Assembly (NCBI GenBank): GCA_003151235.1
Contig: PLWZ01000087.1
Location: forward strand, 1 to 64,000
Direction of reading: 5' to 3'
DNA length: 64,000 nucleotides
Source: Acidimicrobiaceae bacterium
GTDB taxonomy: Bacteria; Actinomycetota; Acidimicrobiia; Acidimicrobiales; RAAP-2
Under the pieces are notes generated by a model. That model was not told where the DNA came from. It saw nothing but the letters and a program-made list of their open reading frames with translations, and did no database searches. Within the stretch, counting starts at the first letter, position 1; each line of letters begins with the position of its first letter. A program made the translations under genes and the position numbers. Below are positions 1 through 64,000 of the stretch, one piece after another.

Positions 1-175
1 TGTCCAACGAACCGGGGCCGCAACAGGCCCTGAGTCACATAGCGCCGCCAGCTTCCCGGAGAGTGCAGCGGTCTCCGGAAGGGCGGAGTTGGTTGACGAT
101 CGCCGAGGGTGGTCGGCAGGCACGACCCAAATGGCGTCCCGATAGGTCTGATCGGTGGGTGCTGATTACCACCCG

Positions 176-958
176 CTAGGTTCGTGCTGGCGAACCAGTC
201 AGAGCTGGGAGTTCCACGCGCATGCTTCTTTCGATGACTATCGCTGTGGTTGGGCGAATTGGGCGTCGTTCCGAATAGACCTCGAGCCCGGCAGGCGTTA
301 GCTCCATCCCAAGCCGATCGGCGAGAATGCTTGCGACCGTCTGGTCGTGTCGATGTCCACGTACTCTCGAGTCAGAGGACACCCGGCCGGATCGGTTCCA
401 CTTTACATCGCCGTAGTCGTGCCAATCCTCGAGCTTTTCCGCGATTCCCCGGAATGGGACTTCCTTTCGTGCGGCCTCGTGCCAAGCGTCGAGGAACTCG
501 ACACCGATCGCACAACGAAGGTCCAACCCGATCGCGGCGGCACGGATTTCAGGAACGGCCAAGGCCCGCTCTCGAGACAGCCCAAACTCGCATAATGCGG
601 CGTCGCTGGCCCACTCCCCGACCACATTCGATCCATTCTTGAACAGCAAGTAGCCATTCGTCTCGATCGCTTCGAAAATCAGCTCGAGGGATCTGATAAC
701 CAAGCAGGAGGAATCCAGCCACAAAAGCGTCTTGCGTCCATGGGACCGCGCCTCGGCGAGACAGAAGGGCTTGAATGCGAAGGGTACCTCTAGGTGTGCC
801 GGGCAACCAGGTGGGAAGTTGCCCGGGGACCAGAAGCGACACTCACCCCCGAAACCGATCTGGTCAAGTGTCTTTCGAAGCCTGATCAGGCCCAACGGGA
901 AGGCCTTTCGGTCCGTCGCAAGGCTGACGATGCAGCGGCTCGTATCGGGACGTATCAA
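176..958 (-). CDS. Glycosyltransferase-like protein (GT-A fold suspected)
   Basis: The product is 260 aa with no signal peptide or membrane segment. An N-terminal beta-strand region (CIVSLATD) is followed near residue 78 by LLWLDSS, which sits where nucleotide-sugar transferases carry their DxD metal motif, and near residue 205 by HDQTVAS, which resembles the acceptor-side DQ motif of such enzymes. I infer a sugar transferase of unknown specificity; the DxD is degenerate (DSS), so activity is uncertain. The start is a TTG with a GAGG-type ribosome binding site about 6 bases upstream on the minus strand. It is monocistronic and divergent from the diguanylate cyclase gene. Confidence 0.55.
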   Translation of the reverse strand: MIRPDTSRCIVSLATDRKAFPLGLIRLRKTLDQIGFGGECRFWSPGNFPPGCPAHLEVPFAFKPFCLAEARSHGRKTLLWLDSSCLVIRSLELIFEAIETNGYLLFKNGSNVVGEWASDAALCEFGLSRERALAVPEIRAAAIGLDLRCAIGVEFLDAWHEAARKEVPFRGIAEKLEDWHDYGDVKWNRSGRVSSDSRVRGHRHDQTVASILADRLGMELTPAGLEVYSERRPIRPTTAIVIERSMRVELPALTGSPART

Positions 959-1435
959 TCAATGCCTCGCCTCAACGGCCGACCACCCGACGGAGCGAGG
1001 CGCTCGCCCGCTTGCGTCGTGGTCCGTCATTGTCCATGCCTGGAATTGTTGCCTTGGTGTGTCGGTTCTAGCAGTCCCCAACACGGGACACCTGCCCCGG
1101 CCGACCCCAGTGCTCGCAGGCCGCTCCAGCTCGGCAGAAGCGTTCTGCCATTCGCGTGGCCCGATGGCGTCGCTCTAGCGAGGCGATCGTGTGCCGCTAC
1201 CAAGCGTGCGTGGGTGACCAGGATGTCTGCATAGATCCCAGGTCCCGCGGAAATCTGGAGCACGCCCCGGACTGGAGCTATCCACGTCGTTCGACGTGTC
1301 CGGCCCTACCATATTCCGACCAGTCAGGGAACAGCCGATGGTCGACGGTGGCCCAGGGCACGGGACTTGGTAGGCAAGCCTCCGTTCACTCCGCCGTTGA
1401 GCCATTGGTGGATCTGACCCTCCTAGGGGGGCGGC
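959..1435. other. Intergenic region between divergent genes
   Basis: This 477-base gap separates the minus-strand glycosyltransferase-like gene from the plus-strand diguanylate cyclase gene and should hold both promoters. Several open frames cross it, but none has family features or a convincing ribosome binding site. I see no tRNA, riboswitch or repeat in it. Confidence 0.4.
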
Positions 1436-3560
1436 ATGGCAGACAGCGAGCCGTACCAAGGTAGGGATTTCCCAGCGTCCTACGTCGGCATCTTGATCGC
1501 GTATCTGCGCAATCGGGCTCCTGCGGGCAAGCTCGATGAAGTGTTGACGACGGCCGGAGAGTCTCGGTCGGTCGAGCAAATCATGGAACCGAGCGCCTGG
1601 ACCTCCTATTTGGAGTTCCGTCGACTCTTGGAGGCGACGGGTCAGGTGCTCGGGCCCGATGCCCTCGAAGCGGCCGCAACCCACTCGATGGATGTACGTG
1701 ACTATCCGGGTGCCGCCGACATGATCTTGTCGTTCGGCTCGCCAGGCGCGGTGCTGGCCGACATAGGCCGACAGAGCTCGACCTTCGCTCCCATCATTGA
1801 AATGGAAACGAGGGAAGCGGGTCCGACGGAGTGGATCGTCACGATGAGGCTCAAAGATGGATTCGAACCCTTCCCGGAGCTCTGCCGGTTCTCGTTGGCC
1901 CTCCTACCGGCGCTGCCGCGGCTCTTCGGTTACCAGTCGACGATCGCGGCGGACGAAAGCTGTCAGTGCGACGGAGCCGACGCTTGCGTGCGGCGGGTTC
2001 GTTGGGAAGCGACCGGCGAGCAAGAACGTTTGACCGACCAAGAGCGCTACCGCTCCCAGATGGCCGAGGCTCGGCTCGAAGGACTGCAAAGCACACTGAG
2101 GGACCTCATCTTCGGGCAGGGGGTCGAGTACCTGCTGCCGCGAATCGTGGCCGCGGCTGCCCGAGCGGTGCAAGCTTCGTCCTACGTGTTGAGCATCGTT
2201 GATCCGACAACGGCCCAACGCCACATGTACTGCGACGGCATTGATCCGCAGGACACGCCGCCGTACATCGAGTTGGCGAATAGTGAAGGGGAACTCGAAC
2301 CGAACGTCCTCGCAGTGAAGGTGGCGTCCGAGAGGCGCGACTATGGCTATTTGGTTGCGATCCGCCCGCGCGATGGATGCTTCTTCCCCCAGGATGTTTC
2401 CAGCCTGGAGGCCTACTCGAAGCTGGCCGCGGTCGCGCTCGATTCGGCGTCTGCCGTCGACGACGCTCGCCGTCAGGCGAGTACCGCAACGGCCCTATTG
2501 AATTTGTCGAATGCCCTCGTGCATTCGAAAGGGATCGGAGATCTCGCCGAGCGGCTAGTGCGAGCGGTGCCGATGGTCATCGATTGCGACCGGGCAATCG
2601 TGACATTGGTCGATCCAACGGGAACAACCGCCCACCCCTTTGCAATGTTCGGCTACGAAACCGAGATCGAAGCGCGACTTCGCGACAGCGATATCGGTAC
2701 CCGAGTTGAGTCAACGAACGGACGACCTCTCCTTTCGAACTCAAAGCAGCGATGGGTACGATCCGACGGCAACCCTCCGGCGAGAGAGTGGGTCGATCCT
2801 CACCGCCAGCTTTCCCATCAGGATGGAAGACGAGTTCTTGGGTTGGATCACGGTGGACGTGACAGAGCGTCCCGAGCGCCTGCGATCTTCCGCAGATCTG
2901 GAGTTGAGGCTCCGGGGTTTGGCGGGCCAGGCAGCAATCGCCATCACCAACGCGCGGCTCGTTGACGAGATCCGCCACCAGGCCCTCCACGATCACCTGA
3001 CCGGGTTGCCCAATCGCGTCCTTGTGCTGGATCGGGCCGAACGGATGCTGGCCAATGCGCACCGTCATTCGACGGATATCGCTCTGATGTTCGTCGACCT
3101 GGACGGGTTCAAGGACGTGAACGACGGCCTCGGCCATCATGTGGGCGACGAAATTCTGCGAGCAGTCGCCACTCGCTTCAGTGCCGTGATCCGGGAGACG
3201 GACACGGTCGGACGGATCGGGGGGGACGAGTTCGTCGTGTTGACGGAGTGTGTGGGGCTCTCGGCGGGGCCCGACATGGTCGCCGAACGGCTGCTCAACG
3301 CCCTCTTCCTCCCCTTTGTACTCGGCGGAGAAGGTATGTCCCCGATCTCGATCTCGGCGAGTATCGGGATTGCAATCGGCAGACGCGAGAGTGCGGAGGA
3401 ACTTCTCGCTGATGCGGACATTGCCCTCTACGCAGCCAAGGCCGCAGGAAAGAGGTGTTCGGCGATATTCGAGCCGAGCATGCGAGAGGCAGTTCAGCGC
3501 CGTCATGAGCTCGCAGCTGGCACCTCGTCGACGGGTCAATCTTCGATCTCGCAAGGATGA
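1436..3560 (+). pseudogene. V4R-GAF-GAF-GGDEF diguanylate cyclase, split by a frameshift
   Basis: Diguanylate cyclases make c-di-GMP from two GTP. The ATG at 1436 opens a frame with an alpha/beta sensor region ending in a C-x-C-x5-C motif (near 1961-1990) typical of V4R-like small-molecule-binding domains. Two GAF-like regions follow (about 2080-2460 and 2490-2940). The second GAF and the GGDEF domain continue in the next frame: the first frame runs open to 2965 and the second is open from at least 2640 to 3560. The switch must lie roughly between 2690 and 2760. The catalytic GGDEF is intact (3219-3233), and an RETD inhibitory I-site lies exactly five residues before it (3192-3203). There is no EAL domain. 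The break may be a true lesion or a one-base sequence error; domain order and catalytic residues look functional if the frame is restored. Confidence 0.8.
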
Positions 3561-3645
3561 CGCTGCTCAGGCTTGCCGGCCGCTGACCTGGCTGCGGCCG
3601 TAAGGTCGATCGGCTCGCGCTCCAGGGAATTCACCGCGGCTCAGT

Positions 3646-4761
3646 TCAGAGATAGGCCGACCCATCGGATCTGGATCGCGGCGTGGCGATGGTGTCGACG
3701 TCGCCACGGAGGCGATACAGCTCAGCAAGTGTGCACTCTCGAGGAGGCGTCTTGCCGGCCCCAGCCAACCACTCTGCGGCTTGTGCCCGCGTGAACAAGG
3801 TGAACTGAACATCGGCGAGGCAGCGGCCAGGTCGTACGACCGCCGGGTGCAGCCGATGCACGGGCTCGTTGGAGGTAAGGAGCAGCAGCACCCGCATGCC
3901 ATGGCCGAGAATGCCGTCGGTCAGGTTGAGCAGGCGCCCGAGCGATGCTCCCGTCGATCGGCGCGCATCAGCTCTGATCAGCTCATCGGCGTCCTCCACC
4001 ACCAGGACCTTCCAGTGGTCGGGGTTGGAGGTGCTCCGCTCCCACCACTGATCCTCCGCTGTCACCACGTGCATCAGGTAGTCCGGGCCCGCGAAGAATT
4101 CCTCGGGATCGAGCACGAAGTGAAAGTCGGCCCAGCTCATCCACTCGCGGGCCAGAGCGCGTATGGCTGTGGTCTTGCCGGTCCCGGGCTCGCCGTACCA
4201 GAGGATGAGGCGGCCGCCCCGCTCGGCGGCCTGCTCCATGGACATGACCTGAGTAAGAGCCCGGCCAACCTCGGCCGGATAGTTCTGCGCAATGCCCGAC
4301 CAGCGAGGTGCTTCCATCCAACGCCGGTAACGCGTCGGTGATCCGGCACTGCCGGCGCTCCACAAGCTCACTCGCGCCTGTTCTCCGGGTTCGCCGGGGC
4401 TGGGCATGGCACCGCGGATCTCCGCGAGCACCTTCTGGGCCAGCTCAGCTGACTCGGCGGTTACCAGCACCTGGACCTCGGGCCGGCGCCGGATGAGGAG
4501 CAGGTGGACCCGCCAGCCATCCCCATGAAGCAGCTGGTGGTGTTCCCCCCCATCCTGGTCGTACTCCCAATCGAGCACGGCGCCTTCGGGTACGAAGGGT
4601 TCGATCGAGTCGAAATCGGAGAACGACGCCTGGCGGGCGAAGGGCTGCTGCCCGGCGACGAAGGGGAGCAGGGCCAGGTCGATCAGGCGCTGTCCGAGTC
4701 CCCGGTCCGACAGGGGCCAAACCGGGCGAACGAGAGAAAAGGGGTCAATCGGCGCGGTCAT
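3646..4761 (-). CDS. AAA-family ATPase with N-terminal DUF5925-like region
   Basis: The 371-aa protein has a C-terminal AAA module: Walker A GEPGTGKT (near residue 200), Walker B VLVVEDAD, a sensor-1 region LLLLTSN, and an arginine-finger-like segment PGRCLADV. The N-terminal half (about 1-160) matches what I recall of the actinobacterial DUF5925 family that precedes such ATPases. The substrate is unknown; a remodelling role is only a family-level inference. The ATG at 4761 was chosen because the open frame extends another 188 codons upstream into compositionally non-coding, Arg/Pro/Gly-rich sequence overlapping the divergent gene. It is a single-gene unit. Confidence 0.75.
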   Translation of the reverse strand: MTAPIDPFSLVRPVWPLSDRGLGQRLIDLALLPFVAGQQPFARQASFSDFDSIEPFVPEGAVLDWEYDQDGGEHHQLLHGDGWRVHLLLIRRRPEVQVLVTAESAELAQKVLAEIRGAMPSPGEPGEQARVSLWSAGSAGSPTRYRRWMEAPRWSGIAQNYPAEVGRALTQVMSMEQAAERGGRLILWYGEPGTGKTTAIRALAREWMSWADFHFVLDPEEFFAGPDYLMHVVTAEDQWWERSTSNPDHWKVLVVEDADELIRADARRSTGASLGRLLNLTDGILGHGMRVLLLLTSNEPVHRLHPAVVRPGRCLADVQFTLFTRAQAAEWLAGAGKTPPRECTLAELYRLRGDVDTIATPRSRSDGSAYL

Positions 4762-5085
4762 GCGAGAGAGGATACGAGGCAGCCCATCCCAACCACATCC
4801 CCAGCGCGGGTCGGCCCCGCGGCCCCGGATTCCGCCCCAGGCATGCCCGACGCTCGGGATCAAGGCATCAACCGACGTTGTGGTCAATTCCGCACCACCA
4901 CACCCACGAAGGCCGGTGAGCGCTGGCCCGCCTGCTCGCGGAGGTCGGTTTCTGGGGTGCGGAAACGGGTCGAGCCGCCACCCCCGGGACCGGCGACTAC
5001 GGCGTACCCTCACTCGTTGCAGGGTCCCAGCCGCCGGCGATCGGCTGTACCCCCCGCCGACCGATGGCCAGACAGTGGGAGGAAC
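4762..5085. other. Divergent intergenic region
   Basis: This gap of about 324 bases lies between the AAA ATPase (minus) and the cyclase-family gene (plus). Long frames cross it on both strands, but their translations look like shadow sequence. I see no RNA gene or repeat. Promoters for both flanking genes are expected here. Confidence 0.4.
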
Positions 5086-6033
5086 ATGAGCGAGCTTCCG
5101 AGTTACGACGAACTGCCCCCGGCCCCCGAGGGAGGGCGGAGCGGTTGGGGCCTGTTCGGACCCGATGACAACCTCGGACTGATCAACCTGATTACTCCGG
5201 AGCGGGTGCTCGACGCAGCGAGATTGATCCGCAGGGGAGCGCTCTTTCCGTTGGACGCGCCCCTCAACGCGTTCACTCCGCCGATCGCCTCCACGCGGGG
5301 GATCCCTCGCCATCACATCGTGCACACTCCCGGGGACATCGGGTTCGACGACGTCTACGACAACTTCTTTCCGCAGGGTTCAAGCCAGTGGGACTCCCTC
5401 GGCCACGTCGGCTATGCCCCGGATACCTTTTACAACGGTGCCACCGAAGACGAGGTGGCGACCGGACGCCGCAACACCATCGAGCACTGGGCGCGGCACG
5501 GGCTCGCTGGCCGGGGCGTGATGCTCGACATGGTGCGCACCCTGGCCGAAGCGGGGCGCCCATACGACCCGGGATCCGGCACGGCATTCAGCGTCGAAGA
5601 CCTCGAGCTGGCCCGAGCGCGATCGGGCGTGGAATTCCGCCCTGGCGACATCCTCCTCCTGCACACCGGCTTCGCCGCTTGGTATCTCGATCAGCCGAGG
5701 AGCGCGCGCCTAGGAGTGGCCCGTTCCCTGACCACCCCTGGGATCGCCTCGGGTGAGGAGATGTGCCGCTACCTCTGGGACGCCCACGTGGTGGCCGTGG
5801 CATCGGACACCTTCGCTGTCGAAGCATTCCCCCCGCAGCGCAATAGTCCGACCGGCTTCCTGCACCGCATCTTGATCGGTCAGTTCGGGATGGCGCTGGG
5901 CGAGCTCTGGTGGACAGAGGATCTGGCCGCCGCCTGCGCCGAGGACGGGATCAACGAGGTGTTCTTGGTCAGTGTTCCGCTCAATGCACCCGGAGGCATC
6001 GGCTCCCCACCGAATGCGCTGGCGATCAAGTAG
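5086..6033 (+). CDS. Cyclase family protein (kynurenine formamidase-like hydrolase)
   Basis: The 315-aa protein fits the cyclase family (PF04199), metal-dependent amidohydrolases that include kynurenine formamidase. Family landmarks are the N-terminal PDDNLGLINLIT segment, SQWDSLGHVGY near residue 105, the RGVMLDM strand, and a C-terminal APGGIGSPPNALAI. The classical metal motif HxGTHxD is replaced by QWDSLGH, as in the larger, divergent branch of this family whose substrates are poorly known. The start is the ATG at 5086, preceded by GGGAGGAAC. It is apparently monocistronic and convergent with the downstream P-loop kinase. The exact reaction cannot be read from the sequence. Confidence 0.8.
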   Translation: MSELPSYDELPPAPEGGRSGWGLFGPDDNLGLINLITPERVLDAARLIRRGALFPLDAPLNAFTPPIASTRGIPRHHIVHTPGDIGFDDVYDNFFPQGSSQWDSLGHVGYAPDTFYNGATEDEVATGRRNTIEHWARHGLAGRGVMLDMVRTLAEAGRPYDPGSGTAFSVEDLELARARSGVEFRPGDILLLHTGFAAWYLDQPRSARLGVARSLTTPGIASGEEMCRYLWDAHVVAVASDTFAVEAFPPQRNSPTGFLHRILIGQFGMALGELWWTEDLAAACAEDGINEVFLVSVPLNAPGGIGSPPNALAIK

Positions 6034-6063
6034 GACTCGAGCGCGGACTGTCGGTGTCGGCGG

Positions 6064-6600
6064 CTACGCCCGAACCCGATAGAGCAGCAGACCCTCCTCA
6101 AAATCGGACAGGACCTGTCGCACGACGCCGTCCAGGTGATCAGGAGGCTCCGTCAAGACGTGGCGGGGCTCAATCGCCGCCGATTCAAATTCACCGAACA
6201 TGTGTCGGGCCGCCGCCTCATCGGTGAATCCGTGGTCGACCCGGGTCGCGACCCGTTTGACGCAGGTCTCGATCGACGGCATCAACACCGCGTAGTGCAA
6301 TGCGTCCAGCCCAGTAGCCACGGCGAACGTCTGCAGGAACCACGGCCCGACGATCCCGTCGAAGATCGTGACGTATCCCGCCGATGCGAACTGACCGGCC
6401 GCGCTAGCCGCCACACGAATCACGCTGTCGTTCTGGTCGTGTGCTTCGGGGAGCCAAGGGGCGATCGCGCCGGAGGAAAGGAAACCGAAGAAGGCATCCC
6501 CCTCGACCAAGGCGCTCTTGTCGAAGGTCTGGGCGACCGATCTCGCCACGGTCGTCTTGCCGGCGCCCGGTGGGCCCGTGATCACCAAGAGCGGTGCCAT
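6064..6600 (-). CDS. Small P-loop kinase / AAA family ATPase
   Basis: The product is 178 aa with a Walker A motif GPPGAGKTT at residues 9-17 immediately after the first beta strand. It looks like the small-molecule kinases of the shikimate/gluconate/chloramphenicol phosphotransferase type: one P-loop domain, VEGDAFFGFL as probable substrate-contacting strand and helix, and a lid region rich in Arg (VKRVATRV). The acceptor is unknown. The stop lies 30 bases from the convergent cyclase gene. The ATG at 6600 is followed directly by the P-loop strand, which supports this start. Confidence 0.7.
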   Translation of the reverse strand: MAPLLVITGPPGAGKTTVARSVAQTFDKSALVEGDAFFGFLSSGAIAPWLPEAHDQNDSVIRVAASAAGQFASAGYVTIFDGIVGPWFLQTFAVATGLDALHYAVLMPSIETCVKRVATRVDHGFTDEAAARHMFGEFESAAIEPRHVLTEPPDHLDGVVRQVLSDFEEGLLLYRVRA

Positions 6601-6898
6601 AACGCCCCCATTTCGGCCGAGCCGGCTTCGTTGGGTGACGGCTCACCTCGGTGCCAGAACATCATCGGCTGCCGTTGGCTTCGGCCGCTCGGTCGACACC
6701 ACCAGCCCGGTGCTCGTGCTTCGCGACATGGGATGGACGGTGCAGGAGAGTAGGTCCGATGGTCGTCACACGATCTGTGCCCCTCTCCCACGGTCCTGAC
6801 CACAGATCGAGACTAGGACGAGCCCCGACTCCACCATCGGCGTAACGTCATGGAACCCGGGAAGCGGCTTGCATGTCGGGTCGAGCGAGGAGTTCTCG

Positions 6899-7732
6899 AT
6901 GACGGAAATGGATACCGGCACGGCGGACCTGTTGGGTCGGATCGATCAAGGGGTCGCGGTGCTGACGATGAACCGTCCGGAGCGCCGCAACGCACTGTCT
7001 GGGGCGATGACCGAGGCGCTTGCTCGGGTCTTGGCCAAGCTCGAGGTCGATGACGACGTGGGCTGCATTGTACTGACCGGTGCGGGCGGCGCATTCTGCT
7101 CCGGCGGCGACGTCAAGGCCATGGCGGACCGACCCCAAGACGGCGGCCAAGGCGCGATCCGGGGCCCGACGCTCGACGAGAGAATCCATCTGCAGCGACT
7201 CAACCAGCGCGCGACGTCGGGCCGACTGCATGAGATGCCGAAGCCGACGATCGCAGCGCTCCCCGGGGCCGCTGCGGGAGCAGGCCTCTCCCTTGCGCTT
7301 GCCTGTGATCTTCGGTATGCAGCAGAAGGCGCAGTTCTCACAACGGCGTTCGCAAGGGTTGGCTTCGCCGGGGACTACGGCGGCACTTGGTTCCTGACCC
7401 GATTGGTGGGTCCCTCCCGGGCGCGGGAGCTCTACTACCTGTCGACTCGAATCGGCGCCGCTGAGGCCGAGGCGCTCGGGATCGTCAACGCCGTGTTCCC
7501 CGCGGACAAGCTGGACGGCGAGGTGATGGCCATCGCGCAGCGGCTCGCCAACGGCCCGAGGGTGGCGTTCCGCTACATGAAGGAGAACCTGAACAGGGCG
7601 ATCTTTGGAGAACTCGGCGAGTGCCTGGACATGGAGGCCGCGCACCACATCCGTACCGGGCTCACGGAAGATCACCGGGAGGCCGCCGCGGCGTTCGTCG
7701 AAAAGCGCGAGCCGACCTTCCGGGGGAGGTAG
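6899..7732 (+). CDS. Enoyl-CoA hydratase/isomerase family protein
   Basis: The 277-aa crotonase-fold protein acts on acyl-CoA thioesters. The CoA/oxyanion-hole segments are visible: NRPERRNAL near residue 25, AFCSGGDVKAM near residue 65 and GAAAGAGLSLALACDLRYA near residue 125. The position that usually carries the first catalytic glutamate is not Glu (ACDLR region), so hydration is not assured and isomerase or thioesterase activity is possible. I chose the ATG at 6899, which has a GCGAGGAG site upstream, over the in-frame TTG at 6869. It starts a tight run with the VOC protein (6-base gap) and a class V aminotransferase, suggesting a small catabolic operon. Confidence 0.85.
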   Translation: MTEMDTGTADLLGRIDQGVAVLTMNRPERRNALSGAMTEALARVLAKLEVDDDVGCIVLTGAGGAFCSGGDVKAMADRPQDGGQGAIRGPTLDERIHLQRLNQRATSGRLHEMPKPTIAALPGAAAGAGLSLALACDLRYAAEGAVLTTAFARVGFAGDYGGTWFLTRLVGPSRARELYYLSTRIGAAEAEALGIVNAVFPADKLDGEVMAIAQRLANGPRVAFRYMKENLNRAIFGELGECLDMEAAHHIRTGLTEDHREAAAAFVEKREPTFRGR

Positions 7733-7738
7733 GCGCGA

Positions 7739-8467
7739 GTGACGGCTGTCAGACTTCGCCAGGTCGCCCTTGTCGCTCTAGATCTTGAGCCCGTGGTCGG
7801 TGACCTCCGGCGGGAGTTGGGCCTGGAGGAGACCGAACCGTTCCGAGATCCGGGCATCATCGCGTTTGGGCTCCAGAACGCAGTCATGGCGGTCGGCGAT
7901 ACCTTCCTCGAAGTTGTGTCTCCCGTGCAGCCGGAAACGACGGCAGGTCGTTACCTTAAACGCCGGGGTGGCGATGGCGGGTACATGGCGATCTTCCAGG
8001 TCGCCGACCTAACGGCGGCCCGCGCGAGGATCGCGGCCAGCGGGGTGCGGGTGGTCTGGCAGTCCGATCATCCGGACATCGCCGGCACGCACCTCCATCC
8101 GAAGGACGTGCTGGGCGCGCTCGTCTCGATCGATTGGGCGTCTCCGGCGGGCTCGTGGCGTTGGGCGGGCCCGTACTGGACGGCCGCCGTCCCCGATCAT
8201 CGCCCGGGTGGGATCGTCGGGGTCACCGTGCAGTCGGAACGCCCGATGGAGGTGGCTCGCCGATGGGGTGAGGTTCTCGGTTGTGAGTCCCGTAACCTCG
8301 ATGGCGGCGCCGCGATCGATGTCGACGGTGGCGTCGTGCATTTCGTTCCGCTGCGCGATGAGCGCGGCGAGGGGATCTGTGGATTTGAGGTCGCCATCCC
8401 GGGGGCTCAGTCACGTGAGATGGATGTGGGAGGCGTGCGCGTCGTGGTGGAGCCCACCCGGGCCTGA
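7739..8467 (+). CDS. VOC (glyoxalase/bleomycin resistance) family protein
   Basis: The 242-aa protein carries two VOC-type beta-alpha-beta-beta-beta modules. The first spans about residues 1-130 (RLRQVALVALDLEPVVGDL, then AIFQVADLTAARARI). The second spans about 150-240 and is introduced by GGIVGVTVQSERP. Family members bind a metal and handle diverse small molecules; the reaction here is unknown. The GTG start at 7739 follows a GGGGGAGGT site inside the end of the enoyl-CoA hydratase gene, so the two are co-transcribed. It shares the operon with a CoA-ester enzyme and a PLP enzyme. Confidence 0.75.
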   Translation: MTAVRLRQVALVALDLEPVVGDLRRELGLEETEPFRDPGIIAFGLQNAVMAVGDTFLEVVSPVQPETTAGRYLKRRGGDGGYMAIFQVADLTAARARIAASGVRVVWQSDHPDIAGTHLHPKDVLGALVSIDWASPAGSWRWAGPYWTAAVPDHRPGGIVGVTVQSERPMEVARRWGEVLGCESRNLDGGAAIDVDGGVVHFVPLRDERGEGICGFEVAIPGAQSREMDVGGVRVVVEPTRA

Positions 8468-8529
8468 CCGGCGGAGCCGCCGGGCGAGCCGGGTCGAGTT
8501 CAGTGCGCACAAGTTGGAAGGGTAGAGCG

Positions 8530-9624
8530 ATGTCCAGTCGAACCACGGGGAAGCCGGACGACACCGACGACTTCTCGGTCGAGGCCTTGGTCAAGTCGGA
8601 GTTCGCCTCCGAAGTCGTATATCTCGACACGGCGTCGCTCGGTCTTCCGGCACGGCGGTCGCTGGACGCGCTCGAGGGCGCATTGGAGGCGTGGAGAGTG
8701 GGTCGGGCGAGCCCGGCCGACTACGACGCTTCGGTCGCCGAGTCGCGCAAATCTTATGCGTCCTTCGTCGGCGTGGAGCTGAAGACGGTCGCGCTGGCGA
8801 ATCAGGTCAGCGTCTTTGCGGGACTCGTTGCAGCGGCACTTCCGGACGACAGCGAGGTGCTCGTGGTCAACGGCGAGTTCACGAGCATCGTCTTCCCCTT
8901 CATGGCTCAAGGAAGGGGGATCGAGGTGAAGGAGGTGCCTTTCGAGCGTCTGGCCGATTCGATCACGGAGCGAACGACCCTTGTGGCGGTGGCCGCGGTG
9001 CAATCGGCCGATGGTCGTCTGGTCGACCTGGAAGCCCTTGTAGACGCCACGGGAGCGACCGACACCAAGGTTCTGCTCGACCTCACCCAAGCGGTCGGCT
9101 GGCTTCCGGTCGACGCAAGCCGATTCGCGTACACGGTGTGCGCCGGCTACAAGTGGCTGCTGTCTCCTCGTGGCACCTGCTTCTTCACGGTGCGACCCGA
9201 GTTCGTCGACGGGTTGGTGCCCAACAATGCCGGTTGGTACGCGGGCGAATATCCCTGGGACAGCATCTACGGCGGGCCCATCCGCCTGGCCAGCGACGCT
9301 CGTCGGTTCGACATTTCTCCGGCGTGGCACTCATGGGTCGCCCAAGCTCCCGCGCTGGACCTGCTCACCGAGGTGGGGCCGAAGGCGCTCCATGCCCATG
9401 CGGTCGGCCTGGCCAACCGGTTCCGCGCCGGAGTCGCCTGGGAGCCGAGCGACTCGGCGATTGTGAGTCTCGGCACGGACGCCGACGTCGGTGAACGACT
9501 GGCGCGGGCCGGCATCGTTGGCAGTACACGCGTCGGCCGTTTGCGCCTCTCATTCCACCTCAACAACACACTCGACGACGCGGACAAGGCCGCCGAAGCT
9601 CTCTCGGGCCTGGTGCACGCATGA
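8530..9624 (+). CDS. Aminotransferase class V-fold PLP-dependent enzyme
   Basis: The 364-aa protein resembles the class V aminotransferase/cysteine desulfurase/kynureninase fold. Evidence includes YLDTASLGLPAR near the N terminus, LLDLTQAVGWLPVD (the PLP-contacting Asp strand), and CAGYKWLLSPRG near residue 210, which holds the Schiff-base lysine. No active-site Cys loop typical of desulfurases is obvious. The ATG at 8530 follows GGAAGGG; a GTG at 8503 is in frame but less likely. It lies 62 bases after the VOC gene and probably belongs to the same operon. Its substrate is unknown. Confidence 0.8.
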   Translation: MSSRTTGKPDDTDDFSVEALVKSEFASEVVYLDTASLGLPARRSLDALEGALEAWRVGRASPADYDASVAESRKSYASFVGVELKTVALANQVSVFAGLVAAALPDDSEVLVVNGEFTSIVFPFMAQGRGIEVKEVPFERLADSITERTTLVAVAAVQSADGRLVDLEALVDATGATDTKVLLDLTQAVGWLPVDASRFAYTVCAGYKWLLSPRGTCFFTVRPEFVDGLVPNNAGWYAGEYPWDSIYGGPIRLASDARRFDISPAWHSWVAQAPALDLLTEVGPKALHAHAVGLANRFRAGVAWEPSDSAIVSLGTDADVGERLARAGIVGSTRVGRLRLSFHLNNTLDDADKAAEALSGLVHA

Positions 9625-9798
9625 GCGGGAGACTCCCGGCTCAGGCCTCGACGTTCTGACATTTTCCCCATGGCCGAGCGATAAGAGTGCGGCGGAAGAG
9701 CGGCACGGCGACTCCGTTCGGCGCGTCCCCATGGCGAGGTGACGTCGGAGCGTAACAGCGCTTGTCTTGGAACTCTCGGGCGGTGGATCTCGATTGAT

Positions 9799-10827
9799 CT
9801 ACCGGTCGGTGGGTTCGCTCTTGACGTCGGTGGGTGCGGCCAAGCCGAAGTGCTCCGAAACCAACGACAGTGACTGCACGCGGGCATCGTAGGAATGCAC
9901 GCGGGTCGAGATCATGAGCTCGTCGGCCCCGGTCCGCTGGGCGAGCCGGTTCATCCCGTCGACGACCGTCGCCGGGGCCCCGATCACGTGGGTGGACATC
10001 GTCTCTTCGATGATGGCCGAGTCGGATGCCGAGAACTCGTACCGGTCGGCCTCCTCGGGCGACGGAAGAAGTCCGAGCCGGCCAGTTCGGCGCTGAAGGA
10101 TGCTGAGTGCCGATGACCCGGCGAGCCAGCGGGCTTCCCCGTCGCTCGGGGCGCAGATCACTGAGACGGCGACCATGGCCCGCGATTCGGCGAGAAGCTG
10201 CGATGGCCGAAACGTCTCGCGATAGGCGTCGAGCGCCGCGTCGACGGGCCCGGGACTGAAGTGGTAGGCGAACGAGAACGGCAGGCCCAAAAGGCCTGCG
10301 AGCTGCGCGCTGAAGAGAGACGAGCCGAGCAGCCAGACCTCGGGTAGATAGCCGGTACCCGGGTTGGCGGAAGGATGGCCGGGTGGTCCGTCGCTCGGTG
10401 CCAAATACCTGATGAGCTCGACCACATCGTCCGGGAAGTGGTCAGCGCCGAGGTCCCGGGTGCGGCGCAACGCTCGCGCCGTCTGGTGGTCGGTCCCTGG
10501 TGCTCGCCCCAATCCCAGGTCAATGCGACCGGGGTGGAGTGCCTCGAGGGTGCCGAACTGCTCCGCCACGACAAGCGGTGAGTGGTTCGGCAGCATGACC
10601 CCACCCGAGCCCACCCGGAGCGTGGATGTGGCGCTAGCCAGGTGGGCGATCAGGACGGCCGGAGCCGAGCTCGCTACGGCGGGCATGCCGTGGTGCTCGG
10701 CAACCCAAAGCCGGTGGTAGCCGAGTCGCTCCGCCTCGCCGGCCAGCTTCGTCGTTTCGGCCAGGGCCCTCGCTGGGGTGGAACCGGTCGCGACCGTCGC
10801 GAGATCGAGCACTGAGAGCGGCACCAT
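9799..10827 (-). CDS. LLM class flavin-dependent oxidoreductase
   Basis: The 342-aa luciferase-like monooxygenase fits the MsnO8/YhbW-type subfamily. It starts SVLDLATV and carries the AEHHGMP motif near residue 45, [13 protein letters not shown] near residue 75 and the strand [11 protein letters not shown] near residue 110. Such enzymes use FMN or F420 to oxidise varied substrates. I set the start at the ATG at 10827 because the 16 residues upstream lack family character and would overlap the divergent gene. It faces the serine hydrolase gene with a short shared promoter region. Confidence 0.88.
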
Positions 10828-10904
10828 GGTCTGTTCAACGCTACGACCGGCCCACCGCTTCCCCGGCCCGGGCAATGGTGACCCGTGGATGCCAGGATTG
10901 TGCC

Positions 10905-12068
10905 GTGATCGCGGCGGAATCGGCCCCGATCGGGGGGATCTGTGCGCCGGGTTTCGAGGCGGTCAGCGACGCCTTCGTCACCAATTTCGCGGAGCGTGGT
11001 GAGGTCGGCGCGGCCGTGTGCGTGGTTGTGCGGGGTTCGGTGGTTGTCGACCTGTGGGGTGGCTGGGCCGGTCCTCGCGGCGGCACACCCTGGCAAGGAG
11101 ACACATTGGTCAACGTGTTCTCGGTCGGAAAGGCGTTTGCGGCGCTCTGCGCGGCCCGGCTGGTGGACCAGGGGCTTCTCGAGGTTGACGAAACGGTGGG
11201 TGCGTACTGGCCGGGGTTCGCCGCAGCCGGGAAGCGCGGCATCACGGTCGGCCAGCTGCTCTCGCACCAGGCGGGCCTGCCGGCGGTGCGTCGGCGCCTG
11301 CCTCCCGGAGCGATGCTTAACCACGAGCTGATGTGCGCGGCGTTGGAGGAACAGGAGCCCTGGTGGGACCCGGGTTCCGCCCATGGGTACCACACGAACA
11401 CCTTCGGCTACCTGGTCGGAGAATTGGTCCGCCGAATCGACGGACGTTCGCTCGGCACGGTCCTGCGGGAGGACATCGCGGCGCCGCTGGCCGCCGATGC
11501 CTACATTGGCCTGCCCGAAGAGCTCCTCGATCGGGTTGCCGAGTTCCAATGGCTCCGCGAGCCGCCACCCGAAGTCGAGCCCGAGAACCTCTCGGAATCC
11601 GAGTTGATGGAGCACAACGGATACTTCAACCCGTCGGGTCTGTCGGGCGCCGGTGCGGTGAACACCCGGGAATGGCGCATGGCCGAGATCCCGTCCACCA
11701 ATGGTCACGCGTCGGCGAGAGCCGTCGCCCGCATCTACGAGGCACTCGCCGCCGGAGGTGAGGCAGGCGGCGTCCGAGTAGTGGACCGGGGCACGCTCGA
11801 CTTGTTCACCACGGAACGCTCGGCCGGGATGGACTTGATCCTCCATCGGCCGTCCCGATTCGGGCTCGGCTTTCAGCTCACCCAACCCGAGCGGCCCCTC
11901 GGTCCCGGGCCTCGAGCCTTCGGTCACTTCGGTGCAGGTGGCTCGCTCGGGTTCTGCGATCCGGACGCCGGGGTCGCCTTCGGCTACGTGATCAACTCCA
12001 TGGGCCCACGCTGGCAGAATCCGCTCAATCGCTCACTCATCGACGCGGTGTTCGCGTCACTCGGGTGA
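10905..12068 (+). CDS. Serine hydrolase (beta-lactamase/esterase family)
   Basis: The 387-aa protein belongs to the class C beta-lactamase-like esterases. The SxxK nucleophile motif is SVGK, in [14 protein letters not shown] near residue 75, and a YxN-type motif is seen in [13 protein letters not shown]. The C-terminal [14 protein letters not shown] supplies the HxG-like strand. There is no signal peptide, which favours a cytoplasmic esterase over a secreted penicillin-binding enzyme. The GTG at 10905 with CCAGGA upstream is preferred to the ATG at 10875, which would overlap the promoter of the divergent gene. It ends 13 bases from the convergent acyl-CoA synthetase. Confidence 0.85.
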
Positions 12069-12081
12069 ACGGCTGCCAACC

Positions 12082-13722
12082 TCAGCCCGCCTCGACCACT
12101 TGCTTTGCCCAGGAGTAGTCCGGCTTGCCGGTGGCGGTTCTGTGGACGTGGTCCACGCGCACGATCGTCTTCGGAGCCTTGTAGCGCGCCAGGTGCTCCC
12201 TGGCGGTGGCTCGGAGCGCCTCGTCGGTCACCGTCGATCCCGTAGAGAGTTCGACGACCGCTGCGACCTCCTGGCCCCATCGGTCGCTGCGCCGGCCGAC
12301 CACCAGGACGTCGAGAACGTCGGGATGAGCCATCAAGGCCTGCTCGACTTCTTCCGCAAAGATTTTCTCGCCCCCCGAGTTGATCGTCATGGACTCGCGG
12401 CCGACCAGTTCGACGAGTCCGTCCGTGCGCAGCTTCGCCCGGTCTCCCGGTACCACCATGCGCCTGCCCTCCACCACGGGGAAGGTCGCGTTCGTCTTGG
12501 CTTCGTCGTGGAGGTAACCGAGCGGGATCGGCCCGTCATGGGCCAGCCAGCCGATGCCTTCGTGACCCGGTCCGAGGATGCGGGTGCGGTCCTCGTCCAG
12601 CACGAACGTCGACGCACTGGGAAGGAACAGCCCGCTTGTCGGGTCACCGCCGGCCCCGCTCACGTTGCTCAGCTGCGGCCCGGTCTCAGAGGCCCCACCG
12701 GAGTCGATCAGGAGGGTAGCGGGGAGCATCGCGTGAAGCCGGGACTTGGTCCCAACGCTGACCGCGGCGCCCCCGCTCACGATCGCCGCGAGGGAGCTCA
12801 TGTCTCGGGGCCGCTCCTCGAGCTCATCGCACAGCGGTCGGGCGAAGGCATCCCCGACGATTGCAAGTATCTCGACCCGTTGGCGTTCGATCGCGTCGAG
12901 AATCGAGACCGGATCGAATTGAGTCACTACGTCGGGGAAGACCACGGTGCCACCGCCGAGCAACATACCGAGTGCAATCCACTGACCGGCCCCGTGCATG
13001 AGCGGCGGCGCAGGGAGTGCGCGGCGCTCGCTGCTCGCTTGCACGCTTCGCTCGAGCGCCTCGATGCTCGATGCGTCCCCACCACCGGTGGCGATCAACC
13101 CGTTGAGCGTCGTGTCGAAGATGTCGGATTGACGCCAGAGCGTTCCCTTGGGGCTACCGGTGGTGCCGCCGGTGTAGAGCACGTAGAGATCGTCGGGTGA
13201 TAGATCGACGTCGGGCATTCGCCCCGAAGCCTGAGCGAGTGCGTCCTCGTAGTCGAGCGCCCCGGGAAGTAGGTCGTTTGCACTCTCGTCGGCCACCTGC
13301 AACAGGAGCGGGGTCCTTTCCAGCCGACCGAGAACCGTGGCGAGAACGGGTGCGAACGCGGCGTGGTACACGATCGCGGCGACGCTGGCGTCGTTGAAGA
13401 GGTTGACCAGCTCGGCCTCGACGTAGCGATAGTTGACGTTGAACGAGACGGCGCGGGCGAGAAGCGACCCGAGCATTCCCTCCATGTACTCGTTGCCGTT
13501 GTAGAGATACAGCGCGACGTGGTCCTGCCCGGACTCCCAACCCTTCAGCCCGGCGCGTTCGTGCTGCAGCGTGATCCCATGGTCCTCGAGGATGCTGGCG
13601 AAGCGGACCGAGCGGTCGGATAACGATGCAAAGGACAGCCGACGGTCTCGAAAAACGAGCGCCTCCCGTTCGGGTACGGCCCGAACGACGCCCATGAACG
13701 CATCCGCGTGGTTGAGTCCCAT
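12082..13722 (-). CDS. AMP-dependent acyl-CoA synthetase/ligase
   Basis: The 546-aa ANL-superfamily enzyme activates a carboxylic acid with ATP and transfers it to CoA. The AMP-binding loop YTGGTTGSPKG is near residue 175, the A5-like motif reads ASETGP, and the C-terminal domain ends with the catalytic lysine in RTATGKPDYSWAK. It resembles actinobacterial fatty-acid or steroid side-chain acyl-CoA synthetases. The open frame continues 66 codons upstream with unrelated low-quality sequence, so I chose the ATG at 13722, which begins the usual MGLNHADAF-type N terminus. Substrate chain length cannot be judged. Confidence 0.88.
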   Translation of the reverse strand: MGLNHADAFMGVVRAVPEREALVFRDRRLSFASLSDRSVRFASILEDHGITLQHERAGLKGWESGQDHVALYLYNGNEYMEGMLGSLLARAVSFNVNYRYVEAELVNLFNDASVAAIVYHAAFAPVLATVLGRLERTPLLLQVADESANDLLPGALDYEDALAQASGRMPDVDLSPDDLYVLYTGGTTGSPKGTLWRQSDIFDTTLNGLIATGGGDASSIEALERSVQASSERRALPAPPLMHGAGQWIALGMLLGGGTVVFPDVVTQFDPVSILDAIERQRVEILAIVGDAFARPLCDELEERPRDMSSLAAIVSGGAAVSVGTKSRLHAMLPATLLIDSGGASETGPQLSNVSGAGGDPTSGLFLPSASTFVLDEDRTRILGPGHEGIGWLAHDGPIPLGYLHDEAKTNATFPVVEGRRMVVPGDRAKLRTDGLVELVGRESMTINSGGEKIFAEEVEQALMAHPDVLDVLVVGRRSDRWGQEVAAVVELSTGSTVTDEALRATAREHLARYKAPKTIVRVDHVHRTATGKPDYSWAKQVVEAG

Positions 13723-13829
13723 GCCGACGGGTCTATGCCGGATCCGGTCGGGAGCCTGGCGGGCAGAATGGCTTGTCTCGAACCGGATGCACGTGCCTCC
13801 CGCTAAGGATCTTGGCTGCTCGGGGCACC

Positions 13830-14119
13830 CTAGAGCTTGAAGGCGCAGCCGCCCAGTAGGCGACCGGGTGGCGTCTCGAGCGTCCCCGGAGCTCGATGAC
13901 CAGCTTGTGGGGTCGCCCACTCGGCCCGCCGCTGAATCGGTCCCGGACGCCGTTTCCGTCGACCGATTCGAATTCTGCCTCGTCGACCGGAATCTCGGTC
14001 GTGACGTCGAGGAGTGTTAGCGCTCCGGTGAAGCACCGGTGCCGGTGCGCGGTGACGAACGCGGTGCCTCCGTGATCTTTGACGAAGCCCCGGGCTTCAT
14101 CGGAGATGACAAGATTCAC
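13830..14119 (-). pseudogene. HesB/IscA-like small protein with a one-base lesion near the C terminus
   Basis: A GTG start at 14119 begins VNLVISDEARGFV, followed by GGTAFVTAHRHRCFTG, typical of a small actinobacterial family of about 95 residues that ends in a conserved W-[DG]-G-C-A-[FY]-K-[LM]. The frame reads correctly up to the VAYW near 13850. There one base is missing: the expected GGCAFKL and its TAG stop lie one frame over and end at 13830. The uncorrected frame runs on to 13733 through the neighbouring intergenic sequence. The family similarity is from memory. A sequencing or assembly slip in a G-rich stretch (TGGGCGGC) is as likely as a real mutation. Confidence 0.7.
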
Positions 14120-14533
14120 CGGATCATTCTGGGAGGTCGAGGCCGAGCAGGCCGTGCGTGATCGGCGCCGATCTGATCCCACATGCACGCACGACTGGGC
14201 TATGTCGTTGCGCCGGACCGTCCCGCCATCGGGGGACCGCCCGTGTTGTGGTCGGGCCCGGCAGATCTGAGAACGGGGTCCGGGACCGAATTTGAGTATG
14301 GCCGTACTCATGCACTCCTTGCGACCGGCCTTCAGACTCGGGGTGAAGGCAACGACGGAGTTGCCGCGAGCTCGGATCCGGGTGATCCCGCTCAAGGGCA
14401 GGAGACCAACACGGTCCCCGGCTCCACACCCCACACACCCAGTGGGATGTGGGGTGTGGGCCTGTTCCACCCGGGTAATCGCCTAGCCGACCAGGTGCCG
14501 ATCGGCTTTAGTTGAGCCGGTACCCTCTGGCGT
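14120..14533. other. Divergent intergenic region containing a long hairpin
   Basis: This 414-base gap lies between the HesB-like gene (minus) and the tiny Cys-rich gene (plus). It contains the perfect inverted repeat described separately at 14424-14459. No open frame in it has credible family features. Confidence 0.45.
14424..14459. repeat. Perfect 12-bp inverted repeat forming a hairpin
   Basis: The arms CCACACCCCACA (14424-14435) and TGTGGGGTGTGG (14448-14459) are exact reverse complements separated by 12 bases that can themselves pair CCC with GGG around AGT. No T-run follows on either strand, so a rho-independent terminator is unlikely. It sits about 75 bases upstream of the 14534 gene and could be an operator or an RNA structure in its leader. 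Confidence 0.7.
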
Positions 14534-14779
14534 ATGTCCGACTACGTCATCCCTGAACCAGAACCGAAGCCGGTCGACGAGACACTGTCGATGGAACTAC
14601 AGATTCTCGCCTCAAACGCCGTGCTCCGAGGTCGGCCTTCGGGGGCCGAGCAGTGCCACAACTGTCGGTACTACCTCGACGAGACGGCTGACTTCTCGTA
14701 TTGCTGGCATCCGAAGATCCGCATTCTCGTGGGTGACAATTGGTGGTGCCAATGGTGGGAGGAAATTCCGGAGGGCTAG
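14534..14779 (+). CDS. Small four-cysteine, Trp-rich protein (HiPIP-like?)
   Basis: The product is 81 aa. Its second half has the spacing C-x2-C (CHNC), then C at SYCWH and C at NWWCQWWEE, a four-Cys pattern with clustered aromatics. This could bind an iron-sulfur cluster in the manner of high-potential iron-sulfur proteins, or zinc. The N-terminal 40 residues are acidic and helix-like. There is no signal peptide, which argues against classical periplasmic HiPIP. It lies 91 bases before the SRPBCC gene on the same strand. I do not recognise it as a named family; metal binding is inference from the cysteines. Confidence 0.7.
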   Translation: MSDYVIPEPEPKPVDETLSMELQILASNAVLRGRPSGAEQCHNCRYYLDETADFSYCWHPKIRILVGDNWWCQWWEEIPEG

Positions 14780-14870
14780 ACATCACGCGGTGTTCGGTGG
14801 ACATCGGCGCCGTTCGCGCGCGGCGACGTGGCGGTGGCGGCCTCGCCGAACCGGTGGAAGGATGCGGGCC

Positions 14871-15350
14871 ATGAACAGCGAGCGCATGGAAGTCCAACGC
14901 ACCATCCCGACGGACCCAGCCACAATTTTCCAGTTGTTGTGTGATCCGCAGGGCCATGTGGCAATCGACAGCTCCGGGATGCTCATGGACGCCACTGGCA
15001 AACCGGCCTCTGCGGTCGGGGACAGTTTTGTGGTTCACATGGACCGAGAGGCACTCAACGACTATCCGCTGGGCCTTTACGACGTGACCGTCTCAATCAC
15101 GACATTTGTCCAGGACCGCGAGATCGCGTGGACGATCCTCGGGCAGATCCGGCCTCCGATCGGTCACATCTACGGCTACACACTCGAGCCCACCGACGGT
15201 GGCACGCTCGTCACGTCCTACTACGACTGGTCTTCCATTGATCCTGTTTGGAAGGAACGAGCAATCTTCCCGGTCATCTCGGAAGGTGCGTTGCGAGCGA
15301 CGCTGGGCATCCTGGCCCGGACGATCGCACGGGATGGCGCCTCGGCCTAA
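14871..15350 (+). CDS. SRPBCC family protein (START-like lipid/small-molecule binding)
   Basis: The 159-aa protein has the SRPBCC fold signature: an initial strand MEVQRTIPTDPATIFQLLCDP, a central region on ligand-facing strands, a strand pair ending HIYGYTLEPTDGGTLVTSYYDW, and a long C-terminal helix (ALRATLGILARTIA). Members bind hydrophobic ligands or act as polyketide-type cyclases. The ATG at 14871 follows GTGGAAGGA; an ATG at 14862 is also in frame. It ends 8 bases from the convergent typA gene. Confidence 0.78.
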   Translation: MNSERMEVQRTIPTDPATIFQLLCDPQGHVAIDSSGMLMDATGKPASAVGDSFVVHMDREALNDYPLGLYDVTVSITTFVQDREIAWTILGQIRPPIGHIYGYTLEPTDGGTLVTSYYDWSSIDPVWKERAIFPVISEGALRATLGILARTIARDGASA

Positions 15351-15357
15351 CGCCGAC

Positions 15358-17190
15358 TCAGGTGCCTGAGTCTCGTCGATCCCGGCTGCGCTGGCGACCG
15401 CGAATCGCCTGGTCGAGGACCACCTTTCGAAGCCGTACTGTCTTGGGGGTCACCTCGACGCACTCGTCGTCGACGATGAACTCGAGCGCCTGCTCGAGCG
15501 ACAGTTGCAGGTGTGGGCTAAGACGCTCGAGCTCGTCGGCCGTTGAAGATCGAACATTGGTCAGCTTCTTTTCCTTCGTCGGGTTGACGTTCATCTCTTC
15601 TGATCGAGCGTTCTCTCCCACGATCATCCCCTCGTACACCTCGGTCGCGGGACCGACGAACAGCGCACCGCGTTGTTCGAGCGCCATAAGCGCGTACGTC
15701 GTCGTCGGCCCCCGCCGGTCAGCGACCATCGAGCCGTTTCGCTTCACGCGCAGGTCGCCGTGCCAAGGCTCCCATCCGTCAAAGATCGAATGCAGCACTC
15801 CCGTCCCGCGTGTCTCGATGAGGAACTCTGTGCGGAATCCGACAAGACCGCGAGCCGGAATGCGGTAGTCCAATCGCACCCAGCCGGAGCCGTGGTTGAC
15901 CATCTCGGTCAATCGGCCCTGGCGGAGGGCGAGGAGTTGTGTGACCACGCCCATGTAGCTGTCGGGCGCGTCGATCGTCAGACGCTCCATCGGCTCGTGG
16001 AGCGAACCGTTGATCGTCCGGGTGACCACCTGCGGCTTGCCCACAGTGAGCTCGAAACCCTCACGCCGCATGGTCTCGACCAGAACGGCCAGCTGCAGCT
16101 CCCCTCGCCCCCGCACCTCCCAGGTGTCGGGCCGTGCCGTCGGCAGGACGGCGATCGAGACGTTTCCCACCAGCTCGGTGTCGAGCCGGTTCTTCAACAG
16201 GCGCGCGGTCAGCTTCGTGCCCTCGGTCCCCGACAGCGGCGAGGAGTTGACGCCGATCGTGACCGCAAGGCTCGGCTCATCCACCAATATCGCTGGCAGG
16301 GGCCTCGGGTCGTCGGGGTCCGAGAGCGTCTCGCCGATCATCACCTCTTGGATCCCGGCAACGGCGACGATCTCACCGGGACCGGCCTCTTCGGTGTCGA
16401 CGCGCTCAAGCGCCTTCGACGCGTACATCTCCGTGATCTTGGCCTTCTCCACTGAGCCGTCGATGCGACACCAAGCAACCGTGTCACCGCGTCGCAGCGT
16501 CCCGTTGTGGACCCGGCAGATCGCCAGGCGCCCGACGTACAGCGACGCGTCGAGGTTGGTGACGAGCGCCTGGAGGGGATGATCGGGTTCGTAGGAAGGG
16601 GCCGGAATGTGCTGCTCGATTGCCTCGAACAACGGCGTGAGGTCGGTCCCTTTCACATTCGGGTCGGTGCTGGCCCAGCCGGCGCGGGCATTGGCGTAGA
16701 GGACCGGGAAGCCGACCTGGTCCTCGTCGGCGTCTAGGTCCAAGAACAGCTCTTCGATCTCGTGCACCACCTCTTCGATGCGCGCGTCAGATCGATCGAC
16801 CTTGTTCACGACCACCACGACGGGCAGACGGGCCTCGAGGGTTTTTCGCAAGACGAACCGAGTCTGCGGGAGCGGGCCTTCGGAGGCATCGACCAAGAGG
16901 AGTACTCCGTCGACCATGGCCAAGCCACGCTCGACCTCGCCGCCAAAATCGGCGTGTCCCGGGGTATCGACGATGGTGATCTTTACCGGACCTCGCTGGA
17001 CGGCCGTGTGCTTGGCCAGGATGGTGATTCCCTTTTCACGTTCGAGATCCCCCGAATCGAGAACTCGGTCGGCGACGATCTGATTGCTTCGAAAAGCCCC
17101 CGTCTGGCGGAGCATGGCATCGACCAGCGTGGTTTTGCCGTGGTCGACGTGCGCCACGATTGCGACATTTCGGAGATCTTGACGAAGCAC
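15358..17190 (-). CDS. typA: Translational GTPase TypA/BipA
   Basis: The 610-aa protein has the full-length TypA architecture of a ribosome-associated GTPase that assists 50S assembly and stress or cold adaptation. G1 is AHVDHGKTT (residues 13-21), G3 is [14 protein letters not shown] near residue 76, and G4 is NKVDRSDAR near residue 130. EF-G-like domains II, III and V follow, together with the BipA-specific C-terminal domain ([22 protein letters not shown]). The start is a GTG at 17190. Length and motifs are complete, and the identification is firm. Confidence 0.97.
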
Positions 17191-17376
17191 AGTCCATCCA
17201 GGTTAGCGACCCTGTGGGACCGCCCGAACTACCCGATGCCCGGTACTCGTCGCGCAGACACTTTCCGATCGGAATCTGAACGTCCGAGGCGCCGACACTC
17301 GCCAGAAACTCCATTTGCTGGGTGAATCGTCACCCTCTAGTGGCGCAATCCGCGTTCGCGAGAGCCGAGGAGGAAG

Positions 17377-18219
17377 CTAACGACCCCTCAAAGACTGAGC
17401 TTCGAACTGAACGACGGCGTCGTCGAGCGGCAGGACCATGTCGGGCTTCAGGTACACATGGTTGTCAGCGACGAGACGAACCGCCGTTCCCCAGGCGGTG
17501 AACCCGATGACGTGGCGCGCGAATCGCATCGGGCCCTCGGTGATCCTCACCCCGACGACACCTTGGGCCGACATGGCCAAGCCCGAGGCCTGCATTCGTT
17601 CCATCGCTGATTCCCGGGCCGAATAGAGGGCCTCGGTGAGATTGGTGAGTTCAATGTTCTGGCTTGACTGACGGATCGCGGTGGCCGCGTCTCGGCGTGG
17701 TGCGTAGATGAAGCTTGCGCCGAACGACAACCCCAGAGGAGACCACCCGGCGTTCGATAGCAGGACGAAGTCGCGTGCCGAGAGGTCCGAGACAAACGTC
17801 TGTCCAGGCTTCTTCCCTTCGACCGGCCGGACGGCCGTGCCGACCAGGTGGACGTCGACGTGGTGCGGGTTGACCTCGACGCTCACCTGGACGCCGACCA
17901 CGCCGTGGCCGCCCGCCTTGGCGCACTCGCGCCCGAGCCGTTCTGCTGCGGTGTGGACGGCCAGATTGTGCGCGTCGGAGGCGGCGCCGATCTCTCCCCG
18001 TCCCCACGTCCACACACCGACGGGCACCGAGGTCACCGAGACTCCGAACACGAGCTCGACCGGTTCCCACCCGATCGAGTGCAACAGCAGCGCTTCGTCG
18101 ATCGTGAGGTCCGAGGTGACTGCCCGACCGTTCGGGGCCGCACCCCCGTCGGCCAGCCAGGCTGCGGCGCTGCGCATCTCCGCTCGGACGTCGATCGGCA
18201 ACGGGGAGTCTGGGCTCAT
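17377..18219 (-). CDS. Tandem YbjQ-like (heavy-metal-binding domain) protein, third paralogue
   Basis: The 280-aa protein contains two copies of a YbjQ-like module (about residues 35-145 and 155-270). Each shows the pattern of a Gly-rich strand, a long helix with AxExxxRExxxGxxGVVGVQ/R, and a final strand ending G-T-A-V. The start ATG at 18219 overlaps the upstream stop by 4 bases (ATGA), giving translational coupling. It is the last gene of a four-gene operon. YbjQ domains form oligomers and are labelled heavy-metal binding, but biochemical evidence is thin, so the function is unassigned. The second half diverges most from its paralogues. Confidence 0.78.
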   Translation of the reverse strand: MSPDSPLPIDVRAEMRSAAAWLADGGAAPNGRAVTSDLTIDEALLLHSIGWEPVELVFGVSVTSVPVGVWTWGRGEIGAASDAHNLAVHTAAERLGRECAKAGGHGVVGVQVSVEVNPHHVDVHLVGTAVRPVEGKKPGQTFVSDLSARDFVLLSNAGWSPLGLSFGASFIYAPRRDAATAIRQSSQNIELTNLTEALYSARESAMERMQASGLAMSAQGVVGVRITEGPMRFARHVIGFTAWGTAVRLVADNHVYLKPDMVLPLDDAVVQFEAQSLRGR

Positions 18220-19127
18220 GACAGCCGAACCGTCGGTCTCGGGGTGGGCATCGGGTCGAAGCCCTTGAACCGGCGAACCCGGGTGCCCCGGAGCGTGCAC
18301 TCGAGCACCTGGTCTCCAGAGCCGACCTCTCGCTCGGCCGTGGTGATGGAAACGCCGTGGAGCATGTCAGACCCGAGCTGGCGGCGTACGTGTTCGCGGG
18401 CCAACGCGCGAGCCGCGAGATGACCCTCCGACACCTGTTCGATCTCTTGGGTGGATGTCGCTCCACCCCACCCGTAGGTGCCGACCCGACCCTCCATGAG
18501 GTATTCGGTCATGCAGTACGCCCAGACGCGGACCGATGCGATCCCGGCGATCACCGAGATCGGCATGAAACCGGCCTCGATGAGCTTGGCCAGACGTTGT
18601 CCGGCGAGATAGGTCGACCACGGATCGCCGCCCGGCGGAGCCGGGGCGTCTTCGACAACGACGGCGGTGCCGAGCATGTGGAACTCGGTCACGTTCATGT
18701 CGGCGAGGTTGTGCGAGGTATCCGTCACCCCGATGATGCCGTGCGCCCCGACCTCCTTCGCCTCCTCGATGAGGCGACCGTACGCAGAGCCAAAGCCCTG
18801 CAGCCATGCCGACTCAACCCACGTCTGCTCGTAGTTCTGTCCCCACGCCCGGTGCTCGGCAGAGACGAGGCCGTGGGGGCACCGCCAGCTCTGCGAATAG
18901 GCCCCTTGGCCACCGTCGCTGGTCCCGTATGGCGAGGTGCCCCGCATATATGGGGACCCGGCCCCGTACCAGGACCACTGCATGGCACAGAACCCCTGGA
19001 CCAAGCCGACGGGCCGCAAGCCCATCTGAAGGCACGCGCCAAAGTCCGGGACGGTTAACCCCGATGAAAAGGACCCTGACTCGAGCCGTCTCGTCGCTGC
19101 TTCGGGGAGGTCACCCGGGCCGGTCAT
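18216..19127 (-). CDS. Tandem YbjQ-like protein, second paralogue, with aromatic insertion
   Basis: The 303-aa protein again carries two YbjQ-like modules. The first has an unusual insertion of about 35 residues rich in Gly, Ser, Tyr and Trp (near residues 45-85, including YGAGSPYMRGTSPYG) between the strand and the helix that reads YGRLIEEAKEVGAHGIIGV. The second module has WAYCMTEYLMEG in the equivalent loop. The start ATG at 19127 shares a base with the preceding stop (TGATG). Its stop overlaps the next start by 4 bases. Function is unknown; the extended loops suggest a specialised partner-binding role within the same complex as its neighbours. Confidence 0.75.
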   Translation of the reverse strand: MTGPGDLPEAATRRLESGSFSSGLTVPDFGACLQMGLRPVGLVQGFCAMQWSWYGAGSPYMRGTSPYGTSDGGQGAYSQSWRCPHGLVSAEHRAWGQNYEQTWVESAWLQGFGSAYGRLIEEAKEVGAHGIIGVTDTSHNLADMNVTEFHMLGTAVVVEDAPAPPGGDPWSTYLAGQRLAKLIEAGFMPISVIAGIASVRVWAYCMTEYLMEGRVGTYGWGGATSTQEIEQVSEGHLAARALAREHVRRQLGSDMLHGVSITTAEREVGSGDQVLECTLRGTRVRRFKGFDPMPTPRPTVRLS

Positions 19128-19921
19128 CAGTTGTCCAGCGAGATGATGACCGTCGGTCTGGGGAGGGTGACATCGCCGGCGGACTTGGTCACGGCTGTGC
19201 CGATGGCCAGGAACTCGATGGTGTGCGATCCCCACTGGTGCGACTTCTCCTCGAGGCGGACCCCGACGATCCCCGTCGCGCCGAGCGTGTTGCCCTCGTC
19301 CTGCATGCGTGTCATGGCCAACTCGCGGGCCTCGTAGAGGGCCTGGGTGAAGTTGGGGAGCTCGATGTTCTGTCCCACCGAGCCGAGCGTCTGGCCGAGT
19401 CCGCGGTGGGCGATGTGGTACACGCAGGTGCCCATCACGAGACCCTGAGGGACGTACCCCGTCTGCATGATCGTCCAGAAGTCCTGGCCGGACAGGTCCG
19501 AGGTGAACGGCTTCCCCTGCTTGTTGCGGTATGACTTCCCGTCTTCGGCTTTGACCGCAGTCCCAAGCGCGATGAACTCGGCGGCGTCGCTGCCCCACTC
19601 GTAGTAGTTCACGTCAAGTCGGACGCCGACGATCCCGTCGGCACCGAGCTCGTCGGCCTCCTCCTCCATACGAGTCATCGCGAGCTCTCTGGCGTTGTAC
19701 ATGGCTTCGGTGAGTTTCGAGAGCTCCTGGCTCTTGCTCCACCGCCGTCCCTGAATGCCGGTGTGGTAGATCGACGAGCCCATCACGAAGCCCAACGGGT
19801 GGAACCCCGTTTCCTTCACCAGCAGGAACTCGTTGACCGAGAGGTCAGACGTGAAGAACCCGTGTCCGAGTTCCGCCAGTCGGCTCTCGGCGTCCTTGGG
19901 TAGATCCGTGGGACTGCTCAC
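19127..19921 (-). CDS. Tandem YbjQ-like protein, first paralogue
   Basis: The 264-aa protein has the most canonical pair of YbjQ-like modules in the operon. Each contains a helix of the form [NE]ARELAMTRM-x(4)-[ND]-x-LGA-x-GIVGVRL (near residues 75-100 and 200-225) followed by a strand ending ALGTAV or AIGTAV. The GTG start at 19921 overlaps the upstream TAG stop (TAGTG), and the stop overlaps the next ATG. The unbroken coupling through four genes implies fixed stoichiometry, consistent with a hetero-oligomer. No metal-ligand Cys/His cluster is visible, so the heavy-metal label should be read as a family name only. Confidence 0.82.
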   Translation of the reverse strand: MSSPTDLPKDAESRLAELGHGFFTSDLSVNEFLLVKETGFHPLGFVMGSSIYHTGIQGRRWSKSQELSKLTEAMYNARELAMTRMEEEADELGADGIVGVRLDVNYYEWGSDAAEFIALGTAVKAEDGKSYRNKQGKPFTSDLSGQDFWTIMQTGYVPQGLVMGTCVYHIAHRGLGQTLGSVGQNIELPNFTQALYEARELAMTRMQDEGNTLGATGIVGVRLEEKSHQWGSHTIEFLAIGTAVTKSAGDVTLPRPTVIISLDN

Positions 19922-20343
19922 TAAGTGCCTCCGATCATGATGTTCTCGAGTGCCAGCCGGGTGGTTTCCGACTGCGCCGCCTCGGCCTGGAGTGCCCCGA
20001 GGAGGCGCTTGAGCCATGTGCCCATGTCGACCTGCTCGCTGCGAATTCGGATCCCCCCGGACGAATGTCCTATCGTGCAGCGAACCGAGGCACCGTCGAC
20101 CTCGGCTCTAAGGACGTCGTCCCCGAGCACGACTTGGACGGCCCTGATCTCTTCGGACCTCCGGCGCAGGCCCCCGGGCCGTTCGACCTGCAGGCGACCA
20201 CTGAGTGCCGAAGCAAGCTCGCTTACGAGCAGCTTCAACATGATTCGAACATCGGTTGCGTTCGAGGCCAGCGCCGAGACGGCCAGTTCGAGGTTGAACC
20301 CGTCGTCGGAAGGCCCACTCACCGCGAGGGCGTCGTCGGTCAT
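19921..20343 (-). CDS. Small protein leading the YbjQ-like operon
   Basis: The 140-aa protein is of unknown function. It begins with a helix-rich segment (LELAVSALASNATDVRIMLKLLVSELASAL), has a central beta-hairpin region (EIRAVQVVLGDDVLRAEV), and ends with another long helix rich in Gln/Glu/Leu. There is no signal peptide, membrane span or Cys. I set the ATG at 20343, where acidic, protein-like sequence begins; the frame upstream looks non-coding. Its stop overlaps the GTG of the first YbjQ paralogue, so it is the promoter-proximal member of the four-gene operon. I do not recognise a family. Confidence 0.65.
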   Translation of the reverse strand: MTDDALAVSGPSDDGFNLELAVSALASNATDVRIMLKLLVSELASALSGRLQVERPGGLRRRSEEIRAVQVVLGDDVLRAEVDGASVRCTIGHSSGGIRIRSEQVDMGTWLKRLLGALQAEAAQSETTRLALENIMIGGT

Positions 20344-20507
20344 GGTGAGACCGTTCTGGAGCCTGCCGTCTTGGTCATTCGTGGTGCCGACAATCGTTCT
20401 CCCAGGTCGCCACCCACTGTAGAGGCATGCGCCGGAGCTTCCCAAGCGGCCCGAACATGGCGCATCCGGTGCGGGGCGGCGGATCGAACTCCTGTGGCGC
20501 TGGGCGG

Positions 20508-22622
20508 TCAGGTGAGGAGACGGCACCCGTCGGGAAGTCCGCGCACCTTGGCGGCGTGCCCGGTCGCCTCGATCTCGAGACGGGCACCGGCGAGGAAGAG
20601 GTTCTCGACGTTCAGGGTCCCGAACGCCTCGGGCACCGACGGGCAGCACGACACCACGCCGTCGGGGAGGCACGGTTCTAATCCGAGCAGGATGGTGCGG
20701 AGCAACCAGAACGGGGATGCCGAAGCCCATGCCTGCGGGGAGCAGGAAGCCGGGTACGGGACCGGGATGGGGAAGGTCTCGCGGTCGAAGCCGCAGAACA
20801 GCTCGGGCAGCCGCCCACCGAACGCATTCGCGGCTTGGAACAACCCCACCGTCACAGCTTCGGCTTGTTCCGTGAATCCATATTTCGCTAGTCCGGCGGC
20901 GCAGATCGCGCTGTCGTGGGGCCACACCGAGCCGTTGTGGTAGCTGACCGGGTTGTATCTCTTCATTGAACTGGCCAGCGTCCGGATTCCCCATCCCGTG
21001 AACATCTCGGGACCGCACAAGTGCTCGACCGTCCTCGGGGCTTTTGCTTCATCGATGATGCCGGACCAAAGGCAGTGGCCGATATTTGACGTCAGCGAGT
21101 CGATCGGGCGCTTCTCCCGGTCCAGCCCCATGGCGTAGTAACCGCGGTCCTCCAGCCAGAACCGCTCGTTGAATGACCCCTTCAGCCGCGCCGCCTTGGC
21201 AGCGTATTTGGAGGCGGTGTCGGCATCACCCAAATGTTGGGCGATCTCGGCCCGAGCCAGGAAGGCTGCGAAGACGTATCCCTGGACCTCGCAAAGGGCG
21301 ATCGGCGGTTCGGCGAGCCATCCCTCGGCGAAGTTGACTCCGTCGAAGGAGTCCTTCCAGCCCTGGTTTGCCAATCCCCGGTCGGTCGCCCGCTGGTATT
21401 CGACGAAGCCGTCGCCGTCGGAGTCTCCGAACTCCTCGATCCATGCCAGCGCTCGGTCGGCGTGCGGTAGTAGCTGTGCCATGACCTTCTCGGATGCTCC
21501 CCACCGGTAGAGCTCGCCCAGAAGGACAACGAAGAGGGGAGTGGCGTCGATCGAGCCGAAGTAGATCGACCCGACCGGTGTATCGGCGACCGTCGTCAGC
21601 CCGCGACGCATCTCGTGAAGAATTTTCCCAGGCTGTTCCTCGGTGAGTTCGTCGATCTTCTCGCCCTGAAGGCGGGCCAGTGTGAGGAGCGTGTTGGTAG
21701 CCAGGCTCGGATCGACGTCCAGGGTCATCAGCGAGGTAATCAGTGAGTCTCGCCCGAAGAGCGTCATGAACCACGGAGCGCCCGCTGCGATCACCGTCCG
21801 GTCCGACTGTTCGGGATCGAAGATCTGCAGAGCGCCTAAGTCGGCGGCACTCCGCAGGAATGTCGCGTCGATGTCGCTGTGTCCAGTACGGATCCGGGGA
21901 GTGGTTTCCCCCCATGCACGGAGGCGTTCGACCGGGGCGGAGCGGCTGACGGGGTCGTCACCGGTGTAGCGAAGTTCAACGGGTGCTCCGTCCACCGCGA
22001 GCCGGAATTCGAGACTGGTTCGCCATTCGTCACCCGCCGGCACGACAACGTCAAGCCTGGCGAGGTGCGGAGTCACCTTGGCCTCCGGGGGGAATGCCAC
22101 GTCAAGGCGGCGGGTCACCTCGCCGTTCTCGTATGAGAAGGCCATCACTGACGACGTCACATCGACGGAACGACGGCCTCGCAACTGGACCCGGTTCTCC
22201 TTCACGTCGAAGAGATGGGCAAAGTCCGCGTCGAGTTCGAAGGTGACGGAACAGGAGGTGGGCTCACGCCCCAAATTACGAATGACGATGTCTTCGCGCA
22301 TGCCGTTTCCGACGTAGCGGCTCCGCTCAACGAGGACGGTACTGTCGGATTGGCCAGAACGGGGTTCCCCCCTGGACACGAACGTCGCCGCGAACGGATG
22401 ACGAGTGATCACAGCGAGGTTCTGAAGCTCCTCGTCGTCCAGCCTGACTCTCCAGGTGGAGACGAACCGGGTGTCCTCGAAGAACACGCCTTGCGCGCTG
22501 CTTGGTTCGATGTCGCCGCTCGACGAGGAGATCGAGAATGAGGCTCCTTCGACCAAGGTGATCGAGCCTACGGATGTGTTCTTGACCGTCGGCTCGCCGG
22601 CGAAGGTCCAGGGATCGTTCAC
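20508..22622 (-). CDS. Glycogen debranching-type enzyme (amylo-alpha-1,6-glucosidase family)
   Basis: The 704-aa protein has the N-terminal glycogen-debranching beta-sandwich domain (about 20-225, SFSISSSSGDI to TSLEFRLAVDG) and a C-terminal (alpha/alpha)6 glucosidase barrel (about 280-700). Barrel landmarks include FGRDSLI, HEMRRG, SIDATPLFVVLL, NQGWKDSFD and NPVSYHNGSVWPHD, with acidic residues in the expected catalytic positions. It should trim alpha-1,6 or related glucosyl linkages. It starts with a GTG at 22622, 25 bases after the glycosyltransferase stop, so the two form an operon. This pairing recurs in actinobacteria and points to storage or compatible-solute glucan metabolism. Confidence 0.9.
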   Translation of the reverse strand: MNDPWTFAGEPTVKNTSVGSITLVEGASFSISSSSGDIEPSSAQGVFFEDTRFVSTWRVRLDDEELQNLAVITRHPFAATFVSRGEPRSGQSDSTVLVERSRYVGNGMREDIVIRNLGREPTSCSVTFELDADFAHLFDVKENRVQLRGRRSVDVTSSVMAFSYENGEVTRRLDVAFPPEAKVTPHLARLDVVVPAGDEWRTSLEFRLAVDGAPVELRYTGDDPVSRSAPVERLRAWGETTPRIRTGHSDIDATFLRSAADLGALQIFDPEQSDRTVIAAGAPWFMTLFGRDSLITSLMTLDVDPSLATNTLLTLARLQGEKIDELTEEQPGKILHEMRRGLTTVADTPVGSIYFGSIDATPLFVVLLGELYRWGASEKVMAQLLPHADRALAWIEEFGDSDGDGFVEYQRATDRGLANQGWKDSFDGVNFAEGWLAEPPIALCEVQGYVFAAFLARAEIAQHLGDADTASKYAAKAARLKGSFNERFWLEDRGYYAMGLDREKRPIDSLTSNIGHCLWSGIIDEAKAPRTVEHLCGPEMFTGWGIRTLASSMKRYNPVSYHNGSVWPHDSAICAAGLAKYGFTEQAEAVTVGLFQAANAFGGRLPELFCGFDRETFPIPVPYPASCSPQAWASASPFWLLRTILLGLEPCLPDGVVSCCPSVPEAFGTLNVENLFLAGARLEIEATGHAAKVRGLPDGCRLLT

Positions 22623-22647
22623 CGCCTGACGGCCATCGATGGATCGT

Positions 22648-23703
22648 TCAAGCCGCGCCGGTTGTTACGAGTTCGTAGGCCCTGGAGGTATCCAAAATCG
22701 CCCGCTCGTACACGTCGACGTGCTTGGCCACCATACGTTCCATCGAGAAGTCCCGTTCCACCCTCCGACGACAGGCCGCCCGGTCGATCTCTGGTATCCG
22801 GCCAAGCGCTTGCACCATGCTCGCGACGTCGGAGCGGAGGAATCCTACGACCCCGTCCTCGACGATTTCGGGGGCCGCGCCGAATCTGGTTGTCAGTACC
22901 GGAGTTCCGCACGCCAATGCCTCGATCATGACCATGCCGAACGGTTCGGGCCACGCGATTGGATTGATCAGGCATTCGGCTCCACCGAGGAGCTCCAGCT
23001 TGGCTTGACTGTCCGCCTCGTCCACGAAGGTGACGTCCTCGCAGAGGAGTGGGCGCACCATGGCCTCGAAATAGGCGCGCTCCTGCGGTTCGCTCATCTT
23101 GGCAGCGATCTTCAACGGCATGCCGGCCTGCCTGGCAATCCGGGCCGCGACGTGCGGGGCCTTGCCGGGGTGCATTCGCCCGAGGAACAGCGCGTAGCCG
23201 CCCCCGCCCCGGCCCACCGGGAACGCAGTGAGATCGACACCGTGATGGATGACATCGGTGATCAAGACGTCCCGGGCTGTCGAGGCCTGGTGATGGGAGA
23301 TGGCAATGACCGGGACCCGGCCCGAAACGTTGCGATAGAGATCGATGAGGTCGGCGTTGAACGGCCCGTGGTTGGTGGTCACGACTGGCAAGCCCGGAAA
23401 ATCCGCCGCATACATGGGGCCGACGAGTGTGTGGTCGTGCACGACGTCGACGTCGTCGAACCCGCCGTATGCGTGAGCTACGTGTCGGATCTCGTCGACG
23501 CTGCTCCCGGAGCCGACTCCTATGGAATGTTCGAAGACGTGGGTCCGCTCTACGGGACAGGTGCTGTCACCGGTGGTGCAGAGCAGAACATCGTGGCCCG
23601 CGCTCTTCAGGCCGCGGGCAAGCGTGTCAAGAACGTTCTCGGTGCCGCCGTAGGCGGGCGGCGGTACGGGCAACCACGGGGGTGCCACGATGGCGATGCG
23701 CAT
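22648..23703 (-). CDS. Glycosyltransferase family 4 protein
   Basis: The 351-aa GT-B enzyme is of the GT4 type. The N terminus IAIVAPPWLPVPPPAYGGTE binds the acceptor, DVVHDHTLVGP is the inter-strand motif, YALFLGRMHPGKAPH begins the nucleotide-sugar domain, and EPFGMVMIEALACGTPVL carries the donor-binding E-x7-E motif (E-P-F-G-M-V-M-I-E). This family uses NDP-sugars with retention. The ATG at 23703 has AGAAAGG upstream. It is the first gene of an operon with the debranching-type enzyme, so an alpha-glucan or glucosyl-solute product is likely. Confidence 0.9.
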   Translation of the reverse strand: MRIAIVAPPWLPVPPPAYGGTENVLDTLARGLKSAGHDVLLCTTGDSTCPVERTHVFEHSIGVGSGSSVDEIRHVAHAYGGFDDVDVVHDHTLVGPMYAADFPGLPVVTTNHGPFNADLIDLYRNVSGRVPVIAISHHQASTARDVLITDVIHHGVDLTAFPVGRGGGGYALFLGRMHPGKAPHVAARIARQAGMPLKIAAKMSEPQERAYFEAMVRPLLCEDVTFVDEADSQAKLELLGGAECLINPIAWPEPFGMVMIEALACGTPVLTTRFGAAPEIVEDGVVGFLRSDVASMVQALGRIPEIDRAACRRRVERDFSMERMVAKHVDVYERAILDTSRAYELVTTGAA

Positions 23704-23922
23704 TATTGCCTTTCTCGAAGCAGGCGCGCGGCGGGCTGGATTCTCTGGGGAGAAGGCCGATCCAACAGGAGCAGCCGCCCGCCTCCGATCTAGCGGAGGC
23801 GCAAGTGACTCTGATGAGTCAGACCCAGCCTACGTGCTGAATGGCCGCTCCGGATCAGCGTGGCGCGGCGGCGCGAGCCGGATCGGCGCAGATTGTCGTC
23901 CTCAGGGTCGAGTTGGGCCCAG

Positions 23923-24183
23923 CTAGGAACGGATAGCGCTGCGGACCTGCCGTAAGAGCCGTTGCCTGTCGGTGGTCGTCCTCACCCGAAAGCGGACAAA
24001 ATCGTCTTCATCACTGAGGCGCACGTCGGCGAACGGCCCGGTCGGATCCGAATGGAAGTGCAGGAACGCCCGCGAGCGACGATAGAAGGTCCCGGTCTTG
24101 CGCTCGGTAAGTCCGGGAAGCTTCCGAAGCTCGACGAGAAGGCCGTCCAGATCCTCGAAGGTCTCGGGCCCGGCATGTCTCAT
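23923..24183 (-). CDS. Conserved hypothetical protein
   Basis: The 86-aa protein is of unknown function. The segment RKLPGLTERKTGTFYRRSRAF followed by LHFHSDPTGPFADVRL and FVRFRV resembles a small conserved actinobacterial family with alternating strands and a C-terminal helix (DRQRLLRQVRSAI). There is no signal peptide or Cys. I prefer the ATG at 24183; a TTG nine codons upstream is in frame. It is divergent from the dihydrofolate reductase family gene. Confidence 0.6.
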   Translation of the reverse strand: MRHAGPETFEDLDGLLVELRKLPGLTERKTGTFYRRSRAFLHFHSDPTGPFADVRLSDEDDFVRFRVRTTTDRQRLLRQVRSAIRS

Positions 24184-24325
24184 CCGCCGGATCGTATTCC
24201 CGTGGGCCAATTCGGGCTCCCGGAGCTCTCTTTCGGCCGGCTGGCCGGCCGGTGTGAATATCCGGCCCCGGGTTCAGCTTGACCGCCTGAGAGAATGGCG
24301 CGACACGACAGACGGGAGGGCCGCC

Positions 24326-24886
24326 GTGGGAAGGATCGTCGTATCGGAGTTCGTCTCGCTCGACGGGGTCATGGAAGATCCCGGCGGCAGCGAAAACACC
24401 AAGCACGGAGGCTGGACGTTCGCGTTCAACCGCGGCCCCGAGGGAGACAAGTTCAAGCTGGACGAGGCGATGGATTCGGAGGCCTTGCTCTTGGGCAGGG
24501 TGACCTACGAGGCTTTTGCCGCCGCTTGGCCCTCGATGGAAGGCGAGTTCGCGGACCGCTTCAACGGCATGCCAAAGTACGTCGTCTCGTCGACACTCGA
24601 CTCGGCCACATGGAATAACACGACCGTGCTGAGCGGATCGGTAGCCGATGAGGTCTCGAAGCTGCGAGGTTCCCTCGACGGAGACATTGTCGTCCACGGC
24701 AGTGGCCGGTTGGTGAGCGCCCTCGTCGAGCACGACCTCGTCGACGAGCTGCGTCTGATGGTCTTTCCGATCTTCCTCGGAAGTGGCCGCCGACTCCTTG
24801 GTGATGTCACCGATCCCAAGCGTTTCCGGTTGGCCGACACTGCGACCATCGGCGACGGAGTCGTAATCCTCACATACCAGCCGTAG
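24326..24886 (+). CDS. Dihydrofolate reductase / RibD C-terminal family protein
   Basis: The 186-aa protein has the DHFR-like fold of the RibD_C family. It starts with VVSEFVSLDGVMEDPGG, has LLLGRVTYEAFAAAWP near residue 55, a VVHGSGRLVSALVEHDLVDELRL segment near residue 125 and a final FPIFLGSGRRLLGD loop. These proteins probably reduce small substrates with NADPH; true folate reduction is not implied. The GTG at 24326 has a GGGAGGG site about 6 bases upstream. Confidence 0.88.
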   Translation: MGRIVVSEFVSLDGVMEDPGGSENTKHGGWTFAFNRGPEGDKFKLDEAMDSEALLLGRVTYEAFAAAWPSMEGEFADRFNGMPKYVVSSTLDSATWNNTTVLSGSVADEVSKLRGSLDGDIVVHGSGRLVSALVEHDLVDELRLMVFPIFLGSGRRLLGDVTDPKRFRLADTATIGDGVVILTYQP

Positions 24887-24961
24887 GGATCTGGATAATC
24901 GCTCTTGTAGACGAGCCCGTTCCTTGGGCAATGTCAGCGGCCCTTGGCTACCGTTTGGGCC

Positions 24962-25861
24962 GTGAACGCCGACCAGAGCGCCGGGCCGGGCTCTCCGCCC
25001 GGGACCCAGTCCCCGACCGCGGTGGTTGAGGTCCACGCGGAGCCCGCGGGGACGGCGAGGATGACCGTGGGCCCACCGATCCCGGCGTGGGCCCGTGATT
25101 TTTCAGACCTCACATATGAGTGGCGTCGACTGTTTGGCGAAGTTATTGGCACCTTCTTCCTCGTTCTCGTGGCCGCCGGAGCGGGCGTCGTCAATGCCTC
25201 TACCGGGGGCTCGGTCGGACGGACCGCATCGGTGGTCGCGCCTGCGCTCATGGTCATGGCGATCATCCTCGCGACCGGCGCGGTGTCCGGCGCACACCTC
25301 AATCCGGTCGTGAGCATCGCCTTCGCCCTCAGACGAGAGTTCCCCTGGAGCCGTGTTCCCCTGTACGTCGTGTCCCAGGTCGTCGGCGGGCTGTTGGCCT
25401 GCCTGTTCCTGCGAGGGGTCTTCGGAACCGCCGGTGGGCTCGGTTCCACAATCCCCGGCCTCCACATCAGTGACCCGCATGCGGTGTTGATCGAAGCCGT
25501 GCTCACGTGTGGACTCGTCACGACGATCCTCGGCACCGCTTCGGGGGCCCAGAACGTCGGAACCTTTTCGGCCTTGGCGGTGGCCGGCTACATCGCCCTG
25601 GCGGGGCTGTGGGCCAGCCCGGCGAGCGGGGCCTCGATGAACCCTGTCCGGTCGTTCACGCCGGACGTGGTGTCGGGGAACTTCGGCCACCTGTGGGTCT
25701 ATCTGGTCGGTCCGACGGCGGGGATGTTCGTGGCCGTCGGTATCGCGTTCGTCCTGCGCGGCCGCGGTGGTGACGTCGCGGCAGCGCGTGCCGCTCAGGG
25801 GTCGCTCGGCAACCTCATCGTCGAACGTGCCGAGACCAAAGCTCCGCCCACCGAAGCGTGA
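24962..25861 (+). CDS. MIP/aquaporin family channel
   Basis: The 299-aa membrane protein has six hydrophobic segments and two pore hemichannel motifs, SGAHLNPVVS and SGASMNPVRS, which mark aquaporins and glycerol facilitators. The position after the second NPA-equivalent is NPVR, so both canonical NPA alanines are replaced by Val; this may alter selectivity. A cytoplasmic N-terminal extension of about 50 residues precedes the first helix (EVIGTFFLVLVAAGAG). The start is ambiguous: GTG at 24962 is chosen, with ATG at 25061 as an alternative. It is followed by the ParB-like small gene 19 bases later. Confidence 0.88.
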   Translation: MNADQSAGPGSPPGTQSPTAVVEVHAEPAGTARMTVGPPIPAWARDFSDLTYEWRRLFGEVIGTFFLVLVAAGAGVVNASTGGSVGRTASVVAPALMVMAIILATGAVSGAHLNPVVSIAFALRREFPWSRVPLYVVSQVVGGLLACLFLRGVFGTAGGLGSTIPGLHISDPHAVLIEAVLTCGLVTTILGTASGAQNVGTFSALAVAGYIALAGLWASPASGASMNPVRSFTPDVVSGNFGHLWVYLVGPTAGMFVAVGIAFVLRGRGGDVAAARAAQGSLGNLIVERAETKAPPTEA

Positions 25862-25880
25862 CCCAGGGAAAGGGGCCTCC

Positions 25881-26282
25881 ATGGCCAAGTCTGACCAGCC
25901 CAAGAACAAGAGCCTTCCGCCCGAGCACTGGAAGGACGAACCAGACGAGCACGACTACCCGGCCGCCGGCGACTATTTGAGTCTTCTGATGGATGAGGAT
26001 CAGGTACAGGAAGCGATCAAGCGTCTTCACGATGCGCCCATAACCCGCCGAAAGGCAAAGGACCTCTTGCGGGCGAGCCGGCTCGGTCTCCTGCCCCCCG
26101 ATAACGTCCACGTTGTCCGCGACTTGGAGAAGGTTCGCCACGGAGATCGCCTGTCGCCGATACTGCTCGTGCGGGGCAAGGCTGATCACGACATACCGCT
26201 CACCGTCGCCGACGGCTATCACCGGATCTGCGCCAGCTACCACATCGATGAGAATGCCGACATCCCCTGCCGAATCGCGTAG
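25881..26282 (+). CDS. Small ParB/sulfiredoxin-like domain protein
   Basis: The 133-aa soluble protein begins with a charged, disordered N terminus and has helices around residues 35-70 (ITRRKAKDLLRASRLGLLP). The C-terminal half (SPILLVRG followed by LTVADGYHRICASYHIDE) has the strand-DGxHR-helix pattern of ParB/Srx nucleotide-binding domains, in which G-[YN]-H-R is the key motif. The function is unknown; DNA partitioning is not implied. The ATG at 25881 follows AAAGGGG. It probably shares a transcript with the aquaporin. Confidence 0.65.
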   Translation: MAKSDQPKNKSLPPEHWKDEPDEHDYPAAGDYLSLLMDEDQVQEAIKRLHDAPITRRKAKDLLRASRLGLLPPDNVHVVRDLEKVRHGDRLSPILLVRGKADHDIPLTVADGYHRICASYHIDENADIPCRIA

Positions 26283-26648
26283 GCGTCGCAGGCACCCGGC
26301 GACAACTGGATCGGACCAAAACGCCGAGAGCTTTGGCCGCTAAAAGGTCCTGGTGACAAGCGGCTCGGCGAGCCGATCGGCCGTTCCTTCAGCACGTCGC
26401 GGGGCCGCGAGCGCAGGCTGCTCAACCAGCGTCTGATCCCTATTTCGTGACGCCTCGATCTGGCCCGAAAGACGCCCGTCGGCGCGCTTCCGGTGAAGCT
26501 GGGGTGAGCAAATCCCCTGGTCATCGACCAGTTCACGCGGGGTTTCTCTTAGTGAAAATTTAAGCGACTCACGGGGAATCCTACGAAATGAGGAAGACAA
26601 TTCGCCGAAGCTGGGTGGAGGGACGCGCCCCCGAATCGGAGGCAACCG
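26283..26648. other. Promoter-bearing intergenic region before the efflux operon
   Basis: This gap of 366 bases contains a short A/T-rich island (about 26530-26590) in otherwise GC-rich DNA, which is the best place for the promoter of the efflux operon. I see no gene or strong terminator hairpin in it. Confidence 0.4.
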
Positions 26649-28442
26649 TTGAGAACCGTTTTGAGGATGATCCGACGCCACAAGGCGCGAGCCATCGGCG
26701 CTCTCGTGTTGGTCTTGGCGGGAGCTGGTGTTGGCACCTATTTCGCGACGAAGTCGAGCAGTGCCAAGTACGAGCTGACGGCCGCCGGTACGGGCACGGT
26801 GCAGCAGTCGGTTTCGGCGACTGCCACGATCGAAGCTGTCAATCAGGCCAGCGTGAACTTCTCTGTCGCTGGAAGGGTCGCGACGGTTGCCGTCAGCGTT
26901 GGGCAGACGGTCACTGCCGGCGAGGTGCTCGCCACGATCGACCCCTCGAGTCTGCAGGCGACGGCGGCCCAGGACCAAGCCATGGTGGCCACCGATCAGG
27001 CCAAGTTGGAGAGCGACGTGTCCGGTCAGTCGCTCAACAGTGCTCAACAAGCGATCACCACCGATCAGCAACAGGTGACGCTGGAGAACCAGCAGATCGT
27101 TTCCGATCAGACGGCGATCACGAACGACCAGACGAGTCTCACCGAGACCAACGACTCCAACGCGATTTCGCTGCTCCAGGCCCAGAACGCCGTGACCGAC
27201 GCTCAGACCAAGCTCACGAACGACGAGAACACGTTGAGCACGGACGAGGCGAATCTAAACACTGCCGAGTCGCAGGAGAGCTTGGACTGCAGTTCGGCTC
27301 CGTCCGGCATGGCATGTAACACCACTGATCCAGCCGCAGTGAGCAAAGACCAGACCGCGGTCAATAGCGACTCTTCCGCTGTCACTCAGGATCAGCAATC
27401 GCTCCAGGTGGACCAGTTGTCGCTCCAAAGCACGCAGGTCAAGAATTCCCAGGCGGTCACATCGGCGAACCAGGCGATCACCAACGCCGAGCAGACGCTG
27501 GCCAATGCCCAGGTGACACTCCAAAACGACGAGCAGGATGTCACCACCGCCACCACCACGGTGGCCCTGGACAGGCAGAGCATCGGTGCCACAATCGAGG
27601 CCGACCAGGCGAGCGTCGAAGCGGCCAGCGTCTCACTCTCGTCGGCTGAGCTCAGCCTGTCCGAGGCAAGCCTGACCTCGCCGATCGCCGGCACGGTCAC
27701 CTCAGTCAACGCGGCCGTCGGGAACCCGGTTAGTGCGGGATCAACCACCCTCGGCTCCTCGTCTTCCCCGTCATCGGGCTCGTCGGGCACAGGATCGTCG
27801 GCCACAGGCTCGTCAGCGAGCTCATCCGGTTCCACGGGCAGCAGTTCTTCGACCGCGCTCTTCGAGATCGTCAGCACAGGGGTGTTCGAGGCCCAGGCGA
27901 GTATCACCGGGTCAGACGTGAGCGAGGTGCAAGTCGGGGACCAGGTCGACCTCACATTGACCGGCTCGGCTACCCCGATCTACGGAACCGTGAGCTCGCT
28001 CGGGATCGTCGCCACGGTGAGCTCGGGTGTCGCCAGCTTCCCCGTCGTCGTTGTGGTCACCGGCGATCCCGCGGGGTTGTACTCGGGCATGAGTGCCGAC
28101 GCCTCGATCATCGTCCTGGAGCGCGCGAACGTCCTCACCGTCCCGTCCAGCGCCGTCCACACGCTGGGAACGGCGAGCTTCGTCTACGAGCTCAAGGGCG
28201 GGAAGGAGGTGGAGCACACGGTCGGCGTCGGCGCGGTAGGAACGACGCTCACTCAGATCACCTCGGGCCTCAAGTCCGGCCAGGAGGTCGTGTTGGCGAA
28301 CCTGTCGATCCCGCTTTCGACCGGAAGCTCGACCTCGGGCGGCCTGGGGAGTGGCTTCACCGGCACCGGCGGGCTCGGTGGCGGCGGGTTTGGTGGCGGC
28401 GGGCTCGGCAGATTCGGTGGCGGTGGACTTGGCGGTGGATGA
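26649..28442 (+). CDS. HlyD/MacA-type efflux periplasmic adaptor with long coiled coil
   Basis: The 597-aa membrane-fusion protein begins with an N-terminal membrane anchor (AIGALVLVLAGAGVGTYF). It has lipoyl half-motifs (VNFSVAGRVATVAVSVGQTV and SLTSPIAGTVTSVNAAVGNPV) flanking a very long Gln/Asp/Thr-rich coiled coil (about residues 110-335). A Ser/Gly-rich linker, a beta-barrel domain (about 400-560) and a Gly/Phe tail end the protein. It should dock on the ABC permease encoded two genes later. The start is a TTG with CGGAGG about 6 bases upstream. The coiled coil is longer than in typical MacA, and the Gly tail is unusual. Confidence 0.88.
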   Translation: MRTVLRMIRRHKARAIGALVLVLAGAGVGTYFATKSSSAKYELTAAGTGTVQQSVSATATIEAVNQASVNFSVAGRVATVAVSVGQTVTAGEVLATIDPSSLQATAAQDQAMVATDQAKLESDVSGQSLNSAQQAITTDQQQVTLENQQIVSDQTAITNDQTSLTETNDSNAISLLQAQNAVTDAQTKLTNDENTLSTDEANLNTAESQESLDCSSAPSGMACNTTDPAAVSKDQTAVNSDSSAVTQDQQSLQVDQLSLQSTQVKNSQAVTSANQAITNAEQTLANAQVTLQNDEQDVTTATTTVALDRQSIGATIEADQASVEAASVSLSSAELSLSEASLTSPIAGTVTSVNAAVGNPVSAGSTTLGSSSSPSSGSSGTGSSATGSSASSSGSTGSSSSTALFEIVSTGVFEAQASITGSDVSEVQVGDQVDLTLTGSATPIYGTVSSLGIVATVSSGVASFPVVVVVTGDPAGLYSGMSADASIIVLERANVLTVPSSAVHTLGTASFVYELKGGKEVEHTVGVGAVGTTLTQITSGLKSGQEVVLANLSIPLSTGSSTSGGLGSGFTGTGGLGGGGFGGGGLGRFGGGGLGGG

Positions 28443-28443
28443 C

Positions 28444-29225
28444 ATGAGCGAGCCCACCGGCCGCGTCCCGCGCGTCGAAGGCGGCGAGCCCACCGGCCGC
28501 ATCCCTCGCGTCGATGTCGATGGTGACCCCACGCTGGCCGTGCGCAGCCCCGTCATCGACATGAAGCACCTTTGGAAGACCTATCGCCCCGGCTCGCTCG
28601 CCGTCCATGCATTGCGGGGCGTCACCCTCAACGTCGACAGGGGGGAGTTCGTAGCCGTCATGGGTCCGTCTGGCTCGGGCAAGTCGACCCTCATGCACAT
28701 CATGGGGTGTCTCGACATACCGACGAGTGGAACCTATGAGCTGAGTGGCGAGGACGTGAGCGAGATGTCGGAGAATTCGCTGGCTCACATCCGAAACCGA
28801 GAGATCGGCTTCGTCTTCCAGCAGTACAACCTGCTGCCCCGACTGACGGCGTGGCGCAATGTCGAACTCCCTCTCATGTATGCCCGTGTTCCGGCCCCCG
28901 AGCGCCGGCGACGAGCGCTGGCATCCCTGCAGCAGGTTGGACTCGCCGAACGGGTTGATCATCGTCCGACCGAACTTTCCGGAGGGCAGCAGCAGCGGGT
29001 TGCCCTCGCTCGGGCGCTCGTGACCAACCCCGCGCTGCTGTTGGCCGACGAGCCGACGGGAAACCTCGACACGGCTTCGGCCCTCGAGATCTTGGGTCTC
29101 CTCCAAGACCTGCACCGCAGCGGCCGAACGGTCGTCCTCATCACGCACGAGCCAGATGTTGCGGCAGTGGCCGGTCGTGTGCTGCGGATCAGGGATGGTC
29201 AGATCGACTCCGAAGAGGTTGCGGC

Positions 29226-29229
<4 letters not shown>
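28444..29229 (+). CDS. MacB-type ABC transporter ATP-binding protein
   Basis: The 261-aa ATPase shows Walker A GPSGSGKST, Q-loop FVFQQYNLLPRLTAWRNVELP, signature LSGGQQQR and Walker B LLADEPTGNLD, matching the LolD/MacB family that powers export or lipoprotein extraction. The N terminus carries an imperfect tandem repeat (EPTGRVPRV, then EPTGRIPRV) of about 14 residues before the domain begins at residue 39, which is not usual for the family. The ATG at 28444 lies two bases after the adaptor stop, and its own stop overlaps the permease start. Confidence 0.95.
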
Positions 29230-30458
<1,229 letters not shown>

Positions 30459-30536
30459 GTCAGATGATGACTCTCGAGTGCCCGGAACGCCTTCCCCCGG
30501 ACGTCCGGGCGTAGAGCGAAACAGTCACCCAACAAG

Positions 30537-31511
30537 ATGAAGGAGCAGAACTTGCCGGCTTTGATCGGAACAGGCTCGAGGAGTCCCCGGGCGAAGATCG
30601 TTCGAACGGCGACTCGTTCGAGATTGGCCGCCTTCGGGCTCGGCCTCGCCCTCGGGACCAGTTTCGTCAGCGTGGGGGGACCAGCCGACGCCGCGACCCA
30701 CAAAAAGAGCACGACGACCACGACGGTACCTAGGCCGTCTGTTTCCTCTGCCTCCGGCACCATCGCTGCGGTCAACCCAGGAATCTCAATGGAGGTGCAG
30801 AACCCGACGAGCGGCCAGGTGACAGTGACTTGGACGGCGTCGACGCACTTCACACAGACGGTGACCTTTCCGTCGTCGGATCTCGCCGTTGGCGACTGCG
30901 TGACTGCGACGAGCATCGCGTCTTCGAAGACTTCGAAACCGTCTTCGACGCACTTCGCGGCGACGGTCGTGTCGCTGACCCAACCCAGCTCCACCGGGTC
31001 GTGCACCGGTGGAGGGGGATTCGGGGGTGCTGGTGGTGCGGGCGGCTTCGGCGGATTTCGACCCACCGGCGGCTCGGTCTCGAGGTTTCCACGAGGGTCG
31101 TTTCCCGGCGGCGGGACGGCCCGGCCCAGCGCATTCTCAAGCGCGTTCGGCAAGATCACATCGGTCTCAGGCTCGACCATCGTGGTCAAGGGAACAGTTC
31201 CAGTCTTGCCGACCAAGTCGTCAAAAAGCTCCACCAAGACGACGGTGAAACCCGGTTCAACGCCGCATTTGAAGACGACGACCAGGATTTCGAAGGTCAC
31301 CTTCACATCCTCGACGTCGTTCACAAAGAGCGTTACCGCCACGTCGTCCGCCGTTGTCGTTGGTCAGTGTGCGACTGCGTTAGGGCCGGCTGACCAGACC
31401 GGGGCAATCACCGCCGCCTCTGTCACCATCCGAGCTCCCGCCTCCAGCGGCTGTGTCACGTCGGCGTTCGGGGGGTTCGGTCGAGGACTCGGCGGAGCCG
31501 CCGGTGGATGA
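30537..31511 (+). CDS. Secreted Gly/Ser/Thr-rich protein with two DUF5666-like repeats
   Basis: The 324-aa protein has a long signal peptide (basic n-region, then LAAFGLGLALGTSFVSVGGPADA). Two related beta modules follow (about 65-155 and 205-310), each with an opening G-x-I-x-x-V strand, a TxFT strand and a final xVGxCxTA-like strand with a single Cys. They are separated by a Gly/Phe/Arg-rich linker (GGFGGAGGAGGFGGF) that echoes the Gly tail of the HlyD-like adaptor upstream. It follows the ABC permease by 78 bases and is probably in the same operon, so it may be the exported substrate or an accessory surface protein. That role is inference. Confidence 0.72.
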   Translation: MKEQNLPALIGTGSRSPRAKIVRTATRSRLAAFGLGLALGTSFVSVGGPADAATHKKSTTTTTVPRPSVSSASGTIAAVNPGISMEVQNPTSGQVTVTWTASTHFTQTVTFPSSDLAVGDCVTATSIASSKTSKPSSTHFAATVVSLTQPSSTGSCTGGGGFGGAGGAGGFGGFRPTGGSVSRFPRGSFPGGGTARPSAFSSAFGKITSVSGSTIVVKGTVPVLPTKSSKSSTKTTVKPGSTPHLKTTTRISKVTFTSSTSFTKSVTATSSAVVVGQCATALGPADQTGAITAASVTIRAPASSGCVTSAFGGFGRGLGGAAGG

Positions 31512-31655
31512 CCCGACGTGGCGTCGGTAAGGTTTGTCGCTCGCGCTGAAAACGAAGGAATCACCGTTGATGCGTCACCATGGCCGCCCCACCCAGTTGG
31601 TCGGCGATGCCAAGCTCGGGCAAGAGACGTGTGTCAGCGTGGCGAAACGGCACCG

Positions 31656-32198
31656 ATGAGTTGGACGACCATCGAGACCGAGAGGTTGATTCTGCGCCAC
31701 TGGCTGACCGCGGACAGCGAGCCATTCGCGGCGCTCAACGCCGATCCCCGGGTCATGGAGTTTTTCCCGTCCCCGCTGACCCGGAAACAGAGCGACGAGT
31801 TCATCGACCGAATCGCAGCTGGGTTCGTGTCGCATGGTTTTGGGCTGTGGGCGCTCGAGTTGAAAGCGACCGGCGACTTCATCGGGTTTACCGGCCTGTC
31901 GATCCCGCGCTTCGAGGCGGCCTTCATGCCGACGGTCGAGGTCGGCTGGCGGCTCGCCAAGAGCGCCTGGGGGAACGGCTACGCGACGGAGGCGGCGAGG
32001 GCGTCCATTCGGGAGGGCTTCGAACGCTACGACCTCCAAGAGATCGTCTCGTTCACCTACGAGGGCAACATGCCTTCGCGGGCCGTTATGGAGCGACTTC
32101 AGATGACACGCGAGCCGGGCGACGACTTCGTCCATCCGTCCCTCGTAGGCCACCGTCTCGCACCCCACGTCTTGTACCGGTTGCCCGCCGACCCCTGA
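31656..32198 (+). CDS. GNAT family N-acetyltransferase (RimJ/RimL type)
   Basis: The 180-aa protein begins ETERLILRHW, the usual first strand of RimJ/RimL-like acetyltransferases, and has the acetyl-CoA pyrophosphate-binding loop in RLAKSAWGNGYATEAARA near residue 100. A C-terminal VMERLQM segment is where the acceptor helix lies. The acceptor may be an amine or a protein N terminus. I chose the ATG at 31656; the frame extends 46 codons upstream without family similarity. Confidence 0.88.
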   Translation: MSWTTIETERLILRHWLTADSEPFAALNADPRVMEFFPSPLTRKQSDEFIDRIAAGFVSHGFGLWALELKATGDFIGFTGLSIPRFEAAFMPTVEVGWRLAKSAWGNGYATEAARASIREGFERYDLQEIVSFTYEGNMPSRAVMERLQMTREPGDDFVHPSLVGHRLAPHVLYRLPADP

Positions 32199-32224
32199 AC
32201 GGCGGGGGACCCGGTAACCACGGC

Positions 32225-32668
32225 TCAGTCGACCACCCGGAACACCGGGTGGTCCGGCGCGATCCGGAGCAACTGGTCGTCGGAGGCATCCGGCCCCGTG
32301 CCCTCGAAGAATGTGCCCACCTCGGCGCGCCACCGCTTGAGGTAGGCGCGGAGGATGGCGGGTTTCTCAGCGTCGGCGAGCTCCACGACCGTGATCGGCT
32401 CGATGCGCCGGCCGATCCGCAGTTCGCCGCCTCCGGCGGCACGGATGTTCCGGACCCACTGGGTCGTGCCCCTCGGCGCGACGAGGTAGCGCGTCCCACC
32501 GTCGGAAAGAACGTTCACCGGTGTCGTACGCCACTGGTTGGTCTTGCGGCCCCGCACCGCCAGCACGCGGGACCCCCAGACGCTGAGTCCGACCCGGGTC
32601 AACCCGGCGACGGCGCGGTTGAAGACGTTCCTCGTGAACCACCCGGGGGCGAGATATCGGTCGGCCAT
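32225..32668 (-). CDS. Nitroreductase/quinone reductase family, deazaflavin (F420)-type
   Basis: The 147-aa protein resembles the Ddn-like split-barrel family that uses F420H2 to reduce quinones or nitro compounds in actinobacteria. Its features are [20 protein letters not shown] near residue 38, [27 protein letters not shown] near residue 60 and an [13 protein letters not shown] helix. The ATG at 32668 gives the standard family length. It is divergent from the mycothiol-type alcohol dehydrogenase with about 90 bases between them. Confidence 0.88.
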
Positions 32669-32756
32669 GCCGGCCACCCTAGGTTCGGGTGGCCTTCGGG
32701 GCGGCGCCGGGAGCGATCGGCGAGACTGGCCACCCAGGCGTGAGAGAGGAGGTCCG

Positions 32757-33839
32757 ATGGCGCACGAGGTTCGGGCGGTGGTGGCGCGGCGGGTGAAGCA
32801 GCCGGTCGAGGTGGTCACCATCGAGGTGCCCGATCCCGGGCCCGGGGAAGCCCTGGTGAAGGTGCAGGCGTGCGGCGTGTGCCATACCGACCTCCACTAT
32901 CGGGAGGGCGGCATCAACGACGACTTCCCGTTCCTTCTCGGGCACGAAGCGGCCGGTGTGGTCGAGTCGGTCGGCCCGGGGGTGACGTCGGTCGAGCCGG
33001 GGGACTTCGTGGTTTTGAACTGGCGGGCAGTGTGCGGACAGTGCCGGTCCTGTCGCCGCGGTCGACCCTGGTACTGCTTCTCCACCCACAACGCGACCCA
33101 GAAGATGACCCTCGACGGCGAGCCCCTGTCGCCCGCCCTCGGGATCGGGTCGTTCGCCGAGAAGACCCTCGTCGCGGCGGGCCAGTGCACGAAGGTCGAC
33201 CCGGCGGCCAAGCCGGAGGTGGCGGGGCTGCTCGGGTGCGGCGTCATGGCCGGGCTGGGCGCGGCGCTCCTCACCGGTGAGGTCGGGCCCGGCGACAGTG
33301 TCGCCGTCTTCGGATGCGGAGGCGTCGGTGATGCCGCGATCGCCGGCGCCAAGCTGGCCGGGGCCACCACGATCGTCGCCGTGGACCTCGACCCGCGGAA
33401 GCTCGAGTGGGCGCGGGAGTTCGGAGCGACCCACCTCGTCGACGCCGCGGCCGAGGATCCCATCGAAGCGGTGCGGGCGGCCACCGACGGGAACGGGGCG
33501 GACGTCTGCATCGAGGCCGTCGGCAACCCGAAGGTCTTCGAGCAGGCATTCTTCGCGCGGGACCTGGCTGGCACTCTCGTCCAGGTGGGCGTGCCCACGC
33601 CCGACATGCGCATCGAGCTCCCGTTCATCGAGCTGTTCGGGCGCGGTGGCCGCATCAAGCCCAGCTGGTATGGGGATTGCCTGCCCAGCCGCGACTTCCC
33701 GTTGCTGATCGACCTGTACCTCCAGGGCCGGCTCCCGCTGGAGCGGTTCGTTTCCGAGACCATCGAGCTTGACGGGGTGGAGGAGGCGTTCCACAAGATG
33801 GAACGGGGTGAAGTGCTTCGATCCGTCGTCGTGTTCTAG
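32757..33839 (+). CDS. Zinc-dependent alcohol dehydrogenase, mycothiol-dependent formaldehyde dehydrogenase type
   Basis: The 360-aa medium-chain dehydrogenase has the catalytic zinc site in [13 protein letters not shown] (Cys and His) and [12 protein letters not shown]. The structural zinc lobe reads C-x2-C-x2-C with a fourth Cys ([15 protein letters not shown]), and the Rossmann fold is [12 protein letters not shown]. It resembles S-(hydroxymethyl)mycothiol dehydrogenase (MscR), which oxidises the formaldehyde-mycothiol adduct with NAD, but a generic NAD alcohol dehydrogenase is possible. The start ATG has a strong GAGAGGAGGT site at 6-base spacing. The neighbouring deazaflavin-type gene is divergent. 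Confidence 0.88.
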
Positions 33840-34004
33840 GTCCGGGCGCTTCGGCCGACCGGGCGTTCCACCGACCGGGACCATCCTCGTGCGTGAGTTC
33901 ACCAGAAGTTCGCGAAACGTTCGCGTTCGGATTACCCGAAGAAAGTCCCGGGATCACCTGCTGGTGCGAAGGTACCGGTGACCGGTTCGAGCCCAGGGGG
34001 TCGC

Positions 34005-35534
34005 GTGGAGAGTTCACCAGTGCAAGCCGCCAACGGTTCCGGGCCGGCTCTGCCCCCGAGCGGCCTGGTGGCTGCGGCAACGGTCAGCGACATGCTGAAC
34101 GAGGCTCCGAGAAGTGGGTTCCACCGCCGAGCGGTGGTGATCTCGGGAATGGGGTTCTTCACCGACGCGTACGACCTCTTCGTCATCAGCACAGTTGCGG
34201 TCTTGGTGAAGAGCCAGTGGCACCTTTCGACCAGCAAGACGAGCTGGGTGGCCGGCTCCACGATCCTTGGCGCGTTCATCGGGGCGTTCTTGTTTGGCCG
34301 GATCGCCGACGTGCTCGGTCGAAAGAGCGTGTACGCGCTGGTCGCCGCGATCATGATCGTCGGCGCGCTGTCCTCGGCATTCGCAAACGGCTTTGAGTGG
34401 CTAGTCGTCACCCGATTCATCCTCGGGCTCGGCATCGGCGGTGACTACCCCGTGTCGGCGGTTCTCATGAGTGAGTACGCGAACCGAGACGACCGAGGTC
34501 GCCTCGTTGGCTTGGTGTTCTCGATGCAGGCGGTCGGGCTCATTGTCGGACCACTGGTCGGACTGGTCCTGCTGTCGTCGGGGATCGGCGACAACATGAC
34601 CTGGCGGCTGCTGCTCGGACTGGGCGCCGTACCAGCGGCCGCCGTCGTCTATCTCCGCACCAAGATTCCCGAATCCCCCCGTTTTCAATCGAGCATGCGA
34701 GGAAAGAGTGATCAAGCGGCTCGCGAGCTGGCCAAGTTCTCGGCCGGCGTCATCCATGAACCGACCGCGGTGATTGAGACCCCGCGGGTCCCGCGGGTTT
34801 CCCTTCGCCAGATGCTGAGCGACCGCCGCATTCTGATGCTCCTGCTCGGAACGGCGGGGAGCTGGTTTCTCTTCGACTACGCCTACTACGGCAACACTCT
34901 GTCGCTCCCGGCGATCTTGAATGATGTGGCGCCCAACGCCACCTTGGTGACGAAGCTCGCGTGGTCGCTCGGCGTGTTCGTGTTGTTCGCCGCGCCGGGT
35001 TACCTGTTGGCGTTCACGAAGATGGACCGGATCGGACACCGCAGACTCCAGTTGATCGGCTTCGGCGTGATGTCTGTCGCGTTCTTGATGCTCGGCGCGA
35101 TACCGGTTCTCACTAGCGTCGTGGCACCGTTCCTCATCATCTTCGGCTTGAGCTACTTCTTCATCGAGTTCGGGCCGAACACGACGACGTTCGTCCTGCC
35201 GTCGGAGCTCTTTCCTGTAAGCATGCGGACGACTGCACACGGCATCTCGGCCGGAATCGGGAAGTTGGGCGCATTCATCGGAGTGTTCTTGGTTCCCGTA
35301 CTCCAGAGGACCATCGGACTTCGGGGGCTGTTGCTCGTCGCATCGGGGTCGGCCGTGCTCGGCTATCTCCTGACACTCGTGCTCCCAGAACCGGCCCGAC
35401 GCTCCCTCGAAGAGGTCTCAGGGGAGGACCGTCCAACGCAACCCGCCGAGTACCGACGCGCCGAGGAAACGACGCCCGAAGCGCTCGAACCAGCAGCGCG
35501 CGAGCCCGAGCCGATCTCAACCGCCAACGTTTAG
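34005..35534 (+). CDS. MFS transporter, phosphate:H+ symporter-like
   Basis: The 509-aa protein has 12 predicted membrane segments. The first carries GFFTDAYDLFVISTV, the hallmark of the PHS (phosphate:H+ symporter) branch of the major facilitator superfamily. The A-like motif GRIADVLGRKSVYAL follows segment 2, and GLGIGGDYPVSAVLMSEYA is segment 4. The hydrophilic tail ends with a Glu/Pro-rich stretch. Substrates in this branch include phosphate and organic acids. Start codons at 33978, 34005 and 34020 are all in frame; 34005 is a compromise. It ends 15 bases from the convergent Rpf-like gene. Confidence 0.88.
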   Translation: MESSPVQAANGSGPALPPSGLVAAATVSDMLNEAPRSGFHRRAVVISGMGFFTDAYDLFVISTVAVLVKSQWHLSTSKTSWVAGSTILGAFIGAFLFGRIADVLGRKSVYALVAAIMIVGALSSAFANGFEWLVVTRFILGLGIGGDYPVSAVLMSEYANRDDRGRLVGLVFSMQAVGLIVGPLVGLVLLSSGIGDNMTWRLLLGLGAVPAAAVVYLRTKIPESPRFQSSMRGKSDQAARELAKFSAGVIHEPTAVIETPRVPRVSLRQMLSDRRILMLLLGTAGSWFLFDYAYYGNTLSLPAILNDVAPNATLVTKLAWSLGVFVLFAAPGYLLAFTKMDRIGHRRLQLIGFGVMSVAFLMLGAIPVLTSVVAPFLIIFGLSYFFIEFGPNTTTFVLPSELFPVSMRTTAHGISAGIGKLGAFIGVFLVPVLQRTIGLRGLLLVASGSAVLGYLLTLVLPEPARRSLEEVSGEDRPTQPAEYRRAEETTPEALEPAAREPEPISTANV

Positions 35535-35549
35535 CGGCCGAGGCGGGGC

Positions 35550-36152
35550 TCATAGGCCGCATCCGGGCGCGGTACCCCACTGTCCCCATCCACCGCTCAA
35601 CCAGATCTGGTAGTTGATCTGGTCCTGGACGGCCGGGGGTGCGTCACTCGGGAGTCCGGTGCCGCCGCTGGCGTCCCACGTCGACAGGGAATCCTGGTAG
35701 GCGCCGTAGTAGCCGTTGCCGGTATCGGTGCTGTAGTTGTCGCCGGACTCGTGATCCCGGATGCAGACGACGCCGGGGCTGGCTGCCCAAGCCGCCGCGC
35801 TCGAGCTGTCCACCGCCGGTGCGGTCACGGGTACCGGGGCAGGTGCTGGCGCGACAGGTTCCGTCGCGGTGACCACCGGAGCCGGAGCAACAACCGCCAC
35901 CACCGGCACGGCGGGCGCCGGATCCTCCGCAGCCAGAAGCGCCTGACGCATCTCGCGCTCGACGAACGAGGTCAACTGTTGTTTGTGGGGGTTTGCGTTC
36001 GCAGCCTGTGATGTCGGGACCAATGCCAGTGACAGCACCAGGCCGGGCAACAAGATGACAGCAAACGGGAGTACGTGTTTCACGTGTTTGTTGTGCCACG
36101 GTCGCTGTTTTGTGAGCGACCTTGGCGTGAGGTCGATGCGGCGTATGTCCAC
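35550..36152 (-). CDS. Secreted transglycosylase-like (Rpf-type lysozyme fold) protein
   Basis: The 200-aa secreted protein has a hydrophobic segment (LPFAVILLPGLVLSLAL) after a basic n-region, an Ala/Pro/Val-rich linker (about 70-120) and a C-terminal lysozyme-like domain. That domain reads CIRDHESGDNYSTDTGNGYYGAYQ in two halves, followed by STWDASGG. The Glu in HESG aligns with the catalytic glutamate of resuscitation-promoting factors, so it probably cleaves peptidoglycan during growth or resuscitation. The GTG at 36152 has AAAGGAG 6 bases upstream. A 5' region of more than 500 bases precedes it. I see no c-di-AMP riboswitch there, although one controls many rpf genes. Confidence 0.82.
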   Translation of the reverse strand: MDIRRIDLTPRSLTKQRPWHNKHVKHVLPFAVILLPGLVLSLALVPTSQAANANPHKQQLTSFVEREMRQALLAAEDPAPAVPVVAVVAPAPVVTATEPVAPAPAPVPVTAPAVDSSSAAAWAASPGVVCIRDHESGDNYSTDTGNGYYGAYQDSLSTWDASGGTGLPSDAPPAVQDQINYQIWLSGGWGQWGTAPGCGL

Positions 36153-36679
36153 GTCCGCTCCTTTCGTCGCCCAATAGGGCTGATCGGGGTTTGCGTGGGC
36201 TGATCGCCGTTTGGTGCTTCGCTCACCGGTCGTGTGTCCTCGACACGAAGGAGGACGCCGGGGCAGTTGGTCTGCCATGCCGATTACTGGGACGGAGATG
36301 TCGAAAGCCCGGGTACCTAGCCCAGCGGCGACGTCTGCATGTGGCTCGGGGAGCGGTCGATCGGTCGGCCACCGCGCTCATGTTGGCGAGTGGCTAGGAC
36401 CCCGATACGCGCACCGGCGGCGACACGTGGGGCCCGCCGGGGCGCGCCGCAACGGATTCCCGGGGCACGTCCGGGCACGCGGGCAGAAGCGTCGACTTCA
36501 GTCTGGGGGGTGAGCATGGTTGGCCGGCCAGGGAGCAACCACGCGACCCATCACAATGTTGCAGTTGGGGGGTCCGGATCGGTGAACCAGTCGGCGTGCG
36601 CATCAGCGCTCGGCCAAACGTCGTCTCCCTGGCGGCTCGCAAACTATAGCGGAACCCAGAAGCCCTCCGAACAGGGCTT
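36153..36679. other. Long 5' region upstream of the Rpf-like gene
   Basis: This 527-base gap between two minus-strand genes holds no convincing coding frame. It has a hairpin at its far end (see 36661-36678) and small hairpins such as GGTG/CACC near 36215-36230, plus a repeated GCGATCAGCCC/CCGATCAGCCC motif in the 80 bases before the Rpf-like gene. No known riboswitch core is recognisable. Confidence 0.4.
36661..36678 (-). terminator. Weak terminator hairpin after the TauE/SafE gene
   Basis: AGCCCT and AGGGCT form a 6-bp stem around CCGAAC immediately past the TAA of the TauE/SafE gene. The T-run (TTTTAT) lies on the plus-strand side, so termination on the minus strand would be weak. It may act on plus-strand transcripts instead. 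Confidence 0.4.
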
Positions 36680-37618
36680 TTATCCCCGGGAAGGGCTTGA
36701 TCCGGCTCCAGAGGCCTGTCCGGTGTCCGGCTCGGGGGCCCCGGAAGATGGCGTTTCGGCGAGCCTCGAGCGGCCCAACCAGAACGCGGCGGCGACCAGC
36801 AGGAGGGCGCACAGGGTCCACCCGAGCTCGACGGTGCCCACGCCGACGTACTTGAGCCCAGAGGCGAGGATCACGAACGTGATCACCGGGCGGATGAGCC
36901 GATCGGGAGCCCGCGAGGACACGAGGGAACCGACCAGCACTCCGGGCACCCCGCCCAGGACGAGCGAGCTCGTCACCGACAGTTCGACGTGACCGAACGC
37001 GACCGCGCCGAGAGCGGCCGCACAGGTCAACGGGACCGCTTGAGTGAGATCGGTGCCGACCAACTGCTTCGCGCCAATCTCGGGATAGACGAAGAGCAGC
37101 AGCACGATCATCAGCGAGCCCGAGCCCACCGAGGTGATGCCGACGACCAGTCCGCCCACGACCCCGATCACGATCGCGGCCACGGGCCGAACGGCCAGCT
37201 CGTGGACGACACCCTCTCGTCGCTGTTCGTTGCGTCGGTCGAGGATCTGGCGCGCCAACATCGCCGCGGCACCGAGAAGGAGGGCGGCCCCAAGGGCCCG
37301 CTGCACGTTGTCCTCGGCCGTCGCGCTGTTGCCGATCAGATGGAGGATGTAGGTCCCCAAGAACGCGGCGGGCACCGAGCCAACGACCATCCAACCCACC
37401 AGTCGGAGATTGACGGTGCGCTTGCCCAAGTGCACCACGGCACCGATCGGACGCATCACGACCGACGCCACCAGATCGCTGAAGATCGCCGTCGACGGCT
37501 TCACGTTGAAGAGCAGGACGAGCATCGGCGTCATGAGCGCGCCACCACCGGCTCCGGTCATTCCGACCAGGTAGCCCACGATGGCTCCACCGAGAACGAT
37601 GTACGGGTCTATATGCAA
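36680..37618 (-). CDS. Sulfite exporter TauE/SafE family permease
   Basis: The 312-aa membrane protein has about eight hydrophobic segments in two related halves. The first half has VGYLVGMTGAGGGALMTPML and the second VGGLVVGITSVGSGSLMIVLL, matching the inverted repeats of TauE/SafE permeases. These move sulfonates, sulfite or other small anions. The tail is hydrophilic. The annotated start is a TTG at 37618, immediately before the first membrane helix; no better in-frame start exists downstream that keeps that helix. It appears monocistronic. Confidence 0.9.
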   Translation of the reverse strand: MHIDPYIVLGGAIVGYLVGMTGAGGGALMTPMLVLLFNVKPSTAIFSDLVASVVMRPIGAVVHLGKRTVNLRLVGWMVVGSVPAAFLGTYILHLIGNSATAEDNVQRALGAALLLGAAAMLARQILDRRNEQRREGVVHELAVRPVAAIVIGVVGGLVVGITSVGSGSLMIVLLLFVYPEIGAKQLVGTDLTQAVPLTCAAALGAVAFGHVELSVTSSLVLGGVPGVLVGSLVSSRAPDRLIRPVITFVILASGLKYVGVGTVELGWTLCALLLVAAAFWLGRSRLAETPSSGAPEPDTGQASGAGSSPSRG

Positions 37619-37704
37619 GTCATTACCGGCGATCGGATCGCCCGACGATCGGTGAACCCTACGTGAACTTCATGCCCGGGCCCCTGGGTCCGAGGCCGAC
37701 AGCC

Positions 37705-38550
37705 TTAGGAGAGCACCCCGGAAATGAGCTCATCGATCGATGGGGGAGTCTCGACGTCCTTGAATGACGCCAATCGCTCGTAGAGGAGGCTCGCCGCGAC
37801 CGCCGCGCCGCCCGGCAGACCGGCATCCTCGAAGGTACGGGCGATCTCGGCCATCTCATCTATCCATCTCCAGGCACGCCCGGCGATCCTGCCCTCAGCG
37901 TCAGACCGGGCAAGGAGCGAGGGCTGCGCGCGGCCCCACAGGTCGACCAACGCGTCCTCGACCCCGTGGCGCCGGGCGACCGCCCTGATCGAGATGATCA
38001 GCGCCGACGTCCCCTTCGTCCACGACGCGTAACACATCTTGAGGGCGGAGGCGGCGGTCGCATCGGGGCCGATGTATGTCGCCACCAGCGCCTCGGTCGT
38101 GAGCTCGTGTGCCAGCGGCTCCGCTCCCGTGCCAGACAGAAGCAGGTCGGTACGTCGGCCGGGATGCGGTGGCCCACCGACGATCCCACCGTCGACATAC
38201 GTGCCGCCGGCTCCCTCGATGGCTTCGGCAACCTCGCGAGCCCGGGGGGGAGAGATCGCGTTGGCGTCGATCACGACCGGATGGTTGTCGGTCCCGGCCA
38301 TGGCGCTCGCAACCGCCGACGCGACCTCGACTGCGAAGGCCGGGGGCACGATCGACAGCACGACGTCGCTCTGTCGGACCAATTCCGTGAGGGAGCCCAG
38401 GTCTTCCAAACCGGCCGCCTCGGCCCGGGCTCGGGAGTGATCGCTCCGGGACTCCAGCGCGACGACGACGCGCGATCCGACGCCGACGAGACTCCGCCCG
38501 ACCTCTGTGCCCATTGCTCCAGGACTGACTACGCCGATGCATCCGATCAT
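37705..38550 (-). CDS. NAD(P)-dependent oxidoreductase with DUF1932 (6-phosphogluconate DH-like)
   Basis: The 281-aa protein starts with a Rossmann strand and glycine loop (IGVVSPGAMGTEVGRSL). The NADP-binding domain spans about residues 1-160 and contains VDGGIVGGPP. The DUF1932-type C-terminal helical domain follows (SALKMCYASWTKGTSALI and on). Beta-hydroxyacid dehydrogenase family members oxidise small hydroxyacids or reduce imines; the substrate here is unknown. In this fold the catalytic lysine lies in the LKM..W segment, which is present. Confidence 0.85.
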   Translation of the reverse strand: MIGCIGVVSPGAMGTEVGRSLVGVGSRVVVALESRSDHSRARAEAAGLEDLGSLTELVRQSDVVLSIVPPAFAVEVASAVASAMAGTDNHPVVIDANAISPPRAREVAEAIEGAGGTYVDGGIVGGPPHPGRRTDLLLSGTGAEPLAHELTTEALVATYIGPDATAASALKMCYASWTKGTSALIISIRAVARRHGVEDALVDLWGRAQPSLLARSDAEGRIAGRAWRWIDEMAEIARTFEDAGLPGGAAVAASLLYERLASFKDVETPPSIDELISGVLS

Positions 38551-38633
38551 GGCGCGGTCCTACCACCGATCACCGGAGCGCTCCCGTCAGGTGGCTCGGT
38601 GACCAGCCTCTCAAAAAGACTGATCGACTCCCA

Positions 38634-39392
38634 TTAGGTGAGCCGGGAGATCGCGAGCGCCGTCGCGAACAGGACCACGCTCGCCGACATCGCGTTGAGT
38701 GCCCGCTCGAGCGGCGTGAGAAGGGCGGTCCGATCGATCTCCCGTTCGGCCCCATCGGCCATCGTCAGCGTGCCGGTCACGTGCAGGGTGCGACGTCGCA
38801 GCAGGCGGGCCGGCGTGGAGAGACTTCGCTGGGCGGCTGACAGCCCGAACGCCGCCAGGGCGGCCAGGATCGGCGCCCATTCCAGGCGTTGGGCTTGGGC
38901 GACGTACGCCGTGAGCACGGGGAAGGCACCCCAAGCGGCCGCGAAGACGATGTCCTTGTGGACGGCGCCGACATTGGTGTTGTAGGCGACGACCAGGACC
39001 GGCCCGATCACGATGAACGGGATCAGGGTCCAGCCGACCCGATTCACCCCGACAGCCCCGATGGCCACGGCGCCGCCAATCCCGAGCACGGCCACCGTGA
39101 CCAGCCAGCGCGACGCGATCCTCGTCCCGAGCGGCCGCCCGTTCAGCTCGTCCAGCGCATGGGCGGCCACGCCGACGCCGAGGAAGAACGCAAGAACGGT
39201 GGCCACCAAGCGATCGACCCGCACCTCGGGGGCCAGGCATGCCCCGATGACCACATAGGAGAGGTGCCAGGCCGTATAGGGCGGATGGAGCAGCGTCCAC
39301 CAGTCGCGCCAGCCGCCCGACCGGGCCGCGTAGTAGGCGGGGCGAAGGGTGCTCGAGGAGGCGGTCTCGGCCGACTGCGGCCCGTCAGCCAC
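38634..39392 (-). CDS. Multi-pass membrane protein, possibly UbiA-like
   Basis: The 252-aa protein has about seven hydrophobic segments. A short motif HALDELNGRPLGTRI after the second helix resembles the first Asp-rich region of UbiA prenyltransferases (N/D-x-x-D with a following RP-x-x-T), but the full NDxxDxxxD is not there. The GTG at 39392 overlaps the upstream methyltransferase by 8 bases, so the two are coupled. Paired with a UbiE-type methyltransferase, a quinone or isoprenoid modification role is possible. This is inference and could be wrong; it may be an unrelated membrane family. Confidence 0.5.
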   Translation of the reverse strand: MADGPQSAETASSSTLRPAYYAARSGGWRDWWTLLHPPYTAWHLSYVVIGACLAPEVRVDRLVATVLAFFLGVGVAAHALDELNGRPLGTRIASRWLVTVAVLGIGGAVAIGAVGVNRVGWTLIPFIVIGPVLVVAYNTNVGAVHKDIVFAAAWGAFPVLTAYVAQAQRLEWAPILAALAAFGLSAAQRSLSTPARLLRRRTLHVTGTLTMADGAEREIDRTALLTPLERALNAMSASVVLFATALAISRLT

Positions 39393-40218
39393 CGGCCTTG
39401 CGCCCCCACATGACCAGGCCGCCACCGAGGCTCATCTTGCGCACGCCGACATCCTCAAACCCGGCCGACTCCCAGGCGCGGACGGTCCAGGCGATCGGGT
39501 ACTTCCGATAGTGGTTGGCAATGTTGGGTCCGAGGAACCGGCCGACCCGCCACCACTCCTTGCCGCCGGTCAGGAAACCGGCCGTCGGGAGGATCAAGCG
39601 GGTGTAGCACCACCAGGCGGCGCGCCAGAACGGGTTGGGCGGGGCCAAGAACTCGAGGCTGGCCACCGATCCGCCCGGTTTGACCACCCGAGCGAGCTCG
39701 GCCAGGGTGGCCGCCGGGTCATCGACGTAGCGCAACAGGTACGTGAACGTCAGCGCGTCGAACATCCGATCCGGAAAAGGGATCTCCTCGGCCCTCCCGA
39801 CGACCATATCGATCCGATCGGTGAGGCCTGCCGCCTCGACCCGGTCGACCCCGTGGCGGAGCATCGAGAAGGTCAGGTCGTAGGCAAACACCTGGGCGCC
39901 GGTCCGACGGGCGAGCTGCTGGGCCACGCCTGCGGTGCCCGACGCCACGTCCAAGACCTTGGCGGGCCGCCCGTCGACCACATGGTCGACCATGCACCGT
40001 CGCCACCTGCGGTTTTGGCCCATGGAGAGGACCTCACACAGCAGGTCATAGCGGCTCGCGAGGGGAGAGAAGAGGTCTATGGCGAAGCCGTTCGAGATCT
40101 CGGAACCGGCCCGCCCCACCTCGACCACCTTAGGTTCACCCGGCGTTCCGGGCACGCGCGCCTTTCGGACACAAAAGTCCTGGTCCCAGCCTTGACGCAT
40201 CCCCGAGTTGGGAGTCAT
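39385..40218 (-). CDS. Class I SAM-dependent methyltransferase (UbiE/MenG-like)
   Basis: The 277-aa protein has the UbiE-like layout. FSPLASRYDLLCEVLSMGQ lies before the Rossmann domain, motif I is VLDVASGTAGVAQQLA, motif II is MVVGRAEEIPFPD, and FDALTFTYLLRYVDDP and VVKPGGSVASLEF follow. The C-terminal part (FWRAAWWCYTRLILPTAGFL) is the hydrophobic substrate-side region. It may methylate a quinone or another lipid. The ATG at 40218 follows AGAGG. It is divergent from the riboswitch-controlled pilin cluster and coupled to the downstream membrane protein. Confidence 0.87.
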   Translation of the reverse strand: MTPNSGMRQGWDQDFCVRKARVPGTPGEPKVVEVGRAGSEISNGFAIDLFSPLASRYDLLCEVLSMGQNRRWRRCMVDHVVDGRPAKVLDVASGTAGVAQQLARRTGAQVFAYDLTFSMLRHGVDRVEAAGLTDRIDMVVGRAEEIPFPDRMFDALTFTYLLRYVDDPAATLAELARVVKPGGSVASLEFLAPPNPFWRAAWWCYTRLILPTAGFLTGGKEWWRVGRFLGPNIANHYRKYPIAWTVRAWESAGFEDVGVRKMSLGGGLVMWGRKAGG

Positions 40219-40259
40219 CGGCCTCTAGTCTTTTTCCTGATCGGAGGCAGCTTCATTGG

Positions 40260-40340
40260 CGCCGACGAAAAGGCAAAACCTTCGTGAGAAGGCGACGCAA
40301 AGCCACGGGACTCTGGGAGTCAGCCGGGCCATCGAATCGG
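40260..40340 (+). promoter_or_regulatory. c-di-GMP-I riboswitch (GEMM-I)
   Basis: The sequence has the GEMM-I core: GGCAAAACC (40272-40280), a hairpin CCTTC-GTGA-GAAGG (40279-40292) capped by a GNRA tetraloop, GACGCAAAGCC (40294-40304) and a second hairpin GACTC-TGG-GAGTC (40309-40321), then AGCCGGGCC (40322-40330). CCGA at 40262 can pair with TCGG at 40337 to close the outer stem. These are the conserved blocks of the RNA that binds cyclic di-GMP. It lies on the plus strand about 100 bases upstream of a pilin-like gene cluster. No strong terminator follows, so control may act on translation or through a structure I cannot resolve by eye. Confidence 0.9.
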
Positions 40341-40407
40341 TCGCACCCCGCAGCCGAGTCGGAGGCTTTCCCAGGTCACAAATTCGGAGAGGAAAAGGGA
40401 AAGTCTG

Positions 40408-40443
40408 ATGGCCAACCAGGACGCCTCGACCGTCACGTCGTGA
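40408..40443 (+). CDS. Eleven-codon leader ORF
   Basis: ATG at 40408 opens an 11-residue frame (MANQDASTVTS) with a strong purine-rich ribosome binding site (GAGAGGAAAAGGGA, 40388-40401). Its TGA overlaps the GTG start of the pilin-like gene by 4 bases (GTGA, 40440-40443). The pilin-like gene has no ribosome binding site of its own, so translation is probably coupled through this leader, between riboswitch and pilin. Alternatively, the ATG is the true pilin start followed by a frameshift. Confidence 0.5.
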   Translation: MANQDASTVTS

Positions 40444-43286
40444 GGACGATCGCCCACGCCCTGACCCGGTTGTGGTCCGCCATCCCCTTGTCCCAGGCGC
40501 GGCGGCGCGACGAAGGCTTCGCGATGCTCGACTGCATCGTCGCGATGGTGGTCCTTCTCGCGGTACTCCTCCCGACCGCGTACCTGTTCACCAATGTGCT
40601 CTCGCAGGCCGCATCGGCACGTCAGAGGCTGACGGCGCTGTCGGTGGCCGAGCAGTGGATCGAGAAGCTCAACACCCAGGGCCCCCCCGCCGACACCAAC
40701 AGCCAGCCCGAGGTGGGGACGGCAATCTCGGAGACGTCGTCGGTGCTCTCGGGAATCACCTACAAGGTGAGCGCCCTGTTCAACTGGACGGACGCCACCG
40801 GCGGGTCGCCCGACTTCTGCAGCACCGACACCTCTCCCGTGCTCGGACTCCAGGTGACCGTCTCGTGGACGGCCAGCCAGAGCTTCACCGATCAGGCCAT
40901 TCTCAACTTCCCGGCGTCGGGCAACCTGACCGACGGCTACCTCGCCATCCAGGTGAACGGCGACCCGGCGTTCAGTCTCGGCCCGCCGACCGTGACGCCG
41001 CCCGCCGACGTCTATGACAACGCGTGGGCTTCGGCTTCGCGGGTCCAGGCGATCCCCGTGCAGGTGTCGGGAACGAACCTCACCACGCCTTATTCCTTGA
41101 ACCCGGACGCCCACGGGTGCACGTTCCTCCAGCTCGCCCCCGGCACGTACTCCGTTCAGGTCGGGCCCGGACCCAACTCGACCTACGTCGCCAACTACAA
41201 CGAGGCGTCCTCGGAAACCCAGGCGCTCTCAAACCAGGCCGCCATCACGGTGAGCGATGCCGAGATCACTCAGGTGGTCTTCCAATACGACGAGGGTGCC
41301 AACATCGGGCTCACCTACCCGAGCTCCACCACGACCGACGACGGGATCTCGTGCCCGGCGACTGCGAGCCTGACCTGCCTGGCCATGGGTCAGTCGCCCA
41401 CGAGCGTGACGTCACCAAACGCCTCGCCCATTGCGACCGGCATCGCAAAGACGAGCTCGGGTTGGTCGGTCGCGTCCTTCCCGACGTCCATGACCCGGAT
41501 CGAACACGTGGCTTGCACAACGAGCGCCTGCATCGCCGTCGGCTACAGCTCGTCGGGAGCGGCCGCGGCGATATCGACCAATGGCACTACGTGGAACACC
41601 ACGACCCTTCCCTCGGGGGTGACGCAGCTGACCGACATCGTCTGTCCAACGAGTGCGACGACCCCCGCATGCATCGCAATCGGCAACAGCGCGTCGGCGG
41701 GCGTCGTCCTGACCGCGACGATCTCGGGGTCGACCGCTACTTGGACGAACGACACGATTCCGGCGACGACCGCGCTCAGCCAGATCGTCTGCCGGAGCGC
41801 GACCGCACAGCCAATCTGCTTCGTTTCCGGGACCACCGCGACCGGGGCCACGATCTTCTCCAACACAGGGTCGTCGGCACCCGGGACCACGTGGACGGCC
41901 TTCACCCAAACCGGCATGACGATGATCACCATCGCGTCGGTGGTGTGCAACAGCACAACCTTCTGCATCGCGATGGGCACCGGCAAGGACCCAACAACGG
42001 TGGTTCCCCTCGTCATCTCTATTACGAGCATCAGTGGCAAGGTGGTCACATGGAAGCCGTTCACGGCGAGCGGCTTCACCATGAGCACCCTCACCTCCAT
42101 CGCCTGCACGTCGTCGGGCTTCTTCTGCTGGGCGGGCGGTACCGGCCAGATCGGATCCGGATCGGTCGGGCCGATCATGATCTACTGCAACGCCACCGCC
42201 GGTTCGTTGTGCTCGTCCGGCAGCGGCGCGACGTTCAAAAACGACACGGTCCCGGCCGGCCTGACGTCGGTGGGCTCGATCACTTGTCCGAGCACCGCGA
42301 TCCCGTGCTTCGCTCTTGATACGACGAGCACGAGCGCAGGCGTGTTGACGCTCGCCAGCGGCACGGCCTGGACCTCGGCGACGCTTCCGAGCGGCGTGGT
42401 GACCCTGACCCAGCTCACCTGTCCCACTACCACCGCGTGCTACGCCGTCGGCACCAACTCCACTTCGGCGATCATCCTGGTACTCAAGGCCGGGACCTGG
42501 AGCGCCGCAACCTTCAGTGGAACGACGGGGGGCAACCCGGTGTCCATCACCGGCCTTGTCTGTACCGCTGCGACCACGTGTGAGGCGGCCGGCGCGACCG
42601 AAACCGCCGCCGCGGTGCTCGACTACAACAACGCGTCCGTCTCCTTCTCTGGTTCGGGGACGCCGACCACCCTCGTCGGGATGTACCTGGACAACCCGCC
42701 GATCATGGTGTCCAACTCCAATCTGCAGCCGCAGACCACGATTGAGATGTCCGCCCCGACCTCCGCGAACGGCCCTCAGACTCAGGTGGGTCCGCTCTTC
42801 CCGTTCCAGAGCGGCTACTCGGTCGCGGCGGGCTACTGCGCATCGGAGCTTACGACGGGGTCGGCATCGGCATCGACGGTCCCCGGAGCGGCCACCGGTA
42901 CGACCCCGGCCGAAGCCTCGGTCATCCTGCCGATGGGGATCCTCCCCATCGAGGCCACGACTTCGACCGGGGCGGTGCTCTCGGGTGCCACCATCACGAT
43001 CGCGGACGCCTCGTGCACGTCGAGCGCAGAGCTGACCCCGCTGAGCAGTGGGTCGTACCCGGCCCTGTCCAACCCACCGACGAACCCGTCCAACCCGACG
43101 AGCTACTCCATGCCGACGACCGGGGTCGACGGTCTCAGCCGGATCGCTGTCATCTACGGCACCTACGTCGTCACCGTCACGTCCGGGGGCACTCACGCGA
43201 CAACGACGGTCACCGTCAACCCGACCTCGATCGTAGTGGGCGGCGCGACGTACTACATGCCCGCCTTCGTGCCGGTCCCGGACTGA
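40440..43286 (+). CDS. Type IV pilin-like protein with large Cys-repeat C-terminal domain
   Basis: The protein is 948 aa. It has a 26-residue basic leader ending in G, then a class III-like methylation site G|FAMLD and a hydrophobic helix (IVAMVVLLAVLLPTAYLF), as in PilV-type minor pilins. The fifth mature residue is Asp instead of the usual Glu. About 41345-42600 encodes roughly ten copies of a C-x(5-9)-C-x-A-x-G type repeat spaced 40-50 residues apart with W/T-rich strands, suggesting a beta-propeller-like adhesin. Two more beta domains follow. The GTG start is coupled to the leader ORF. An apparent GTG at 40284 is part of the riboswitch tetraloop and is not the start. Confidence 0.85.
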   Translation: MRTIAHALTRLWSAIPLSQARRRDEGFAMLDCIVAMVVLLAVLLPTAYLFTNVLSQAASARQRLTALSVAEQWIEKLNTQGPPADTNSQPEVGTAISETSSVLSGITYKVSALFNWTDATGGSPDFCSTDTSPVLGLQVTVSWTASQSFTDQAILNFPASGNLTDGYLAIQVNGDPAFSLGPPTVTPPADVYDNAWASASRVQAIPVQVSGTNLTTPYSLNPDAHGCTFLQLAPGTYSVQVGPGPNSTYVANYNEASSETQALSNQAAITVSDAEITQVVFQYDEGANIGLTYPSSTTTDDGISCPATASLTCLAMGQSPTSVTSPNASPIATGIAKTSSGWSVASFPTSMTRIEHVACTTSACIAVGYSSSGAAAAISTNGTTWNTTTLPSGVTQLTDIVCPTSATTPACIAIGNSASAGVVLTATISGSTATWTNDTIPATTALSQIVCRSATAQPICFVSGTTATGATIFSNTGSSAPGTTWTAFTQTGMTMITIASVVCNSTTFCIAMGTGKDPTTVVPLVISITSISGKVVTWKPFTASGFTMSTLTSIACTSSGFFCWAGGTGQIGSGSVGPIMIYCNATAGSLCSSGSGATFKNDTVPAGLTSVGSITCPSTAIPCFALDTTSTSAGVLTLASGTAWTSATLPSGVVTLTQLTCPTTTACYAVGTNSTSAIILVLKAGTWSAATFSGTTGGNPVSITGLVCTAATTCEAAGATETAAAVLDYNNASVSFSGSGTPTTLVGMYLDNPPIMVSNSNLQPQTTIEMSAPTSANGPQTQVGPLFPFQSGYSVAAGYCASELTTGSASASTVPGAATGTTPAEASVILPMGILPIEATTSTGAVLSGATITIADASCTSSAELTPLSSGSYPALSNPPTNPSNPTSYSMPTTGVDGLSRIAVIYGTYVVTVTSGGTHATTTVTVNPTSIVVGGATYYMPAFVPVPD

Positions 43287-44176
43287 TGAAGGGGTGTCTG
43301 CGTGTACAGGCTCGGCGGAGGGCGTCCCGGGCAGCCGACGAGGCGATCGCAAGGGACGAGGCCGGGGTCACCCTGGTGGAGTTGGCTGTGGCCACGGCAA
43401 CCCTAATGATTCTCTTCGCCATGACGATTCCCATAGTCGACACGCTCTTTTCGACGGTGGCGCGGGTGAATAACACCTATACCAACGTCAATCAGCTCCT
43501 ACCGGTCTCGACCAACCTGCAACGCTTCATGCGTTCGGCCGTCGAACCGGGTCCGACGAACAGCGGCGTCCCCGTTCCAGCCTTCGTCACGGGGGCGATC
43601 CTTCCGACCTCGTTGACCTTCTACACCAACATCGGAGATCCCAACGGGCCGGCACAGATCGTGGCGAGTTGCGCGTCGACCACCCCGAGCACGGGACTTT
43701 GCAACGCTGGGGGGACCTTCACGGTCACCGAGGCGACCGCCAAGAGCGGCACGTGTCCGCCCACCGGGTCCGGCGTGTGCACCTACAACAGCCCCCACAC
43801 GCTCATCACGGTCAACGGTGTATCCAACTTCTCCGATAACGCACCGTTGTTCGTCTACACCCTCCTCCTCAACACATCGACGAGTTCGGGAACCACGTCG
43901 ACGACCTCGCAGGTGGGGACCAGTTGCTCGGGCTCAACCGCGCCGTCGTGCTTCTACTCGAGCGACGTCTCGGCGTTCGCAAGCTGCACGAGCACCGGAA
44001 GTACGACCGGCAACGTGCTGCAGAATTGTCAACCGGCAGAGGTCTATGCGATCACGATCGACCTGCAGGTCAACGGGGTCTCGACCGGGCGCACCGCTGG
44101 TGGCCAATCCGAGGACAACACGACCGTGTACCTGCTCTCCCCGGTCTCTTCCAACTATCAGACAATGGTGGGCTGA
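43286..44176 (+). CDS. Type IV pilin-like protein (PilW-like)
   Basis: The 296-aa protein has a 27-residue leader with basic residues ending in G, then the prepilin site G|VTLVE with the canonical Glu at position 5, and a hydrophobic helix (LAVATATLMILFAMTIPIV). The secreted part is Ser/Thr-rich with at least seven Cys in pairs, and looks like a PilW or minor-pilin head. Its ATG overlaps the preceding stop (TGATG), so it is coupled to the large pilin. The pilus motor and secretin genes are not in this window. Confidence 0.85.
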   Translation: MKGCLRVQARRRASRAADEAIARDEAGVTLVELAVATATLMILFAMTIPIVDTLFSTVARVNNTYTNVNQLLPVSTNLQRFMRSAVEPGPTNSGVPVPAFVTGAILPTSLTFYTNIGDPNGPAQIVASCASTTPSTGLCNAGGTFTVTEATAKSGTCPPTGSGVCTYNSPHTLITVNGVSNFSDNAPLFVYTLLLNTSTSSGTTSTTSQVGTSCSGSTAPSCFYSSDVSAFASCTSTGSTTGNVLQNCQPAEVYAITIDLQVNGVSTGRTAGGQSEDNTTVYLLSPVSSNYQTMVG

Positions 44177-44178
44177 CG

Positions 44179-46233
44179 ATGAGCGGCAGACGTGAGTGGC
44201 GGCCGGTGTACCACCTGGGCGACCGCAAGGCGGTGCGAGCGATGGAGCGGGCCCGCGAAGCGGGCCAGGCCGCCATGGGGATGGTCATCGGGCTGATCCT
44301 GCTGATCTCGCTGACCGCGGGGGCCCTCGCGGCCACTGCGATGCAGCACGATCCGCTGGTCTCCAACGACGTGGTCCAACATCTGGCCTACCGGGCCCTC
44401 CAGTCCGGGATCGACTCCTACCTGTCGGCGGTGAACCAGAATCCCAACCTGGTCAACTGCAACAGCTTGAACACGTCGTCATCGAGCACCGCGTGCCCGT
44501 CCTCTGAGCTTCCTGCCCTCGACACCTGGGAGACGGTCACAGGAAACGGGAACAACCCGATCACCGAGAAGTTCATGTGGACCAACCCATGGTTGTGCTT
44601 CAACACGGCATGCTCAGCCGTTGGGTCGACGGCCGGCCAGACGCTGGAGTACGTGAAGGAGCTCGTCTACGGCGCCGCCCAGAACGGCAAGAGGGTCTCG
44701 TTCCAGAGCTCGTACGTGAACTTCACGCCCGAGAACGGGTTCTTGACCCACATTTTCTGGAGCAACTACGAGTCAACCGTCCCGGCGTCCGGCCAGACCG
44801 CGAACTGCACGTACGACTGGAACGACAATTACGGGGGACCCGACATCAACAACCAAAACAACTTCAACAGCTCCAACTGTGGCGCCGTGTTCTTCGGTCC
44901 GGGGGACACGCTGTACGGGCCCGTGTACTCGAACGACTCCTTCTACGTGGACTCGTCCCCGAACTTCGGCTCCACGGCAGATCCCTCCACCATAACGACG
45001 CACGACCCCAACTGTCTGTTCGTCGATCCATTCGACAATCACGGGACGGCCGCAACATGCTCAGGCGCCAACACCGCCGACGTCGGTACCTACAACTCGG
45101 CAACCAGTTCTGACAATGCCCAGCTGGAGCCCTTGCCTACGACCGACACCGCGCTGGCGGCCATCGCAGCGCAGACGGGCTGCCTGTATTCGGGCCCGAC
45201 AACAATTCAGCTCAGCAATAGCGGAACCACCGAAAACATGACCGTGTACAGCCCAAATACCCCGGTCTCGTCCAACAACGACGGAGATAATGTCTCGACG
45301 AACCCAAATCAGTGCGGCTACAACTCAACGAATGGATCGGTGGTCAACGTCTCGCCAGGGGTGACCGTGGCGGCGCCGGCCAATGGGGTCGTCTACGTCG
45401 AGAACACGCCGTCTTCGCAGACCTGCAACGCGTATGCCAACCCGTATGACGGGGTGAGTGGCACGGGTCTGTACTCGCAGCTCGGCCTCTACTACGGCCA
45501 GACGGCGACCCCGGACTGTGAAGGCGACGCCTTCGTCAGCGGGACCGTGAGCGGAGCGCTCACGATCGCGACCCAGAACGACATCATCGTCGACAACCCC
45601 ATCACCTATGTCGACTGTGGGTCCTCATTCAATAGCCAGTTCGCCAACCAGTGCGCGTACAGCTCATCTGCCGGAATGCCGAACGACGCCCTCGGCCTCA
45701 TCGCCTTTGCCTATGTCGATGTCAACCGCCCCCTCAAAACGGTCAGCGGCACCACGTCCGTGATGGCTTCGTGCGGCGGCACGGGCGCCCTGGCGGCCCC
45801 GCTGTGTGATCCTGGGGCCTCCGGTCTCACGATCGACGCTGCGATTCTCGCCCTGAACGACGGCTTCGGTGTGAACAACTACACGTTCGCCGGGAACGGG
45901 AACAACAGCGGGAACACCGAGGGAACGCTCGACGTCTACGGCTCGATCTCGGAGGACTACCGGCCGGCCGTCGGGACCTTCAGCAACGGTTCCGCGGCTA
46001 CTGGGTACACGAAGTACTACATCTGGGACAGCCGGCTCGGGTACGTGAACGTCCCCGACTACCTGGATCCCGGGACGCCGCGCTGGTCGATCGCGTCGAC
46101 GGCCGTCGCCCAGGGAGTCACGTGCACGACCTCGACCGCATTGCCCGGCTACTGGACCGCCAGCAACAGCTACGGCACCACGCCGCAGTCAACAGCCGAA
46201 CCGAGCTGTGGCAGCGCCACCGGCTACCCGTAG
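44179..46233 (+). CDS. Large secreted protein with PilX-like N terminus
   Basis: The 684-aa protein has a basic N-terminal leader and a hydrophobic segment near residues 33-50 (MGMVIGLILLISLTAGALAA), in the position of a PilX-type pilin helix. No Glu-5 is present (the run after G29 is QAAMG). The rest is Asn/Ser/Thr/Gly-rich, with many Cys and repeated short aromatic motifs, typical of an extracellular beta-rich adhesin. The ATG lies two bases after the previous stop, so the three genes form one operon under the c-di-GMP riboswitch. The precise assembly role is inferred from order and N termini. Confidence 0.8.
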   Translation: MSGRREWRPVYHLGDRKAVRAMERAREAGQAAMGMVIGLILLISLTAGALAATAMQHDPLVSNDVVQHLAYRALQSGIDSYLSAVNQNPNLVNCNSLNTSSSSTACPSSELPALDTWETVTGNGNNPITEKFMWTNPWLCFNTACSAVGSTAGQTLEYVKELVYGAAQNGKRVSFQSSYVNFTPENGFLTHIFWSNYESTVPASGQTANCTYDWNDNYGGPDINNQNNFNSSNCGAVFFGPGDTLYGPVYSNDSFYVDSSPNFGSTADPSTITTHDPNCLFVDPFDNHGTAATCSGANTADVGTYNSATSSDNAQLEPLPTTDTALAAIAAQTGCLYSGPTTIQLSNSGTTENMTVYSPNTPVSSNNDGDNVSTNPNQCGYNSTNGSVVNVSPGVTVAAPANGVVYVENTPSSQTCNAYANPYDGVSGTGLYSQLGLYYGQTATPDCEGDAFVSGTVSGALTIATQNDIIVDNPITYVDCGSSFNSQFANQCAYSSSAGMPNDALGLIAFAYVDVNRPLKTVSGTTSVMASCGGTGALAAPLCDPGASGLTIDAAILALNDGFGVNNYTFAGNGNNSGNTEGTLDVYGSISEDYRPAVGTFSNGSAATGYTKYYIWDSRLGYVNVPDYLDPGTPRWSIASTAVAQGVTCTTSTALPGYWTASNSYGTTPQSTAEPSCGSATGYP

Positions 46234-46242
46234 ATCGAGGGA

Positions 46243-48213
46243 TTAGCTCTGTAGAGCGTCGACCGCCGGGACCCCGGGCTCGCCGGCGGGTCGGGCGGCC
46301 TGGATGACGTCTGTGATCTCGCTGCCGACGAGTTCGTCGCGGTCGAGCAGCGCGTCGCGCAGCGCCTCGACCACATGGCGGTTGTGCTCGAGCATCGAGC
46401 GAGCGTCGTCCTTCGAACGGGTGAGCAGGCGTTCCACCTCGTCACGTCCGGCGTCGGTCGACAGGACCTTGGCCGTGGCATCGGATGGACCGGTCAAGCT
46501 CATGGAGGTGTCGGCGATCAACGACGAGCCCATGCCGAGCACCCCGACCATTTGGCATGCCGTAGTCGTGGCCGTCGCCAGGTCGCCGGCGACGCCCGTG
46601 GACGTCTCCCCGAAGAACAACTCCTCGGCGGCCATTCCCCCCATGGCGATCTGGATCAGCGCCCGCATCTCGCTCTTGGTCCGGGTGAACCGCTCCTCTG
46701 CGTCCGAGTGGGCGAGCAGGCCGAGCGCCTCCTTGCGCTTCACGATGCTCAGCAGGTCGAGTGTCCGTCCGCGGCCGACCAACCAGGCCACCGTGGCGTG
46801 GCCGGACTCGTGTGTGGCGATCATTCGCCGCTCGGCCTCGGTGTAGAGGGCCCCGTTGGCGAGTCCGATCTCGTTGGTCATCTTGGCCCGGGTGATGTCG
46901 GCCCATGACATGGCGTGCGCGTCGCGGCGTAGTGCCCAGATCAGTGCCTCGTCCAAGAGGTGCTCGATCATCACCGGCGAGTAGCCCGCCGTCATGCCGG
47001 CGAGCGCCTCGCGCCGTCCGTCGTCGTCGAGCTCCGTCGTGTGTGCCTTTTTGCCGAGATAGAAGTCGATGATGTCTCGCCGTCCGGCTCTGGTCGGCAG
47101 GTCGAAGTAGATCGACCGGTCGAAGCGGCCAGGGCGCAAAAGTGCCGCGTCGAGGTCGGCGGCCCGGTTGGTGGCTCCGATCACGAGCATGTTGGCCGGC
47201 ACCGAGCCCGGTTTGTGCAAGTGACGCTTCGTGGGCAGCCACTGATTGATGAAGTCAACCATCAAGCCGCGCAGCTTGGTGCTACCGGTCGGAGTCTCGA
47301 AGGACTGCAGTTGGATCAAGAGCTCGTTGACGACGCCCGCGACCCCTTCGCGGTGGCCGCCGAGGCCGGACCCCGAGCGCGATGCGCCGATGGCGTCGAT
47401 CTCCTCGATGAAGCCGATCGCCCCACCCTCGCGGCGGGCGTGACGGCGCAATGCCTTGAAGTAGGAGCGGATCTTTCGGTTCGTCGCCCCGTAGTACATC
47501 GACTGGAACGCGGAAGAGGATACGAACAGGAACGGCACGCCGGCCTCGGCGGCGAGCGCCTTGGCCAGGTAGGTCTTTCCGGTGCCGGGCGGACCCTCGA
47601 ACAGGACGGCCCGGCGGGGTGTGCCCCCCATGCGCTCGGCGAATATGCGGTGCGCGAGAAACAGGTTGAGGGTCTTGCGAACCTCTTCGACAACGGCGTC
47701 TGCGCCCCGGACGTCGTCGAAGTGGACGTCGATCTCACCGGGCCGGTACAGCACGTGGGGAGACCGAGCCGCTCCGACCACCGACGCCAGCATCATGCCA
47801 ACGAGGACCGCGATAAGGGCGATCGCGGGGATATAGGGAACGAGCGAACTCGGGATGTGCGGGATCGAGAACGCCTGGTGGTGCCACACGAGCGCCCGCA
47901 GCAGTAGGGCAACGGCGACGGGCAGGAGCACGATCGCCAGGCGGGCGAATCGCCGCTGTCGGACCCGTTCCCGGGTCCGCCCGACATCGGCCCCGTCGGG
48001 GATCACGCCAGTGTCGGAAAGTGTGTCGAGGCCGGGATCGGGCACCGATGTTCCACTCGAGTCGCCGTCGATCGGCGTGCCAAGGCACGGCGGTGAGGCG
48101 ATCGCGGAGCGGAGAGGGTCGCTGTCCGCCCATCCCTGGTGGGTGGGTTGGTCCGCCGGGCTCAACACACGTCCTCTCGGTTCGACATTCCGAAAGGGCG
48201 TCGGTTTCGCCAC
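46243..48213 (-). CDS. FtsH-like ATP-dependent zinc metalloprotease
   Basis: The product is about 656 aa with two membrane segments (around residues 92-110 and 127-148) and an AAA domain with Walker A GPPGTGKT (207-214). In FtsH the Walker B reads FIDEID; here it is GFIEEIDAIG, with the first Asp replaced by Glu. A peptidase domain follows with the zinc-binding HESGH and the third ligand in AGDLATAT. Arg finger RPGRFDR is present. It would degrade membrane or misfolded proteins. The start is uncertain (GTG 48213 chosen; TTG 48276 possible). It is convergent with the pilin operon, ending 9 bases from it, and is probably a paralogue of the housekeeping ftsH. Confidence 0.85.
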   Translation of the reverse strand: MAKPTPFRNVEPRGRVLSPADQPTHQGWADSDPLRSAIASPPCLGTPIDGDSSGTSVPDPGLDTLSDTGVIPDGADVGRTRERVRQRRFARLAIVLLPVAVALLLRALVWHHQAFSIPHIPSSLVPYIPAIALIAVLVGMMLASVVGAARSPHVLYRPGEIDVHFDDVRGADAVVEEVRKTLNLFLAHRIFAERMGGTPRRAVLFEGPPGTGKTYLAKALAAEAGVPFLFVSSSAFQSMYYGATNRKIRSYFKALRRHARREGGAIGFIEEIDAIGASRSGSGLGGHREGVAGVVNELLIQLQSFETPTGSTKLRGLMVDFINQWLPTKRHLHKPGSVPANMLVIGATNRAADLDAALLRPGRFDRSIYFDLPTRAGRRDIIDFYLGKKAHTTELDDDGRREALAGMTAGYSPVMIEHLLDEALIWALRRDAHAMSWADITRAKMTNEIGLANGALYTEAERRMIATHESGHATVAWLVGRGRTLDLLSIVKRKEALGLLAHSDAEERFTRTKSEMRALIQIAMGGMAAEELFFGETSTGVAGDLATATTTACQMVGVLGMGSSLIADTSMSLTGPSDATAKVLSTDAGRDEVERLLTRSKDDARSMLEHNRHVVEALRDALLDRDELVGSEITDVIQAARPAGEPGVPAVDALQS

Positions 48214-48555
48214 TCGCTCCCCGTCAGCCAGGCGACCATCTTTGCCTGACGGATCAATGCTCCGCCCTGGTGTCAACGGCTTCCGTAGGCACCGTCGACA
48301 GTGTGCACTGCACTACGTCTCACAAGCGTCCCACAAGTACCGCCACCTGGGAAATGTTTTTTCGAAAAGTTGCCGTCCCACCGACGCTCGGCGACGGCGG
48401 CCGAAGGTGTCGTTGCGCCTGAGCGTCGTTCATGGTGGGCTGCACCGGTGCCTCGTCCGAACACGACGCTGTCCGCTCCGAGCGGGCCGGGTCGCCGCCT
48501 GCGGAGAGCGGCTGTCGCTGCGCTTCCCGAGCCAGCGGTGCGTCGCATTCGGGCG
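48214..48555. other. Divergent intergenic region
   Basis: This gap of about 342 bases lies between the FtsH-like gene (minus) and the methyltransferase gene (plus). The methyltransferase frame is open upstream to 48301, but that part is Arg/Pro-rich and unlike the rest of the protein. A short A/T-rich patch (about 48350-48370) may be a promoter. Nothing else is evident. Confidence 0.35.
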
Positions 48556-49422
48556 ATGCGAGGGCACCAAACGCCTCGGGTCGTGACGCTGGACGAGTTG
48601 GACGCCCAGCTCGAGGAGGCAGCGAAGCTGTTCGCAGTGTCCGAGGACGCGGCCCGCGAGTTCCTTCGCGGCTTCCGCATGGTTCCGCCGACCGACCGAC
48701 CGGAGGACCCGTTCTCGGACGAGTACCGCAAATGGGTTTGGGCGCTCTACGAATCGGTCTCGGGCCGGTCCGACTACTCGATTGCCAACGAGGCCAGCCC
48801 GTTCGACCTCGAGGAGGCTGTCAGCGTCCCGTACCCGTTCTCGACCCGATCGACCAAGGTGGTTGGAGAGGAGTTGGTCGCCCGCGGGTTCATCGTCGCG
48901 ACGCTCGGTCTCAACCCTCCGGCCCGCATCGTCGAGTTCGGGTCTGGCTGGGGCAATCTGACGATCGACCTCGCGACGATGGGTTTCGTGGTCACCGCGG
49001 TCGAGGTCGAAAGGCGGTTCTGCGACCTCACGCAACGGAGGAGCCGCGCCGGGGGTCGGCTGACGGTTGTGAACGGGGGCATGCTCGAGTTCACCACCGA
49101 CACGCGATTCGACGCGGCGATCTTTTACGAGTCCTTCCACCACTGCTCGGATCACGTGGCGATGCTTGGCCACCTGGCCGACATCGTCGAGCCGGATGGC
49201 AAGGTCCTGTGGGCAGGCGAGCCGATCGCCCCGATGAGCTATCCGTGGGGCCTACGTCTGGACGGCTACTCGCTCTGGTCGACTCGCACCCACGGGTGGT
49301 TGGAGCTGGGTTTTGACGAGGGGTACTTCGCCGACGTGTTAGCCCGTACCGGCTGGAAGGGCGTGCGGACACGGCTTTCGGCCGGGTCCCCGTTGGCCGA
49401 CGTCATCGTTGCCACCCGCTGA
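48556..49422 (+). CDS. Class I SAM-dependent methyltransferase
   Basis: The 288-aa protein has an N-terminal helical region (residues 1-75, LDELDAQLEEAAKLFAVSED) and a Rossmann methyltransferase domain: motif I ARIVEFGSGWGNLTIDLA near residue 120, VVTAVEVERRFCDLTQRR, LTVVNGGMLEF, and a D-A-A-I-F-Y-E-S-F-H-H motif IV. The substrate is unknown. Its position between the FtsH-like and beta-helix genes does not identify a pathway. I chose the ATG at 48556, where sequence of normal composition begins. Confidence 0.78.
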   Translation: MRGHQTPRVVTLDELDAQLEEAAKLFAVSEDAAREFLRGFRMVPPTDRPEDPFSDEYRKWVWALYESVSGRSDYSIANEASPFDLEEAVSVPYPFSTRSTKVVGEELVARGFIVATLGLNPPARIVEFGSGWGNLTIDLATMGFVVTAVEVERRFCDLTQRRSRAGGRLTVVNGGMLEFTTDTRFDAAIFYESFHHCSDHVAMLGHLADIVEPDGKVLWAGEPIAPMSYPWGLRLDGYSLWSTRTHGWLELGFDEGYFADVLARTGWKGVRTRLSAGSPLADVIVATR

Positions 49423-49498
49423 CCCATAGGTCACTCCGCCTGGTGGCGGGGGCCTGGCGGCGTCGGTAGGGTCGAGCGACCCCGGGGGGGTAGTCAAC

Positions 49499-51154
49499 AT
49501 GTTGATCGGTAGACGCGGTTTCATCGGAATGATGGCGTTCGTCATGGCGATCGGCACGACGGTGCTCGGTGTGGCGACGGGTGCGAACCCGGCTGCGGCT
49601 GCGGGCCCGAAGGTCCTCCTGGTTGGTTCTTTCCACGGCGTGCGCGGCGAGTTCTCGAGCGTCCAGGCGGCCGTGAACGCCGCCAAGCCCGGGGACTGGA
49701 TCCTGATCGGGCCGGGCGACTACCACGAAAATGACGACGACCACTCGGTGTCTTCGTTTCCGAGCATCTACGCGCAGAACCACGGCGACTTTGGCGGCGT
49801 GTTGATCACGAAGTCCGACATCCACCTGCGCGGGATGGACCGCAACAGCGTGATCATTGACGGCACCAAGGCGGGCGCCGCACAGGCCTGCGACAGTGCA
49901 CCCCAGTGGCAGAATTTCGGTGCAGTAGGGGACCTCAGCACGACCGGCGTGCCGGTCGGGCGCAACGGGATCGTGATCTGGAAGGCCAACGGAGTGAGCG
50001 TGCAGAACCTCACCGCTTGTAACTTCCTCGCGGGATCGGGCGAGTCGGGCAACGAGATCTGGTGGAACGGCGGCGCCGAATCGGGCCAGGTGGGTCTGTA
50101 CGGCTATTCGGGCAGCTATCTCACTGCGACCTCCACCTTCTTCGGCCCAAACGGGTCGATCAGCGATGCCGAGGCCACTGCCGCCCAGTACGGGATCTTC
50201 TCGTCGAACTCCTCAGGAGGCACCTGGAACCAGGTGTACGCGAACAACTTCAACGACTCGGGCATGTATGTCGGCGCATGCAAACAGGTCTGTAGCACGA
50301 CCATCTCGAATGCGTGGATGGAGGACAACGCGCTCGGCTATTCGGGGACGAACTCGGGAGGGTCCATCGTCATCACACACTCCCAGTTCGACAACAACAA
50401 GGACGGGTTGGACACCAACACGCAGATCGATGGTGACCCTCCGGCGCCCCAGAACGGGGCGTGTCCGGGCAACAAGATCAGCCCGATCACGCACACCCAC
50501 TCGTGCTGGGTGGTGATCGACGATTACTTCCACAACAACAACAACCCCAACGTGCCCCAGGCTGGATCGGCCAGCAACGGTCCAACCGGTACAGGCATGA
50601 CGCTGTCAGGGGGGAAGAACGACACCGTGATGGACAACCGGTTCGCCAACAACGGCGCCTGGGGAATCCTCTTCGTGCCGTATCCCGACGAGAATCCACC
50701 GGTGGAGAACCAGAGCTGTTCGAAGACGGGCGGGACCGAAGTCACGGGATTCGGTTGTGTCTATGACCCCCAGGGGGACGCGTTGATCCACAACACCTTC
50801 AGCAACGACGGCTTCTTCGGTAACCCGTCGAATGTGGACTTCGGAGAGCTCACCCTCGAGGGTCATCAGATCCAGAACTGCTTCAGGGGCAACGTCGCCC
50901 CTCAGGGGAGCGTGCCGGCAAACCTCGAGAAGACACAGGCGAAGTGCGGGCCGATCACGTCGGCCCCCAACGCCAATTCGGCCTTGCTGAGTCAGGCGCT
51001 CTGCGATACCGGCTTCGGGCCATGCTCGCCAACAGCCAAGTACCCGCTCTTCACCGGGGTGGTCATGCACCCACTCCCGAAGTTGGCCACGATGCCCAAC
51101 CCGTGTGTGGGCGTGCCGTCCAACGCCTGGTGCAAAGCGGGGAAGCCGGCCTGA
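49499..51154 (+). CDS. Secreted right-handed parallel beta-helix repeat protein
   Basis: The 551-aa protein has an N-terminal signal peptide (GRRGFIGMMAFVMAIGTTVLGVATGANPAAAAG). From residue 45 it has repeated short beta-helix coils with Asn/Gly turns (SVQAAVNAAKPGDWILIGPGDYHE, ITKSDIHLRGMDRNSVIIDG, and later YANNFNDSG, NRFANNGAWGIL). This is the PbH1/NosD-like architecture of polysaccharide lyases, epimerases and surface adhesins. Several Cys pairs suggest disulfides outside the cell. Catalytic residues cannot be assigned by eye. It is monocistronic; the methyltransferase upstream is 76 bases away. Confidence 0.85.
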   Translation: MLIGRRGFIGMMAFVMAIGTTVLGVATGANPAAAAGPKVLLVGSFHGVRGEFSSVQAAVNAAKPGDWILIGPGDYHENDDDHSVSSFPSIYAQNHGDFGGVLITKSDIHLRGMDRNSVIIDGTKAGAAQACDSAPQWQNFGAVGDLSTTGVPVGRNGIVIWKANGVSVQNLTACNFLAGSGESGNEIWWNGGAESGQVGLYGYSGSYLTATSTFFGPNGSISDAEATAAQYGIFSSNSSGGTWNQVYANNFNDSGMYVGACKQVCSTTISNAWMEDNALGYSGTNSGGSIVITHSQFDNNKDGLDTNTQIDGDPPAPQNGACPGNKISPITHTHSCWVVIDDYFHNNNNPNVPQAGSASNGPTGTGMTLSGGKNDTVMDNRFANNGAWGILFVPYPDENPPVENQSCSKTGGTEVTGFGCVYDPQGDALIHNTFSNDGFFGNPSNVDFGELTLEGHQIQNCFRGNVAPQGSVPANLEKTQAKCGPITSAPNANSALLSQALCDTGFGPCSPTAKYPLFTGVVMHPLPKLATMPNPCVGVPSNAWCKAGKPA

Positions 51155-51166
51155 GGGCTCGACCGC

Positions 51167-51682
51167 TCAGCCGGGCCGGCCGGCCACCGTCGGTCGCGGC
51201 CGCCTGAGATCGGCGCATTCCAGGCACACCGATTCAGGGATCAGACCGGTCCGCATCAAGGCGGCGAAGACCCGGCAGCCGAGGCAGATCCCGAACGCCG
51301 CCTCGAGCAAGGCCGCGCCGTCGAGCGGGACCAGCACCCAGCGGGCCACGCTCCAACCCGCGGTCACCCACACGATGAGGGCGGCGGTGCTCATCGCGAC
51401 CCCCATCGCCTGCGCGAAGCGTTTCGGTGGTCCCGGGATCGGCCGGGCCGCCAACGGAAGGGCGGGGACGATGACACGCGTGGCCAGCTGGCCGAGCGGG
51501 CTGAGCGAGGGCCCAGTGAGGACACGGGCCCAGAAGCCGTAGACGATCGGGATCAGAAGCCACGGAATGCTGAGGACCAGGGCTAGGGTCGTCATCACCA
51601 CGACGCCCGCGGCGACGCTGCGCGCGGCAATCTCGTTGACCGGATTGGGGAACGAGAAGAGGGATCGGAGCCGGTCTCGCAT
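51167..51682 (-). CDS. DUF4395 family membrane protein
   Basis: The 171-aa protein has four hydrophobic segments and the DUF4395 signatures FPNPVNEIAARSVAAG near the N terminus, SLSPLGQLATRVI in the middle and PGPPKRFAQ before the third span. The C-terminal CLGCRVFAALMRTGLIPESVCLECADL is Cys-containing. DUF4395 genes are often found near rhodanese or thiol-related genes, but none lies beside it here. The function is unknown. The ATG at 51682 is preferred over the TTG one codon upstream. It is convergent with the beta-helix gene. Confidence 0.85.
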   Translation of the reverse strand: MRDRLRSLFSFPNPVNEIAARSVAAGVVVMTTLALVLSIPWLLIPIVYGFWARVLTGPSLSPLGQLATRVIVPALPLAARPIPGPPKRFAQAMGVAMSTAALIVWVTAGWSVARWVLVPLDGAALLEAAFGICLGCRVFAALMRTGLIPESVCLECADLRRPRPTVAGRPG

Positions 51683-51752
51683 CAATATGGGCCTCGGCTG
51701 GTCGATGCCGGGATGGCTCAGCGTAGCGACCTGTCCCGGAGTTTCGGCCGAT

Positions 51753-52649
51753 TCAGGCCGCCGGGACCGCGGCCGTCGGGCGGCTGCGACGGGCGATCCC
51801 GGTCGAGAGCCGGGTGACCGCGTAGGCGAAGAAGGCCAGGCTCGTGATGAAGAAGCTGACCGGGTAGCTGAAGTAGTAGCCGATCGCGAGCCCGAGCCAC
51901 GTGCACGCCAGTGCGACGACGACGGACACTGCGATGGCCGCCGCCGGCCGAGTGGTGAGGCGGTCGGCGACCGCCGCCGGGGTGACCAGCAGCGAGAAGA
52001 TGAGCAGCACGCCGACCACCTGCACCGCCACTGCGACCGCGAGCCCGAGTGTGAGGAGGAACGCCACCGACAGAGCGCGGACCGGCACCCGACGGGCGAC
52101 GGCGATCTCCTCGTCGATGGAGGCGAAGAGGAGCGGGCGGTACATGGCGCCGATCGCAGCGACGGCGACCGCCCCGATGGCCACCGTGAGCACCACGTCG
52201 CCGGTGCTGATGCCGAGGATCTCGCCGAACAGGATGGAGTACGCCTCCGTCGAGTACCCGTTGTAGAGGGCTATGAACAGGACCCCGAGCCCGAGCATGA
52301 AGGCGAGGACGATCCCGATGACCGTGTCGCGTTCTCGTATCCGCTGCCCGAGTGCGCCCATCACGGCGGCCCCGCCCAGGCAGAAGACGAGCAGGCCCCA
52401 CACAGGGTTGACGGAAAGCACGACAGCGCCGGCGGCTCCCGCGAAGCCGACATGGGAGAGCGCATGCGCGGCGAAGGCGGTCCGACGGAGGATGACGAAG
52501 TATCCGACGATTCCGGCCACGACCGAGACCACTGCACCGGCCAAGAACGCGTTGCGCATGAACTCGTAGGAGAGCATCTGGCCGAGATCGGCGAACAGGT
52601 TCCAGCTGAAGCGGGCCGCACCGGATTGCGCGACAAGGGTGCCGATCAT
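51753..52649 (-). CDS. znuB: Zinc/metal ABC transporter permease (ZnuB-like)
   Basis: The 298-aa permease of the ABC-3 family has about eight hydrophobic segments, including the conserved EFMRNAFLAGAVVSVVAGIVGYFVILRR start and AAHALSHVGFAGAAGAVVL, the signature of ZnuB/MntB/TroC proteins. It is the last gene of the importer operon. Its ATG overlaps the ATPase stop by 4 bases (ATGA). It exchanges metal with the binding protein encoded two genes upstream; zinc is inferred from the Zur-type regulator next door. Confidence 0.92.
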   Translation of the reverse strand: MIGTLVAQSGAARFSWNLFADLGQMLSYEFMRNAFLAGAVVSVVAGIVGYFVILRRTAFAAHALSHVGFAGAAGAVVLSVNPVWGLLVFCLGGAAVMGALGQRIRERDTVIGIVLAFMLGLGVLFIALYNGYSTEAYSILFGEILGISTGDVVLTVAIGAVAVAAIGAMYRPLLFASIDEEIAVARRVPVRALSVAFLLTLGLAVAVAVQVVGVLLIFSLLVTPAAVADRLTTRPAAAIAVSVVVALACTWLGLAIGYYFSYPVSFFITSLAFFAYAVTRLSTGIARRSRPTAAVPAA

Positions 52650-53500
52650 GGAAGACGCAGGCTGTCGGCCACGACTTCGGCGTGGGGATGCGGGTGCGCA
52701 GTCTCCTCTTCGATTCCGACGACGAAACGTCGCCCGCGGCTGTCGACCAGGACCTCGACCGGGGCCCCGTACAGCTTTGACAGCACCTCCGGTGTCACCA
52801 CCTCGTCGGGCGGGCCGAACGCCACGTTGCCGCCGGCGACATAACAGACGACGTCGATCACATTGCGGAGCGGGTTGAGGTCGTGCGCGACCAGGAGGAC
52901 GGTCAGGTGCCTGGCCCGGGCGACCGAGCCGATCAGCTCGGCCATCGTCGCCTGGTTCCGGACGTCCAGGTTGGCCAACGGCTCGTCGAGCAGGAGGAGC
53001 GCGGGGTCGCCGACGAGGGCCTGGGCCAGCAGGAGCCTCTGGCGTTCACCGCCCGACATCGCGCCGAGCCGGCGGTGGGCGTAAGCGGTGGCTCCCACGG
53101 ATTCGACCGCGCGGTCGACGGCGTCTCGTTGAACGCGTTGGGACCGCCACGGGGGTGCGAAGCCGAAGCGGTGGCCGTCGAGGCCCAACCGGACCAGATC
53201 GACGCCCCGGAACGCCACGTCGGGGTCAAGCGTTCGGGCCTGCGGGACGTACCCGATGGCGGGGTTGCCATGCCGGGGCGGTTCGCCCAGTACCTCGATC
53301 GTCCCCGACCGAGGCCGGAGGAGACCGAGGACCTGCCGGAGCAGCGTCGACTTGCCGGCACCGTTGGGCCCGAGGATCGCGACGAATGCCCCGGCGTCGA
53401 TGTCGAACGTGGCGTCCGACCACACGGTGTTCGGCCCGTATCCGGCCGCCAGGTCGTGCGCGCACACGACGGGCCGGTCGAGGTGGGGGAGGCCGGACAC
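52646..53500 (-). CDS. znuC: Zinc/metal ABC transporter ATP-binding protein (ZnuC-like)
   Basis: The 284-aa ATPase has Walker A GPNGAGKST, signature MSGGERQR, Walker B LLLDEPLANLD and a switch His in LLVAHDLNPL, all intact. The C-terminal tail of about 35 residues ends with His/Glu-rich sequence (EEETAHPHPHAEV) that could bind metal. The GTG start lies 9 bases downstream of the binding-protein stop. It energises the importer with the overlapping permease. The operon is divergent from the Zur-type regulator. Confidence 0.93.
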   Translation of the reverse strand: MSGLPHLDRPVVCAHDLAAGYGPNTVWSDATFDIDAGAFVAILGPNGAGKSTLLRQVLGLLRPRSGTIEVLGEPPRHGNPAIGYVPQARTLDPDVAFRGVDLVRLGLDGHRFGFAPPWRSQRVQRDAVDRAVESVGATAYAHRRLGAMSGGERQRLLLAQALVGDPALLLLDEPLANLDVRNQATMAELIGSVARARHLTVLLVAHDLNPLRNVIDVVCYVAGGNVAFGPPDEVVTPEVLSKLYGAPVEVLVDSRGRRFVVGIEEETAHPHPHAEVVADSLRLP

Positions 53501-53509
53501 GTCAGTGCC

Positions 53510-54421
53510 TCACGATCGGGTGGTGGCCAGGGCCGCCCCCAGTCTCTCGAGCTCGCCGACCATCCATTGCTCGAACGTCGTTCCCGGCGGTTGCATCGTC
53601 TCGGAGATGCCGACTACGGGGATGTGCAGCGCCGTCGCGGCATTGCGGATGTTGGTGGTCAGCGGCGTGACCGTCTGGGTGTTGTAGACGAGCACCCCGA
53701 AGGCCTTCGCATCGATCTGTCGATCGAACGTCGCGAGCGACGAGGCCGGAGGGTCGACTCCCTCGGCGACGGCGTCCATGAACGCCGACGGCGTCACCAA
53801 TTGCAGGCCGAGGTAGGAGGCCAGGTAGACGAAGATGCTCTCGGTGGCGGCCACCTTCGTCCCGGCGAAGCGCCGGGCGAGAGAACCGAGCTCGGCCCGA
53901 TAGCCCGCCAACGCAGACTCCACCGCCGCATGGCGTGCCGCGAAGTACCGCCGTTCTGCCGGCTCGAGGGACTCGTAGTCGGACGTGATCCGGTCGATGA
54001 CCCGGAAGACGTAGGCCGGGTTGTACCAGAAGTGGGGGTTGGCCCCTTTCGGCCGACCCAGGAACGACGCCACGTCCAGCACAGTGCGGCCGGCCCGCGA
54101 CTGGGCCGCCAGGAGCTTGTCGGACCAGCTGTCGTATCCGGCCCCGTTCTCGATCACGAAGTCGGCCGAGGCGAAGAGCCGGGCATCGGACGGGTTGGTC
54201 TCGTACTCGTGCGGGTCGGCGTTGGGATCCGAGACGATGCTGGTGACATCGACCTGGCGCCCCCCGAGTTGTGAGGCCAGGCTGCCCCAGAAATTCTCGG
54301 CGGCCACGACGTTCAGCACCCGCGCGGAACCGGCCGGGGCGGCCGGCGAGGGGATGGCGAGCACCGTCCCGGCGACGGTTGCGGCAACGGCAAGGGAGAA
54401 ACGTCCGGCGCACAACCTCAT
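53510..54421 (-). CDS. znuA: Zinc/metal ABC transporter substrate-binding protein (ZnuA-like)
   Basis: The 303-aa protein has an N-terminal signal sequence (LAVAATVAGTVLAIPSPAAPA) and the cluster A-I fold. VVAAENFWGSLASQLGG begins the N lobe, DPHEYE and NPHFWYNP supply two of the usual His ligands, and TESIFVYLASYLGL lies where a third His is typical and has Glu. The His-rich loop of proteobacterial ZnuA is absent. It captures zinc (inferred from the regulator) for the permease. The ATG at 54421 lies about 8 bases from the inverted repeat at 54429-54455, so the operator would overlap its promoter and leader. Confidence 0.88.
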   Translation of the reverse strand: MRLCAGRFSLAVAATVAGTVLAIPSPAAPAGSARVLNVVAAENFWGSLASQLGGRQVDVTSIVSDPNADPHEYETNPSDARLFASADFVIENGAGYDSWSDKLLAAQSRAGRTVLDVASFLGRPKGANPHFWYNPAYVFRVIDRITSDYESLEPAERRYFAARHAAVESALAGYRAELGSLARRFAGTKVAATESIFVYLASYLGLQLVTPSAFMDAVAEGVDPPASSLATFDRQIDAKAFGVLVYNTQTVTPLTTNIRNAATALHIPVVGISETMQPPGTTFEQWMVGELERLGAALATTRS

Positions 54422-54428
54422 TATATAA

Positions 54429-54455
54429 TGATAACGAGAACCGCTCTAGTTATCA
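54429..54455. promoter_or_regulatory. Inverted repeat, candidate Zur operator
   Basis: TGATAAC (54429-54435) and GTTATCA (54449-54455) are exact reverse complements with a 13-base spacer, within an A/T-rich island (TATATAATGATAAC) of an otherwise GC-rich 54-base gap. The arms resemble Fur-family boxes built from ATGATAA-type half-sites. The site lies between the divergent znuA-like and zur-like starts, where autoregulated Zur would bind. That it is the actual operator is inference. Confidence 0.6.
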
Positions 54456-54475
54456 ACCCTCTACCTGGAACCGTT

Positions 54476-54919
54476 ATGGCTAAAGTCGTCGCGATGGCCA
54501 ACGCAGGCGCGGAGCCCGGTCCGCGCGTCCGGGAGACCCGCCAGAAGCGGGCCGTGGCGGCCCTGTTGGACGAGATCGACGAGTTCACGAGCGCCCAGGA
54601 CCTGCACGCCCGCCTCCGGGCCTCCGGCGAACGGGTCGGTCTCGCCACCGTCTACAGCCAGCTGCGGACCTTGGCCGGCACGGGCGAGATCGACAGTGTC
54701 CGGGCCGACTCGGGTGAGACCCTCTATCGGCGCTGCGGGTTGCCCGTCCACCACCATCATCTGGTGTGCCGACGCTGCGGTCGCACGGTTGAGCTCGATG
54801 CCCCCGATCTCGAGTCGGTGGCCCGCCGGCTGGGCGAGGAACACGGGTTTTCCCAGCTCAACCACGTCGTCGAGATCACCGGCGTCTGTGGGCGCTGCCC
54901 GGCCGAGCCGGGCGGCTAA
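54476..54919 (+). CDS. zur: Fur-family transcriptional regulator, probable zinc uptake regulator Zur
   Basis: The protein is 147 aa from the ATG at 54476. The winged-helix N terminus reads TRQKRAVAALLDEIDEFTSAQDLHARL and VGLATVYSQLRTLAG; TVYSQLR is the recognition helix. The dimerisation and metal domain has HHHHLVCRRCGRTVEL and a second C-x2-C (CGRC), which form the structural zinc site, and the His cluster is a regulatory metal site. The adjacent divergent zinc importer genes support Zur over Fur. The frame is open further upstream to 54428, but that part overlaps the operator. It ends 5 bases from the convergent ABM gene. Confidence 0.88.
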   Translation: MAKVVAMANAGAEPGPRVRETRQKRAVAALLDEIDEFTSAQDLHARLRASGERVGLATVYSQLRTLAGTGEIDSVRADSGETLYRRCGLPVHHHHLVCRRCGRTVELDAPDLESVARRLGEEHGFSQLNHVVEITGVCGRCPAEPGG

Positions 54920-54924
54920 GGGCC

Positions 54925-55221
54925 TCAGGCCTCGAACGCGGTCTCGAAGTGCTGGACGGTCGGCCGTTCCGGATAGAAGCCGTGCAAGAGGTCGCGCCAC
55001 TCCTCGAACGCCGGGGACTTGCGGAAGCCCTCCTCGTGGGCGTCGACCGAGTCCCACTCGACCAAGAGGACGTATCGACCGGGCTGCTCGAGGCAGCGCT
55101 CCAGCCGCAGCGACCGAAAGCCGGGCGATCCGGCGATGATCGACTTGGCCTTGGAGAACGCCGCCTCGTACTCGGCGCTGCTGCCTGAGCGCACGTCCAG
55201 CACTACGTGTTCGAGGATCAT
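54925..55221 (-). CDS. Antibiotic biosynthesis monooxygenase (ABM) domain protein
   Basis: The 98-aa protein has the single-domain ABM fold. The first strand ILEHVVLDVR is followed by the helix YEAAFSKAKSII, then GFRSLRLERCLEQPGRYVLLVEWDS and a helix ending HEEGFRKSPAFEEW. Such proteins act as monooxygenases or stress-related heme or quinol enzymes and often dimerise. The ATG at 55221 matches the family start. The open frame continues far upstream, but that extension overlaps the acyl-CoA dehydrogenase gene in antisense and is not coding. Confidence 0.88.
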   Translation of the reverse strand: MILEHVVLDVRSGSSAEYEAAFSKAKSIIAGSPGFRSLRLERCLEQPGRYVLLVEWDSVDAHEEGFRKSPAFEEWRDLLHGFYPERPTVQHFETAFEA

Positions 55222-55449
55222 CGGGCCATCGTTACCGAGTTGCCGGGCCCGGGCCACATCGGCCCTGCTGGAGGCGGCCTTGTTCGAGGATTCTCCCTGG
55301 TGACCGCCGGTAACTTCCCCGGTCAGGGCCCGAAATTGGGCTTTGTCGGGCCACGGTTTGGGTAGGCTTCGTTGGCCGGTGGGCGCGGCGCGCGCCGCGA
55401 AGTGGGACCGGTCCCACCCGAATCCACCGGGCGTCTGAAGGGCAGAGGC

Positions 55450-56775
55450 ATGACCAAGGTCGAAGAAGCACCGAAGGAACAGACCTCCGAGAGCATCGTG
55501 GAGGAGATCCGCGCATGGCTCGGGGACAACTGGGACCCCGAGCTCACCGTTGCCGAGTGGTGGGAGCGGATGGGCCTGGCCGGGTGGTCGGCGCCGACCC
55601 TGCCCACCAACGCCTATGGACGGGGGTTGTCCCGCACCGACGGGATGCTGGTCTCGCGAGAGATCGCTTCGTTCGGCGCACTTGGCCCCCCCGGCGGCTT
55701 GGGGCTCCTCCTCGCTGCCCCGACCATCGCCACCCACGGGACCCAGGAACAGATCGACCTCTACGTGCGCGGCATCGTGACCGGCCAGCAGGGCTGGTGC
55801 CAGCTGTTCAGCGAGCCTGGAGCCGGATCGGACCTGGCCGGGCTGACCACCCGGGCCACGAAGGACGGCGACGAGTGGGTCATCAACGGCCAGAAGGTAT
55901 GGACGTCGCTCGGCCAGTTCGCCGACCTCGGGATGCTCCTCGCCCGGACCGAACCCGAGGTGCCCAAGCACCAGGGGATCACCTGGATGGTGCTCGACAT
56001 GCGCCAGCCGGCCGTCGATGTGCGTCCGCTCCGTGAGATGAGCGGGAACGCGATGTTCAACGAGGTGTTCATCAGCGACGCCCACGTGCCCAACTCGGCC
56101 GTGATCGGCGACGTGAACAACGGTTGGGCGGTCGCCAACACCACGCTCGCGTTCGAACGCTCCGGGCTCGGCGCAGGCGGCGGTGGGGCTGGGTTCTCGG
56201 CGATGCCCGGCACCGTGGCCGGCCAGCTCACCCGCAAGGCCGGCGAATTCGTTGGCCCGCGTGGCGAAACCGGCGGCGAGCTGGCGGCGGTCCTCCAGCC
56301 GATGGGCCCCTCCGCGCTGGTCGCGCTTGCCCGCAAGACCGGCAAGGACAAGGACCCGGTCGTGCGTCAGGGCCTGGCCAAGCTCCACACCCTGGGCGAG
56401 GTGGCCCGGTTCAACACGGAGCGGATGAAGGCGGCTCGCGCGATTGGCCGCGACATCCCGGGCATGGGCAACATCGCCAAGCTCATGATGAGCGACATCA
56501 TGCGGCTGTCCCGGGATCTCGGCATGTCGATCGCCGGCGCGCAGGGGACGCTGCACGCGTACGCCCCCGACCAGCGAGCGCCGCTCGACGGCCTCCCCAA
56601 CAGCGGGCTGGTCTCGGCGATCAGCGGTCTGGCGCTCCACGCGCAGGCCCCGCCGATCTACGGCGGCACGGACCAGATCCAGCGAAACATCATCGGCGAG
56701 CGGGTGCTCGGGCTCCCGAAAGAGCCGAACAACGATCGCACGGCCCGGTTCTCGGAGCTGCCGAAGAACGGCTGA
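55450..56775 (+). CDS. Acyl-CoA dehydrogenase family protein
   Basis: The 441-aa flavoenzyme has LFSEPGAGSDLAGLTTRATKDGDEW, the FAD/CoA-binding segment of acyl-CoA dehydrogenases (residues about 118-140), then WVINGQKVWTS and the C-terminal QIQRNIIGERVLG with its conserved Arg. It introduces a double bond into an acyl-CoA; long-chain or branched/steroid substrates are common in actinobacteria. The ATG at 55450 begins a polar N terminus; the frame upstream is not protein-like. It is convergent with the mycothiol-type gene downstream. Confidence 0.92.
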   Translation: MTKVEEAPKEQTSESIVEEIRAWLGDNWDPELTVAEWWERMGLAGWSAPTLPTNAYGRGLSRTDGMLVSREIASFGALGPPGGLGLLLAAPTIATHGTQEQIDLYVRGIVTGQQGWCQLFSEPGAGSDLAGLTTRATKDGDEWVINGQKVWTSLGQFADLGMLLARTEPEVPKHQGITWMVLDMRQPAVDVRPLREMSGNAMFNEVFISDAHVPNSAVIGDVNNGWAVANTTLAFERSGLGAGGGGAGFSAMPGTVAGQLTRKAGEFVGPRGETGGELAAVLQPMGPSALVALARKTGKDKDPVVRQGLAKLHTLGEVARFNTERMKAARAIGRDIPGMGNIAKLMMSDIMRLSRDLGMSIAGAQGTLHAYAPDQRAPLDGLPNSGLVSAISGLALHAQAPPIYGGTDQIQRNIIGERVLGLPKEPNNDRTARFSELPKNG

Positions 56776-56802
56776 TCACCGGGCGACGTCGGCCCGGCCC
56801 AG

Positions 56803-57450
56803 CTATAGCGCCCGGAGGTCGTCGGGCCTGGCCCGTTCGGCCCGGGCCAGGCCCCGGATCACACCGAGATCCCCCGATCGCGCACGGGCCAGCTCGACCA
56901 GCGCACCGATCGCGACCGATGCCGGTCTCGATCCAGGCTCCGGCGGGGCGACGCCGACACTCACGGCGAGGTCGTCGGTGTGCACGATCAGCTCGACGAC
57001 GCGGCTTCGCATGTAGTTCTCGAACGTGGTCGCGGCGCCCGGGATCGTGAGCACGGGCACGAGCCGGTCCGGCGCGACGCCGGGAAGCATCGCCCGCAGG
57101 CGCGCCAGCAGCTGCCCGAAGGAGTCCGCGAGCGCCTCCGGCCCGATCCCGCCGGCCCGTTCCCCGTCATCTCTGACGGCCCGCTGGAAGTCACTGTCGA
57201 GATCGGTCGGTTCCCGGATGCGGTTCGCACCGAAGAACGCGGCGAGTTCGACGACCTCGGCCCCCGCAGGCTCGGGCCCACCGACCAGCTGCTCGGTGCG
57301 GCCGGTGGCCCTGAGCAGATGCCCGGCCAGGCCGCCCACCGAGTACTCGGCCAGAGCGCTCGGGCGATCCCAGCACGCCGCCACCTCGCGGGATTCGAGG
57401 AGCCCGTGGGCTCGGTCGCCGACGGAGAAGAACGACTCGACGATCTCCAC
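56803..57450 (-). CDS. Maleylpyruvate isomerase family, mycothiol-dependent (DinB-like) protein
   Basis: The 215-aa protein has the helical DinB/MDMPI fold. A metal-site His lies in GGLAGHLLRATGRTEQL near residue 45, a second conserved region is MRSRVVELIVHTDDLAVSVG near residue 155 (R-x2-E-x3-H-x2-D), and a short C-terminal domain follows. These proteins use mycothiol with a divalent metal for isomerisation or transfer. The GTG at 57450 avoids the overlap and poor composition of the longer frame. Such proteins are common in mycothiol-producing actinobacteria, which fits the dehydrogenase at 32757. Confidence 0.8.
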   Translation of the reverse strand: MEIVESFFSVGDRAHGLLESREVAACWDRPSALAEYSVGGLAGHLLRATGRTEQLVGGPEPAGAEVVELAAFFGANRIREPTDLDSDFQRAVRDDGERAGGIGPEALADSFGQLLARLRAMLPGVAPDRLVPVLTIPGAATTFENYMRSRVVELIVHTDDLAVSVGVAPPEPGSRPASVAIGALVELARARSGDLGVIRGLARAERARPDDLRAL

Positions 57451-57511
57451 GAGGCCGAACCCTATCCAGGCCCGAACTCGCTGTTCGCACCGGCGGGCTC
57501 GTCGCTCAGGA

Positions 57512-58681
57512 TCAGTGCGGCAAGTGGGCGCCGGTGATGAGCCGATGGGTCCAGTCGGCCACCTGCGGCAGGCCGAGATGGAGCCCCCCATAGGCGATCG
57601 CGACCTGGAGCGCTACGCACACCCACAGGACGGTCTGCTCGGAGGCCTTCAGCCGTTCCGGCAGCAGGACCAGGGCGACCACGCCGAGGAGGACGACGAC
57701 CGTCGGGCCGGAGAACGGGGCACCGATCCACCGGTTCGCGATCACGCAGCCCACGAACGCCAGGCACGCCACCGACGACGACGGCCGGCGGACAAACAGG
57801 AGCGCCGTCGCCGCGACGAGCACCGGCGCGAACACGAGGTCGTGACCGACCGAGCTGGCGGCGCGGGCGAGCGACACCCACACGCCGCCCGGGAAGCGGA
57901 AGAGCATTGGGTCGGCCCGGGTGAAACTCTGGGTCCAGCTGCCGCTGAAACGCCACTGCAAGAAGGCCCACCCGGCCAACGCGGCCGCCGATGGGAACAG
58001 GACGACGGTGGCGGCCGCCCGACGGCGCGCGATCTCGCGCACCGCCTTGGCCTGGGGCGCTACGAACAGGGTGGCCAGCGCGCCGGCCACGGCGAACGGC
58101 AGCGCCGCCAGGTCGCACATCGTCGCGAGGCCGAACCCGATGCCGGCGATAAAGCCACTCTCGGTCGAGCGGTTGAAGGTGAAGTCGAGCAGCCCGGTCA
58201 GGCCGATCGAGAGCAGGCTGAGGGTGAGGAAGGCCGAGAAGTCCTGGCTGGCCACGAACCAGAAGGCCGGCGTGAGCGCGACCGCGGCGGTCAGCACCAC
58301 CGCGTTCGCGAACGGGACCGAGCGCAGCAAGAGCCGCTCGATGGTCAGCTGGATGAGGATCCCGGTGCACAGCCCGCCCGCGATCGCGAGGCCCTGTGCC
58401 CCTCCCGGGAACAGGCGGGCCACCGAGAGCGTGAGCGGCGGGTAGGCGTGGGCGATCCAGCCGAGCTGGCCGCCCAGCCAGTGCAGCGAGGTCGCCTGGT
58501 GGTGCAGTGCCACGTTGTCCACCGACGGTCCGCCGGCCGCGTTGGCCAGGTCGGCGAGCGCCACGAAGGGAATCGCGACGGCCAACCGGACCACCCAACG
58601 GGCCCGGCTGGTCCGCGGCCAACGTTCCTGGCGCCACCTAAGGAAGGTCGGGGCGTGCAGCGATGTCGCTGGTGAGGCCAT
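57512..58681 (-). CDS. Polytopic membrane protein coupled to the MshEN-glycosyltransferase
   Basis: The 389-aa protein has about nine hydrophobic segments with a short cytoplasmic N terminus and a periplasmic-type loop (DNVALHHQATSLHWLGGQLGWIAHAYPPLTL) after the first span. That layout resembles GT-C type glycosyltransferases or polyprenyl-sugar enzymes, in which acidic residues in the first loop are catalytic; a D is present there. No family is firmly recognised. Its start overlaps the end of the glycosyltransferase gene by 44 bases in another frame, so the two are co-translated and probably act together in polysaccharide synthesis or export. Confidence 0.6.
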   Translation of the reverse strand: MASPATSLHAPTFLRWRQERWPRTSRARWVVRLAVAIPFVALADLANAAGGPSVDNVALHHQATSLHWLGGQLGWIAHAYPPLTLSVARLFPGGAQGLAIAGGLCTGILIQLTIERLLLRSVPFANAVVLTAAVALTPAFWFVASQDFSAFLTLSLLSIGLTGLLDFTFNRSTESGFIAGIGFGLATMCDLAALPFAVAGALATLFVAPQAKAVREIARRRAAATVVLFPSAAALAGWAFLQWRFSGSWTQSFTRADPMLFRFPGGVWVSLARAASSVGHDLVFAPVLVAATALLFVRRPSSSVACLAFVGCVIANRWIGAPFSGPTVVVLLGVVALVLLPERLKASEQTVLWVCVALQVAIAYGGLHLGLPQVADWTHRLITGAHLPH

Positions 58682-60530
58682 GCTCCGTTTTCTCCCAGTA
58701 GTGAGGCTTGACGATGAGCTGCCACAACGCCTTGTAGGCGGCGATCGAGTGCAGCAGCCAGTAGAAGGGGTTGGCGAGCGCCCACAGCACCAGCCGGTAC
58801 CGGCGGCGCTTGAACACGCCCATCATCGAGACGTAGATCATCATGGCGTTGCCGACGATGAGGCAGGCGACGCTCACCCAGAGGACCCAGCCGGGGAAGA
58901 ACCGCGCCACCGCCTTGGGCCCGACGATCATCGTGATGGCGAACAGCAGGTAGAGCGGCGGGACGAACAAGAAGGAGAGCGGCGTCCCGCCGACCAGAAG
59001 GGCGAAGCCGAGGGTCTTCGTCCACCCGGTCGTGCGGACCAGTTCGACCGGGTGGCGGAGGTGGACGAGGGTCGTCTGCAGGTAGCCCTTGATCCAACGG
59101 GACCTCTGGCGGATGAAGTTGCCGTAGGCGCTGTTGGCCTCCTCGAATGTCGTCGACGAGATGACCCCGACGGTCTCGCCGAGTGCGGCCGAGCGGATGC
59201 CGAGGTCGGCGTCCTCGGTGACGTTGAACGGGTCCCAGCCACCGAGGCGCCGCAGGGCGTCGGTCCGGAAGTGGTTCGACGTCCCGCCGAGGGGGATCGG
59301 GAGCCGCATCGCCTCGAGCCCCGGGAGCATGTAGTCGAACCAGAACGAGTACTCGAGGGTGAACATCCTGGTCAACGCGTTCTCGCCGGCGTTGAAGTAG
59401 TTGAGGGCGGCCTGGACGCACACCTGGCGCTCGTCGGCGCGGGCGAACGCGACCAGCGCCGCCTTCAACTGGTCCGGCTCGGGTCGGTCCTCGGCGTCGT
59501 AGATGACGAGGAACTCGCCGCGGGCCAAGAACAGCCCGACGTTGCACGCCTTGGGCTTGGTCTGGGGTTGGCCCGGCGGGACCGTCACGATGGTGACCGT
59601 CTCGGGCGGTTTGGCCGCGATCGCGGCCGCGCGCGTCTCGGCGTCGTCGGCCTCGAGGAGGAGCAGGATCTCGAGCTTGTCCGGGGGGTACTCGAGACGT
59701 GACAGGTTCGCCATGAGGGCGCCCACGACGTTGGCCTCCCGGTAAGCGGGCACGAGGATCGTGTAGAGCGGGAGCTCGTTGTCGCTCAGTGCCGCGATGT
59801 CGTCCTTCGAGACGGACTCTGCGTACTCGTAGCGCGAGCCGACCATGCAGACGATGAACTTGAACAGCACCGAGACCAAGAACCCGACCCCGATCACGGC
59901 GGACAGGATCACGGTCGAGCCGATGGGGGCGATCAGGAACGCCTCCGCTATGAACAGGGCCACCGCGATCGCGACCACCGCCTGGACCGAGCTGAGTACC
60001 CGCCGGGCCGAGTGGTCCTCGTCCCGGCGCCACAGCCCGAGCGTCGCCTCATCGAGGATCGCGTCAGCGAAGCACTGCCCGATGGCTCGGCGGATGTCCC
60101 AGTCGGTCGTCGCGACCAAGCGGACCGGCAGACCGAGGACCGCCGCGATGACCTGGGCCCGGCCCCGTTCGGGTCGCTCCGCGGTTGCGACGAGGACCGA
60201 CCCGTCGGCGAGCCGCTGCACCGGTATCCACAGCTCGTCGGCCAAGCGGCGCGCGTCGAGCCGGACGAGCAGCGACCGGTCGATGTCGGTGAGCGTCAAG
60301 TCGACGAACGGGCAGTTCCACGACTCCGACAGGACTCGGTACACGTCCAATCGGCGCACCAGGCCGGCCGAGATGAGGATGCTGCCGAGGCGCGACCCGG
60401 TGACGCCCTGGATCCCGAGAGCCCACTCGAGCTGGGCGTGGGTCAGCAGGCCCCGTTCGATCAGCGATGTCCCGAGGGGTTCGGTTCGCCTGGCCTGCGG
60501 CGGGGCGGCGACCGTCGTCATCGGGGCCAA
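58638..60530 (-). CDS. Processive glycosyltransferase (GT2) with N-terminal MshEN domain
   Basis: The 630-aa membrane protein begins with an MshEN/GspE-N domain (about residues 17-155) whose two consecutive LG-x2-L-x3-G-type motifs (18-41 and 47-70) match the c-di-GMP-binding repeats of MshE. Two membrane segments (about 183-230) precede a GT2 catalytic domain (245-490) with DAED (345-348), TED (438-440) and QRSRW (475-479), the signatures of processive enzymes such as cellulose synthase. Four more membrane segments follow. I infer a second-messenger-controlled exopolysaccharide synthase. The gene overlaps the downstream membrane-protein gene by 44 bases. Direct c-di-GMP binding has not been shown here. 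Confidence 0.85.
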   Translation of the reverse strand: MAPMTTVAAPPQARRTEPLGTSLIERGLLTHAQLEWALGIQGVTGSRLGSILISAGLVRRLDVYRVLSESWNCPFVDLTLTDIDRSLLVRLDARRLADELWIPVQRLADGSVLVATAERPERGRAQVIAAVLGLPVRLVATTDWDIRRAIGQCFADAILDEATLGLWRRDEDHSARRVLSSVQAVVAIAVALFIAEAFLIAPIGSTVILSAVIGVGFLVSVLFKFIVCMVGSRYEYAESVSKDDIAALSDNELPLYTILVPAYREANVVGALMANLSRLEYPPDKLEILLLLEADDAETRAAAIAAKPPETVTIVTVPPGQPQTKPKACNVGLFLARGEFLVIYDAEDRPEPDQLKAALVAFARADERQVCVQAALNYFNAGENALTRMFTLEYSFWFDYMLPGLEAMRLPIPLGGTSNHFRTDALRRLGGWDPFNVTEDADLGIRSAALGETVGVISSTTFEEANSAYGNFIRQRSRWIKGYLQTTLVHLRHPVELVRTTGWTKTLGFALLVGGTPLSFLFVPPLYLLFAITMIVGPKAVARFFPGWVLWVSVACLIVGNAMMIYVSMMGVFKRRRYRLVLWALANPFYWLLHSIAAYKALWQLIVKPHYWEKTEHGLTSDIAARPDLP

Positions 60531-60583
60531 GACTAAGTTCCGGCTGTTCGGGGCCTAGGGACCCTTCGGCACCGAATGGTCGC

Positions 60584-61348
60584 TCAGACCAGGAGCGACA
60601 CCGTGGAGACCGTGACCGCGCGGCCACCGAGGAGGACCCGTTCGCCGGCCCTGCGCATGGTGACGATCCCGCCCCGCGGCGACGCCTGCTCACCGGTCAT
60701 GGCGTGCAATCCCAGCCGCCCGCCCCAGTACTCGGCGAGGGTGCAGTGAGCGGAGCCGGTCACGGGGTCCTCGGGGACGCCGGTGGCGGGCGCGAACACC
60801 CGGCTGACGAAGTCGATACCGGTTCGGTCACCGGTGGCCGTGACGATCAGTGCCCGTCCGCCGAGGCGTTCGATGCCCGCGAGGTCGGGCACCATTGTCC
60901 GGACGGCCTCGGCGCTGTCCAGCTCGGCCAGGCCGTCGAACTTGCCCCGACCGAACCACCGCACCCCTCCCAGTCCCGTCCCGTCCGGAAGCTCCGCCTC
61001 TGAGGGAGGATCGGCCGGGAAGTCCATTTCGATGAAGCCGTCCGGCGTCACCGAGCAGACGAGCTCCCCGCTGCGGGTCCGGAAGGCAGCCGGGCGCCCG
61101 AGTATGTGGGTGGTGGCGAGGGTGGCGTGGCCGCACAGGTCCACCTCGACCTTGGGGCTGAACCAGCGCAGGTCGTAGCGGCCCTCGCCCCGTTCGACGA
61201 CGAACGCGGTCTCGGCCAGGTTCATCTCGGCCGCCACCGTCTGCATTCGCGCGTCGTTCGGAAACTCGTCCACGAAGCAGATCGCAGCGGGATTCCCGGA
61301 GAAGGGCCGGTCGGTGAATGCGTCGACCACGGTCAATTCGAGCGTCAT
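60584..61348 (-). CDS. PhzF family isomerase
   Basis: The 254-aa protein has the PhzF/DapF-like two-lobed fold. It starts VVDAFTDRPFSGNPAAICF and carries the catalytic Glu in AAEMNLAETAFV (near residue 45). DLCGHATLATTHIL is the substrate-binding loop, and the C-terminal lobe has GVPEDPVTGSAHCTLAEYW. Family members isomerise dienols in phenazine-type or unknown pathways; no phenazine genes are present here. The ATG at 61348 gives the standard family length. It is divergent from the SDR gene. Confidence 0.9.
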   Translation of the reverse strand: MTLELTVVDAFTDRPFSGNPAAICFVDEFPNDARMQTVAAEMNLAETAFVVERGEGRYDLRWFSPKVEVDLCGHATLATTHILGRPAAFRTRSGELVCSVTPDGFIEMDFPADPPSEAELPDGTGLGGVRWFGRGKFDGLAELDSAEAVRTMVPDLAGIERLGGRALIVTATGDRTGIDFVSRVFAPATGVPEDPVTGSAHCTLAEYWGGRLGLHAMTGEQASPRGGIVTMRRAGERVLLGGRAVTVSTVSLLV

Positions 61349-61460
61349 GCCACAACGTACCGGCCACGGCCGGGCGCCCTGTGCGGACCCCGTCGGGGTG
61401 AGGGACAATGGAGATCGGGCCGTCGGGCCCGCACCATGGGATCGAGTAGGGGAGGCCGCC

Positions 61461-62264
61461 GTGGGGGCGCTGTCGGGGAAGGTCGCTGTTGTCACGGGAG
61501 CCAGCCGGGGGATCGGGGCGGCAATCGCCGAGCGGTTCGCCGGGGCCGGAGCCGCAGTCGCGGTGACCGCGCGCACCGCCCAGGAGGGTGATCACCCGTT
61601 CGCAGGCAGCCTGGCGACGGTGGTCACCGGGATCACCGAGAACGGCGGCAAGGCCATTCCGATCGTCGCCGACCTGGCCGTCCAGGCGGACCGGAAGCGG
61701 ATCATCGAGACGGCGACGAAGGAGCTCGGCCCGGTCGACATCCTGGTCAACAACGCCGCCATCACCTACTTCGAACCGGTGATCGATTTCGACGAGAAGC
61801 ACTTCCGCCTCATGTTCGAGGTCCAGGTTCGGGCGCCCTTCGAGCTGGCCCAGCTGGTGCTCGAGGGCATGCGGGAGCGCAAGAGCGGCTGGATCGTCAA
61901 CATCTCCTCGGGCGCCGGCCGGCATCCCCAGGGCCCGCCGTATCCGGGTCGCGGTCGTGGTGGCGGCACCGTCTACGGCATGTGCAAGGCGGCGCTCGAG
62001 CGCTTCACCACCGGGCTGGCGTCGGAGGTCTACGCGGACGGCATCGCGGTGAACGTGGTGTCGCCGTCGGGCCTGGTGCTGACGCCGGGCGTGCTCCACC
62101 ACCGGCTCGACCAGTTCACGCCGCCCGAGCGCCACGAGCCCGTCGAGGTCATGGCGGAGGCGGCCTACGTGCTTGCGACCGGGGATCCGGCAACGCTGAC
62201 GGGCAAGGTCACCTACGCGAAACAGATCCTGGACGAGGTGGGTAAGTCGGCCGACTCGGCCTGA
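61461..62264 (+). CDS. SDR family NAD(P)-dependent oxidoreductase
   Basis: The 267-aa classical short-chain dehydrogenase has the TGASRGIG cofactor loop at residues 12-19 and the NNAAI strand. The catalytic Ser is in VNISSGAG near residue 155, and the Y-x3-K pair is YGMCK near residue 172. A Gly-rich insertion (PYPGRGRGGGT) lies between the Ser and the Tyr and is unusual in length. It probably oxidises or reduces a hydroxyl or keto group on an acyl-CoA or steroid. The GTG at 61461 has GGGGAGG upstream. Confidence 0.92.
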   Translation: MGALSGKVAVVTGASRGIGAAIAERFAGAGAAVAVTARTAQEGDHPFAGSLATVVTGITENGGKAIPIVADLAVQADRKRIIETATKELGPVDILVNNAAITYFEPVIDFDEKHFRLMFEVQVRAPFELAQLVLEGMRERKSGWIVNISSGAGRHPQGPPYPGRGRGGGTVYGMCKAALERFTTGLASEVYADGIAVNVVSPSGLVLTPGVLHHRLDQFTPPERHEPVEVMAEAAYVLATGDPATLTGKVTYAKQILDEVGKSADSA

Positions 62265-62298
62265 CGGCCCGGGCCCGCTGCAGCGGGATCGGGCGGCC

Positions 62299-63678
62299 TC
62301 AGAACGGCTCGGAGTCCCGAGCCTCCTTGACCAGTTGGTCGGCTTCGCTCGCGCGAAGCACTCCCGCGTTGACCGCCGCGGCCGCGGCGTCGGAGAACTT
62401 GGCCACGTAGCCGTCGTGGTCGCCGTACAGGTCGACCAGCTTGTCCTTCTCGAACGGCTCGGAGCCGCCGCCGAGACCGCCCAGCCCCTGGACGGGGCTG
62501 ACACCCGTGTTGTGCCCGATCGGCACATCCACGCCCGGCATCCGGACGCCGCCCAGCGCGTTGTGGTGCTCGTCCCGGGAGATGTCGGCCGGGTCGCCCG
62601 ACATGTCGATCAGCGGTTGGCCGGGCGGCGGTGGGCCGCCGGTCATCCACCTCTGCAGGTGGCCGAGGGCGGCGCTGGCCGCCGGCACGTAGGAGATGTT
62701 CGACGGCGGGTCCGGGTTGGCCCGCCCGACGATGCCGTCGCGTTCGGCCCTGGCCGTCCGGCGCCCGAGTTGGGGAGCCGAGACATGCGATGCTCCCGCG
62801 ACCTCCCAGAAGCGGAACCGATCGCTGTCCTCTTGGCGCGCCGCGTGGTAGGCGGGGGCCTCGGTCTCCGAGTTGACCAGCATGATCGGCGCATCGAAGT
62901 CGTCGCGGAGCCGGGTGCGGGTCCGGAAGATCGGGTTGGGTCGTTCCGAGGTGGCGTCGAAGACCAGGTCGTCATCGATGCCGGCCCCGCTCCCGAAGTG
63001 AATCAGCACCAAGAACCCGTCGAACGCCCCCGCGATGGGCTCGACCGCGTTGATGTAGGTGGCCAGCCGGGCCGCCGACTGCGACGCGCCGAGAGCCACG
63101 ACCCGCTCGACCCGCAAGCCGCCGAGCGGGTCGAACGCCCCGTCGAGCGAGCCGGTCGGCCGGTTCGGCCCGACCGCGAGGGCCGCCTGGGTGAAGATCC
63201 CGTATGAATAACGGTCGCCGGGGTGCTCGAGGCTCCCGTATCGCTCCGGATCCCAGGTCTTGAGACCCTGGGGCAGCGCGGCGATCCCGTTGACGCCGAC
63301 CTCTTGTGCCGATGCGCACGCGTACGCGAAGCCCTCTTCGAAGATGACCGGCAGCTCGGCCAAGAGCTCGTAGCCGGCCGTGACGTTGTTCCACCCGACG
63401 ACGACGGTGCCGTTGAACCGGGCCGGATCGGCCGGGCGTTGGACGAGCATCCGGGTCCGGAACGGCGCCGACCCTGCCGGCTCTGCCGACCAGTGACCGT
63501 CGGGCCCGAACTCGGCGGTCGGTCGATAGGCGTTGGCCTCGCCGTCGAGGAAGTACTCCTCCTCGATGTAGCCGATATCCGAGAGATCGTCGATGGAGCA
63601 TGCGAAGGGCCAGCCATGCTGGCCGCCGGTCACCGGCCCGATCACGGTCGGAGCCACCGCCTTCTCCGGGTCGCTCAT
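62299..63678 (-). CDS. Alpha/beta hydrolase domain-containing protein (Abhydrolase_10 type)
   Basis: The 459-aa protein carries the long alpha/beta hydrolase domain of the PF20091 type. The nucleophile elbow is VVALGASQSAARLATYI (Ser in G-A-S-Q-S, near residue 197), and the acid and His are expected in the later half (WEVAGASHVSAPQL contains the likely His). The N-terminal beta region (DLSDIGYIEEEYFLDGEANAY) is typical. It probably hydrolyses an ester of a hydrophobic substrate. Its ATG overlaps the enoyl-CoA hydratase stop (ATGA), so both are co-expressed, which fits acyl-CoA or steroid breakdown. Confidence 0.85.
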   Translation of the reverse strand: MSDPEKAVAPTVIGPVTGGQHGWPFACSIDDLSDIGYIEEEYFLDGEANAYRPTAEFGPDGHWSAEPAGSAPFRTRMLVQRPADPARFNGTVVVGWNNVTAGYELLAELPVIFEEGFAYACASAQEVGVNGIAALPQGLKTWDPERYGSLEHPGDRYSYGIFTQAALAVGPNRPTGSLDGAFDPLGGLRVERVVALGASQSAARLATYINAVEPIAGAFDGFLVLIHFGSGAGIDDDLVFDATSERPNPIFRTRTRLRDDFDAPIMLVNSETEAPAYHAARQEDSDRFRFWEVAGASHVSAPQLGRRTARAERDGIVGRANPDPPSNISYVPAASAALGHLQRWMTGGPPPPGQPLIDMSGDPADISRDEHHNALGGVRMPGVDVPIGHNTGVSPVQGLGGLGGGSEPFEKDKLVDLYGDHDGYVAKFSDAAAAAVNAGVLRASEADQLVKEARDSEPF

Positions 63679-64000
63679 GTGCCCGTGAAGGTCGGCGGTC
63701 GGCGCTCCCGGAAGCTGAGCATCGCCTCCGCCGAGTCGTTGGGGGCCTTCCGGGCGAAGCCGAGTCCGGCGGTCTCGTATCGGAGTGCTTCTTCGAGGCC
63801 GACGTTCATGTTGTGCTGGAGAACCCGCTTCCCCGAACGGATCGCGAGCGGCGGGAGCCCGGCGACCGTCGCGGCCAGCCGCATCGCCTCGTCGAGCGCC
63901 TGCTCGCCATCGGCGAGGCGGTCGAGCAGCCCGAGCCGGTACGACTCGTCGGCCCCAATGTCCCGGCTCGTGAAGATGAGATCGGCGGCCCGGGAGTACC
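63675..64000 (-). CDS. Enoyl-CoA hydratase/isomerase family protein (partial, runs off the window)
   Basis: Only the C-terminal part of about 108 residues is present, entering from the window edge with YSRAADLIFTSRDIGADESYR and continuing LGLLDRLADGEQALDEAMRLAATVAGLPPLAIRSGKRVL in the same frame. This is the C-terminal crotonase region with its trimerisation helix, where the Ala-Asp and Gly-Leu elements match enoyl-CoA hydratases. The N terminus and active site lie outside the window. The stop overlaps the start of the alpha/beta hydrolase gene (ATGA), showing a coupled operon. Confidence 0.85.
   Translation of the reverse strand, partial: YSRAADLIFTSRDIGADESYRLGLLDRLADGEQALDEAMRLAATVAGLPPLAIRSGKRVLQHNMNVGLEEALRYETAGLGFARKAPNDSAEAMLSFRERRPPTFTGT

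Follow-up and report, generated by a model that had tools for sequence, protein, structure and literature searches.

How could a GEMM-I riboswitch control a cluster of pilin-like genes from which an 11-codon open reading frame separates it? The question is raised by a stretch of 64,000 nucleotides from an Acidimicrobiaceae bacterium, analysed here as a whole and called the window. The features of the locus are the following:

40259-40344, forward strand: GEMM-I (c-di-GMP-I) aptamer including the flanking P1 stem; RF01051 match, P1 as read in the sequence and by ortholog pairing energies
40312-40319, forward strand: apical P3 segment (anti-sequestor strand), which can pair with the 5' arm of hairpin S; predicted to replace P3 in 7/7 orthologs
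40327-40333, forward strand: 3' segment of the aptamer, GGCCAUC, a complement of GAUGGCC at the leader start (40407-40413); seven contiguous pairs in 6/7 orthologs
40332, forward strand: equivalent of the ligand contact C92 of Vc2, with U replacing C; alignment to RF01051 and RF03167
40363-40372, forward strand: 5' arm of hairpin S (AGGCUUUCCC); covariation
40397-40406, forward strand: 3' arm of hairpin S (GGGAAAGUCU), over the ribosome-binding region of the leader; pairing and covariation
40408-40443, forward strand: leader ORF of 11 codons, MANQDASTVTS*; ATG, length, frame and overlapping stop kept in seven orthologs, anti-SD pairing
40440-43286, forward strand: PilV-like pilin gene 1 (948 aa), with a GTG start inside the leader stop; prepilin-type N-terminus DEGFAMLDCIVAMVVLL, recognized by eye; TIGR02523 (PilV) below the cut-off (E = 0.0028)
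43286-44176, forward strand: pilin-like gene 2, overlapping gene 1 (TGATG); PF07963 (N_methyl) below the cut-off (E = 0.005)
44179-46233, forward strand: gene 3, with a hydrophobic N-terminus; no family match in the profile search, 69-88% identity in six orthologs
46243-48276, reverse strand: ORF of an FtsH-like AAA/M41 protease, its true start downstream of the riboswitch; PF01434 (1.7e-32) and PF00004 (7e-31)
48190-48273, reverse strand: c-di-GMP-II(-GAG) riboswitch before the FtsH-like gene; RF03169, 54.9 bits with a cut-off of 40

The GEMM-I core had been read from the letters of the sequence in a preliminary description, and the covariance-model check proposed there bears it out: in a cmscan of the whole window, RF01051 matches positions 40262-40336 (+) at E = 1e-8, its 57.8 bits exceeding the gathering score of 35. 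Two RNA families come above threshold in the window, c-di-GMP-I and c-di-GMP-II-GAG. Within the match lie P2 with its GNRA loop (CCUUC-GUGA-GAAGG), the GACGCAAAGCC block and the second hairpin; the alignment also gives the GC pairs 21-46 and 22-45 as well as P3. Pairing energies are in agreement with the flanking P1, whose strands 40259-40265 (GCGCCGA) and 40337-40344 (UCGGUCGC) can pair with one bulge. Membership in c-di-GMP-I-GGC (RF03167), a family of the same clan, was rejected: the score of 48.9 bits is below the cut-off of 59, and the signature G at position 47 is an A in this aptamer.

For the ligand contacts (20, 47 and 92), we use the Vc2 numbering, cross-checked against the RF03167 structure line. 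G20 (40272) and A47 (40299) are present in the alignment. The canonical contact C92, which the Rfam model does not require, is absent, and because of this the window aptamer is classed, on its sequence, as a GEMM-I variant and not as a canonical c-di-GMP aptamer. Among 115 GEMM-I RNAs of the order, position 92 is C in 109 and U in six, all six being pilin-locus aptamers (the window, L033, L020, L021, L023 and L039). A seventh pilin-locus RNA (L016) has C92, and so do all 108 non-pilin GEMM-I RNAs surveyed in the order. U92 is nevertheless not exclusive to the pilin locus: among 396 genomes of the phylum, one further case was found in a distant genome (L165, 1466-1542), before a secreted, apparently protease-like ORF. 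This different gene has no leader, and U92 is therefore not linked to the leader in general.

Structures of Vc2 carrying C92U have been solved (3MUR, 3UD3, 3UD4; PMC10671752), and this mutant has been reported to bind 3',3'-cGAMP (PMC12032345). The double mutant G20A/C92U binds c-di-AMP, and its KD for c-di-GMP is 4900 nM vs. 0.011 nM for the wild type (PMC9049102, PMC7288161). U92 calls the predicted affinity and specificity for c-di-GMP into question, and the affinity is probably lower than with C92. That the pilin aptamers are natural G20/A47/U92 GEMM-I RNAs in which U92 either shifts the ligand or was selected for pairing with the start codon of the leader seems rather unlikely; the first option is considered because of the cGAMP binding reported for the engineered C92U. 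Under the second, a single nucleotide would both touch the ligand and block initiation at the leader. Natural U92 aptamers also allow the evolution of GEMM-I ligand specificity to be tested on natural RNAs.

The cGAMP specificity of GEMM-Ib comes from an A at position 20, and the GGDEF enzymes that make cGAMP (Hypr) carry an Asp-to-Ser change. All eight strong GGDEF domains of the genome keep GxxxGD, the Asp of which we take, following work on PleD and Hypr, to be the guanine-reading residue. cGAMP as the main ligand has become less probable: none of the eight clear domains has the Asp-to-Ser change, and no match to PF18134 proteins was found in the genome, which is 93% complete. These c-di-GMP-type GGDEF domains, the missing PF18134 match and the adjacent c-di-GMP-II riboswitch together favour c-di-GMP as the likeliest ligand of the pilin aptamer. 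One GGDEF domain, with an intact GGDEF motif and GHHVGD, is encoded in the window itself (2982-3455, +).

Downstream of the aptamer, hairpin S consists of 10 bp and ends one nucleotide short of the leader AUG. In six distinct sequences, 96.7% of the cells are paired and both sides have changed in three of the ten pairs; the covariation score was matched by 0/500 shuffles, and a shift of one arm by a single column lowers the pairing to 67-68%. The arms pair better with their own partner (-15.6 kcal/mol) than across clades (-12.6 kcal/mol), and S alone reaches -14.7 to -20.2 kcal/mol across the orthologs. This suggests that S sequesters the initiation region of the leader. No U-run follows S in the sequence, so that its role as an intrinsic terminator was rejected; the lack of a visible terminator argues that control by the riboswitch is most likely translational. 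Another candidate, the anti-P1 hairpin T, was rejected as well, its own pairing being no better than pairing across clades. Hairpin S, U92 and the other c-di-GMP riboswitch of the window (48190-48273, -) go beyond the preliminary description.

The leader had been described as an 11-codon ORF with the only good initiation site before the pilin gene and with a stop overlapping the pilin GTG, and both points hold. Its upstream region is predicted to pair with the anti-SD at -5.5 kcal/mol in the window, and pairing-energy prediction found no such pairing for the pilin GTG (40440-40442), which shares GTGA with the leader stop. Across the seven orthologs, the leader energy is -5.5 to -7.4 kcal/mol and that of the pilin start 0 to -3.8 kcal/mol, the median of random sites in the window being -2.7. 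The geometry is strict: in 7/7 loci, the leader has 11-12 codons and the distance from its AUG to the pilin start is exactly 32 nt. Stop and start overlap by 4 nt (GTGA/ATGA) or 7 nt (GTGYTGA), and L040 has an ATG as pilin start in the same place as the GTG elsewhere. The leader AUG sits in an invariant stretch of 9 nt (CUGAUGGCC, 7/7 loci), the surrounding region having 28 invariant columns out of 73. A pilin start farther upstream was rejected: in L035, in-frame starts are absent between -123 and 0.

The encoded peptides are MANQDASTVTS, MANQDASTVAS, MANGCGPVGWSC (twice), MANGCGPIVGSC, MAFECGRPDTR and MAYECGRADTR. Their amino acids differ between clades, and the features kept are therefore the existence of the ORF, its length and its coupling; codon substitution gives no sign of selection on translation itself. 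A leader that depends on its peptide sequence, by stalling for example, is not favoured, as the residues vary. With the geometry kept but not the peptide, the leader probably exerts its effect through its own translation, by termination-reinitiation. Lacking a separate ribosome-binding site and beginning within the leader stop, the pilin gene is presumably coupled to the leader.

A search for the pilin N-terminus in 172 genomes of the family found it in 36, and GEMM-I lies directly upstream of the pilin in seven loci: L034 (the window), L035, L036, L037, L038 and L040, all from one genus, and L039 from another. Aptamer scores across these loci are 52.6-60.1 bits. Recurring in seven species, the arrangement appears to exceed chance, even if the seven loci fall in four clades only and the counts are therefore not independent. 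No Rfam match was found in 14 other scanned pilin orthologs (L041-L054). Pilin orthologs from other genera lack the riboswitch and the leader, and in several from a single genus a direct SD precedes the GTG. The relatives are mostly metagenome-assembled Acidimicrobiaceae (uncultured soil actinobacteria), one of them from palsa soil. In another family of the order, a GEMM-I aptamer (L027, 1501-1593) precedes a classic PilA-type pilin (GFTLIELMVVVLIIAIL), which has a direct SD and no leader ORF.

Taken together, the mechanism that we consider fairly probable as a whole (GEMM-I riboswitch, S, coupled leader and pilin cluster) is indirect control of the translation of the three pilin-like genes. 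Hairpin S, a strong one, would bury the ribosome-binding region of the leader, and its 5' arm could alternatively pair with the apical P3, linking aptamer and S. With the ligand holding the aptamer, S would form and the leader would not be translated; without ligand, the aptamer strand would catch the 5' arm of S and the leader would be translated. The pilin would then be made by reinitiating ribosomes that have read the leader. Comparison of the loci supports the predicted aptamer, S, the leader geometry and the absence of a pilin SD; we infer the ligand identity, the coupling and the switching direction. The preliminary description had c-di-GMP gate translation through coupling with the leader: the coupled geometry is indeed kept in the seven orthologs, which strongly supports a translated, coupled leader. 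For c-di-GMP as the ligand, the support is weakened by U at the C92 contact, and gating may follow either an ON or an OFF model.

For the direction, we lean towards OFF. In ligand-free folds of transcripts that end before the 3' arm of S, the apical P3 pairs with the 5' arm and its flank (CUUUCCCAG), and P3 is displaced in 7/7 orthologs (probability 0.86-1.0). Shuffled linkers displace it in 20-80% of cases, and unrelated GEMM-I loci in ~31%; the support for this predicted link between aptamer and S is therefore modest, and no covariation was found in the P3/5' arm pairing among the seven orthologs. In 5/7 orthologs, aptamer formation nearly always makes the leader initiation region costlier to open. 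Against OFF, the effect of the aptamer in the window and its nearest relative, L035, is near neutral and slightly in favour of translation (-0.3 to -2.2 kcal/mol), and full-length folds of both RNAs retain S in both states. The reverse direction, which is possible but doubtful, would have the ligand-free 3' segment GGCC(A/G)UC pair with the leader start GAUGGCC, stacked on S and hiding the AUG. On ligand binding, the segment and with it position 92 would be drawn into the aptamer, leaving the AUG free, so that c-di-GMP would raise pilin production. The 7-bp complementarity (~-14 kcal/mol, 6/7 orthologs) was equalled in strength by 0/300 shuffles, U92 completes it, the flanks of the AUG are invariant, and where no ligand is present, the pairing dominates the predicted folds of L035 and of the window RNA (0.96 at 20 nt beyond the AUG). 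However, the predicted ligand-free ensembles of the remaining five orthologs do not show it, and it is conserved without covariation; L037, with C92 and a broken helix, still keeps its leader, and even next to a formed aptamer the ribosome-binding region would stay covered by S (-15 to -20 kcal/mol).

Two further explanations were weighed. Mainly transcriptional control, for example by Rho-dependent termination on an untranslated leader whose translation keeps ribosomes on the RNA, has a parallel in the B12 and Mbox riboswitches of Mycobacterium tuberculosis, which join translational platforms to (Rho-dependent) premature termination (PMC11260477, PMC12810186). It is improbable here: S without a U-run makes an intrinsic terminator unlikely, the sequence holds nothing that points directly to Rho, and such control would add to the role of the leader and not replace it. 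Still less probable is an independent pilin start at the GTG or at a downstream in-frame TTG, with the leader ORF as a by-product of constraints on RNA structure. The leader peptide is not conserved, RNA pairing alone could preserve CUGAUGGCC, and the leader of five orthologs (L036-L040) contains an additional in-frame GTG. Yet the pilin start has no SD, the only nearby in-frame start in L034 and L035 is the GTG within the leader stop, and the stop overlap is kept in two forms (GTGA and GTGYTGA), including the ATG of L040.

The closest precedent for control through the coupled leader is the B12 riboswitch of M. tuberculosis ppe2 with its uORF uPPE2, which acts through this coupled uORF with an AUGA overlap, as shown experimentally (Kipkorir et al. 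2024, PMC11260477). In this OFF design, the anti-SD strand is either set free or captured by a purine-rich strand that overlaps the aptamer (PMC11260477). Both systems are actinobacterial, and both have a short uORF with a stop overlapping the main start; its initiation region is controlled by the riboswitch in ppe2 and probably so in the pilin locus. The pilin locus likewise has a uORF with an SD and a main gene without one; dependence of the latter on termination-reinitiation has been shown for ppe2 and is presumed here. The three-strand logic is also alike, with an anti-SD strand common to the sequestering hairpin and to the strand overlapping the aptamer. The aptamers differ (B12 vs. GEMM-I), the ppe2 uORF is longer and the target genes are unrelated. 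At M. tuberculosis Mbox/pe20, a small upstream ORF, itself conserved, is under direct riboswitch control through a translational platform; unlike the pilin locus, it senses Mg2+, the uORF peptide is conserved and Rho-dependent termination has been shown (PMC12810186).

The same aptamer family also occurs before type IV pilus genes in Geobacter: cGAMP-type (GEMM-Ib) RNAs precede pilus assembly genes in most species (PMC6456294), and the pilM RNA of G. metallireducens is a GEMM-I riboswitch before a pilus gene (PMC9262584). In contrast to the window aptamer with its G20/U92, these RNAs are specific for cGAMP, and the parts of the two reports considered here describe no leader ORF. In a limited literature search, no paper came up that describes a c-di-GMP-class riboswitch working via a translationally coupled mini-ORF. 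The principle of a riboswitch with a coupled uORF is thus known; its combination with GEMM-I, and with an unusual aptamer, is new. If true, the riboswitch-uORF-coupling design of the M. tuberculosis B12 riboswitch would be a more general actinobacterial solution.

The target genes had been called three coupled type IV pilin-like genes. The three-gene cluster is in place, and the term pilin-like refers solely to prepilin-type N-termini and to the sub-threshold profile matches of genes 1 and 2, gene 3 being unmatched. Some orthologs carry GFTLIE at the prepilin-type N-terminus, and the genome encodes the pilus inner-membrane protein T2SSF (PF00482). The order ubiE-like gene, riboswitch, pilin genes 1-2-3 and convergent FtsH-like gene is found in 6/6 orthologs examined, one of them on a contig that breaks off within FtsH, and the c-di-GMP-II match before FtsH is kept in the five orthologs that reach this gene (L167-L171). 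Two classes of c-di-GMP riboswitch thereby bracket the convergent pilin and FtsH-like transcription units, a compact natural case in which to ask how two c-di-GMP sensors of different class act on neighbouring genes. An 8-codon ORF, MSNREDVC* (48162-48188, -), lies between the c-di-GMP-II riboswitch and FtsH and resembles, in the window, a coupled leader. It is absent from the FtsH-locus orthologs examined and, in contrast to the conserved leader, appears to be a chance ORF.

The genome as a whole, 3.57 Mb in 93 contigs, has three matches to GEMM-I and two to c-di-GMP-II-GAG. The other two GEMM-I RNAs (among L001, L002 and L005) precede genes for secreted-looking proteins, and the second c-di-GMP-II-GAG (among the same three) is near a response-regulator-like ORF. 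Elsewhere, one contig (L110, in G043) carries three GEMM-I aptamers on one strand (1037-1128, 1883-1974 and 2695-2786, -), regularly spaced by ~0.8 kb.
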